In this document: positions 1 through 36,728 of the stretch, piece after piece
Layout: every line of letters starts with the position of its first letter
Position numbering within the stretch: the stretch's first letter is position 1
Source: a virus
Direction: 5' to 3' (one strand)
IMG/VR virus record: IMGVR_UViG_3300032278_004259
Span: 1 to 36,728 of that record
DNA: 36,728 bases
The notes under the pieces: generated by a model
What the model was told of the DNA's origin: nothing
The model's database searches: none
Seen by the model: only the letters and a program-made list of their open reading frames with translations
Program-made: the position numbers and the translations under genes

Positions 1-1161
1 TCAATCACTTACGACTTCGTCCTCCGCTGGGTTCCCAATCCACGCCGGGCGGTTCCCAATTTCGGGGATCAGGAGCATCGTTTCGGCGTTCATGTGCTCC
101 ACCTCGGCACGCCGCGCGTAGTGCCGCGCCATCTTCTCCGAAAGATGGCCGAGCATTGATTTCACGCGTGCGATCCCGCCGAAATGCTCGGGGTGACGGG
201 CTACGCTGGTGGCGATGAGCGTTGCGCTGGTGTGGCGAAGGCCGTGGAACGTCGGACGGAAGGCACCGTCCGCGATCTCGTCCTTCTTTCTCGGCCGGAG
301 CCCGAGGCGGATCAGTTCCGTCCTCCAACTCGCCCCGAAGCCGGAGGGCGTCCAGGGCTGGCCGCGGCTGTTGGATAGCAGAGGGCGCCGCGGGTCCACG
401 ATACCGGCCTTGCGACGGGCGGCCCGTTCGTCTTCCAGGATCGACAGCACGACCGGGTGCAGAGGCACGGGCACCTCGTTGCCTGTCTTGCCTTGCTTCG
501 GGTACCAGGTTGCGCCATCGATCAGGTCGTCGCGCAGCAGCTGCAGACAATCTGCGCGTCGCTGGCCGGTATAGGCGCCCACGAGAGCGACCTTCACGAC
601 CTCCCGCTTCCCCTTCGTCAGCAGCACGTCAAGTGCATCGGCCGGCCATGGTTCGTAGGGCTCGGCCGCGTCGATCCGCTCGATGCGCGCGCACGGGTTC
701 TCGTCGCAGAAGCCGCGTGTGCGGCCCCAGCCGAAGGTCGCGCTGATGTCGTCCAGTCGGCGGTTCGCCGTGGCAGGGCGATCAGCGAGGCTGTCGTAGA
801 GGGCCTGCGCGTGCAGAGGCCGGATCGCGCCGGCCTCGAATTCCCCCCACCTCTCTTCCAGCAGATCCAGAGCGAGGTCGCGCAGCGTGCGGCTGGCCTT
901 TGGCAGTCGCTTGTAGCGCTCGCTGTCACGGTGCGCCCGGATTAGAGCCCGGACACCCGTCGGGCTGTCGAACTCGCCCGGCACGGTGCCGAAGAAATGC
1001 CGGTGCGCTTCATCGTAGGCAGCGCGGTAAGCAGCGTCGAACGGATGGGGCAGAGGCCGGCGTTGTTCCTTCCCATCCTTCACGATGCGGAAGTAGAAGT
1101 GCTCGCGCCCGCGGCGAAGTTTGCGCTGAACGTAACGCTCCAGTCGGAGATCAGCGGCCAC
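1..1161 (-). CDS. int: Tyrosine recombinase (phage integrase)
   Basis: Site-specific recombinase that would integrate and excise the phage genome. The 386-aa protein has an N-terminal arm/core-binding region (about 1-165) and a C-terminal catalytic domain. The family's catalytic set is visible: R201 in the TGQRR motif, K225 in the beta hairpin, H306 and R309 in HGLRH, H339 in LGH, and the nucleophile Y348 in HYARR. So the enzyme looks intact. The start is GTG at 1161-1159, overlapping the end of the excisionase-like gene by 11 bases, so the two are likely translationally coupled. Its stop codon is the first base triplet of the window. It is the last gene of the leftward operon, a common place for int. 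Confidence 0.95.
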   Translation of the reverse strand: MAADLRLERYVQRKLRRGREHFYFRIVKDGKEQRRPLPHPFDAAYRAAYDEAHRHFFGTVPGEFDSPTGVRALIRAHRDSERYKRLPKASRTLRDLALDLLEERWGEFEAGAIRPLHAQALYDSLADRPATANRRLDDISATFGWGRTRGFCDENPCARIERIDAAEPYEPWPADALDVLLTKGKREVVKVALVGAYTGQRRADCLQLLRDDLIDGATWYPKQGKTGNEVPVPLHPVVLSILEDERAARRKAGIVDPRRPLLSNSRGQPWTPSGFGASWRTELIRLGLRPRKKDEIADGAFRPTFHGLRHTSATLIATSVARHPEHFGGIARVKSMLGHLSEKMARHYARRAEVEHMNAETMLLIPEIGNRPAWIGNPAEDEVVSD

Positions 1162-1426
1162 GGCTGGCTCTCAGGATTGGGTCATCTTCATCGCCGGCAT
1201 CAGATCCCGATTCGATGCGCTTTTCCACCTCGGCCCATTTCCACCGTGTCACTCCTCCAATCCGGTTCGGTCTCGGAAGGACACCACGCTTCGCCCAATC
1301 CCAGATCGTTGACTCGCTGACGTCTAGCATCTGGGCAAGCAATCCCGCTCCCACCCATGCGACCGGCCGCGCATGCTCCACAGGAGAGGCGGTGGCGATC
1401 GGCAGGAGACGGCGCGGCGCTTTCAT
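1151..1426 (-). CDS. Excisionase-like HTH DNA-binding protein (recombination directionality factor candidate)
   Basis: A 91-aa basic protein with a MerR/AlpA-like winged helix: an opening segment like GLLAQMLDVSESTIWDW followed by KRGVLPRPNRIGGVTRWKW. This resembles the helix-turn-helix plus R-x-G-G-x-x-R-W wing of AlpA/Xis-type proteins. Lying directly upstream of and overlapping the integrase gene, it probably sets the direction of recombination or regulates int. The ATG at 1426 is preferred because GAAGG lies five bases upstream and it follows the previous stop by one base. An alternative in-frame ATG at 1438 has a poorer ribosome site. The acidic tail (SDAGDEDD) is not explained. Confidence 0.75.
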   Translation of the reverse strand: MKAPRRLLPIATASPVEHARPVAWVGAGLLAQMLDVSESTIWDWAKRGVLPRPNRIGGVTRWKWAEVEKRIESGSDAGDEDDPILRASRGR

Positions 1427-1427
1427 G

Positions 1428-1670
1428 TCAGCCTTCATCGTCCGGCGCCTGCCACGGTCCCGGGCCTCGACCTTGCACCCGGTCGGAAAGGTCCATGGAG
1501 CGCTGGTAGAGGTTGAACAGCCATTCGCGCCAGAAACGTGCCGGCAGCAACTCGTCGTTGATGACATAGGCAGCGAAACCGACGGCATAGAGCAGCCATG
1601 CCAGTATGGCCCGAGGAGAAAGAACCGCACGGACACCGTCATTGAAGGAGCGGAGGTTCAGCTTGGTCAT
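1428..1670 (-). CDS. Small single-span membrane protein, function unknown
   Basis: An 80-aa product with one likely membrane helix at about residues 18-37 (LSPRAILAWLLYAVGFAAYV), followed by an aromatic and basic amphipathic stretch around residues 44-58. The start ATG at 1670 has a clear AAAGGGAG ribosome site six bases upstream and sits one base after the stop of the DUF4326 gene. I do not recognise the family. Its position in the leftward operon just before xis and int would fit a lysogeny-expressed or early accessory function, such as a superinfection-exclusion membrane protein, but nothing in the sequence proves that. Confidence 0.6.
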   Translation of the reverse strand: MTKLNLRSFNDGVRAVLSPRAILAWLLYAVGFAAYVINDELLPARFWREWLFNLYQRSMDLSDRVQGRGPGPWQAPDDEG

Positions 1671-1671
1671 G

Positions 1672-1995
1672 TCAGTCTCCCTTTGTTACTGGCGGCTGGT
1701 TCGCGAGCTCCAGCAGCACGTCGGCGTGGCAGGGCCCGTCCAGCGGGCACCAGCAGCAGAGGTCGCGGCCGCGCAGTTCGGCCCGGGCCGTGGCGCGTAT
1801 ATCCGCCTGTTCGGGCCGCTGGATCCACCGACGGTAGAGCCGGACCAGATAGGCCTTGTCGCCATCGCCGTCTTTTCCAGCCTGGTACGGGTTGCCCCAT
1901 TTGGTCGGTCGGGCCACGATGACGGCGCCCTCCGGCTTGCGCCAGCCCTTCGTGCGGCGGAGCTGGATGCGGCGGGGGCCGGTCCCAGCGGTCAT
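1672..1995 (-). CDS. DUF4326 domain protein
   Basis: The 107-aa protein matches the DUF4326 pattern as I know it: a basic start with RRTKGWRKPEGAVIVARP, then TKWGNPY, a helical middle, and the Cys/His-rich end CCWCPLDGPCHADVL that probably binds a metal. The biochemical role of the family is not known to me; members are common in phages and mobile elements. The ATG at 1995 overlaps the DUF4031 stop as ATGA and has GGGAGG eight bases upstream. Pairing with a DUF4031 gene suggests the two belong to one early accessory module, which is inference. Confidence 0.8.
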   Translation of the reverse strand: MTAGTGPRRIQLRRTKGWRKPEGAVIVARPTKWGNPYQAGKDGDGDKAYLVRLYRRWIQRPEQADIRATARAELRGRDLCCWCPLDGPCHADVLLELANQPPVTKGD

Positions 1996-2294
1996 GGGTC
2001 CAGCCTCCCGGCAAGGTCATCGTCTCGATCGGTGCGCCGCCGCCGCGTAATCTCGGCCGCCTCGCGCATTGTGATCTCCACCGCGCCGGCTGCGACAGCC
2101 AGCTTGCGCTTCGACATGGCGATGTCGAAATGCTCCCGCGCCGTGCCCTTGGCCTGTATCCAGCGCCGGGACACGCCGATCCGGTCGGCCATCGCCAGCA
2201 GCTCGTCGGTGCTGTCCGCGATCATGTGGCACATCTTCATCCGGCCGAACCGGCCCATCGGGGTCAGGTGCATGTCGTCGACGTAGACGGTCAT
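1992..2294 (-). CDS. DUF4031 domain protein
   Basis: A 100-aa protein with the DUF4031 hallmarks: the N-terminal MTVYVDDM, then GRMKMCHMIADST, the helix ending in ADRIGVSRRWIQ, and the later AMSKRKLAVAAGAVEIT. Cellular function is unknown; the family is frequent in phages of Proteobacteria and Actinobacteria. ATG at 2294 is chosen over an in-frame TTG three bases upstream because it matches the family start and overlaps the stop of the preceding gene (TGATG). Co-transcribed with the DUF5131 and DUF4326 genes. Confidence 0.85.
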   Translation of the reverse strand: MTVYVDDMHLTPMGRFGRMKMCHMIADSTDELLAMADRIGVSRRWIQAKGTAREHFDIAMSKRKLAVAAGAVEITMREAAEITRRRRTDRDDDLAGRLDP

Positions 2295-2587
2295 CAATGC
2301 TTCCCTCGCACTTCCACCGTGTGCACGTGTCCGAGCTTCGGCGCCTGGCGCTCCGCGCGGGCGCGGATCTTCTCGGCTGCGTTGCGCAGAGATTTGCGTG
2401 CCGGTCCGCGCTCGATCTGACCGATGCTCTCGCCGAGATTCTGCGCCAGCGCCGAGACTGCCGCGCCCAGCATCGGGAACGGCTCACGCTCGGCATGTTC
2501 GCGGAGAAGCGCGCGAATTGCGGTCGTCAGGTCGTCGGTCTGGCGCTGCTGTTCCTCGCGCATCTGGTCGGCTCGCGGCCCCGTCAT
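2294..2587 (-). CDS. Hypothetical early phage protein
   Basis: A 97-aa, mostly helical protein of unknown family. Residues 5-30 are rich in Q, E and R (ADQMREEQQRQTDDL), which suggests a coiled coil, and the C-terminus is basic. The reading frame is open further upstream, but the start ATG at 2587 overlaps the DUF5131 stop as ATGA, and the upstream extension only mirrors the DUF5131 gene. Tight coupling to its neighbours supports a real gene; no function can be assigned. Confidence 0.6.
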   Translation of the reverse strand: MTGPRADQMREEQQRQTDDLTTAIRALLREHAEREPFPMLGAAVSALAQNLGESIGQIERGPARKSLRNAAEKIRARAERQAPKLGHVHTVEVRGKH

Positions 2588-3585
2588 CCCGGCACCTCGT
2601 CCCACGTCCGCCCGTCCAGCAGGCGGCCGGCGCGGGCCTTGCCGACGCGGCGGGTGCAGCGGCCGCCGGGAAACTCGTGGATCGGGCCGGGCCCCTCGAC
2701 CTCGGAGACCGAGGCCCATTCGCCCCATTGCTTGAAGTGGAAGGCGACGCCTGCGGCAACGCATTGGTCTCGCAGATCGCGGAACCATTGCGGGTTCGCC
2801 GGGCGCGCGTGCGGGCCGCTCTCGCCGCCGACGATCAGCCAGTTGAGGCTGGGAAACGGCGCATCAGTGAAGGGGAGCCCACTCCAGGCGGATCGGCTGA
2901 AGGGCTTGCCTGTCAAGGCGTTGCGGCCAGCGATTCTCGTCAAATCCACCGGCCCCAGCAGCGGCTCGGCCGAGACGAACCGCACCGCCGCCGGCGTCGC
3001 CAGCAGATGCGGGATCCGCGCGTCGGCCGTCGCCTGGTCCTCGATCGACGTGCCGAGCCAGAGGTTGGAAAGGGGCCATGATCGGAACCCCGCTTCCAGG
3101 GAGTTGGTCAGGGTTGCCCCAACTCTTCGAGCTGCACCGCCGAATCGGAAGCCCCATTCGCTCGGGTCGCCCGAATAATCATCGGTCATGCGATCCAGAT
3201 ACCTCCGCGCCCGCTCCGGCCGCTTTGTCAGGACCATGTGCCGGTGCTGCGGCGTCAGCGCGATCACGGCCATCATCCGGTCGATCCAGTCATCGGGCAC
3301 GTTCTCGTGGAACGTGTCGCCATGGGCGTTCCAGAAGATCGCCCGCGGCTTGCGCCACGACAGCGGCATCCTCAGCGCCGTCTCGTTCAGCCGGACCTCT
3401 CCGGTGAATTTCGCCTCGCCGGCGGCATTCACGCGAGCCAGCCCGGCGCGGCTCGGGTGGTGCTGCATCCGGGTCGCGGCCAGCCGGGCGGCGTAGCAGT
3501 GCCTGCAGCCCTCGCTGACGAGGGTGCAGCCGTTGATCGCGTTCACGGTCGCGTCGGCCCATTCGATCTTCGTGCGGTCAGCCAT
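2584..3585 (-). CDS. DUF5131 (phage Gp37/Gp68) family protein, three-Cys type
   Basis: A 333-aa protein beginning MADRTKIEWADATVNAINGC and carrying the C-x6-C-x2-C cluster (GCTLVSEGCRHCYA, about residues 19-32) typical of the phage Gp37/Gp68 family. Further family signatures are FWNAHGDTFHENVP, MVLTKRPERA, LWLGTSIEDQ and FVSAEPLLGPVDL. The fold is thought to be related to radical SAM-like TIM barrels, but the reaction is not established. In bacteria these genes often sit beside a three-Cys-motif partner protein; none is seen here. The ATG at 3585 has a GGGAGAG ribosome site. The open frame runs further upstream, but that part overlaps the Cys-rich gene and lacks family sequence. Confidence 0.85.
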   Translation of the reverse strand: MADRTKIEWADATVNAINGCTLVSEGCRHCYAARLAATRMQHHPSRAGLARVNAAGEAKFTGEVRLNETALRMPLSWRKPRAIFWNAHGDTFHENVPDDWIDRMMAVIALTPQHRHMVLTKRPERARRYLDRMTDDYSGDPSEWGFRFGGAARRVGATLTNSLEAGFRSWPLSNLWLGTSIEDQATADARIPHLLATPAAVRFVSAEPLLGPVDLTRIAGRNALTGKPFSRSAWSGLPFTDAPFPSLNWLIVGGESGPHARPANPQWFRDLRDQCVAAGVAFHFKQWGEWASVSEVEGPGPIHEFPGGRCTRRVGKARAGRLLDGRTWDEVPG

Positions 3586-3829
3586 GATCTCTCTCCCATG
3601 GTGCGGCCGGCAGCGAGACCGGCGCACGCCCTTCGACGGTGCTGCCGGCGGTGGCATAGGCCACCTGCGCCGTCCGGACGCCCGGCCGGCGCTGCCGCGA
3701 CCGCGCGGCGCCGCACTCGGCGCAGCCGCACCAGTCGGGATCGTGCAGGTGCTGGCGGCAGACCCCGGCGAGGCTGTTGCCATGGACCGGGCGGTCACAC
3801 GTCGGGGCGCGGCAGAGCCTGCGGGTCAC
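3578..3829 (-). CDS. Small Cys-rich, probably zinc-binding protein
   Basis: An 83-aa protein with a compact Cys/His cluster near its start: LCRAPTCDRPV, then VCRQHLHDPDWCGCAECG. Seven Cys and two His within about 40 residues suggest a zinc-finger fold. The GTG at 3829 overlaps the stop of the preceding gene (GTGA) and has GGGAGG eight bases upstream. It overlaps the DUF5131 gene by eight bases, so both are probably made together. The family is not recognised; it may be a DNA- or protein-binding accessory factor. Confidence 0.65.
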   Translation of the reverse strand: MTRRLCRAPTCDRPVHGNSLAGVCRQHLHDPDWCGCAECGAARSRQRRPGVRTAQVAYATAGSTVEGRAPVSLPAAPWERDHG

Positions 3830-4104
3830 AGGACGATCCTCCCGTCGATCACGCTGTTCAGCCACGCCGGGTCATCCTCGCCCGGCACCCGCTCGCCGAG
3901 CGCCGCCTCGCAGGCCCGGATCGCGCTCAGGCTGCGCGTCAGCATCGGACGCGCGCTGTCGTCCAGGGATCCGTCGAGGGGCGGTCGGTCGCGGTTCGGG
4001 CCGAGGCCGCCCGCGTCCTCCGCGCCGAGCTCGACAAGCGTGCGCAGATCCGCGCGAAGGATGGGCAGGGCGAGGCGCAGGGCGCCGACAAGTTCGCTGG
4101 TCAT
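3826..4104 (-). CDS. Hypothetical early phage protein
   Basis: A 92-aa acidic protein of unknown family with two amphipathic helical stretches (about 1-30 and 50-70). The start is well supported: ATG at 4104 has AGGAGG five bases upstream, the strongest ribosome site in this operon. It overlaps the next gene by a GTGA junction. An intercistronic hairpin lies just upstream. No function can be proposed. Confidence 0.65.
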   Translation of the reverse strand: MTSELVGALRLALPILRADLRTLVELGAEDAGGLGPNRDRPPLDGSLDDSARPMLTRSLSAIRACEAALGERVPGEDDPAWLNSVIDGRIVL

Positions 4105-4127
4105 GGTGTCCTCCTGATGTCCGTCGA

Positions 4128-4149
4128 TGCCCCGGCTGGTGCCGGGGCA
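4128..4149 (-). promoter_or_regulatory. Intercistronic 9-bp hairpin
   Basis: A perfect inverted repeat (TGCCCCGGC, four-base loop, GCCGGGGCA) lies in the gap between the DUF2303 gene and the next gene of the leftward operon. No T-run follows, so it is not a standard terminator. It might stabilise mRNA ends or attenuate distal transcription; that is inference. Confidence 0.5.
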
Positions 4150-4159
4150 GTAAGAGGCA

Positions 4160-4981
4160 TCAGCGCCCGAAATAGACCGGGAGGCCGGTGTCCTCCGCCG
4201 CCGCGAAGGCCATGGCGCGGAAGGTCGCCTGCCGCTGGTATTCGACGCGGTGCCAGCGGAAGCCGAGCATGAGGCCGGCGGCCGACACCTTGAACCGGAA
4301 CCGCGCCCGGACCTCGACGGGTTCCTCGCCGTGATAGAGCGGGATCCCGAGCGTGATCTCCGTCGGCACCTGCACCTCGCCCTTCACCCTCGTTTCGGTC
4401 TCGAAGTGAAAGGTTCGATCTCCGTTCTCGAGCCGGATGCCGCTGCGAAAGGCGGTTCCCTGCGATGCCTCGAGGTCGCGGCAGATCTCGATCAGCGTGC
4501 CCTGTTCGGGATCCATCACGTCGGCGACGTTTTCCTCGATGAAAGCCGCAAAATCGGCCTGGTCGTGCATCGCGCCTTCCCATTCGTTCCAGCGCGCGAA
4601 TTCCTCGCTGTTCCGGAGCTTCAGCGTCGCGCTGTGCCGGACGGCCGACGGCTGGGCAACGTCCAGATCGTCAGGGGCTGCGTGCCAGTCGATCGCGGCC
4701 CGAATGGTGCCTGCGTCGAGATCCGCGAAGATGACCGAGCGGGCATCCTTGAAGCGGTTGCAATAGGCGACCAGCGAGTCCTTGTCATCCAGGATGAGGC
4801 TCTGCCTGACGAAGCTCGGCAGTCGATCCGGGTCGGTGATGTCCTGCAGCGTGAAGCCTGCGGGCACGAGTGCGCGCTGGCGGGCGTCGTCGGTGGTGAT
4901 CACCGGGTCGGCGAGGCGCGCGGCCTCGATGGCGGCGTCGAGCGCGCCTTTCGGATCTGCATAGATGGTGGTTTCGGACAT
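4160..4981 (-). CDS. DUF2303 family protein
   Basis: A 273-aa soluble protein that matches the DUF2303 family in length and layout: an N-terminal region ending in LVPAGFTLQDI, a middle segment with VAYCNRFKDARSVIFAD, then a domain with TLKLRNSEEFARWNEWEGAM and FAAFIEENVADV, and a beta-rich end including GIPLYHGEEPVEVRARFRF. DUF2303 proteins are widespread in early regions of phages of Gram-negative bacteria, often near recombination or single-strand-binding functions; no reaction is known to me. The ATG at 4981 follows the upstream gene by 24 bases. It is the largest unknown early protein apart from the DUF5131 gene. Confidence 0.85.
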   Translation of the reverse strand: MSETTIYADPKGALDAAIEAARLADPVITTDDARQRALVPAGFTLQDITDPDRLPSFVRQSLILDDKDSLVAYCNRFKDARSVIFADLDAGTIRAAIDWHAAPDDLDVAQPSAVRHSATLKLRNSEEFARWNEWEGAMHDQADFAAFIEENVADVMDPEQGTLIEICRDLEASQGTAFRSGIRLENGDRTFHFETETRVKGEVQVPTEITLGIPLYHGEEPVEVRARFRFKVSAAGLMLGFRWHRVEYQRQATFRAMAFAAAEDTGLPVYFGR

Positions 4982-5005
4982 GTCCGGTGTCTCCTGTCTC
5001 CGGCC

Positions 5006-5332
5006 TCAGTGTTCGGCCGCCTTCCGGCGGTCGATCTCGTCCTCGATATCCATCTGGTTCGGATCCCGGCGCGACAGGCGGCCTTCGTCGTCGGCGAAAT
5101 AGATTCCGGTGCCCATGGCGGCCTGCGGCACCTTCGAGGTGATCTTCGGCGTGCATTCGATCTGCCCGCCCTTGTTGAATTTGAAGGGCAGCTTGATCGT
5201 GATCTCGCCGTCGCCGCCCGTCTCGGCCATGGCGGCGATCACCTTCTCCAGCTGCGCATTGCCCTGCCGGAGCAGTTCGCCGCGGCGGAAGCCCTGCAGG
5301 AATTCGAGGAAGTTCATGTCGTGCCGCTGCAT
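5006..5332 (-). CDS. Hypothetical phage protein encoded beside DUF2303
   Basis: A 108-aa protein of unknown family, with an N-terminal helical part (FLEFLQGFRRGELL, then QLEKVIAAMAETG) and a beta-rich centre (EITIKLPFKFNKGG, then ECTPKI) and an acidic end. The ATG at 5332 has AAAGGAG seven bases upstream. The frame is open 30 codons further to an ATG at 5422 that overlaps the upstream stop as ATGA, so an N-terminally extended form is possible; the strong ribosome site favours the shorter form. Placement directly before DUF2303 suggests joint function. Confidence 0.65.
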   Translation of the reverse strand: MQRHDMNFLEFLQGFRRGELLRQGNAQLEKVIAAMAETGGDGEITIKLPFKFNKGGQIECTPKITSKVPQAAMGTGIYFADDEGRLSRRDPNQMDIEDEIDRRKAAEH

Positions 5333-5418
5333 CGGCGGTCTCCTTTCGTTGTGCTGGAAGCGGGATTGTTCGATCGGGTGATCGGGCCGGGTCTGCACAC
5401 TCGGCTTCGGTCGCCCGC

Positions 5419-5697
5419 TCATCCGATGCGCTCTCTCGGCATCGGGGCCGGCGGCGATGGCGGGTCGTCGGTTGTGTCCTGCGATGCCTGCCGGACGATG
5501 ATCGCATCCGGGTCGATGCTCAGGACCAGCATGCCGGTCCCGTCCCGCGTCAGGGTGACCCTCGAGAAGCCGATTTCGCCGAGGTGGTAGGTGAAATCGG
5601 CCAGCCGGCGCAGAAGGATTTCGCGGGCGCGCAGCATCGCGGCGTCTGTGCGAACGGCTTCAGCGAGTTCGGCCAGCGGATCCTCCGCGCTCACCAC
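5419..5697 (-). CDS. Hypothetical early phage protein
   Basis: A 92-aa protein of unknown family. The N-terminal 40 residues look helical and amphipathic (LAELAEAVRTDAAMLRAREI), followed by beta-like segments (RVTLTRDGTGMLVLSID) and a proline-rich tail (DDPPSPPAPMP). Two tandem GTG codons (5697 and 5694) are possible starts; GGAGG lies seven bases before the first, and the second overlaps the upstream stop as GTGA. No function is inferred beyond membership in the leftward operon. Confidence 0.6.
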   Translation of the reverse strand: MVSAEDPLAELAEAVRTDAAMLRAREILLRRLADFTYHLGEIGFSRVTLTRDGTGMLVLSIDPDAIIVRQASQDTTDDPPSPPAPMPRERIG

Positions 5698-5882
5698 CGC
5701 ATCGCCTCCACGATCCGCGCGGCGTCGTGATGCGCCTCGGCGGCCTGCCGGGCCATCGCGCCGGCGAGGGTGGTGACGACCGCGGCGGCGAGGATCCAGC
5801 CGGCGGCGATGGTCAGGAAATGCGCGGCCGGTGTCGGGGGCCGGTTCGTGCGCTCATACCGTTCGATCAGGTGATCGATCAT
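5691..5882 (-). CDS. Small single-span membrane protein
   Basis: A 63-aa protein with a single hydrophobic span at about residues 21-42 (HFLTIAAGWILAAAVVTTLA) and a charged N-terminus (IDHLIERYERTNRP). The ATG at 5882 overlaps the preceding gene's stop as ATGA. With its charged flanks it should sit in the inner membrane. Many phages encode such short membrane proteins in the early operon for host takeover or exclusion; nothing more specific can be said. Confidence 0.55.
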   Translation of the reverse strand: MIDHLIERYERTNRPPTPAAHFLTIAAGWILAAAVVTTLAGAMARQAAEAHHDAARIVEAMRW

Positions 5883-6169
5883 GCTGCGGCCTCTCGGGTC
5901 TCATCTTCCTGCAGCTGTCGCTCCATGCGCAGGACGGTTTTCATCCAGAGCCGGATCGCCGCCTCGGCGGTCTCGGCCGACTGGCTGACGCCCAGCAGGC
6001 TGATGGTGAAATCGTGCGGGCCCCAGCTGTTGCGCGAAGGCGGAATGAACGTGCCGCCGGTCTCGATCGCCGCTCTTTCGATCATGTCGAGGCGGGCCTC
6101 GGCCGAGACGATCTCCAGTTCGGAAACGAGGCGCAGGCGTTCGGCGCGGATGGCGTCGGCGATGCTCAT
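5879..6169 (-). CDS. Hypothetical early phage protein
   Basis: A 96-aa largely helical protein of unknown family. Residues 1-36 form an Arg/Glu-rich helix (AIRAERLRLVSELEIVSAEA), residues 38-60 are a Gly/Ser/Pro-rich turn region, and residues 65-96 form a second helix ending in QLQEDETREAAA. It overlaps both neighbours by ATGA junctions (6166-6169 and 5879-5882), so translation is coupled. No function assigned. Confidence 0.6.
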   Translation of the reverse strand: MSIADAIRAERLRLVSELEIVSAEARLDMIERAAIETGGTFIPPSRNSWGPHDFTISLLGVSQSAETAEAAIRLWMKTVLRMERQLQEDETREAAA

Positions 6170-6417
6170 GCCGCGTTCCCTCCGTCGGGGCCGGGCCGAC
6201 CCGCCATGATCGCCCGGACCTTCGCTATGGCGCGGGTGGCATGGGGCTCGATCTGTTCGCGGACGCTGGGTCCAGTGCCGCGGCCGGCGGTGGCGGTCAC
6301 GCGGGCTGCAACGGCAGGCTCGGGGCGAAGGCGCGCCAGCCGCTCGCGGGTGACGGGCTGACCGCGCTCGGCCTTTCGGCGAAGCCAGTCGTCGCGCAGT
6401 TCAAGAAGGTTCGGCAT
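6166..6417 (-). CDS. Hypothetical protein, first gene of the leftward operon
   Basis: An 83-aa basic protein (many Arg) of unknown family, with the N-terminal sequence MPNLLELRDDWLRRKAERG. The ATG at 6417 has GGAG five bases upstream. A longer in-frame form from a TTG at 6477 is open, but that triplet lies within the proposed -35 box, so the shorter form is chosen. As first gene after the leftward promoter it would be made earliest. Confidence 0.55.
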   Translation of the reverse strand: MPNLLELRDDWLRRKAERGQPVTRERLARLRPEPAVAARVTATAGRGTGPSVREQIEPHATRAIAKVRAIMAGRPGPDGGNAA

Positions 6418-6448
6418 CGGAGCTCCAATCTTTGCGAGATCGGAGCCT

Positions 6449-6477
6449 TCCTTACTCCCATTTTTTGGGATATGCAA
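6449..6477 (-). promoter_or_regulatory. Leftward early promoter with operator in the spacer
   Basis: Read on the minus strand, TTGCAT (6477-6472) and TAAGGA (6454-6449) are separated by 17 bases. The spacer contains a perfect inverted repeat TCCCA-N5-TGGGA (6456-6470). The same TGGGA word occurs in the rightward promoter. A repressor bound here would block polymerase. The -10 match is weak, so the assignment rests mainly on position ahead of a 15-gene operon and on the palindrome. Confidence 0.5.
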
Positions 6478-6628
6478 TCATCGGCGTTGGCGGCCGCCCA
6501 TGCGCAGGACGCGCCGAACGACGCCTCGGCTGTTGCCGATGCGCGTCTGATCACCAGAATCAGCCTCTGGGGAGGAAGTCTGATGTGCCGATTGATTCTG
6601 CGTTACGCGACTCGGCTGAGGGTCAACG
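6478..6628. other. Intergenic region between leftward operon and repressor gene
   Basis: About 150 bases without a convincing gene on the minus strand. On the plus strand a 48-codon frame begins at 6583 behind a strong GGGGAGGAAG ribosome-site-like sequence and runs into the 3' end of the repressor gene on the other strand (to 6729). It is treated as a possible but unproven antisense small gene. Confidence 0.3.
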
Positions 6629-6979
6629 TCAACTGGTTGTGCGATCCCGGCCGGGCGTGGTGGCGGCGAGAGCCGCCAGTATTCGCTCCGAGGTCTCGCG
6701 AGGAACGAGGCGGAGGTCGCCATTTATGATGAAATTGAAGTCGATGCCGCGCGTGCGGTAGAAAAACCGCATCAATCCGATGGATGGGCGGCCTTTGCGG
6801 ACCTGGTTGTTGATCGTCTGGAGTGGTCGCTGCAGAGCCTCCGCGACTTCGACTTGCGACAATTCAGAGGCTGTGAGGGCGGCTTTCAGGCGCGCGGCAA
6901 TGGCCTCGTCCGAGGTGTCGCCGAACCGTGTGAGTCGGTCGATCTGATCGGGATCCCTGTTCACGCCGTGCTCCGTCAT
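6629..6979 (-). CDS. XRE-type HTH lysogeny repressor
   Basis: A small repressor (116 aa from ATG 6979, 118 from ATG 6985) with one XRE/Cro-CI helix-turn-helix at about residues 25-65: LKAALTASELSQVEVAEALQ, then RPLQTINNQVRKGRPS. There is no C-terminal LexA/S24 peptidase domain, so induction cannot depend on RecA-driven self-cleavage of this protein. It is transcribed against the Cro-like gene, with operators between them, which is the normal switch layout. No ribosome site precedes either ATG. A TATAAA box lies such that transcription should begin at the ATG at 6979, so the mRNA is probably leaderless. Confidence 0.85.
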   Translation of the reverse strand: MTEHGVNRDPDQIDRLTRFGDTSDEAIAARLKAALTASELSQVEVAEALQRPLQTINNQVRKGRPSIGLMRFFYRTRGIDFNFIINGDLRLVPRETSERILAALAATTPGRDRTTS

Positions 6980-6985
6980 GGACAT

Positions 6986-7013
6986 TTTATACCGGAAAAT
7001 CCGGACGTGTCCG
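6986..7013 (-). promoter_or_regulatory. Repressor promoter, leaderless type
   Basis: On the minus strand, CGGACA (7013-7008) and TATAAA (6991-6986) are 16 bases apart. Six bases separate the -10 box from the ATG at 6979-6977, so the predicted transcript begins at that codon. Inverted repeats built on CCGGA/TCCGG cover the spacer and -35 box. Confidence 0.6.
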
Positions 7014-7024
7014 ATCCGTTCGGA
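6992..7024. promoter_or_regulatory. Operator array of CGGA/TCCG inverted repeats
   Basis: Three consecutive short palindromes are visible: CCGGA-AAA-TCCGG (6992-7004), CGGAC-GT-GTCCG (7002-7013) and TCCG-TT-CGGA (7015-7024). They overlap the repressor promoter and share half-sites. They are likely binding sites for one switch protein, perhaps the Cro-like protein since they cover only the repressor promoter. Confidence 0.55.
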
Positions 7025-7033
7025 AGTTGAGAG

Positions 7034-7072
7034 TTGCGTATCTCTAAATTTGGGATTAATACTCTTATCCCA
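7034..7072 (+). promoter_or_regulatory. Rightward early promoter with overlapping operator
   Basis: TTGCGT (7034-7039) and TAATAC (7057-7062) are spaced by 17 bases. An inverted repeat TGGGAT-N10-ATCCCA (7051-7072) straddles the -10 box and ends on the A of the start codon. Transcription would begin two or three bases before the ATG at 7072, and no ribosome site exists, so the Cro-like mRNA also looks leaderless. Confidence 0.55.
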
Positions 7073-7320
7073 TGACGCAGGATGCCATCAGCCTCATTAC
7101 CTCGCTTGGCGGTTATCGCCGGGTCGCCCTGCGCCTGGGCGCGGAGCCGAAGACGTTGCACGGGCACATGATGCGCGGCGACTTCCCTGCGAAATTCTAC
7201 TGGCCGCTGGTCCAGTTGGCCGTTGAGACGGGGATGCCGCCGCCGCCGGCCGGCCTGTTCCGGTTTGCCGATCTGCGTCCGCCTCTTGCGAGCGAGTCCG
7301 GTGACGGAGTCGCTGCATGA
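7072..7320 (+). CDS. Cro-like small HTH regulator
   Basis: An 82-aa protein with a short helix-turn-helix-like N-terminus (ISLITSLGGYRRVALRLG, then AEPKTLHGHMMRGDFPAKFY), the arrangement of Cro/YdaS-type regulators in which the recognition helix is followed by an R-G-x-F/I-P turn. It diverges from the repressor gene and is first in the rightward transcript, so it probably acts as the lytic switch protein that shuts off the repressor. The ATG at 7072 lies inside the operator palindrome and lacks a ribosome site. The proline-rich C-terminus (MPPPPAGLF) is unusual for Cro. Confidence 0.7.
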   Translation: MTQDAISLITSLGGYRRVALRLGAEPKTLHGHMMRGDFPAKFYWPLVQLAVETGMPPPPAGLFRFADLRPPLASESGDGVAA

Positions 7321-7342
7321 GCGCCGGGGTCTGCTGCGAAGC

Positions 7343-7368
7343 GGGGCGCGGCCTGACCGCCGCGCCCC
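7343..7368 (+). terminator. 10-bp hairpin after the Cro-like gene
   Basis: A perfect stem GGGGCGCGGC / GCCGCGCCCC with a six-base loop lies 22 bases downstream of the Cro-like stop codon. No clear T-run follows, so it is either a pausing or antitermination-type hairpin or a weak terminator. The rest of 7321-7433 shows no gene. Confidence 0.45.
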
Positions 7369-7433
7369 TCTCCGCCCTCTCATCGCTCGTTTCGGCTGCA
7401 TCTCGAACACGCAGCAACAATAGGAGCGTGTGA

Positions 7434-7736
7434 ATGGGAAAGTCCTGGGGAAAGTTTTCCGAACTCGATGCGGCCCGGATCGCCCGTCTGCAGCGCGCCG
7501 AGATGCAGAGCTTCCGGCAGCATTTTGCCGCGGTGTGGTCGGATTTCGTCCGCGCACACTTCGCCAGCCCGGCCGATGCCGCGGCGTTCTTTGCCGTCGA
7601 TCCCTCGACGGCCGAGAACTGGTGGCAGGGGCTGAACGCCCCGCAGGGCTGGGTCGTCGGCCGCGCGATGTCGGATCCCGATCTCGGCGGGCGGCTGGTG
7701 CGGGCAATGGGCGATGCCCGGGCGAGGGCAGCATGA
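7434..7736 (+). CDS. Hypothetical phage protein, HTH-like
   Basis: A 100-aa helical protein. Residues 1-45 contain an Arg/Gln-rich helix (AARIARLQRAEMQSFRQHF), and residues 52-75 (ADAAAFFAVDPSTAENWWQG) look like a helix-turn-helix, with the pattern 'A-x-F-F-x-V-D-x-x-T-A-x-N-W' seen in many phage regulators. The ATG at 7434 has AGGAG seven bases upstream. It follows the Cro-like gene after a hairpin, and could be a second early regulator. Confidence 0.65.
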   Translation: MGKSWGKFSELDAARIARLQRAEMQSFRQHFAAVWSDFVRAHFASPADAAAFFAVDPSTAENWWQGLNAPQGWVVGRAMSDPDLGGRLVRAMGDARARAA

Positions 7737-7894
7737 AATGGGTGGCGCGGAAGGTGTTTTCGGCCGAGTTGCTTGCGGCTATCCGCGTCACCGCCTTCGG
7801 TCAGTGGTGGAGCGTGCGAGCGCTCCACCGGCTCCGAAAGTTTTCCGGAGAACATTCCGGGGTGCGGGCTCCGGATCACGAGGTTCGGCGATGA
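7733..7894 (+). CDS. Small basic protein, hypothetical
   Basis: A 53-aa Arg-rich protein (MKWVARKVFSAELLAAIRV at its start) whose ATG overlaps the previous stop as ATGA and is preceded by GAGGG six bases upstream. The reading frame contains a 9-bp hairpin (7806-7829). No family is recognised. Overlap and ribosome site support translation; its small size and the structured DNA reduce confidence. Confidence 0.4.
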   Translation: MKWVARKVFSAELLAAIRVTAFGQWWSVRALHRLRKFSGEHSGVRAPDHEVRR

Positions 7895-8051
7895 GGGCGC
7901 ACCCATTCCTCGGCGCCATTCCGTCCGGGGTCGGTGGCCCCGGGCGCGTCGCGCGGGGCCCGGCATCCCACGGGTGCCCGCGCGACGATCACTCACGGAA
8001 CGCCACCTGCCTCGGGTGCGTGGGGGGCCGGCGGCCTGCTCGTCGCCGGCC

Positions 8052-8092
8052 GGGGGCGAAGGGCCCGGGGATTGTCCTTCGCCCCCCTTTTT
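8052..8092 (+). terminator. Rho-independent terminator
   Basis: A perfect 11-bp stem (GGGGGCGAAGG at 8052-8062, CCTTCGCCCCC at 8076-8086), a 13-base loop and a T5 run (8088-8092). It would end transcripts started at the rightward early promoter unless antitermination occurs. Confidence 0.85.
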
Positions 8093-8180
8093 CTGGATCA
8101 GCACGGCGGGGCCTCGGCCCCCTCAAGGCCATACCGCAGGGGCGCGTGGCCGCCGGACGTGAGTGTCGCCCCATCCTCCC

Positions 8181-8219
8181 GGGCGGAGCGGGCGTGTCTG
8201 TCCTCTTTCCGCTCCGCCC
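8181..8219 (+). promoter_or_regulatory. 11-bp hairpin adjoining a ribosome site
   Basis: GGGCGGAGCGG (8181-8191) pairs perfectly with CCGCTCCGCCC (8209-8219) across a 17-base loop. The stem ends three bases before AGGAGG, the ribosome site of the gene at 8235. Such placement can influence translation start or mark a processed 5' end. Confidence 0.5.
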
Positions 8220-8234
8220 ATCAGGAGGTTCGCA

Positions 8235-8540
8235 ATGCGCCTGATATCTCCCGTATTCCATCCGCGCGCCCGCGTTTCGGCCGAGGTCGAGACGCTGACG
8301 GCGCGCGTCATGCGCGATGTCGTCGCGCGCGAAGGCCATGTCGGACGGGCGCCTGAGGGCGCGCGTGTCGGCTCGCTCGGGCCGGTGGAGCTGGGCATGT
8401 GCCGCCTCGCCGCGGTCAAGATCCGAGAAGGCGGCACCCTGTCGCTGGTCGCGCGCGATCTCGGGCTGGAGCGCGAGCAGCTGAAGCGGCTGATGACGCG
8501 GGCCGGGCACGGTCCAGACGGGACGGAGGTGATCCGGTGA
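8235..8540 (+). CDS. Hypothetical phage protein with HTH-like C-terminus
   Basis: A 101-aa protein of unknown family. The C-terminal half (LAAVKIREGGTLSLVARDLG, then LEREQLKRLMTRAG) reads as a helix-turn-helix of the kind found in small phage regulators. The ATG at 8235 has AGGAGG six bases upstream, and the gene overlaps the methyltransferase start as GTGA, so both are translated together. It may regulate or assist the methyltransferase; that is inference only. Confidence 0.6.
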   Translation: MRLISPVFHPRARVSAEVETLTARVMRDVVAREGHVGRAPEGARVGSLGPVELGMCRLAAVKIREGGTLSLVARDLGLEREQLKRLMTRAGHGPDGTEVIR

Positions 8541-9265
8541 CGCAGAACCGATCCGCGGCCGTCATGCAGCAGCGCCACGAGGCGCCGGACAGCCTCGATG
8601 ATTTCCCGACGCCGCCCTGGGCGACACGGGCGCTCTGCAGGGCACTGATCGACGGCGGTGAGCCCCTGCACGCGCAACACGTCTGGGAGCCGGCCTGCAA
8701 CCGGGGCCACATGGCCCGGCCGCTGGGCGAGTACTTCGCCTCGGTTCATGCGACGGACGTTCGCGACTATGGCTGGTCGGGACAGGCCGCCGTCGCCGAT
8801 TTCCTGATCGACTGGGGGGCCGACGCGCCCGATGTCGACTGGATCGTGACGAATCCGCCTTTCCGGCTGGGTGCGGATTTCGTCCGGCAGGGTCTGCGGA
8901 TCGCGCGGCGCGGCGTGGCGATGTTCGTCCGCTCCGCCTTCGTCGAGGGCGAGGAACGATACCGCACCCTGTTTCGCGACAAGCCCGAGGCCAAGGTGAT
9001 GCCATTCGCCGGCCGGGTCGTGATCTGGAAAGGTGTTCTGCTGGATCCGGACGTGAAGATCTGGTTCCCGCCGAAGAACGGCAAGCCCGGAAAGCTGGAA
9101 AAGCCCAGCACCGCCACGTCCTACAGCTGGCTGATCTGGCTGGTAGGTCACGACGCCCCGACCGTGCATCTCCGTATTCCCGATTGCCGCCGCGACCTCA
9201 CGCGGCCCAGCGACTATCCCCCCGTCCCCGAACATCTGCGCCCGCCCGCCGGCGGGCTGCTTTGA
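8537..9265 (+). CDS. SAM-dependent DNA methyltransferase (adenine-type)
   Basis: A 242-aa protein with the features of small phage methyltransferases: DDFPTPPWATRAL near the start (residues 21-33), the SAM-binding motif I WEPACNRGHMARPL (50-63), a motif II-like ATDVRDYG, and the catalytic motif IV VTNPPF (104-109) typical of N6-adenine enzymes. It should methylate phage DNA, giving protection from host restriction. The GTG at 8537 overlaps the preceding stop and has GGAGG seven bases upstream. No matching restriction enzyme is present, so it is an orphan methyltransferase. The target site cannot be read from sequence. Confidence 0.85.
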   Translation: MTQNRSAAVMQQRHEAPDSLDDFPTPPWATRALCRALIDGGEPLHAQHVWEPACNRGHMARPLGEYFASVHATDVRDYGWSGQAAVADFLIDWGADAPDVDWIVTNPPFRLGADFVRQGLRIARRGVAMFVRSAFVEGEERYRTLFRDKPEAKVMPFAGRVVIWKGVLLDPDVKIWFPPKNGKPGKLEKPSTATSYSWLIWLVGHDAPTVHLRIPDCRRDLTRPSDYPPVPEHLRPPAGGLL

Positions 9266-9291
9266 GTTCCAATTGTCAGAGAGGTGACATC

Positions 9292-9549
9292 ATGCCCGAC
9301 CACGTCGACAGCTCCGGTGATGACCGGACCGCGAACAATGCCATGCGCCACAAGTACCGGGTGCTGGACGAGCGCGAGAAGGCGCTGATGGAAGAGGTAA
9401 AGGACATGGGCCTCGCCTTCGTCGAAAAGCTTCACGAGATCGGCGGGACCGAGCCCGAGGGTGAGCGTTTGGCATCGCGCGACCTCAGTCTCGCCCAAAC
9501 ACACGTTGAAGACGCCGTGATGCGCGCGGTTCGCCACATCACGGCCTGA
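9292..9549 (+). CDS. Acb2/Tad1-like hairpin protein, candidate anti-CBASS cyclic-nucleotide sponge
   Basis: An 85-aa helical protein. Two helices are connected by a short turn: one around residues 20-50 (HKYRVLDEREKALMEEVKDM) and one around 62-83 (SRDLSLAQTHVEDAVMRAV, then RHIT). This matches my memory of the Acb2/Tad1 hairpin family, which ends in S-R-x-L-x-x-A-x-T-x-x-E-x-A-V-M-x-A-V-x-x-I-T. From memory, Acb2 proteins form hexamers that sequester cyclic di- and trinucleotides and so silence CBASS defence; Y22 and K37 here have the same 15-residue spacing as the ligand-binding Tyr and Lys reported for Acb2. The ATG at 9292 has an AGAGG ribosome site. It lies in the early region next to a methyltransferase, consistent with counter-defence. 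The family call is by eye. Confidence 0.7.
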   Translation: MPDHVDSSGDDRTANNAMRHKYRVLDEREKALMEEVKDMGLAFVEKLHEIGGTEPEGERLASRDLSLAQTHVEDAVMRAVRHITA

Positions 9550-9704
9550 CCACCAGAATTCCCCGCAGCGCGCCCCGCAAGAGGGCGCCCGGCGGCATCA
9601 ACGACGCCCGGAAAAGGGCGCGGGCGGACCCGAGGCAGGGCCGCCACCAACGACACTCCGTGCCGTGCGATTTCGCCGGTGCGAACGGCTTGGGAGCAGT
9701 GTGA
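9550..9704 (+). other. Non-coding gap with two similar hairpins
   Basis: No gene is seen. Two hairpins built from CGCCC/GGGCG arms occur 34 bases apart: GCGCCC-N7-GGGCGC (9570-9588) and CGCCC-GGAAAA-GGGCG (9605-9620). Neither is followed by a T-run. Their similarity suggests a shared binding site or RNA processing element. Confidence 0.35.
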
Positions 9705-10361
9705 ATGGCCTATCCGGCAAGCGTCCTGACCGCCTCGGGCAGTCTGCGGGCCGTCGATGTTGCCGAGCTGGAAGAATATCCGCTCGGTGCCGAGGACCGG
9801 CTGGAAAGCCATTTCTTCATCGCCTGGGAGCATCGGCGCTGGCTGAACAGCGAGATGCGCCTGAAGGGCGCGGAAGAGGCGCGGGCGCTCTATTTCGACC
9901 TGATCTGCCTGTCGCAGGATCAGTCGCCGGTCGGCACGCTGCCCGACGATTCCGAGCAGCTGGCGAAGCTGCTGGGCGTCGAGGAAGCGCGCTTCCGCCG
10001 TCTCTGCGACACGCCCTATGGGCCGCTGCATCACTGGGAACCCTGTCTCTGCGACGGCGTGATACGCCTGATGCATCCGGTCGTCCTGCGGATGGTCCTC
10101 GATGCCCGCGCGCGCAAGCAGGACAACCGCGCGCGGATGGAGGCCGCGAACCGCCAGAAGCGGGTCCAGCGGCTGCGGCAGGTCGTGGGCGGCATCCACG
10201 CCGATCTGGCGAAGAACGACGCCGCCGTCCTGTGGATCGATGAATGGCTGGAAGGACAGGGCTGCACCTATCGCAGCATCAGCTGGGTCCAGAATGCCAT
10301 CGGCGCGTGGTCCGATCACACCGTGGGGCGCGTGCACACGGGTCGGCGCGGCCCGTCCTGA
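9705..10361 (+). CDS. Probable replication protein (DUF1376-like, gpO-type)
   Basis: A 218-aa protein. Its N-terminal half (about 35-130) resembles the DUF1376-type winged-helix module of phage replication proteins: HFFIAWEHRRWLNSEMRLKG, ARALYFDLICLSQDQSPVGT, LPDDSEQLAKLLGV, then a beta segment ending in HPVVLRMVLDARARKQ. The basic stretch after residue 130 (ARMEAANRQKRVQRLRQ) could contact DNA. The ATG at 9705 has GGGAG nine bases upstream. The gene is followed at once by a cluster of GGACAG repeats, the kind of place where phage origins lie, so origin binding is a reasonable guess. Confidence 0.5.
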   Translation: MAYPASVLTASGSLRAVDVAELEEYPLGAEDRLESHFFIAWEHRRWLNSEMRLKGAEEARALYFDLICLSQDQSPVGTLPDDSEQLAKLLGVEEARFRRLCDTPYGPLHHWEPCLCDGVIRLMHPVVLRMVLDARARKQDNRARMEAANRQKRVQRLRQVVGGIHADLAKNDAAVLWIDEWLEGQGCTYRSISWVQNAIGAWSDHTVGRVHTGRRGPS

Positions 10362-10383
10362 TCTTCCCGAAGTGTCGTCAGAG

Positions 10384-10470
10384 TGTCCGGCGGACAGTTC
10401 CGGACAGTCGAAGGACAGTCTCGGACTGTCCGGCACGACAGGGACAAGGACAGGGAAAGGAAAAGGACAG
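10384..10470. repeat. GGACAG repeat cluster, possible replication origin
   Basis: Within 90 bases there are five direct copies of (C/A)GGACAG (starting at 10391, 10401, 10412, 10447 and 10464) and two inverted copies (TGTCCG 10384-10389, CTGTCCG 10426-10432). The first three start 10-11 bases apart, about one helical turn. This looks like a set of protein-binding iterons between two probable replication genes. Confidence 0.55.
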
Positions 10471-10523
10471 ACGGCCAGACCCGGACGGTTGCGCCGGGAT
10501 CGTGCAGAGAAAGGGGAAAGGCG

Positions 10524-11162
10524 ATGAGCGAAGCGCAGACCACCACCGGCACCGACGACGGCACGGCTGCCGACACCGAGACGAAACGCGCCCGCGTTCG
10601 GCGCCTGCTGATCGAACCGGCACAGCGGCGCGGCATGCGGTTTCCGAAACGCATGGCCGAGGAGGAGCGCCGGAAGACGCTGGTCCGGCTCTGCGATGCG
10701 GTGGCCTATCTGGACGACGCCGCGCTGGCGGCGCTGGCCGACTGGGTGCGCTCGCATGGCGACGGCGCGGACCGGTCGTTCTGGCCCCCGGTGGTCGGCA
10801 TCATCTCGATCGCCGAGGCGATCTGCCCGCGTCCGCTGGAGGAGGCGCCGGGCGTGGCCAGCTGGTTTGGATCCCGTGCCGGGCCGGCGGCCGTCGCCGA
10901 GAACCGGCTGGTGGCCGAGTTCCTGTTCTGGGAGCGGTTCAAGCGCCCGCCGATGTCGGATCGCGATAAGGCCGGTGTCGCCCGGCAGGCGGCCGAGATG
11001 CGAGGCGATGCGCACCGGATCGAGGATCAGCTGCGGCGCGGGGTCGAGCCGGGCGCAGAGCGGCGCGAGTTCCTGCGCTGGTACCGCGAGATCGAGGCGC
11101 GGGCGCTGGCGCTGGTGAAGGCCGGCGAGGAGAAGCGCGCGGCCGAGGGGGATGCGGCATGA
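10524..11162 (+). CDS. Hypothetical protein, probable replication accessory
   Basis: A 212-aa helical protein of unknown family. It has a low-complexity N-terminus (Thr/Asp/Ala), then RRGMRFPKRMAEEERR, a central region with FWPPVVGIISIAEAICPRPL and a basic, helical C-terminus (REFLRWYREIEARALAL). The position after the gpO-like gene and the repeats is that of a helicase loader or similar, but no P-loop is visible, so it is not an ATPase. The frame is open 47 codons further upstream through the repeat cluster; the ATG at 10524 with AAAGGGGAAAGG just upstream is preferred. It overlaps the next gene as ATGA. Confidence 0.5.
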   Translation: MSEAQTTTGTDDGTAADTETKRARVRRLLIEPAQRRGMRFPKRMAEEERRKTLVRLCDAVAYLDDAALAALADWVRSHGDGADRSFWPPVVGIISIAEAICPRPLEEAPGVASWFGSRAGPAAVAENRLVAEFLFWERFKRPPMSDRDKAGVARQAAEMRGDAHRIEDQLRRGVEPGAERREFLRWYREIEARALALVKAGEEKRAAEGDAA

Positions 11163-11839
11163 GGCAGGATCGCGCCGTGGCAGCACGTTGTTTCCAGCCT
11201 GTCGTCGATCATCCGAGAGATGACAGGGGTCGACGCCTGATCGGCGTACGGGGTCTGCTGGAGTGGGCCTTCGGCACCGAGTTCGCCTCTCTCGAATACG
11301 ACGAGCTCGATGGTGGCTTTGTGCCCTCCTTCGGGAACGAGTACCGGATCATGCAGCAGCTGGCTCTCGGCAAGGAACCCGGTATCGGTGTTCGGGTCGA
11401 CACGTCATTCGGCCGATCCCACCCGCATGACGACGCCGAGCTGGTGGCGAGCGTCCTGCGTCACAGTGTGGAATGGCATCTTGCGGTTCGCGTGGCCGAG
11501 TTCGCCCGCACCTGCCGCGCTCCGGTGTGGGATCTCGGCCCTCAGCATCTGCGGCCGAAGGTATGGGGTAAGGAGAACCAGCACGGATCGATGGGCAAGG
11601 CGGAGGTCTACCGCGAGGTGACCTATGTCAGCCGCGGGCGGCGTCGGACCCGCAAGGACATGTGGGTGCCCTGCATCGTCACGCCCTCTGTCGCTGAAAT
11701 CGCTGCGGCCCGACGCGCCTGGCTGGACTGGTGGGGTGCTCTCCTGGCGGTCCGCGGTGGATTGCGGCATGTCGAGTTGACCCGGTGGTGCGTGACGGAT
11801 CGGATGCCTCAGATGACGCCGTGGCGGAAAGGGGCTTGA
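11159..11839 (+). CDS. Hypothetical protein, last early gene
   Basis: A 226-aa protein of unknown family. A conserved-looking end (RRAWLDWWGALLAVRGGL, then MPQMTPW) resembles C-termini of phage proteins encoded just before the late genes, some of which are late regulators. The middle (DLGPQHLRPKVWGKENQHGS) is basic and aromatic. The ATG overlaps the preceding stop as ATGA. It is followed by two TTGACA boxes and a terminator, so a role in late gene control is possible but unproven. Confidence 0.5.
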   Translation: MRQDRAVAARCFQPVVDHPRDDRGRRLIGVRGLLEWAFGTEFASLEYDELDGGFVPSFGNEYRIMQQLALGKEPGIGVRVDTSFGRSHPHDDAELVASVLRHSVEWHLAVRVAEFARTCRAPVWDLGPQHLRPKVWGKENQHGSMGKAEVYREVTYVSRGRRRTRKDMWVPCIVTPSVAEIAAARRAWLDWWGALLAVRGGLRHVELTRWCVTDRMPQMTPWRKGA

Positions 11840-11861
11840 CACAATCGAGCTCATGTTGACA
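11836..11861 (+). promoter_or_regulatory. Two tandem TTGACA boxes, possible late promoter
   Basis: TTGACA occurs at 11836-11841, overlapping the stop codon of the early gene, and again at 11856-11861, 20 bases later. Good -10 boxes are not visible (best CATTTT at 11860-11865), so an activator would be needed. An intrinsic terminator follows 20 bases downstream, a setting reminiscent of antiterminator-controlled late promoters. Confidence 0.3.
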
Positions 11862-11882
11862 TTTTGCCTGCGAACCGAATTG

Positions 11883-11917
11883 CGCCCGGAGCGGATGATC
11901 CCGCTGCCGGGCGTTTT
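11883..11917 (+). terminator. Rho-independent terminator before the tRNA
   Basis: An imperfect stem CGCCCGG-AGCGG / CCGCT-G-CCGGGCG (one bulged G) with a six-base loop is followed by TTTT (11914-11917). It would separate the early operon from the tRNA-like element and downstream gene. Confidence 0.6.
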
Positions 11918-11920
11918 CGT

Positions 11921-11995
11921 GTCCGGGTGGAGCAGAGGCAGCTCGCGTGGCTCATGACCACGAGGTCGGCGGTTCGATCCCGTCCCCGGCAACCA
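11921..11995 (+). tRNA. tRNA-Met(CAT)-like gene with a mismatched acceptor end
   Basis: A full cloverleaf can be drawn: acceptor GTCCGGG, D-arm GAGC/GCTC with a seven-base loop, a perfect anticodon stem CGTGG/CCACG with loop CTCATGA (anticodon CAT), variable AGGTC, T-arm GGCGG/CCGTC with TTCGATC, 3' acceptor CCCGGCA, discriminator A and an encoded CCA. Acceptor pairs 3-7 fit, but pairs 1 (G-A) and 2 (T-C) are mismatched. It is not a standard initiator: the three G-C pairs of the anticodon stem are absent. It may be a diverged phage tRNA or a decaying copy. Confidence 0.7.
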
Positions 11996-12075
11996 ATACC
12001 CGGAGCGCGCCCGCCGACAGGCGCGATGACATCAGGCCACCTGCAGCGGCGGGGCGGGTGGTCGGAGCTTGTGCG

Positions 12076-12786
12076 ATGCTGAGCCTGCGGATCGATCATC
12101 TCGACCTTGACCGGGGGCTGAGCGAACTGGAGCGCCAGCATCTGCCGCGTGCGACGGCATGGGCGCTGAACGACACCGCGGCCGATGTGCTGGAGCACAT
12201 GCAGAACAGGATGCGGACGGAGTTCGACCGGCCCACCCGGTTCACCCTCAACGCCTTCATGGTGTGGAGAGCCAAGCCGTCCGCGCTCACGGCGGAGGTT
12301 CGCGAGCGGCCGTCGGTCGGGGCGCGCCATTTCCTGAAGGTGCAGGAACTGGGAGGCGCGCGGCCGAAGACGGGGCTGGAGCGGCTGATCGGATCGCGCC
12401 TGGCATATGAGGGGTCGATCATCGGCGTGGTGCCGGCCGCCGGGGCACGGCTGAACAGCTTCGGCAACTGGTCGCCGGGCGAGCGCAATCAGGTCCTGTC
12501 AGCGATCCAGGCGCAGGGCGACAGCCGCGCGAACACCACGAAACGGTCAGCGGCTAAGGCGAAGGGCAAGCGCGCCGGCTACTTCGTGCCGCGGCCGGGG
12601 TCGAAGCTTTCGCCCGGCGTCTGGAAGCGCTCCGGGCGCGGCAGGATTTCGAAGGTGCTGCACTTCACGTCGGCGTCGCCGAACTATGATCGGCGGCTCG
12701 GCTTCTACGACGGTGCCGAGGCGGTGTTCGATGCGCGGTTCGCCGACCATCTGCGGCGGACGCTCTCGCGGGCCATGTCCAGGTGA
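12076..12786 (+). CDS. Minor tail protein Z-like (tail completion) protein
   Basis: A 236-aa protein with the pattern of phage tail Z/virion morphogenesis proteins as I know them: LPRATAWALNDTAADVLEHM near the start, then the signature FDRPTRFTLNAFMVWRA, VQELGGARPKTGLERLI, and a glycine/proline-rich middle (FGNWSPGERNQVL). The C-terminus is basic and ends with FADHLRRTLSRAM. Such proteins cap or complete siphophage tails. In lambda order Z would lie between the FII-like and U-like genes, yet no Z is found there; this gene sits 9 kb upstream, isolated between two terminators. The ATG at 12076 has GGAG eight bases upstream. Confidence 0.6.
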   Translation: MLSLRIDHLDLDRGLSELERQHLPRATAWALNDTAADVLEHMQNRMRTEFDRPTRFTLNAFMVWRAKPSALTAEVRERPSVGARHFLKVQELGGARPKTGLERLIGSRLAYEGSIIGVVPAAGARLNSFGNWSPGERNQVLSAIQAQGDSRANTTKRSAAKAKGKRAGYFVPRPGSKLSPGVWKRSGRGRISKVLHFTSASPNYDRRLGFYDGAEAVFDARFADHLRRTLSRAMSR

Positions 12787-12829
12787 ACCCCGCGGGTCCT
12801 TCCCGGCAAACGTCTGAACAGGGGTAATT

Positions 12830-12853
12830 CGCACCCCGTTCGGTGCGTTTTTT
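12830..12853 (+). terminator. Rho-independent terminator
   Basis: CGCACC (12830-12835) pairs with GGTGCG (12842-12847) around a six-base loop, followed by a T6 run (12848-12853). It ends the transcript of the Z-like gene before the ParB-methyltransferase gene. Confidence 0.85.
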
Positions 12854-12903
12854 CTGCTCCGGCAGCACTGGGAATATGGGTTGTTGTTGTTGATCGGATT
12901 CGA

Positions 12904-14274
12904 ATGTCCCTGAAAATCGAGAACGTGGCGGTCAGTGCACTGGTGCCCTACCAGCGGAACGCACGAACGCATTCGCACGATCAGGTCGCGATCATCGCGT
13001 CGTCGATCGAGGAGTTCGGCTTCACCAATCCGATCCTCGTCTCGGCCGACATGGAGGTTATCGCCGGCCATGGCCGTCTGGCCGCCGCCAAGCACCTGAG
13101 GCTTGTCGAGGTACCGGTGATCCGGCTGGGGCACCTGTCCGAAGCTCAGCGGCGCGCGCTGGTGATCGCCGACAATCGCATCGCCGAACTGGCGGGATGG
13201 GACGAGGATCTCCTTCAGTCGGAGATCGAGGCGCTCGCCGCCACCGAGCTTCCGCTGGAGGTGCTGGGCTTCTCTCAGGCCGAGCTGGACGAGATCCTCG
13301 ACGATGTGGAGGAATCGCTGGCGGAGGCGTCCTTCGACCCGGAGGCGGTTCCGCCGCTCGAAACCTCTGCGGTTACAAGCGCAGGCGATGTCTGGATCCT
13401 CGGGCGTCATCGGTTGATCTGCGGCAGCGCGACCGAGAAGGCCACGGCCGATCTGTTGCTCGCTGGTGAGCTTGCCGACTGCGTCTGGACCGATCCGCCC
13501 TACAACGTCGATTACGAGGGGGCGGCCGGCAAGATCGCGAACGACAACATGGGCGCGTCCGAGTTCCGGTCGTTCCTCGACGCCGCCTTTGCCGTGATGT
13601 TCTCGGCCATGAAGCCCGGCGCGCCGATCTACGTGGCGCATGCCGACACCGAGGGTCTTGCGTTCCGCGGCGCCTTTGCCGAGGCAGGCTTCAAGCTGTC
13701 GGGGTGTCTGGTGTGGGTCAAGCCGTCGCTGGTGCTGGGGCGATCGGATTACCAGTGGCGCCACGAGCCGATCCTCTACGGCTGGAAGCCGGGCGCTGCG
13801 CACTTCTGGAAAGGCGGCCGTGCGCACACCACGGTCGAGGAGTCCGGATCCGCCGGCGTGCGCGTCATGCCGGATCGGTCCGTGCAGGTCGATGTCGGCG
13901 ACCGGACCCTGATCGTGCGCGGATCGGATCTCGAGCTGTCGATGCTCGACGGCAGCGTGATCCGCGTGGACAAGCCGCGCGCCAATTCGGTGCATCCGAC
14001 CATGAAGCCGGTCGAGCTGATCTGCCGCCAGCTGGGCAACAGCAGCCCGCGCGGCGCGGTCGTGATGGATCCGTTCGGCGGGTCGGGGTCTACCCTGATG
14101 GCCTGCGAGATCACCGGGCGCTCTGCTCGCCTGTCGGAGCTGGATCCGCGCTTCTGCGACGTGATCGTGAAGCGCTGGCAGGAAGCATCGGGCGGTGAGG
14201 CTCGCCACGAGGCCACCGGACAGACGTTTGCGGAGCGGTGCGCTTCGGTGCTCGATCTTGCGGAGGCGTCCTGA
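12904..14274 (+). CDS. ParB-domain/DNA methyltransferase fusion
   Basis: A 456-aa two-domain protein. Residues 1-135 form a ParB/Srx-type N-terminal domain (VSALVPYQRNARTHS, then SIEEFGFTNPILV, VIAGHGRLAAAK and ALVIADNRIAELAGWD). Residues 155-450 form a beta-class DNA methyltransferase: DPPY motif IV at 197-200, VHPTMKPVELI, and the SAM-binding DPFGGSGSTLMACE at 389-402. This fusion is common in proteobacterial phages, usually beside terminase, and methylates DNA at adenine or cytosine amino groups, probably for restriction protection or packaging control. No good ribosome site precedes ATG 12904. It is preceded by a terminator and a TTG-repeat stretch (12879-12892), so its own promoter is expected there. 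Confidence 0.9.
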   Translation: MSLKIENVAVSALVPYQRNARTHSHDQVAIIASSIEEFGFTNPILVSADMEVIAGHGRLAAAKHLRLVEVPVIRLGHLSEAQRRALVIADNRIAELAGWDEDLLQSEIEALAATELPLEVLGFSQAELDEILDDVEESLAEASFDPEAVPPLETSAVTSAGDVWILGRHRLICGSATEKATADLLLAGELADCVWTDPPYNVDYEGAAGKIANDNMGASEFRSFLDAAFAVMFSAMKPGAPIYVAHADTEGLAFRGAFAEAGFKLSGCLVWVKPSLVLGRSDYQWRHEPILYGWKPGAAHFWKGGRAHTTVEESGSAGVRVMPDRSVQVDVGDRTLIVRGSDLELSMLDGSVIRVDKPRANSVHPTMKPVELICRQLGNSSPRGAVVMDPFGGSGSTLMACEITGRSARLSELDPRFCDVIVKRWQEASGGEARHEATGQTFAERCASVLDLAEAS

Positions 14275-14591
14275 TGGAGGAGAAGGATCCCGACGGTCAG
14301 ATCAAGCGATCGCGCGCTCTGACAGAGGCCGCGAAGGCACAATCTGCGGCGCTGGACCTGCGCAAGAAGAAGGGCGAGTTGGTGGACCGCCGGCGCGCCT
14401 CCGATCATGTCAGGCAACTCGCGGCCGAGGAGCGGGACGCTCTGATCCGCTTCCCTGCGGATCGAGCCCGGGCGATCGCAGAAAATCTCGGCGTCGATGC
14501 GACGGAGGTCGAGCGTGTTCTGGATCTCGAGATCCGCGCTCACCTCGAGCGCAGGTCGGGCGCGAGGATCGAGGTGAGTGCCGATGTATGA
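14274..14591 (+). CDS. Hypothetical protein, possible packaging accessory
   Basis: A 105-aa, highly charged helical protein. Residues 20-45 are rich in Ala, Lys and Arg (LTEAAKAQSAALDLRKKKGE), and the second half (RQLAAEERDALIRFPADRAR) resembles the helix that in some Nu1-like proteins precedes the dimerisation domain. The ATG overlaps the methyltransferase stop (TGATG) and GGAGG lies seven bases upstream. It overlaps the DUF1441 small terminase subunit gene by eight bases. It may assist the small subunit; no family is recognised with confidence. Confidence 0.55.
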   Translation: MEEKDPDGQIKRSRALTEAAKAQSAALDLRKKKGELVDRRRASDHVRQLAAEERDALIRFPADRARAIAENLGVDATEVERVLDLEIRAHLERRSGARIEVSADV

Positions 14592-15336
14592 GGGCGCCGC
14601 CGAAATCGAGCGCGCCTGGCGAGAGGGTCTTCGGCCGTCGCCTGCAACACCTGCTGCGGTGCATGTTTCGGCGTCATCGGCACTTCGGCAGATCCTGCTG
14701 GATCACCCCTTGCCGGAAGGTGTGCCTGACGCCGACATGAACCAGACGGAGATCGCTGCGGCGCTGAATGTCTCCGTCAACACCGTCGGCAAGTTCGTTG
14801 CACGGTCCGTCCTCGCCGAGGAGTGGGAGAACGAAGGCCAGTTTCCGGTGATCGAGCAGGGTGGCATGGGGCGAGCCTATGTGATCCGGCTCAGCCACGC
14901 ATGGGCATGGTCTCAACACCGGTCGGCCAGCGAAGCCGACCGGGATCGACGCAGCCGGCAGGCTATCGAGGCTATGCAGGCCACCTTCCTGGGCATCGAT
15001 CTGGACGATCAAGGGGCGGTGCTGGATCCGAAGACCCGGCGCGCGATGGCCGAGGCGGACATCCTGCATTCGAAGGCCGCAGCGCTGCGGCGGCGGCTGG
15101 TCGAGCTGGAGGAGATGACGGAGCTTCTCGAGTCGGTGTTCGGCATCGTCCGCGACGGCATCGAGGCCATGCCGGACCGGCTGGAACGCGAACTGGGCCT
15201 CAAGCCCGAACAGGTATCCAGGGTGGTCAGGATCGGCGACGACGTGTTGCAGGCGATCATCGAGCGGATCGAGGAGGCCGAGCTGAGGGAGCGCGACATC
15301 AGCGACGTCGAGATCCACGACCGGCTGCTGGTCTGA
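14584..15336 (+). CDS. Terminase small subunit (DUF1441/Nu1-like)
   Basis: A 250-aa DNA-packaging protein. Residues 50-75 hold a winged helix-turn-helix (DMNQTEIAAALNVSVNTVGK), which should bind the packaging site. The segment from about 120 to 235 (KTRRAMAEADILHSKAAALR, LELEE-like helix, then LERELGLKPEQVSRVVRIGD) matches DUF1441. It would recognise phage DNA and deliver it to the large subunit encoded 16 bases downstream. ATG at 14584 is preferred over an in-frame GTG at 14578 because GAGG lies nine bases before it and only three before the GTG. Confidence 0.85.
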   Translation: MYEGAAEIERAWREGLRPSPATPAAVHVSASSALRQILLDHPLPEGVPDADMNQTEIAAALNVSVNTVGKFVARSVLAEEWENEGQFPVIEQGGMGRAYVIRLSHAWAWSQHRSASEADRDRRSRQAIEAMQATFLGIDLDDQGAVLDPKTRRAMAEADILHSKAAALRRRLVELEEMTELLESVFGIVRDGIEAMPDRLERELGLKPEQVSRVVRIGDDVLQAIIERIEEAELRERDISDVEIHDRLLV

Positions 15337-15352
15337 GGGCGGACCACGGCAG

Positions 15353-17485
15353 ATGACGATCCAGTCGCCGCACGATTTCGAGCCGCTTCCGCCTCATACG
15401 GATCCGCGGGTTGCGCTGAAGCGCGCGCTGCCTGCCCTGCGTCCGGCAGAGCGGATCACCGTCACCGAGGCGGCGGAGCGCTACATGCGGGTCAACGTGT
15501 CGGGCCAGTGGCAGCCGTTCCGTCGGGATGTGACGCCCTACATGGTCGAGCCGACCGACATGATCACCTCGCGCCGCTACCGGGGCATCGCCTTCTGCGG
15601 ACCGTCGCAGTCTGGGAAGACCCAGATGCTGCAATCGGCCGTCGCCTACACCATTGCGGCCAATCCGGGCCGCGTGGCCCTGTTCCAGATGACGCGCGAC
15701 GCGGCGGCCGAGTTCGAACAGAACAAGCTGGGTCCGACGATCCGGAACAGCCCCGACCTTCGGCAGCGCCGCGCAACCGGCCGGGGCGCCGACAACATGT
15801 TCCAGAAGCTCTACGTCGGCGGCACGCAGCTGACGCTGGACTGGCCGACAATCACCAAACTGTCGTCGGCGTCGATCCGGCTGGTTCTGGGCACGGACTA
15901 TGACCACTTTCCGGAATCGGTCGGGGGTGAAGGCGATGCCTATTCCCTGATGCGCGCCCGCACGCGGTCCTACATGTCGCGTGGAATGGTGGTGGTCGAA
16001 AGCAGCCCGGGTGCGCCGGTGACCGACGAGAACTGGCGCCCGAGATCGCCCCATGACTGCCCGCCGGTGAAGTACGGCGTGTTGTCCCTCTATCCGCAGG
16101 GCACCCGGGGCCGGTGGTACTGGCCCTGTCCGAGCTGCGGTGCAGAGTTCGAGCCCACCTTCGCCCGGCTCGTCTGGCCGGAGGGGGCCGACCCGATCGA
16201 GGCAGGCGAGGCCGCGGTGATGAGGTGCCCGCATTGCAGGGAGACCTTCGACCATTCGCTGAAACCGGAGCTCAATGCCGCGGGCCGATGGCTGCATGAG
16301 ACCGACGACGGGCGCGTGGCATCGCTGGAGAGCGGCGAGGCCCGCAGGGCCGATCTTCTGTCCTACTGGCTGGACGGTGCGGCGGCGGCGTTTTCGTCGT
16401 GGTCGGATCTGGTCAGCCAGCAGCTGAACGCGATCCGGAAGTACGACCAGACCGGCGACGAGGAGGCGCTGAAGACGGCCGCGAACACCGGGCAGGCGCA
16501 ACCCTACCGGCCGCGCGGCTCCACCTCGCATCTGGAGGTCACCCTTCAGGCGCTGAAGGACAAGGCCAGGGGCAACAGCACGCCGAAGGGCGTCGCGCCC
16601 TCGTGGACCCGCTACATCACGGTATCGGTCGACGTGCAGGGCACGCGGTTCCCTGTCGGGGTCACGGCATGGGGCGAGGACGGGCGGCACCAGCCGATCG
16701 ACCGGTTCGATCTGATCACGCCGCCGGCCGGCTCGCCGGGCGCGGCCGACCGGGCGCTGAGCCCGTTCGAGATCGCCGAGGACTGGGCCGTTCTCGAGGA
16801 TCTGTCGCAACGGTCTTGGCCGGTAGAGGGAACGTCCTGGGCGCTGCGCGCGGTGGCCCTCTGCGTCGATCAGCAGGGCGGCGGTGCGACCACCGACCAT
16901 GCCTATGCCTTCTACCGGGCGCGGCGGAGGGCCGGAGAGCGTCGGCGGTGGTTCATCACGCGCGGCCGGGGCGGCCCGAACCATCCGGACCGCGTATGGC
17001 TGAAAGCGCCGGAATCGGCGCAGGGAAAGCGCCGGGTCGCGAAGGACGTCCTGACACTGAACATGGCGACCGATCGGTTGAAGGACGCCGTGAACACGTC
17101 TCTGCGGCTGACCGAGGATGGTCAGAACTTCTGCGGCATCCCCGAATGGATGTCGGACAACGAGCTGATCGAGATGACCGCCGAAAGGCGAACCGAGAAA
17201 GGCTGGCAGCCCCGACCCGGGATGAAGCGGAACGAGAGTCTCGATCACCTCGTGCAGGCACGGGCGCTCCACATCCAGATCGGGGCCGAGAAGATCGTCT
17301 GGGCCCGACCTCCCGCCTGGGCGGTCCTCGACGAGAGCAATCCGAACGCCGTTGCGGGCGCGCCGGCGCCCGACGTGCAGGACGGTTCCTCCCTTCTGGA
17401 CGAAGGCGCACCGCGAGAGCAGCCGACTCGCCGCTCGGCGCGATCGGACACCAACTGGATCAGGCCGAGGGACAACTGGCTGTGA
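15353..17485 (+). CDS. Terminase large subunit, GpA family
   Basis: ATPase and nuclease that cuts concatemeric DNA and drives it into proheads. The 710-aa protein has the GpA-family start, Walker A motif GPSQSGKT at 83-90, a Walker B-like LVLGTDYDHFPES at 178-190, and a zinc ribbon in the middle (C259, C262, C292, C295). Residues 420-660 form the nuclease region with SVDVQGTRFPVGVTAWGEDG, typical of GpA. GpA terminases belong to lambda-type phages with cohesive ends. A short unstructured C-terminus follows. Its stop overlaps the next start (TGATG). Confidence 0.95.
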   Translation: MTIQSPHDFEPLPPHTDPRVALKRALPALRPAERITVTEAAERYMRVNVSGQWQPFRRDVTPYMVEPTDMITSRRYRGIAFCGPSQSGKTQMLQSAVAYTIAANPGRVALFQMTRDAAAEFEQNKLGPTIRNSPDLRQRRATGRGADNMFQKLYVGGTQLTLDWPTITKLSSASIRLVLGTDYDHFPESVGGEGDAYSLMRARTRSYMSRGMVVVESSPGAPVTDENWRPRSPHDCPPVKYGVLSLYPQGTRGRWYWPCPSCGAEFEPTFARLVWPEGADPIEAGEAAVMRCPHCRETFDHSLKPELNAAGRWLHETDDGRVASLESGEARRADLLSYWLDGAAAAFSSWSDLVSQQLNAIRKYDQTGDEEALKTAANTGQAQPYRPRGSTSHLEVTLQALKDKARGNSTPKGVAPSWTRYITVSVDVQGTRFPVGVTAWGEDGRHQPIDRFDLITPPAGSPGAADRALSPFEIAEDWAVLEDLSQRSWPVEGTSWALRAVALCVDQQGGGATTDHAYAFYRARRRAGERRRWFITRGRGGPNHPDRVWLKAPESAQGKRRVAKDVLTLNMATDRLKDAVNTSLRLTEDGQNFCGIPEWMSDNELIEMTAERRTEKGWQPRPGMKRNESLDHLVQARALHIQIGAEKIVWARPPAWAVLDESNPNAVAGAPAPDVQDGSSLLDEGAPREQPTRRSARSDTNWIRPRDNWL

Positions 17486-17694
17486 TGGAAGAACTTCAGA
17501 AGCGGCTCGACCAGCTGAACGCCATGATCGCCAAGGGGATCCGGGTGGGCCGTCTGGGTGACGAACAGGTCGAATTCCGGGATCTGAATGACATGTTCCG
17601 GGTCCGGGCAGATCTCGAGCGCCAGATCGCCGCGCTCGAGGGCAAAGCCCGCCCGTCGCGCCAGCATTACCCCACATTCTCGCGCGGGACCTGA
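17485..17694 (+). CDS. gpW-like head-tail connector protein
   Basis: A 69-aa protein with the layout of lambda gpW: an N-terminal helix (MEELQKRLDQLNAMIAKGI), a short beta hairpin (VGRLGDEQVEFRD) and a second helix (MFRVRADLERQIAALEG). gpW closes the portal after packaging and links it to the tail connector. It lies between the large terminase and portal genes, precisely where lambda W lies between A and B. The ATG overlaps the terminase stop (TGATG). Confidence 0.8.
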   Translation: MEELQKRLDQLNAMIAKGIRVGRLGDEQVEFRDLNDMFRVRADLERQIAALEGKARPSRQHYPTFSRGT

Positions 17695-17698
17695 CTTC

Positions 17699-19189
17699 AT
17701 GAACCTGATCGATCGCGCCATCGCCGTCGTTTCGCCGCGCCGGGCGCTGACCCGCGTCCGCACGCGCATGGCCCTGATGAATTACGATGCCGCCACGGTC
17801 GGTCGCAGAGGCCAGTCGTGGAAGCCCTCGAATGCCGACGCCGATGCCGCGGCCCGGAAAAGAGATCGCCTGACCTTCATTGCGCGCGACATGGTGCGGA
17901 ACACCCCGTTCGCGGCGCGTGCCCAGCAGGTCATCGCGAACAACACAGTCGGGGACGGCATCATCCCCAAGATGCGCCACCCCGATCCCGAGATCCGCAA
18001 GCGCGGCCTCGAGCGGATAGAGGCCTATCTCGACACGACTCGTATCGATGCCGATGGTCGCCAAAACCTCTACGGCCTGCAGCGGCTCGCGATGAACTGC
18101 ATCGTCGACAGCGGCGAAGTCCTGATCCTGCGCGAGCAGGTGACGCCTCGTCCCGGCGAGATGGGCCTGCAGTTGCGGGTTCTGGAGCCCGACTATCTCG
18201 ATCCTCTGCGGGACGGGTTGCTGCCCAGCGGGAACAGCGTTCACGAGGGGATCGAATACGACCCGACCGGTCGACGAGTGGCCTATCACCTGTTCGATCA
18301 GCATCCCGGGTCCGACTGGTTCCTCGGCGTGGGCTGGCGCGGACGGTCCACGCGCGTGCCGGCCGACCGGGTGCTGCACATCTACCGGCAGGACCGGCCC
18401 GGCCAGATGCGCGGCGTGTCCTGGTTTGCAGGGATCGCGCTGTCCCTGCAGGACCTCGGCGACTATCAGGACGCCCAGATCATGCGTCAGAAGATCGCGG
18501 CATGTTTCGCGGCCTTCCGGAAGCTCAGCGGCGATTCACCGGTGCGCGAGGAAGACGAGATGGGCAAGACCCTGTCTCCGGGTCTGATCCAGGACATCGC
18601 GCCCGACGAGGAGATCACGTTCTCCAGCCCGCCTGACGTCGGCGGCTACGACGTCTTCATGCAGAGCGTGCTGGGCTCGATCGCTGCAGGGCTCGGGATC
18701 ACCTACGAGGCCCTGACGGGCGACCTTGCCAAGGTCAATTTCTCTTCCGGGCGCATGGGGCGGATGGAAATGGACCGCAACGTGTCATCCTGGCAATGGC
18801 TGATGCTCATCCCGCAGATGCTGCAGCCCATCGGCCGCTGGCTCCTGGAGGATTGGGCACTCTCGGACCCGACGCACGCCGCGGCGATCCGGTCCGCAAC
18901 TGTGGAGTGGGTGCCGCCGCATCGCATCCTCGTGGATCCGACCCGCGAGATCCCGGCCCTGCGTGATGCCGTTCGCGCCGGGTTCGCCAGTCGGCAGGGC
19001 GTCGTGCGCCAGCTCGGCGCCGATCCGGAGCGCCTGATGGACGAGATCCGGGCCGATGTCGCCGGCGCCCGCTCCGACGGGCTCGTCTTCGACTCCGACG
19101 CCTCGGCCGTGTCGCTTGCCGGCGTGAGCCAGCCACCGGCGCCGGAAGATGAGGAAGAAACCAGAAAGGGGGCCAGCAGTGGCACATGA
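17699..19189 (+). CDS. Portal protein, lambda type
   Basis: A 496-aa portal protein that forms the dodecameric ring through which DNA enters and leaves the head. Characteristic segments are RDMVRNTPFAARAQQVIANN (residues 64-83), RVLEPDYLDPLRDG, VPADRVLHIYRQDRPGQMRG, SLGI-type ending in GLGITYEALTGDLAKVNFSS, and WVPPHRILVDPTREI. These match the lambda B/portal (PF05136) family over its whole length. The ATG at 17699 follows the gpW-like stop by four bases, with a weak ribosome site. The last ten codons overlap the protease-capsid gene. Confidence 0.95.
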   Translation: MNLIDRAIAVVSPRRALTRVRTRMALMNYDAATVGRRGQSWKPSNADADAAARKRDRLTFIARDMVRNTPFAARAQQVIANNTVGDGIIPKMRHPDPEIRKRGLERIEAYLDTTRIDADGRQNLYGLQRLAMNCIVDSGEVLILREQVTPRPGEMGLQLRVLEPDYLDPLRDGLLPSGNSVHEGIEYDPTGRRVAYHLFDQHPGSDWFLGVGWRGRSTRVPADRVLHIYRQDRPGQMRGVSWFAGIALSLQDLGDYQDAQIMRQKIAACFAAFRKLSGDSPVREEDEMGKTLSPGLIQDIAPDEEITFSSPPDVGGYDVFMQSVLGSIAAGLGITYEALTGDLAKVNFSSGRMGRMEMDRNVSSWQWLMLIPQMLQPIGRWLLEDWALSDPTHAAAIRSATVEWVPPHRILVDPTREIPALRDAVRAGFASRQGVVRQLGADPERLMDEIRADVAGARSDGLVFDSDASAVSLAGVSQPPAPEDEEETRKGASSGT

Positions 19190-21254
19190 GATCTACCTCT
19201 ACGGAACTGTCGGCGGTGTGTTCTGGGATGAGGAGTTCTTCACCCCGTCCTCCGTCGCCGAGATGCTGGCGGGTCTGACGGGCGATCTCACCGTCCGGAT
19301 CAACAGCGGTGGCGGCATCGCGAGCGACGGGCAGGCGATCTACAACATCCTCCGCGACTATCCCGGGCGGGTGAACGTCGTTGTCGATGGCGTCGCTGCC
19401 AGCGCTGCGAGCCTGATCGTGATGGCTGGCGAGACGATCACCATGCGCGCCGGCGCCATCCTGATGATCCACGACCCGGCGTGCATGTTCACCGAGGGGC
19501 GCGGCACCGAGCAGGATCACCTGAAGGCGGCCGCGGGGCTGGCGGTGATCTCGTCGGCCTTTGCCAAGGTCTATGCCTCGCGCGCCGGCATTTCCGTCGC
19601 CGAGGCCCGGGAGATCATGCGGACCGAGACCTACTACGACGGCGAGGCCGCAGTTGCGGCTGGTTTCGCGACAACGACGGACGACGAAACGCAATCGGCT
19701 GCCGTCGCCCGCTTCGATTACGGGATCTACCCCAATGCGCCGGACAATCTCCGGGCTGCAGGGGCGACGATCCCTCAACGCAAGAGCAGACCGGCCGTCC
19801 TGGCCATGATGGCCGGGATCCCCGCGCCGAAACCGAAGGAGAGCAGCATGCCCAATCCCACCATGGAAGATCAGCGCGAGGACATGTCGGAAGACGACGA
19901 AACGACCGCTGACGCCGACGATGCCGAAATGGTCGAAGAGGACGGGGAAGACACCGTCGAAGCGGCCGACGACGGCGCCTCGGGCGACACCGAGGACGAT
20001 GACGAAGATGCAGAGGCCAGCGGCGCGGTCGCGATCCTCGATCTCTGCATGGCCTGCAACCGCCCGGAAGGCGAGGCGCGCGACATGATCTCGCGTGGCC
20101 TGACGCTGCCTCAGGCGGTGGCCGAGATCACCGCCAATCGCACAAAGGAGAACCCCGTGAACGGCACCCGCCGCGGCGCACCCACTGCCCGCATCCTGCG
20201 CGACGAGCGCACCACCCGGCGCCAGAGCATGGCCGTTGCGATCGCGGCTCAGCTGACGCAGGCGTCCGACGTTCCTGCCCAGGCCCGGCCCTTCATGGAC
20301 CTGTCGCTGGCCGAAATGGCCGCGCAGTGCATCGGTCACCGGGGGCCGATCCGGAACGCCGGTCAGCGCCTGCAGATCTTCGAGATGGCGTCGCATTCGA
20401 CCTCCGATTTCCCGGGGATCTTCGAGAACGCGCTGAACAAGGTCCTGCTGGAGCGCTACCAGCTGGCCGAGCCCACCTATCGGCAGATCTCGCGGCGCCG
20501 CGACTTCACCGACTTCCGGGTGCACCCGCAGGTGCGCGCCGGCGATTTCCCGAAGCTGAAGCCGATCGGCGAAGGCGGGGAGATCAAGCACGGCACCTTC
20601 GGCGAGCAGCGCGAGACGGCGATCCTCAGCTCGTACGGCGTGGCGCTGACCATCACCCGCCAGATGATGATCAACGACGAACTGGGCGCGATCGATGACG
20701 TGCTGTCCGACTATGGCCAGATGATCGCCGATTTCGAGGAGGAGACGTTCTACGCCTTCGCCCTCAGCGCGGAACTGTCTGACGGAAACCCCGTGTTCCA
20801 CACCAGCCACAAGAACCTGGCCGCATCCGGCGGCGCGATCTCGGTGGCCACCGTGGCGACCGGTCGTGCTGCCATCCGGAAACAGACCAGCATCGACGGC
20901 AAGAAGCTGAACATGGCACCGTCGATCCTGCTGGTCGGGCCCGACAAGGAAACCGAGGCCGAGCAGCTGGTCGCACAGATCCAGCCGCAGGAAGCCGGGA
21001 ACGTGAACCCCTTTGCCGGCCGCCTGACGCCGGTGACCACGGCTCAGATCACCGACAACTCGTGGTACCTGCTGACTGGCGCCGATCGCCCCGGTGGTGC
21101 CCTCTGGGTGCACGGGTTCCTGACTGGCGCTGCGGCACCGCGCATCCGCACCGAAGAGCCGTTCGGCAAGCAGGGCATGTCCATGTCCGTCGAGCACGAC
21201 TTCGGTCTGGGCGCGGTCGACTTCCGCGGCGGGTGGAAGAACCCGGGCGCCTGA
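19179..21254 (+). CDS. ClpP-like prohead protease / scaffold / major capsid fusion
   Basis: A 691-aa polyprotein. Residues 1-170 are a ClpP/S49-like prohead protease: INSGGGIASDGQAIYN, the nucleophile S75 in GVAASAASLIVMAG, and H98 in MIHDP. Residues 224-325 are an acidic, low-complexity segment (DDETTADADDAEM and similar) expected of a scaffold. Residues 327-691 are the HK97-fold major capsid (VHPQVRAGDFPKL, ILSSYGVALTITRQMMINDE, ending GAVDFRGGWKNPGA). The start is GTG at 19179 behind AAGGGGG. Two internal in-frame starts with strong ribosome sites exist: ATG 19848 (scaffold plus capsid, 468 aa) and GTG 20157 (capsid alone, 365 aa). So one gene probably yields three nested products. Confidence 0.93.
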   Translation: MAHEIYLYGTVGGVFWDEEFFTPSSVAEMLAGLTGDLTVRINSGGGIASDGQAIYNILRDYPGRVNVVVDGVAASAASLIVMAGETITMRAGAILMIHDPACMFTEGRGTEQDHLKAAAGLAVISSAFAKVYASRAGISVAEAREIMRTETYYDGEAAVAAGFATTTDDETQSAAVARFDYGIYPNAPDNLRAAGATIPQRKSRPAVLAMMAGIPAPKPKESSMPNPTMEDQREDMSEDDETTADADDAEMVEEDGEDTVEAADDGASGDTEDDDEDAEASGAVAILDLCMACNRPEGEARDMISRGLTLPQAVAEITANRTKENPVNGTRRGAPTARILRDERTTRRQSMAVAIAAQLTQASDVPAQARPFMDLSLAEMAAQCIGHRGPIRNAGQRLQIFEMASHSTSDFPGIFENALNKVLLERYQLAEPTYRQISRRRDFTDFRVHPQVRAGDFPKLKPIGEGGEIKHGTFGEQRETAILSSYGVALTITRQMMINDELGAIDDVLSDYGQMIADFEEETFYAFALSAELSDGNPVFHTSHKNLAASGGAISVATVATGRAAIRKQTSIDGKKLNMAPSILLVGPDKETEAEQLVAQIQPQEAGNVNPFAGRLTPVTTAQITDNSWYLLTGADRPGGALWVHGFLTGAAAPRIRTEEPFGKQGMSMSVEHDFGLGAVDFRGGWKNPGA
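19834..19850 (+). promoter_or_regulatory. Internal ribosome site, scaffold-capsid start
   Basis: AAGGAG stands six bases before an in-frame ATG (19848-19850), at the junction of the protease domain and the acidic scaffold segment. This resembles lambda Nu3 within C. Confidence 0.65.
20144..20159 (+). promoter_or_regulatory. Internal ribosome site, capsid start
   Basis: AAAGGAG stands six bases before an in-frame GTG (20157-20159), exactly where the acidic segment ends and the capsid domain begins. It would allow capsid to be made in excess over protease. Confidence 0.65.
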
Positions 21255-21267
21255 TCGCAGACACGGG

Positions 21268-21284
21268 CGGCGGATCCTCCGCCG
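21268..21284 (+). promoter_or_regulatory. Hairpin between capsid and decoration genes
   Basis: CGGCGGA-TCC-TCCGCCG, a perfect 7-bp inverted repeat in the 63-base gap. No T-run follows. It may stabilise the 3' end of the capsid message. Confidence 0.35.
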
Positions 21285-21317
21285 TCTGAAATCATCCCTC
21301 TTATCGGAGATTGTGAA

Positions 21318-21662
21318 ATGAAGAACTTCATCCAGCCGGGCGAGACCGTGTCGGTCACCGCGCCGGCGACTGTGGCAAGCGGCGCCGGCGTCGCGGTCGG
21401 AAACCTGTTCGGTGTCGCCGTGCATGACGCCGCCAGCGGCGATCCCGTCGAGATCTCGACGCTCGGGGTCTTCGATCTGCCGAAGCCGAACACGCAGGTC
21501 TGGGCCGCTGGCGACCCGCTCTACTGGAACGGCGGCCAGGCCTCGAAGACGGCCGGCACCGGCAACATCTTCATCGGCGTGGCACTGGAGCCGGCCGCCA
21601 ACCCTTCTGCGATCGGGCGCGTGCGGCTGAACGGCGTTGCGCCCGTGGCGCTGACTTCCTGA
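21318..21662 (+). CDS. Capsid decoration/cement protein (DUF2190 family)
   Basis: A 114-aa beta-rich protein typical of DUF2190: MKNFIQPGETVSVTAPATVA at the start, AGVAVGNLFGVAVHDAASGD, then VWAAGDPLYWNGGQASK and a terminal VRLNGVAP. The family stabilises expanded capsids by binding at three-fold sites, the job done by lambda gpD, though in lambda D precedes E. The ATG at 21318 has CGGAG eight bases upstream. It is in the standard place directly after the capsid gene. Confidence 0.85.
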   Translation: MKNFIQPGETVSVTAPATVASGAGVAVGNLFGVAVHDAASGDPVEISTLGVFDLPKPNTQVWAAGDPLYWNGGQASKTAGTGNIFIGVALEPAANPSAIGRVRLNGVAPVALTS

Positions 21663-21663
21663 G

Positions 21664-21993
21664 GTGTCTCTGTTCGACGGCATCGCGGGCGTGCTGACCG
21701 GAGTGTTCGGCGCGCCCGTTCTCTACACGCCTGCGGAAGGCGTGCCGATCACGGTGGAAGCGCGGTTCCGCTCGCAGCCGATCGAAGTGCCCGACACCGA
21801 CGGCAATACCGTGATCATCCTGTCCCCGACCCTGCGCGTGTCCCGCACGGTCCTGCCGGATATCGCCCGTGGCGACCTCGTGCAGCCGGAAGGCGAGCAC
21901 GGGCCGATCTACCGGGTGCTCAACCGGCTGCCGAGCGGCTCTCCGGCCGATGATGCCTTCATTGTCTGCGAGCTCGAGGAGGCGGAGCCGTGA
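21664..21993 (+). CDS. Head-tail joining protein (FII-like)
   Basis: A 109-aa protein whose size, order and beta-rich make-up fit the lambda FII group: an N-terminal SLFDGIAGVLTGVFGAPVLY, a middle with TVEARFRSQPIEVPDTDG, and VLPDIARGDLVQPEGEHGPI then YRVLNRLPSGSP. It would bind the filled head and accept the tail. The GTG start at 21664 lies one base after the decoration gene's stop and has no clear ribosome site, so translation is probably coupled. Confidence 0.7.
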   Translation: MSLFDGIAGVLTGVFGAPVLYTPAEGVPITVEARFRSQPIEVPDTDGNTVIILSPTLRVSRTVLPDIARGDLVQPEGEHGPIYRVLNRLPSGSPADDAFIVCELEEAEP

Positions 21994-22415
21994 TGCACTA
22001 CCGTGCCGAATACCGGGCGCTGGCCCGCGCGGCCCTGCTCGCCGATCCGACATTCGAGGACTACACGCTGTTGTCCGCATGGGTTCGCGACATCGACCCC
22101 AGCACCCTTCCCGTGCTGCATGTCGCCACACCGCGCGAGACGAAGGAGCAGGATACCCACACCAGCTCCACGCGGGTGACGACCCTGATGGTGATCGCGA
22201 AGATCAAGGGCGGCGACGCGATCGAGGATAAGCTCGACGAGTTGAGCACCGTGGTCGAGACCGTCATCGGCACCGCACTGGACAGCGCGGAGCGCGCCTG
22301 CCTTCTGGGCGACACCGAGGTGACCGTGGACGGCGGCGGCGAGAAACGCGTCGGCACGCTGATCATGCGGTTTTCCATCACCTTCTGGCCGGCCGAGCCG
22401 CTTACCGAAGCCTGA
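21990..22415 (+). CDS. Tail terminator-like protein (U-like)
   Basis: A 141-aa alpha/beta protein matching the size and order of lambda gpU-type tail terminators. Recognisable parts are YRALARAALLADPTFEDYTL, then VLHVATPRETKEQDT, TLMVIAKIKGGDAIEDKLDE, and a final beta strand LIMRFSITFW. It should stop polymerisation of the tail tube and join tail to head. GTG (21990) and ATG (21993) are both possible starts; AGGAGG lies seven bases before the first. It overlaps the FII-like gene by four bases. Confidence 0.7.
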   Translation: MMHYRAEYRALARAALLADPTFEDYTLLSAWVRDIDPSTLPVLHVATPRETKEQDTHTSSTRVTTLMVIAKIKGGDAIEDKLDELSTVVETVIGTALDSAERACLLGDTEVTVDGGGEKRVGTLIMRFSITFWPAEPLTEA

Positions 22416-22432
22416 TCCCCGTCTGCGGGGAT
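22415..22432 (+). promoter_or_regulatory. 7-bp hairpin upstream of the tail tube gene
   Basis: ATCCCCG-TCTG-CGGGGAT directly follows the tail terminator stop codon. Without a T-run it is unlikely to end transcription; it may protect the abundant tail tube message. Confidence 0.4.
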
Positions 22433-22479
22433 GAACGTGCCCTCGCGGGCCACCCAACCATCGAACGAAGGAGACAATC

Positions 22480-22905
22480 ATGCCTGCAAGCAGCGGCGCG
22501 GTCCGGGGCTACGGCTCGACCGTCAGGATCGGCGTGGGCGAAACCCCCACGTGGACGGCCATCGTGGGGATCCAGGACCTCGAGTTCCCCGACCAGACCC
22601 CGGACAGCATCGACGTCACGCATCTGACGTCGCCGGGCGACACCGAGGAGATGGTGCGCGACATGAAGAAGGCCGTGAGCTGGCCTCTGACGCACCACTA
22701 CGTCCCGGGCAGCGCCATGGACACGGCGCTGGCGGCTGTCGAGGCCTCGGGCGAGGATTTCATCCTCGAGATCAAAGCCAACGGTGCCGATGCGGTGGAG
22801 TACGCCGCCTATCTGAGCAGCTATCGTCCGACGACGATCCAGCCCAAGGGTTCGGTGATGCAGGCCATCTCCACCTTCGTGGTCAAGGCGAAGGTGGTGG
22901 CCTGA
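22480..22905 (+). CDS. Major tail tube protein
   Basis: A 141-aa protein forming the tail tube. It has the beta-rich pattern of siphophage tube proteins: GYGSTVRIGVGETPTWTAIV, a loop with QDLEFPDQTPDSIDVTHLTS, then SWPLTHHYVPGSAMDTALAA and a final strand ISTFVVKAKVVA. The motif D-x-T-x-L-x-S-P-G is characteristic of the family. The ribosome site AAGGAG six bases before ATG 22480 is nearly ideal, as expected for an abundant virion protein. It is followed by the tail chaperone pair. Confidence 0.85.
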   Translation: MPASSGAVRGYGSTVRIGVGETPTWTAIVGIQDLEFPDQTPDSIDVTHLTSPGDTEEMVRDMKKAVSWPLTHHYVPGSAMDTALAAVEASGEDFILEIKANGADAVEYAAYLSSYRPTTIQPKGSVMQAISTFVVKAKVVA

Positions 22906-22907
22906 TC

Positions 22908-23249
22908 ATGGCGAACAGGATCAAGGGCGAGGTCCCGGTCAGGGTCGGCGACAAGGTCTGGGTTCTGGTGGTCGACTTCAACATGCTCTGCACGTTCGAA
23001 GAGGCCACCGGCATGATCGCGACCAAGTTCATCTCTCAGGTGGAGTCGGGCGAGGATGTGTCCTTCCGTGCCCTGCGGCACTTCATCCACGCCATGATGA
23101 TCGCGCGGCAGCCCGACGCGACGCTCGAAGATGCGGGCGATCTGCTTTCGACGGACCCGGACGCGTTGAACCGGGCGCTGTCGGCCGCCTTCCCCTCGGC
23201 CGATCAGGATCCATCTCCGCCGGGAAAGGCGCCGGCGGCGACGGACTAG
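22908..23249 (+). CDS. Tail assembly chaperone, G-like
   Basis: A 113-aa protein that should coat the tape measure protein during tail assembly. It begins MANRIKGEVPVRVGDKVWVL, contains FNMLCTFEEATGMIATKFIS and a helical C-terminal part. It sits between the tail tube and tape measure genes, the fixed location of the lambda G/T pair. Near its end the zero-frame codons GGA AAG are preceded by G, forming the slippery heptamer GGGAAAG (23222-23228). A fraction of ribosomes probably slips by -1 there and produces the longer GT product. Confidence 0.85.
   Translation: MANRIKGEVPVRVGDKVWVLVVDFNMLCTFEEATGMIATKFISQVESGEDVSFRALRHFIHAMMIARQPDATLEDAGDLLSTDPDALNRALSAAFPSADQDPSPPGKAPAATD
23222..23228 (+). 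promoter_or_regulatory. Programmed -1 frameshift site GGGAAAG
   Basis: The heptamer G-GGA-AAG lies in phase with the G-like gene and is identical to the lambda G-T slippery site. After a -1 slip the new frame stays open from 23228 to the stop at 23558-23560. Confidence 0.85.
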
Positions 23250-23560
23250 ATATCGCCGAGCTCCTGGGCGACTACGTCGCCGCCGGCTTCGACGCGGAGG
23301 CGTTCTGGTCTCTGACCCCGCGCCTCTATCTGATCCAGATGAAGGCGGCGGCACGGCGGTTCGCGCGAGAGCGCGGTTCGCTGGCCGAGGCGATCTATGT
23401 CGGCACGCGCGCCGATCACCGCGAGCTCGAGCGCTATCTGGACAGCCTCGACAACGACCGCCCGCCATTGCCGCCAGAGGCGCTGGCCGGCGCGATGCGC
23501 TCCTACTTCGCCGGGCTGGCGACGGTGCGGCGCGCGGATTTCCTGAAATCGAGGTCATGA
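23228..23560 (+). CDS. Tail assembly chaperone, T-like part of the GT frameshift product
   Basis: A 110-codon continuation made by -1 frameshifting from the G-like gene; the full GT product would be join(22908..23228,23228..23560), 217 aa. The T part contains LGDYVAAGFDAEAFWSLTPR, LYLIQMKAAARRFARERG and HRELERYLDSL, a helical region that likely binds the tape measure protein. It has no credible start of its own upstream of 23339 and extends across the G stop codon, which supports frameshift expression rather than an independent gene. It ends one base before the tape measure ATG. Confidence 0.85.
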   Translation, partial: GAGGDGLDIAELLGDYVAAGFDAEAFWSLTPRLYLIQMKAAARRFARERGSLAEAIYVGTRADHRELERYLDSLDNDRPPLPPEALAGAMRSYFAGLATVRRADFLKSRS

Positions 23561-23561
23561 A

Positions 23562-25652
23562 ATGACTGGCACTGTCGGCCGCCTTCGCGCGGTGCTGGGG
23601 CTTGATGCCTCACCGTTCAATCGCGGGCTGAATCAGGCGCGCGGCTCGGCCGGGGTCTTCTCGGCCGGTGTCCGGAGGATGATGGCAGGCGTGGGCGTGG
23701 CCATTGCCGGCGCGTTCTCGACGGCCGCGATCCGCAACGCCATGGGCATGATCGACGCGCAGGCGAAGCTGGCGAAGTCGCTGGGCACCACTTCGGCCTC
23801 GATGCAGGTTCTGGCCCGAGCGGGCGATCTCGCCGGTGTCAGCATGCAGGGCATCGAGCAGGGGACGAAGGACCTGTTCCGGCGCCTCAGTCAGGCTGCA
23901 TCCGGCACCGGTCCCGCGGCCGATGCCTTGAAGCGGCTGAAGCTGACCGCCGGGGAATTGCTGAAGCTGCCGCTGGATCAGCGCCTCGCGAAGATCAACG
24001 GCGCGATCCGGGAATTCGTGCCGGAGGCGCAGCGTGCAGCCGTCGCCGGTGCCCTGTTCGGGGAGGAAGGGTCCATCGCCCTCTCCCGGCTGGACCCCGG
24101 CGTCATCGCTCAGGCGACGGAGGAGCTGCAGAAATTCGGCTTTGCCATCTCGGAGACGGATGCGGCGAAGATCGAGGCCGCGAACGACTCGATCTCAAAG
24201 CTCGGCCTGATCGCGCAGGGTCTGGTCAGCCAGATCACCGTCGCGCTGGCGCCGGCTCTGGACTCGATCGCCCAAGGGTTTGCCAACGCGATGCGTGCCG
24301 GGGGGCCGCTGCGCGAGGTGATCCAGTTTCTCGGCGAGAACATCGGGAGGCTGGCCACATACGCGGCGACTTTCGCGGCGCTCATGGCGGGCCAGTGGGT
24401 CGCCGGGATGGCGGCGGCGGCATTGGCCACGGCCAGCCTGTCGGGCGCTCTGGCCCTCGTGCGAACGGCGATCATGCGAACGGGTATCGGGCTGCTGATT
24501 GTCGGCGCTGGTGAGCTGGTCGTCTGGTTCTCCCGCCTCGTCAAGGGGGCGGGCGGCTTCGGAGAGGCCATGGGCCTGCTCGGGGACGTGGCGGCAGCGG
24601 TCTGGGAGGGCATCAAATCCAGCGCCAAGTCCATCCCGCCGGCCCTCGCCGGGGTCTGGCAGCAGATGAAGGGGGATTTCCTGAAGAGCCTCTCGGACAT
24701 GGCGACGAAGTTTCACGATTTCGTCTGGACGATCGCCAACGGGATGAGCTCGATCCCCGGCCTCGAGGGGATCAGCGACAATCTCTTCGATCTTGCCCGG
24801 GGCGCGAGCGAGGTGTCCGGGACACTTCATGCTGCAGGTGCGGCTGCCGAAGCGAGTGCGGCGAGTTCCTACGCTGCGGCAGCCGGGGTCCTCAAGGATG
24901 CGTTCGGTCCGGCTCGTGAGGCCATGGAAAAGCTGCGCGAGGTGATGCGGGTCGGAGGCGAGGATGCCGAGACCGCCCTCGACGACGCCGCAGGCTCGGC
25001 CGACAAGCTGGCGGAGGCGCTTGCGGGTTCGGGAGGGGACGGCAAGGGCGGCGCCAGCGGCGCGGGCGGACGCGCCCTCGACAAGCTGAAGACCAAGGCC
25101 GAGAAGCTGAAGGAGACGACGCAGGAGGTCCGGGAGACCTTCAAATCCGCGTTCGTCGGGCTGGTCACCGGGGCCACGAAGTTCAAGGCAGCGCTTTCGG
25201 AGGTGCTGGGGAAGCTGGCCGAGATGGCGGCCAGCCGCGCCTTCGACATGCTGTTCGGTGGCGGCCGCACCGGCGGGTCGCGCGGGCGCTCCGGTGGTGG
25301 CCTGTTCGGAGGCCTGTTCCGGGGGATCCTCGGGTCGATCATCCCGGGGTTCGCGACGGGCACCAGCAATGCGCCGGGCGGGCTTGCGATGGTCGGCGAG
25401 CGCGGCCGCGAGCTGGTGAACCTGCCTCGCGGCGCACAGGTGATCCCGAACGGCCGCACCGAGGAAATCCTGCGCGGCCGCGCGGCGTCGCAATCGCAGG
25501 TGAACATCGTGCCGTCGCCGTATTTCGATGCCGTCGTCGACCGGCGGGCGGGCGTCGTTGCCGGTGCGATGGACCAGTCCCTGGCCCGTCAGAGCCGCGA
25601 CAGATTTCCCGGCATGCAGCGCGCGATGCAGTCGCGCGGAACGACGATATGA
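23562..25652 (+). CDS. Tail tape measure protein
   Basis: A 696-aa protein that sets tail length. The N-terminal 60 residues (RLRAVLGLDASPFNRGLNQA) match the usual tape-measure start. There are hydrophobic segments at about 260-320 (AALMAGQWVAGMAAAALATA and following), a long Ala/Lys/Glu-rich helical part (480-530) and a Gly/Arg-rich C-terminus (GGRTGGSRGRSGGGLFGGLF) followed by the FATGTSNAPGG...VGERGRELV...P-x-G motif typical of the family. At about 1.5 angstrom per residue a 696-aa protein suggests a tail near 105 nm. ATG 23562 has GAGG seven bases upstream. It overlaps the next gene as ATGA. Confidence 0.93.
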   Translation: MTGTVGRLRAVLGLDASPFNRGLNQARGSAGVFSAGVRRMMAGVGVAIAGAFSTAAIRNAMGMIDAQAKLAKSLGTTSASMQVLARAGDLAGVSMQGIEQGTKDLFRRLSQAASGTGPAADALKRLKLTAGELLKLPLDQRLAKINGAIREFVPEAQRAAVAGALFGEEGSIALSRLDPGVIAQATEELQKFGFAISETDAAKIEAANDSISKLGLIAQGLVSQITVALAPALDSIAQGFANAMRAGGPLREVIQFLGENIGRLATYAATFAALMAGQWVAGMAAAALATASLSGALALVRTAIMRTGIGLLIVGAGELVVWFSRLVKGAGGFGEAMGLLGDVAAAVWEGIKSSAKSIPPALAGVWQQMKGDFLKSLSDMATKFHDFVWTIANGMSSIPGLEGISDNLFDLARGASEVSGTLHAAGAAAEASAASSYAAAAGVLKDAFGPAREAMEKLREVMRVGGEDAETALDDAAGSADKLAEALAGSGGDGKGGASGAGGRALDKLKTKAEKLKETTQEVRETFKSAFVGLVTGATKFKAALSEVLGKLAEMAASRAFDMLFGGGRTGGSRGRSGGGLFGGLFRGILGSIIPGFATGTSNAPGGLAMVGERGRELVNLPRGAQVIPNGRTEEILRGRAASQSQVNIVPSPYFDAVVDRRAGVVAGAMDQSLARQSRDRFPGMQRAMQSRGTTI

Positions 25653-26335
25653 CCGCACGTCCGATCGTGACGGTGCCGCGATCCCTGATGCGGCAGACCG
25701 CCGTCGACTGGGACATCGACTGGCGCGAGAAGAGCGCCGGCGAGGGAACGGACGGCACGGGGCAGACCGTCATCAGCGCAGCCCCGCGCTGGTTCGGCTC
25801 GGTCCCTCTGGTGCTGCCCCGCGCATCTGCCCTGGAATGGCGCGCGCTGCGGCACACGGCCCGTGGCCGCACGGGTCTCTACAGGCTGCCGATGATCGAT
25901 CCTCTCGGGTACTCCGACGCCGACATCGTCGGTGCCGGTTCCGGTCTGCCGTTCACCTCGGGCCGCCGGTTCGACACAGGCAGCGGCGTCGCCTACCGGC
26001 CGACGGTCGAAATGCACGAGGCCGCCGCCGCCGGCGCCACCCGGATCACGGTACGCGAGACCCAGGCAGTCCATCCGCTGCGCATCGGGATGCTGATCAG
26101 CCACGATGACTGGCCTGTCGAAATCACCTCGCGGACGGATGACACCGACGACGGCGTTCCTGTCGTCACTCTGGAACTGGCGCCGTTCCTGCGAGCGCCG
26201 ATCCCGGCAGGTGCCCTGATCGAGCTGGCCGCCACCGGCATCTTCGAGTGCTTCGACGGTTCCGGAAACCCGGTCTACGACCTCACCCGCGTCGCGCGCC
26301 CGACCATGAATTTCCGGGAGTATCTCAACCGATGA
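25649..26335 (+). CDS. Tail tip (distal tail-like) protein
   Basis: A 228-aa protein encoded directly after the tape measure, where distal tail or lambda M/L-like proteins lie. It has beta-rich segments: RWFGSVPLVLPRASALEWRA, then RTGLYRLPMIDP and EAAAAGATRITVRETQAVHP, and a final TGIFECFDGSGNPVYDL. The family is known to me only as a conserved siphophage tail protein of Rhodobacter-like phages. Overlaps on both sides (ATGA at 25649 and 26332) place it in a tightly coupled tail tip block. Confidence 0.7.
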   Translation: MTARPIVTVPRSLMRQTAVDWDIDWREKSAGEGTDGTGQTVISAAPRWFGSVPLVLPRASALEWRALRHTARGRTGLYRLPMIDPLGYSDADIVGAGSGLPFTSGRRFDTGSGVAYRPTVEMHEAAAAGATRITVRETQAVHPLRIGMLISHDDWPVEITSRTDDTDDGVPVVTLELAPFLRAPIPAGALIELAATGIFECFDGSGNPVYDLTRVARPTMNFREYLNR

Positions 26336-26916
26336 GCAACTTTCCGGAGGGTTTCGACCCGCGCGCCGACATCGTGATCAAGCTGGACCTCGTGCTGATC
26401 GACACGCCCGATGGTCAGTTCGGCTACATGGTGGGGGTCGATGGCCGGTTCATCGATACCACCGGCCGTGTCTGGTGGGGGTCGCAGCTGATCACCGCGG
26501 GCGATCTGGAGTTCTCGATCAACGGCACGGCGCCGACCGGATCGCTCACCATGTCGTTCCTGCAGGACCCGGACGCGCCGAACCTCATCGCGCAGGTCCG
26601 CGAGCTGGGCTCTGACTACGTGAAGGGCCGGGAGATCATCTTCTTCGAGCAGTACCTCACGGCGCACGAGGAATTCTACGCGCCCACGCGGCCGCCGACC
26701 GAGATCCTGCGCCGGCGTATGCGGCAGGTCCTCGTGTCGGCCGACGGCCCCCAGAAGCGACAGATCTCGGTCACTTTCGAGGGGCCGTTCGAGAACCGCC
26801 GGACGGCACGTCGCCTTGTCTACAACACCGAGGATCACTCGACCCTCGTCGGCGCCGCGAACCCGTCGCTGGGTTTCATCCCGCGCGACGGCAAGCTGAA
26901 GGAGAAGCTGTTCTGA
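26332..26916 (+). CDS. Tail tip protein, L-like position
   Basis: A 194-aa protein in the tail tip block. It shows alternating beta strands (IVIKLDLVLIDTPDGQFGYM, GDLEFSINGTAPTGSLTMSF) and a C-terminal part with ISVTFEGPFENRRTARRLVY, then STLVGAANPS. The residues around FGAP/TGSL resemble minor tail L-type domains but I cannot name the family with certainty. ATG overlaps the upstream stop as ATGA, and its stop overlaps the next ATG by one base. Its place between the distal tail-like and NlpC-like genes supports a role in the baseplate/tip. Confidence 0.65.
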   Translation: MSNFPEGFDPRADIVIKLDLVLIDTPDGQFGYMVGVDGRFIDTTGRVWWGSQLITAGDLEFSINGTAPTGSLTMSFLQDPDAPNLIAQVRELGSDYVKGREIIFFEQYLTAHEEFYAPTRPPTEILRRRMRQVLVSADGPQKRQISVTFEGPFENRRTARRLVYNTEDHSTLVGAANPSLGFIPRDGKLKEKLF

Positions 26917-27362
26917 TGGCCTATCCTGCACACACGCCGCTGATGATCGAGGCGCACCGCTGGATGAAGCTGGAGACCGTCTGGGGGCAGATGGACTGCA
27001 TGCTGAGCCTCGCGGACTGGTTCTGGCGCGTGCACGGGTTCGACCCCGCGGAAGATATCCGCTTCACCTACGACAGCCCCGCCACATGTCAGCGCGCGAC
27101 AGGCTTCATCAGAGAGCCCCTGGCCGCCACCCGCCGGATTGCCGAGGATCGTGGCGGCCTTGCGCAGAAGACATCCAATCCGGTGAAGGGGGACATCGCT
27201 CTGCTGCGGCTCGTCGATCAGGGCCGGGAAATCCATTCCGGCGGGCTCTGGCTGGGGCGCGGCTGGCTCGTGAAGGGCCATCCCGACGGCGCGACCGTTC
27301 GCGATCCCGCCACAATCCTCGAAACGCTCGCGATCTGGGACATGAGCTATGTCGATCCGTAA
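26916..27362 (+). CDS. DUF6950 family tail protein (NlpC/P60-like, K-position)
   Basis: A 148-aa protein with the DUF6950 pattern: a W-rich start (HRWMKLETVWGQMDCMLSLA, with the potential active Cys C28 in MDC), ADWFWRVHGFDPAED, then RFTYDSPATCQRATG, GDIALLRLVDQGRE and LWLGRGWLVKG. The order resembles NlpC/P60 cysteine peptidases, which in siphophages sit at this tail tip position and cut peptidoglycan during DNA entry. No clear catalytic His in the usual place is seen except IHSGG, so activity is uncertain. It overlaps the next gene by 14 bases. Confidence 0.8.
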   Translation: MAYPAHTPLMIEAHRWMKLETVWGQMDCMLSLADWFWRVHGFDPAEDIRFTYDSPATCQRATGFIREPLAATRRIAEDRGGLAQKTSNPVKGDIALLRLVDQGREIHSGGLWLGRGWLVKGHPDGATVRDPATILETLAIWDMSYVDP

Positions 27363-29862
27363 GCGGCTGATGGTGATGGCGCTCATGGGCACGACAGCCC
27401 TGACGCCGGCGCCGGCCCGGGCCGATCCGATCTCGGCGTTCATCGCGGGCTTCGTCAACTTCATCTCCACCGGCGTGCCGATCGCCGCGGGCATCGGGGG
27501 CGCCTTCGCAGCAGGATCGGCGACCGCTGCGTTCTTCGGCTCGGCGATCGGCTCGATCGTGCTGTCGGTCGGCCTGTCGCTGGTTTCCTCCGCCCTGGCG
27601 CCGAAGCCGCAGTCCGTCGACCCGGGTGATCGCATGGTCAATTACGCCCAGCCGATCAGCTACATGGAGACGGCCTACGGAGAGGTCCGCAACGGCGGTG
27701 TCCTCGGCATGACGGTGATGGGTCGCGACGTGCTCACCTACGATGTACCGCGGCCCGGCCGACACTATGCGGTCATCCTCGCCTCTCACAGCATCAACGG
27801 CGTGCTGGAGCACTACCTCGACGACACCCTCTGCGAGTTCAACGAGGACGACATCGCGATCACCGAGCCGTTCGGCAACGGCACCAAGGCCAGCAGCATC
27901 GCATCGGTCCGGACGTACAACGGGCAGCCGGGGCAGGTAGCGGATCCGGCCTTCGTGGCATCGATTCCGGAATGGACCGAGGCGCACGACATGGCGGGCC
28001 TCGCCTATGCTGCGATCTTCGCCCGCAAGCCCAGCTCCGACCGGTTCCAGGTGATCTACACCAACGGCGACATCTGGCAGTATGCCCCGCTCATCCAGGG
28101 CCACGACCGGATCTACGACCCGCGCACGGAATCGCTGGGCTACACCAACAACGCCGCGCTGATCATCGCCCACGAGATCGTGCACCGGCTCGGCGGCACG
28201 GTCGACTGGGATGCGGTCGCGGTCGAGGCCGATGTCTGCGACGAGCTGGTCACCACCGCCTCGGGCGGCACCCAGCGGCGCTGGACGATCAACACCCTGA
28301 TCGCGGACGATCAGGAATGGGAGGAGATCCGCACGACACTGATGGCCGCCTGCGACGGCATCATGTTCGAGAATCCCGACGGCAGCGTCGGCTTCCACGT
28401 CGGCCGGTGGATCGAGCCGACCGTCACGCTGACGGACGCGGATTTCCTGTCGATCAACATCACCGAGGGTCACGAGATCGGTACGGCGACGCAGTTTGTC
28501 GCGCAGTATGTCGAGCCGGCCAATCTCTACCGCCGCACGCCGACCGGCCCGTATGTCGCCGACCCTGAAGGCCGCCGCATCACCCGCGAGGTCGTGATCG
28601 CGGCGGTCGACAATTACGACCAGGCAGTGCGCCTGATGGCGCGGACGGCGGCGATCGACCGGGCCCGGTACCGGGTTGCGGGGACGCTGAAGATGTCCGG
28701 GCGGCAGCTGCAGGGGCAGCGCTTCGTGAGGATCGAGCATGCCGACACGGGGTTCTCGTCCGTCATCGAGGTCGGCAAGCTGGTGCTGGCGGAGGATCGG
28801 GTCAGCTACCGGTTCGAAGGCGTCTCGACCTCTGCAGCCGACTTCGCCTTCGATGCACTGACCCAGACACCGGAGCGGCCGGTCTACGAGGATCTGAGCC
28901 CGGACGATGCCATCGACAATGTTGACGGTCTGGCAGGCACTCCCGCCGGCACCGGTGCGATCCTCTGGCAGTGGGATCAGCAGGATCAATCCCTCACGCA
29001 GGAGATCAGGCTCCGGAGTGTCGATGGCGGCCAGCCCGACTGGCAGATCTTCGGGGCGGGCGCGGGGCAGCGTACATTCCTGGCGACCGGTCTGGTCTCT
29101 GGATCCAGTGTCGAGGCTCAGGTGCGGAACCGCACCAGCTCCGGACGGCTGTCGGAATGGAAGCCCGACACGCCGGTGGCCGTGACGGTCAGCGGCCTGG
29201 TGCCGGGCGAGCTGACCCTCGACACCGTTACGGCCGCGCCGGGCGGCCTGGCGATCGTGGGCGAGTCCGGCGCGAACACCGTCGCGATCGAGGTGCTGGC
29301 GGCCGCGACCGACGATTCCGGATCCGCCGGCGTCGTGGGTTACGCCGGGGTGACGCCGCTGGCGGACTTCTCCGCCTTCATCGGAGATGCGGCGGCGGTC
29401 AACGCCGTCGTGAACGGCGACTTTGCCAGCTCGTCGGGCTGGACGACGCCCGGCGGCTGGTCGATCGGCTCCGGGGTCGCGACGCATGTCGCGAACGGGG
29501 CGAACAACACGATGTCCCGGTCGGCCACGCTGGAGGCCGGGGAGGTCTACCGGTGGACCGCCTCGATGCCGTCGCATTCCGGCGGCACGGCACTGGTGCG
29601 GCTCTTCGGCTCCACCACCGTCAGCGCGGCGGCGTTCGGGGGCGCGGGCGTCCACCAGGGCACTATCACCGCGCCGGCCAGCCCGACGTCGCTCGGCATC
29701 CTCGCGGGCACTACCTGCAACGCGACCTTCGACGACTTCTTCGTCGTCAAGGACACCACCGCCAGCCTCGATCAGGGCGGGCAATACTTCTGGATCCGGG
29801 CGGTGAGCCCGGACGGCACGCGCGGGCCGCTCTCCGCGTCCTTCTTCCGAACCATACCCTGA
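27349..29862 (+). CDS. Tail hub / host specificity protein, J-like
   Basis: An 837-aa central tail tip protein. Residues 1-85 include a membrane-like, signal-peptide-like stretch (MVMALMGTTALTPAPARADP) and a Gly/Ala-rich hydrophobic segment (IAAGIGGAFAAGSATAAFFG), resembling J and lambda I-type segments. Residues 90-480 form the hub/phage-tail3 region (YGEVRNGGVLGMTVMGRD, HYAVILASHSINGVLEHYLD, VIYTNGDIWQYAPLIQG). Residues 560-650 look like fibronectin-type modules and 680-800 like a carbohydrate-binding beta sandwich (NGDFASSSGWTTPGGWSIGS). The start at 27349 lies within the DUF6950 gene. The protein should contact the cell surface during adsorption. Confidence 0.85.
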   Translation: MSIRKRLMVMALMGTTALTPAPARADPISAFIAGFVNFISTGVPIAAGIGGAFAAGSATAAFFGSAIGSIVLSVGLSLVSSALAPKPQSVDPGDRMVNYAQPISYMETAYGEVRNGGVLGMTVMGRDVLTYDVPRPGRHYAVILASHSINGVLEHYLDDTLCEFNEDDIAITEPFGNGTKASSIASVRTYNGQPGQVADPAFVASIPEWTEAHDMAGLAYAAIFARKPSSDRFQVIYTNGDIWQYAPLIQGHDRIYDPRTESLGYTNNAALIIAHEIVHRLGGTVDWDAVAVEADVCDELVTTASGGTQRRWTINTLIADDQEWEEIRTTLMAACDGIMFENPDGSVGFHVGRWIEPTVTLTDADFLSINITEGHEIGTATQFVAQYVEPANLYRRTPTGPYVADPEGRRITREVVIAAVDNYDQAVRLMARTAAIDRARYRVAGTLKMSGRQLQGQRFVRIEHADTGFSSVIEVGKLVLAEDRVSYRFEGVSTSAADFAFDALTQTPERPVYEDLSPDDAIDNVDGLAGTPAGTGAILWQWDQQDQSLTQEIRLRSVDGGQPDWQIFGAGAGQRTFLATGLVSGSSVEAQVRNRTSSGRLSEWKPDTPVAVTVSGLVPGELTLDTVTAAPGGLAIVGESGANTVAIEVLAAATDDSGSAGVVGYAGVTPLADFSAFIGDAAAVNAVVNGDFASSSGWTTPGGWSIGSGVATHVANGANNTMSRSATLEAGEVYRWTASMPSHSGGTALVRLFGSTTVSAAAFGGAGVHQGTITAPASPTSLGILAGTTCNATFDDFFVVKDTTASLDQGGQYFWIRAVSPDGTRGPLSASFFRTIP

Positions 29863-29872
29863 GAGGCCCCGC

Positions 29873-32671
29873 ATGAGCTTCCTCCGTCCCCGTGCCATCT
29901 GGCGCGGCAACCCGCCCACGCCCGACCATCAGCCGGACCCGGTGGAGATCGTCCGCTGGGAAGAGCATTTAGAGTCGATCGCGCTCAACGGGGTGAATCG
30001 CCTGGCGTCCTGCACGGCTGTGGCCGTCTCGAACCGGGCGCTGACGGGCGAGCAGACGATCGACGGCGTCTCGACCAGCACCAGCTCTGTCCTTCTGACC
30101 GCGCAGAGCGATCCGAGCCAGAACGGGATCTGGGTCACGGCGGCCGGCGCATGGGCCCGGCGCGCCGATGCGAACACCTCGGAGGAGATCGCCCACGGCT
30201 TCGTCTACGTGATAGGCGGCACGACCTATGGCGGTACCGCCTGGGCGGTGGTGGGCGCGCCGGATCTCGGGCTGGAGGATGTCTCAATCGTCCGCCTGGC
30301 CATAAGCGGCGAGATACCCGAGGATTCGGACGATCTGCCGGAGGGCAGCGGCAACCTCTACCTGACAGTCGACAACTTCGAGGCGATGGTCGATGCCCAG
30401 ACCGAATACGAGGGCTTCGGCAACGACGACAAGCTGCAGATCATCGTCGCGGGCGCGTTGCGCTGGCTGAAAGGCTCGACCCTCGCCGATGCGATCAAGG
30501 CCCGCCTCGGCGGGATGTTCGCCTCGGCCGACGAAAAGGCCGAACCCGCCGACGCCGACAAGCTGGGCTTCTCCGACAGCGAGAACGCAAGCGCGACCGT
30601 CCGGATGTCCTTCGGCCAACTGGCCGCATGGGCGTGGTCGAAGATCGGCCCCTCGATCGCCGGCGCGACGGCGAAGGGCGGCGAGGCGCTGGTCGACGCG
30701 GACGGGCTCGTGATCTCCGACAGCGGGAACCTGGGCGTGTCGCGCCGGGTGATCCTGTCGGCGCTGATGACCTATATCTGGAAATCCTTCGGGGCGAAGA
30801 TCGCCGGCGGCACGCAGAAGGTGATCCTGTCGGACGGCGACCGGTTCGTCATCGCCGACGCCGACGACAGCAACGCCCCGAAGCGGGTCAGTTTCGCCCA
30901 GATGGTCGCATCCATCGGCCTGGGCGCGGCTGCATTCTCGAACGACTACGACGACCTCGACAACCTGCCGCTCCTCGGCACGGCCGCCGAGGCGGATGCA
31001 GACGATTTCGCCACGGCGGCTCAGGGGGCGAAGGCCGACACGGCGGTGCAGCCCGGCGCGCTCGGTTCCGCCGCCGCGGCATCGGCGGACGCGTTCGCGC
31101 CCGCCGCCCACGACCATGCGATCAGCGACGTCACCGGGCTGCAGGATGCGCTGAACGGCAAGAGCGGAACCGGGCACAAGCACGGCTTCGGCGACCTGAA
31201 CGACATCGGCACCGACGGCCAGCATATCTCCGGCGCGGCCGACAAGATCGCCACCACCCGCGGGGTGAAGGCCGCGACGGCCGAGATCGCGAACACGATG
31301 GAGCAGCGGGTGCTGTTCCACACACAGGCGCTCGGGGCGTATTCCGCCGTCTCGCCGGGCCTCGTCTTCCAGCGGTTCGCCAGCGAGTACGAGGGCTCGG
31401 CCGTCACCATGGCCGGCTTCGTGCCCGACGACATCGAAAGCACGCGGGGCGAGGGCAACGTGCTGCGCGTGTTCGGCTCGGGCCTGGTGTCCACCCGGGA
31501 CGTGATCCGGCTGGAGCCCGGGCGCAAGTACGAAATCCGGTGGCGCGGGCGCCGGGCCATCGACAGCGATGATCCGGAGGGGGACGCGGTCGAGTTCGGG
31601 ATCGCCTGGCTCAACCACGATCAGGTGACGGACGGGCTGTCCGTGAAGGAGACGATCGTCAAGGGGTACGAGGACGCCGAGGCGCTGACCTTCTCCGATG
31701 GCTGGGTCGGCGACAGCGCCGTCATCTCGCTGGAGGACCTGACGGGCGTGGATCACTTCAACGGCGACGCCGTCTACGCCCGGCCCTTCGTCCGTCAGTA
31801 CGGGTCGGGCGAGCGGCCGGTGATGGACGTCTCGGTGTTGGCCTGGGACGACGTCTCGGGCGCGGAGATCCCGTCGGACATTACCGGGGACGCGCTGGCG
31901 CGGATCGCCGCGCTCGAAAACGCGGATCCGCTGATCGCGCAGCTGCAGGCGAGCGGCACCGATCTCGACACCCTGACGGCCGCCGGCGAGTACTACGTCG
32001 CCTCTCCGGTGAACAGTCCCGACGGCGCCGCGAACATCGTCGGCGTGTCGGTGCGGGCCATCGACGCGAACACCTCGCGGCAGGAGGTCTGGGACGCCAA
32101 CGGCTCGAACGGCGGCCGGTGGTGGCGCGTCCGTGTCGCGGACACCTACGGATCGTGGCAGCCCTACGCATCGCAGGGCTACGTCGACACCCAGATCCAG
32201 GCGCTGGCGAACAGCATCGCGGCTCTGGGCATGGGGTCGGGCACCAGCACGCCGAGCATGACCACGGATGTGGCCAGCAATCTCTCGGTTACCTACGGAT
32301 CGCGATACCTTCGCTGGACGCGGATCCTCGACGTCGTGATGTTCAGCGGGACGATCAGCTTCACGCCGACATGGTCCACAGGGGGAACCGGACGCATCCT
32401 GATCGGCCCTCTGCCTGTCGCCGCTGACGTGGAGAGTGGTCGGAATACGGTCCCCGTCATCCTGCAACCCTCTGGTCACATGGAGCAGCCGGCGGGCTTC
32501 CTGACGTGCCGCGGCCATCTGGAGGATCAGGATCCGGAATACATCATCCTCAGGATGGAGCGAGCCGCCGGCGCCGGGACGGAAGTGCGGGACATCGCCC
32601 TGTCGGAGCTGACGTCGGGCGTGACGGTCAACCTGACCTTCCAGGGCACCTATCACGCGATGGCCTCCTGA
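29873..32671 (+). CDS. Large tail fibre / receptor-binding protein
   Basis: A 932-aa modular fibre. It starts with a short N-terminal anchor, then a domain found in phage fibres (NRALTGEQTIDGVSTSTSSV, LLTAQSDPSQNGIWVTAAGA). Residues 215-345 hold three similar repeats (DADKLGFSDSENASATVRMS, DADGLVISDSGNLGVSRRVI, DGDRFVIADADDSNAPKRVS). A fibre-shaft part follows (FSNDYDDLDNLPLLGTAAEA, AHDHAISDVTGLQDALNGKS). The C-terminal 300 residues contain a lectin-like part and WWRVRVADTYGSWQPYAS, a motif common at fibre ends. It probably binds the host receptor. AGAGG precedes ATG 29873. Its stop overlaps the esterase start. Confidence 0.85.
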   Translation: MSFLRPRAIWRGNPPTPDHQPDPVEIVRWEEHLESIALNGVNRLASCTAVAVSNRALTGEQTIDGVSTSTSSVLLTAQSDPSQNGIWVTAAGAWARRADANTSEEIAHGFVYVIGGTTYGGTAWAVVGAPDLGLEDVSIVRLAISGEIPEDSDDLPEGSGNLYLTVDNFEAMVDAQTEYEGFGNDDKLQIIVAGALRWLKGSTLADAIKARLGGMFASADEKAEPADADKLGFSDSENASATVRMSFGQLAAWAWSKIGPSIAGATAKGGEALVDADGLVISDSGNLGVSRRVILSALMTYIWKSFGAKIAGGTQKVILSDGDRFVIADADDSNAPKRVSFAQMVASIGLGAAAFSNDYDDLDNLPLLGTAAEADADDFATAAQGAKADTAVQPGALGSAAAASADAFAPAAHDHAISDVTGLQDALNGKSGTGHKHGFGDLNDIGTDGQHISGAADKIATTRGVKAATAEIANTMEQRVLFHTQALGAYSAVSPGLVFQRFASEYEGSAVTMAGFVPDDIESTRGEGNVLRVFGSGLVSTRDVIRLEPGRKYEIRWRGRRAIDSDDPEGDAVEFGIAWLNHDQVTDGLSVKETIVKGYEDAEALTFSDGWVGDSAVISLEDLTGVDHFNGDAVYARPFVRQYGSGERPVMDVSVLAWDDVSGAEIPSDITGDALARIAALENADPLIAQLQASGTDLDTLTAAGEYYVASPVNSPDGAANIVGVSVRAIDANTSRQEVWDANGSNGGRWWRVRVADTYGSWQPYASQGYVDTQIQALANSIAALGMGSGTSTPSMTTDVASNLSVTYGSRYLRWTRILDVVMFSGTISFTPTWSTGGTGRILIGPLPVAADVESGRNTVPVILQPSGHMEQPAGFLTCRGHLEDQDPEYIILRMERAAGAGTEVRDIALSELTSGVTVNLTFQGTYHAMAS

Positions 32672-34443
32672 TGCTGCCCCGCGTGACCATCCCGTTCGGG
32701 TCGCAGCAGATCGTCGGTCAGCGCCATGACGATCCGATCCTGATGCCGTCAGCCATCGACACCACCAAGGCGGCGGCCGCGTTCCGTCAGCGCAACAAGG
32801 GCAAGCGGAACAGGTACTGCACCTTCAGGGGCGTGCCGTTCACGACCTCGATCGTGGCGGACGGCTGGTGGAGTGAGCCTTCGGCTCTGAACGACCTGCC
32901 GGCGAATCGCTTCGACGCGACCCGGTACAAGCGCATCGCGATCCAGACCACCGGGCCGCAGGCGGCATCCGACGTCGGCTGGCGGCCGAACGACGGAAAG
33001 GGCAAGGCGACCTTCGAATGGGCGGATTGGGGCGTGGTCGAAGATCCCGACTGCGGCCTGCTCGATATCTGGACGCCGACGCCGACCGAGGGTGCCGGCT
33101 ATCCGGTCGTGGTGAACATCCACGGCGGCGGCAACACTGAAAACCCGCGCATGCTGCCGCGCTTCACTGGCGACGGCCTCATGCCCTACGGGGTGGTTTA
33201 CGTCGCGGTGGAGTGGCCGCTGTCGCTGCAGGGCTTCTTCTCGCATCCCGAGTTCGCGACCGACAGCGAGATCAATCACGCCTACCGCGTCGTTCTGACG
33301 GCCTTGGAATGGGTGCAGGCGCATATCTCGAAATTCGGCGGGAATCCGGCCGAGGTCTGCATCACCGGCACTTCGGCCGGCGCGCAGATGTGCACCGAGC
33401 TGATGCCGCACGGCGGTGACCTGTTCCACCGGGTGCTGGCGCACTCGGGTGGGGGCAACGCGAAGCACGCGACGCGCCAGTACGCCGCCGCCATGGGCTT
33501 CAACTTCTGGTCGCAGCTCGTGAAGGACAAGCCTGCGCATTTCGATCCGAGCCGCACCATCCGCGAGATCGCGGAGGAAGACGGCATCGAGGCAGCGCTG
33601 CGCCTCGGGCCGTCTCCGGAGCAGCTGCTGGCCTTCGCGAACAACCGGCAGACGTGGGAGCTGTCGGGCTCGACGCTGGTGCGGGGCTCGGCCGGGGCGA
33701 TCAACGTCTGGCCGGCGCAGGACGGGGATCTGGTGATGGACCGGTCCTGCGTCGGCTCCGTCATCGCCGGGCAGTGGCCGACGGATGTGCAGTTCTGGGC
33801 CACGTGGGTGTTCAACGAGGCGTCTCTCGTCGGGGACGCCAAGACGAACGCCAGCGGCGCGGATTACCTCCGCCGGGTCGGGGTGACGTCGGCCGCCGAC
33901 ATCGACACGGCCGTGGCGCTGCTGCAGGCGTCCTACAGCGGTCGCTGGCAGCGCCCGGCCTATGGGCATTGCCTGTTTGGCTACGCGGTGGACCGTCTGA
34001 GCCGCGAGTTCGCGGCGCAGGGCGGCACCGCCTACGCCACCTTCGTCGACTACGACAGCCTCGGGAACGGGCGCCGGAAGATGGGCCATGCGAACCAGCA
34101 GGTCTGGTGGCACGGCAAGGCGCAATGGCAGGTCGCCATGGGACTGCAGGAACACACGCTACGGCTCTACGAGAGCGACACCCGCCTGCAGTACCACCTG
34201 GCCCGCAGCCTCGCAGCCTACGCCCGCGTCGGCGACCCGAACGCGGAGCCGTTGCCCGGCTCGATCGAGCTCTACGCGGAGGCGGATCTGGAGCACTTCG
34301 CGCCGTGGAAGGCGATGGACGACGACCGGATCACCAACGTGGTGCGGAACCGCCTCGTGGATCCGGACGTGCCGACGGTCGCCCAGGTGCCTAACTTCGA
34401 CAAGGCGATCTTCGACTTCTTCGACACGACGTACGCGCCGTGA
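32671..34443 (+). CDS. Type-B carboxylesterase in the tail module
   Basis: A 590-aa alpha/beta hydrolase of the carboxylesterase type-B family. Family segments are RYCTFRGVPFTTS (49-60), EDPDCGLLDIWTP (124-136), the oxyanion HGGG (151-154), GFFSHPEF, ALEWVQAHISKFGGNPAEV (211-229) and the nucleophile S235 in GTSAGAQ. The acid is probably E383 (FNEASL) and the base H473 (MGHANQQVWW), so the triad is complete. No signal peptide or membrane span is seen. The ATG overlaps the fibre stop (TGATG), which indicates co-translation with the fibre and suggests a virion-associated deacetylase or esterase that trims surface glycans, though lysogenic conversion is also possible. Confidence 0.85.
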   Translation: MLPRVTIPFGSQQIVGQRHDDPILMPSAIDTTKAAAAFRQRNKGKRNRYCTFRGVPFTTSIVADGWWSEPSALNDLPANRFDATRYKRIAIQTTGPQAASDVGWRPNDGKGKATFEWADWGVVEDPDCGLLDIWTPTPTEGAGYPVVVNIHGGGNTENPRMLPRFTGDGLMPYGVVYVAVEWPLSLQGFFSHPEFATDSEINHAYRVVLTALEWVQAHISKFGGNPAEVCITGTSAGAQMCTELMPHGGDLFHRVLAHSGGGNAKHATRQYAAAMGFNFWSQLVKDKPAHFDPSRTIREIAEEDGIEAALRLGPSPEQLLAFANNRQTWELSGSTLVRGSAGAINVWPAQDGDLVMDRSCVGSVIAGQWPTDVQFWATWVFNEASLVGDAKTNASGADYLRRVGVTSAADIDTAVALLQASYSGRWQRPAYGHCLFGYAVDRLSREFAAQGGTAYATFVDYDSLGNGRRKMGHANQQVWWHGKAQWQVAMGLQEHTLRLYESDTRLQYHLARSLAAYARVGDPNAEPLPGSIELYAEADLEHFAPWKAMDDDRITNVVRNRLVDPDVPTVAQVPNFDKAIFDFFDTTYAP

Positions 34444-34477
34444 TCGGAGCGCGACAATCCAACTTCACGGGGGCAGC

Positions 34478-34831
34478 ATGGCCGATCCAACGAAAGACCC
34501 GGCGGCGCTGACCGAGCTGCTGAACGGGATCCGCGCTCTGTTCGACCAGATGCCGGAACAGATCAGCGCGCTGGTGCTGTCCGGCGCGGCCGGCGCCTAC
34601 GTCCGAGCGGTGTTCGCGCCGCAGTCGTCGTGGCGCCGGCGGATCGTCGAAGGCCTCGCCGGGGCGTTCGGCGCCATCTTCCTCGGCGGCCTCGTGGGGC
34701 ACGTCATCGATGCGGTCACCGGCGGCGGCACCTGGGCGTATCTGGCGGCCGGCTTCATCATGGGCGAGGGCGGGATCGCCGCAATCCGCGGGATCCGCAA
34801 GGCCGTCCTGGAACGGGGGACGACGGAATGA
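34478..34831 (+). CDS. Holin candidate (two membrane spans)
   Basis: A 117-aa protein with a soluble N-terminus (about 1-35), then hydrophobic spans at about residues 31-46 (ALVLSGAAGAYVRAVF), 60-80 (GLAGAFGAIFLGGLVGHVID) and 86-100 (TWAYLAAGFIMGEGGI), and a basic end (AIRGIRKAVLERG). This fits holins of the lambda S/LydA-like types that release endolysin by forming membrane holes. The gene is first of the lysis cassette after the esterase. GGGGG six bases before ATG 34478 is a possible ribosome site. It overlaps the next gene as ATGA. Confidence 0.75.
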   Translation: MADPTKDPAALTELLNGIRALFDQMPEQISALVLSGAAGAYVRAVFAPQSSWRRRIVEGLAGAFGAIFLGGLVGHVIDAVTGGGTWAYLAAGFIMGEGGIAAIRGIRKAVLERGTTE

Positions 34832-35106
34832 ACTGGCTTCTGATCGCGAACAACCTGACCTCAGCGGTGGTCATCATCGCCTGCTGGTGGCTCGCCCACA
34901 TCAACGCCCGTTCCCGCCCGCCCGGCCGCGCCCTCGCGGCAGCCTATTCGCTCGTCGGGATCAGCGTGCTGTTCACCATGGTGGTGCGCAACCTCGCGGT
35001 GGACGACTGGTTCATCGTCCCGTGGCTCGTGGTGCTGACGAAGGCGCTGCTGGCCTTCACGCTGCTGCTGACCATCTACCGACGCGCACGCCTCGGCGAC
35101 CGCTGA
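34828..35106 (+). CDS. Small three-span membrane protein, lysis cassette
   Basis: A 92-aa, very hydrophobic protein with three likely spans: residues 4-24 (LLIANNLTSAVVIIACWWLA), 34-51 (ALAAAYSLVGISVLFTMV) and 61-83 (WFIVPWLVVLTKALLAFTLLL), with a basic tail. Overlap with the holin gene (ATGA) and position before the endolysin suggest a second holin, an antiholin or a holin partner. No family is recognised. It could also be an unrelated membrane accessory protein. Confidence 0.65.
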   Translation: MNWLLIANNLTSAVVIIACWWLAHINARSRPPGRALAAAYSLVGISVLFTMVVRNLAVDDWFIVPWLVVLTKALLAFTLLLTIYRRARLGDR

Positions 35107-35168
35107 CCCACCCGACAATCCATCCCCATTCGCCCCGCCAGCGGGGCCTTCCGCATTGGAGGCATCTT

Positions 35169-35909
35169 ATGCCCGACTTCCGCACCGACAACTCCGGCCT
35201 CACCCGTGACGAGGTCCGGCGCATCCAGACCGCGCTGCGCCGTGCAGACATCGACCCGGGCCCGGTCGACGGGATCCTCGGCCCGCGCACCGCCGCCGCG
35301 ATCTCCGCCTTCAAGCGGTCACTGGGTTTCCTCGCGCGCCCCTACGTCGGGCGGCTGACGTGGGACGCGTTGATGGATGTCGAGGAGGACATCACGCCGC
35401 CCGTTCAGCCGCTCGATCTGCCGCCATGGGTGCGGGAGGGGGTCCGGATCAAGGGATGGCACGAGCGCGCGGACAACAAGGCGCTGCGGAACTGGCTTGC
35501 CTCCGACGGCCGTGCCCTCGGGGATCCTGCTGTCTTCCCCTGGTGCGGCGATTTCGCGGAGACCTGCATCCGGCTCTCGCAGCGCGACGAGCCGTTCCCC
35601 GGCGCCCTCGGCCGCAATCCGTACTGGGCGCTCAACTGGCGCCTGTTCGGCCGGCCCTGCCGCCCGGCCTTCGGCGCGGTGATCTCGATCTCGCGCGACG
35701 GCGGCGGCCACGTAGGGTTCGCCGTCGGCGAGGATCACGGCCGGATCTTCGTGCTGGGCGGCAACCAGAGCAACAGCGTGTCGGTCGCGCCGATCGCGAA
35801 GAGCCGGTTCTCGGCCGAATCGTGGCGCTGGCCCGTCACCACCAACGAGACGCCGCGGGATCTGCCGCACATGACTTCGGCCGAGGCGTCGGCCGTCGAC
35901 TTTTCCTGA
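35169..35909 (+). CDS. Endolysin: peptidoglycan-binding domain plus TIGR02594-type peptidase
   Basis: A 246-aa cell-wall hydrolase. Residues 8-67 form a PG_binding_1 domain (VRRIQTALRRADIDPGPVDG, ILGPRTAAAISAFKRSLG). After a Pro-rich linker, residues 88-220 match TIGR02594/CHAP-like cysteine peptidases: WCGDFAETCI with catalytic C126, then GGGHVGFAVGED with H181, and VLGGNQSNSVSV with N199. It should cleave peptide cross-links once the holin opens the membrane; no signal peptide is seen, so it depends on a holin. GGAGG six bases before ATG 35169 supports the start. Confidence 0.9.
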   Translation: MPDFRTDNSGLTRDEVRRIQTALRRADIDPGPVDGILGPRTAAAISAFKRSLGFLARPYVGRLTWDALMDVEEDITPPVQPLDLPPWVREGVRIKGWHERADNKALRNWLASDGRALGDPAVFPWCGDFAETCIRLSQRDEPFPGALGRNPYWALNWRLFGRPCRPAFGAVISISRDGGGHVGFAVGEDHGRIFVLGGNQSNSVSVAPIAKSRFSAESWRWPVTTNETPRDLPHMTSAEASAVDFS

Positions 35910-35939
35910 CCACCACCACCCACAGAAAGGATGCGCGCC

Positions 35940-36272
35940 ATGCTGGACGTGCTCGAACCACACCTGCTGGAAATCCTCAGCATGATCATCACCGCGGCCA
36001 TCTCCATGGCCGCGCTCTACCTCCGGCGCTGGACCGGGATCGAGATCGAGGCCCGCCACCGCGAGGCGCTGCACTCGGCCATCATGTCGGGCGTGGAGTC
36101 GGCCCTGCAGCACGGTCCTGGCAAGGCTGCGGACCAGCTGGTCGATGAGGCGGTCGCCTACGCCCGCAAGAGTGTGCCCGACGCTATCGCGAGACTGGCC
36201 CCGGACAACGTGATCCTGCGGCGCCTCGCGGACCGCTACGTCCGGACCGCGCTGGAAAGGGCGCTGCGGTGA
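35940..36272 (+). CDS. LLH-like holin or small membrane protein
   Basis: A 110-aa protein with one N-terminal membrane span at about residues 8-28 (LLEILSMIITAAISMAALYL) followed by a long amphipathic helix (GIEIEARHREALHSAIMSG, then ALQHGPGKAADQLVDEAVAY) and a helical basic end. This is the layout of phage_holin LLH-type proteins. ATG 35940 has AAGGA eight bases upstream and is preferred over an in-frame ATG at 35931. Placed right after the endolysin, it may be a second holin. No spanin pair is visible in the cassette. Confidence 0.65.
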   Translation: MLDVLEPHLLEILSMIITAAISMAALYLRRWTGIEIEARHREALHSAIMSGVESALQHGPGKAADQLVDEAVAYARKSVPDAIARLAPDNVILRRLADRYVRTALERALR

Positions 36273-36524
36273 TCCGAGGTTCTCGGGATCATCCATCTCG
36301 AGCGCGAACTCGCATAGACCCGCAATGCTGCCGTGCGGCTATGGGTAGAAAGGCGCAAGGGCACCAGTGCACCGTCCGCCACTTGAAGGCCTTGGAGCGC
36401 TCGCAGTATCCGAGGTGAACTTGGAGATGATTGCCTTAACAAGTGAAATGGTACGCCGGTTTCGATCTCGATCGAGGCCGGTCGGCGGCCCGGCTTCCAG
36501 GTGCCTGCAGCCGAGGAGCGAACG
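36273..36524 (+). other. Gap before the last gene
   Basis: A 250-base stretch without a supported gene. An imperfect hairpin (GATCC-GAG / CTC-GGGATC) lies at about 36274-36293, just after the holin-like gene, and could mark the end of the late transcript. The remainder is less GC-rich than its surroundings, with no clear promoter that I can single out. Confidence 0.35.
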
Positions 36525-36728
36525 ATGATCAAAGGCCCCTCCGAACGCCGAGAGCAAGCCGCCCGCGAACTGCGCGACAGGCTCGTTGCGGAGGAACGTC
36601 AAGAGGACGCGCTCGTTATCGATGAACTGTTGGACACGCTGCTGTCTACGCGTGACGACCTTCGGACGATCCACCATGACAACATGAAGCTCAGGCGCAT
36701 AATGGCCTTGCCATCGCTTCGCGACTGA
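36525..36728 (+). CDS. Small charged hypothetical protein, right-end gene
   Basis: A 67-aa helical protein, rich in Arg, Glu, Asp and Leu (RREQAARELRDRLVAEERQE, then ALVIDELLDTLLSTRDDL), likely a coiled coil. ATG 36525 has GAGGAG six bases upstream. It is the last gene of the window and ends at the final base. Being separated from the late operon and near the expected right attachment site, it may be an independently expressed lysogeny gene (moron), or a host gene if the prophage ends earlier. No family is recognised. Confidence 0.55.
   Translation: MIKGPSERREQAARELRDRLVAEERQEDALVIDELLDTLLSTRDDLRTIHHDNMKLRRIMALPSLRD

Follow-up and report, generated by a model that had tools for sequence, protein, structure and literature searches.

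A temperate phage gene for an Acb2/Tad1-family hairpin protein and its likely role as a cyclic oligonucleotide sponge

The hairpin gene and its phage context

The window, which is the whole stretch of 36,728 nucleotides that we analyzed, is a temperate phage; it has an integrase gene (PF00589) at 1-1161, leftward DUF5131 and DUF2303 genes, and it also encodes a GpA-type terminase, a lambda-type portal and a capsid with a Clp protease. Between two rightward neighbors we found an open reading frame of 85 codons plus stop that begins with ATG, has a Shine-Dalgarno-like AGAGAGGTGA upstream and a start that is conserved in homologues. The genes that bear on its interpretation are as follows.

6629-6985, minus strand: repressor-like gene, divergent from the rightward operon (phrog_4583, transcriptional repressor, E=5e-5)
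8537-9265, plus strand: DNA methyltransferase gene, the upstream neighbor, 26 nt before the hairpin gene (phrog_799, E=1.2e-45)
9292-9549, plus strand: gene for the Acb2-type hairpin protein of 85 aa (PF24729, PDB profile matches, AlphaFold2 hairpin, dN/dS)
9705-10361, plus strand: replication-protein-like gene, the downstream neighbor, 155 nt after the hairpin gene (phrog_22470, E=5e-4)

When we compared the hairpin gene with ten homologues, nucleotide differences were mostly at third codon positions and the pairwise dN/dS (NG86) was approximately 0.09-0.29, indicating that the gene is real and is maintained by purifying selection. The original prediction had placed it next to a methyltransferase, and the match of 8537-9265 to phrog_799 confirms this neighbor; a longer methyltransferase reading frame at 8399-9265 had no Pfam match. 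The predicted placement of the hairpin gene in an early region likewise fits the layout, with the divergent repressor-like gene at 6629-6985 and the replication-like gene starting at 9705. Further along the window, the early operon is followed by a tRNA-Met (CAT) gene at 11920-11995 and then by a tail/neck gene (phrog_1924) at 12076-12786, and a second methyltransferase gene at 12904-14274 encodes a ParB-N domain fused to an N6/N4 DNA methylase.

More than 100 phages and prophages, most of them from Alphaproteobacteria, encode homologues of the hairpin protein. The genomes that carry close relatives (Salipiger, Gemmobacter, Thalassovita, Aquimixticola, Albimonas and others) are mostly alphaproteobacterial, many of the genes are found beside phage genes, and a hairpin gene is present in 18 of the 397 genomes that we sampled from the Salipiger family. 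Judging from these relatives, the phage host is probably an alphaproteobacterium that is Rhodobacteraceae-like. The relatives have DUF2303 and integrase genes or portal genes nearby, a methyltransferase is not a constant neighbor, and the position of the gene varies among early, lysogeny and structural regions, as expected of a mobile accessory or counter-defence gene. In Sinorhizobium phage Aussie, gp37 (L007 7983-8219) lies in the structural operon between the head-to-tail adaptor and stopper genes. Two hairpin genes at separate places are present in Thalassovita litoralis (L094/L095), the Rhodobacteraceae MAG P03SWT1bin.7 (L089/L093) and Aquimixticola soesokkakensis (L135/L145). A hairpin protein with 53% identity is also encoded by 'Dunaliella viridis virus SI2' (HQ332136.1, L006 8001-8228), which has an alga as its listed host and is classed as a tailed phage; its true host is probably a bacterium.

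Family membership and predicted fold

In a Pfam search, the 85-aa protein matched PF24729 (Acb2/Tad1 hairpin) and no other family; residues 21-84 align to positions 1-57 of the 58-position model with E=4.8e-16 and 59.1 bits, where the curated cut-off is 27 bits. The family consists of small sponge proteins that capture the alarm nucleotides of bacterial defences against phages. A PHROGs search gave two weak matches, one of which is phrog_717 (E=0.0033), the PHROG that Jenson et al. used as the Vs.4 family and that contains Vs.4 homologues (PMC10097602). PADLOC had no model matching the protein. We then combined the protein with seven relatives in a profile, and a search of every PDB chain sequence with it found 8h2j and 8ixz (Acb2 p26) at E=5e-4, 7uq2 (Vs.4) at E=0.0045 and Tad1 (7uav and 8kbe-8kbh) at E=0.008-0.009, and the next match, at 0.74, is a chance match. 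The profile search replaced a single-sequence phmmer search of the PDB, in which sigma factors and a designed repeat protein were the sole matches, all judged to be due to chance. Membership of the Acb2/Tad1 family had been guessed by eye, with a profile search set as the check, and the PF24729 score far over the cut-off together with the Acb2, Vs.4 and Tad1 matches turned this guess into an assignment that we regard as settled at the level of sequence.

AlphaFold2 with 63 sequences predicted two helices, at residues 27-51 and 63-84, that form an antiparallel hairpin in the monomer model with pLDDT mostly above 90 and an N-terminus of low pLDDT; the model therefore contains the helical hairpin that had been claimed earlier. 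The hairpin stands alone without a Tad1-type beta domain; ahead of the first helix there are approximately 26 residues, most of them disordered. Single-sequence folding had given one long helix pair (pTM 0.38) and was superseded by the 63-sequence model. When we searched the PDB with the model by Foldseek, the top eight folds were all Acb2/Vs.4 with weak E-values of 0.2-0.4, a ranking that is not significant by itself and is consistent with, not decisive for, an Acb2/Vs.4 fold.

Conservation around the putative ligand pocket

The following parts of the gene encode residues that we compared with characterized proteins and with 66 relatives.

9310-9351, plus strand: conserved N-terminal segment, residues 7-20 (S7, D10, R12, N15, N16, R19, H20), from conservation
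9355-9357, plus strand: Y22, aligned with PaMx33 Acb2 Y11 and T4 Vs.4 Y8 (cyclic-dinucleotide stacking Tyr)
9400-9402, plus strand: K37, aligned with PaMx33 K26 and T4 K23 (cGAMP contact)
9475-9546, plus strand: second helix, S62-R63-x-L-S-L-A68-x-T70-x-x-E73-x-A75-V-M77-x-A79-V-R81-H-I-T84, from alignment and conservation

In T4 Vs.4, the cGAMP pocket consists of Y8, H11, K23, R79 and F82, the hexamer needs L29, A66, A73 and A77, and these residues were tied to cGAMP binding or to the hexamer by mutation or structure (PMC10097602). In our alignment, the pocket residues correspond to Y22, L25, K37, R81 and T84 and the interface residues A66, A73 and A77 to A68, A75 and A79; by numbering, L29 corresponds to about F43. 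The original prediction had claimed a spacing of 15 residues between Y22 and K37, which is correct; the two align with Y11/K26 of PaMx33, which we take to be ligand contacts, and with Y8/K23 of T4, each pair with the same spacing. The C-terminal pattern that had been pointed out (S62-R-D-L-S-L-A-Q-T-H-V-E-D-A-V-M-R-A-V80) is also present and is strongly conserved in relatives.

Across the relatives' alignment, the pocket residues are invariant or nearly so. Y22 and K37 are both present in 63 of the 66 relatives; there is no variation at K37, T70, E73, A75, M77 or A79, and the conservation of Y22 is about 91%. R63, which is invariant by weighted count (63 sequences), aligns with PaMx33 R67 and with the SR motif of Tad1, both presumably cyclic-trinucleotide contacts. 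The stacking aromatic of T4, F82, is absent at the aligned position, where the protein has a T84 that is invariant in the clade. PaMx33 Acb2 also lacks F82 and has Ala at this position, so F82 does not define the Acb2 family.

The N-terminal segment carries the motif SxSDxRTxNNxxRH, and its key residues are complete in 61 of the 66 relatives. With a mean entropy of 1.23 bits (residues 7-21), its conservation is about equal to that of the first half of helix 1 (1.20 bits, residues 22-40); the Pfam model does not cover it, PaMx33 and T4 Acb2 do not have it, and its pLDDT in the monomer model is low. That the segment is conserved yet predicted to be disordered in the monomer suggests that it orders upon ligand binding or in the hexamer. 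At the other end, residue 85 is the last of the protein, and almost every relative extends by two residues or fewer; the C-terminal tail, which is approximately five to six residues in the alignment of PaMx33 and T4 Acb2, is missing in 65 of the 66.

The relatives form two subclades, and the changes are perfectly linked within each. Subclade A (24 sequences, including this protein) has a loop insert, D/N64, HxED, R78 and R81, and subclade B (42 sequences) has no insert, E64, K/N71, W78 and K81 (rarely R); the signature of this protein is the loop insert, H71, D74, R78 and R81. These linked changes may reflect ligand specificity, and T84, the missing tail, the N-terminal segment and the subclade signature could together mean a different ligand preference. 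The original prediction had been cautious about ligand preference, and the change from F82 to T84, the loss of the tail and the presence of the conserved N-terminal segment show that this caution was warranted. We tentatively offer, as an idea more speculative than probable, that in an alphaproteobacterial Acb2 branch the SxSDxRTxNNxxRH segment replaces the tail and the stacking aromatic as pocket lid, and that the two subclades (R78/R81 with the loop and W78/K81) are tuned to different cyclic oligonucleotides.

Other hairpins in Rhodobacteraceae (L138 1501-1656, L139 1501-1653, L141 1501-1650, L143 1501-1671 and L144 1501-1656) score over the PF24729 cut-off, but neither the N-terminal motif nor the Tyr/Lys pair seems to be present in them, and PF24729 therefore probably takes in proteins with different or no ligands. 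The same bacterial family also has a PaMx33-like Acb2 (L126 1501-1683; GYRPLSED...RWLAIGRTQIEQGFMAVNRAV plus a tail), in a genome with a strong SMODS cyclase.

Proposed function and comparison with known systems

Homology with T4 Vs.4 and PaMx33 Acb2 makes Acb2-like sponge action likely, and by analogy with these proteins we consider it probable that the protein acts as an Acb2-type sponge, hairpin-only and hexameric, which captures the cyclic oligonucleotides of CBASS. As in T4 and PaMx33, protomers of two antiparallel helices each would assemble into a hexamer, in which pockets between subunits would hold cyclic dinucleotides via Y22, K37 and R81 and the trimer ends would probably hold cyclic trinucleotides. 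The protein would be expressed during infection or induction, when it would sequester, and not degrade, the cyclic oligonucleotide of the host CBASS cyclase; the CBASS effector would then stay inactive and the phage could replicate. The identity of approximately 22-24% to characterized proteins counts against the sponge reading, as do T84 and the missing tail.

Two hosts of relatives have CBASS operons: Salipiger pallidus, the host of a 74%-identical relative, has a CD-NTase and 2TM effector operon, and Methylorubrum rhodesianum, the host of a more distant relative, has a CD-NTase and NucC operon. Among 101 near relatives, a SMODS cyclase is present in 3 of 4 genomes with the hairpin gene as compared to 8 of 97 without it (p=0.004). 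When we performed the same comparison on 397 family genomes, a set that overlaps the 101, the counts were 4 of 18 and 36 of 379 and significance fell to p=0.10; co-occurrence was therefore rejected as proof. Among Rhodobacteraceae genomes the hairpin gene is thus weakly associated with CBASS cyclases, which we take as weak support for the sponge reading.

The ligand itself could be another one. A sponge of the same family that mainly binds some nucleotide signal in place of 3',3'-cGAMP, such as the cyclic trinucleotides cA3 or cAAG, is a possibility that we hold to be rather unlikely; it is prompted by the remodeled dinucleotide pocket, in which T84 stands for F82 and the N-terminal segment takes the place of the tail, all three features being fixed or nearly fixed in the relatives. 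The invariant R63, at the position of the presumed trinucleotide contacts in PaMx33 and Tad1, and the cyclase-NucC operon in the host of a relative point the same way. However, the dinucleotide pocket keeps Y22, K37 and R81, and PaMx33 Acb2, which also lacks F82, nevertheless binds 3',3'-cGAMP (PMC12043709).

Readings outside a CBASS-type sponge are much less probable. The hairpin family is common to this protein and Tad1, but a Tad1-like sponge of the Thoeris signal gcADPR is very unlikely in a protein of only 85 aa, and this function was set aside because the N-terminal beta-sheet domain is missing. We see equally little chance that this is a small virion or regulatory protein merely having the hairpin fold: although Sinorhizobium phage Aussie and some prophages have the gene within or close to their structural operon, the way it shifts between early, lysogeny and structural regions is unlike a structural gene, the PF24729 match is specific and the pocket residues are hardly ever changed. 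Helical hairpins do match many proteins weakly, as the sigma factor and designed repeat matches illustrate, but a PF24729 score more than twice the curated cut-off and a profile search that singles out Acb2, Vs.4 and Tad1 refute a chance likeness of two amphipathic helices, which we regard as practically excluded.

The phage gene is a further member of a family that is already characterized and in Pfam, with a few clade-specific changes. With it, this counter-defence family reaches temperate phages whose hosts are Rhodobacteraceae and other Alphaproteobacteria, groups in which CBASS is little studied, and the two subclades, whose changes near the pocket are perfectly correlated, provide a clear comparison for the evolution of sponge specificity. 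PaMx33 Acb2 (p26; 8h2j, 8h2x, 8ixz) is likewise hairpin-only and of similar size; besides the Tyr/Lys pair and R67 (R63 here), it shares R85 (R81 here) and the Thr and Met of the second helix, but identity is approximately 22%, its longer inter-helix loop and C-terminal tail are both missing here, and it has no SDxRTxNN segment. T4 Vs.4/Acb2 (7uq2), at approximately 24% identity, has the same Tyr, Lys and Arg (Y8/K23/R79) and the same three interface alanines; in contrast, F82, W76, H11 and S74 are T84, R78, L25 and V76 here, the tail is missing and the N-terminal segment is added. Tad1 (7uav, 8smd, 8kbe-8kbh) has in common with the phage protein the SR...A.T.VE.A.M pattern of the second helix, whereas Tad1 binds gcADPR and has an N-terminal beta domain that the phage protein lacks. 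The closest likeness is to other alphaproteobacterial phage hairpins of the type of Sinorhizobium phage Aussie gp37 and the Salipiger pallidus prophage protein, which are 50-75% identical and have both the N-terminal motif and the pocket residues in common with this protein.
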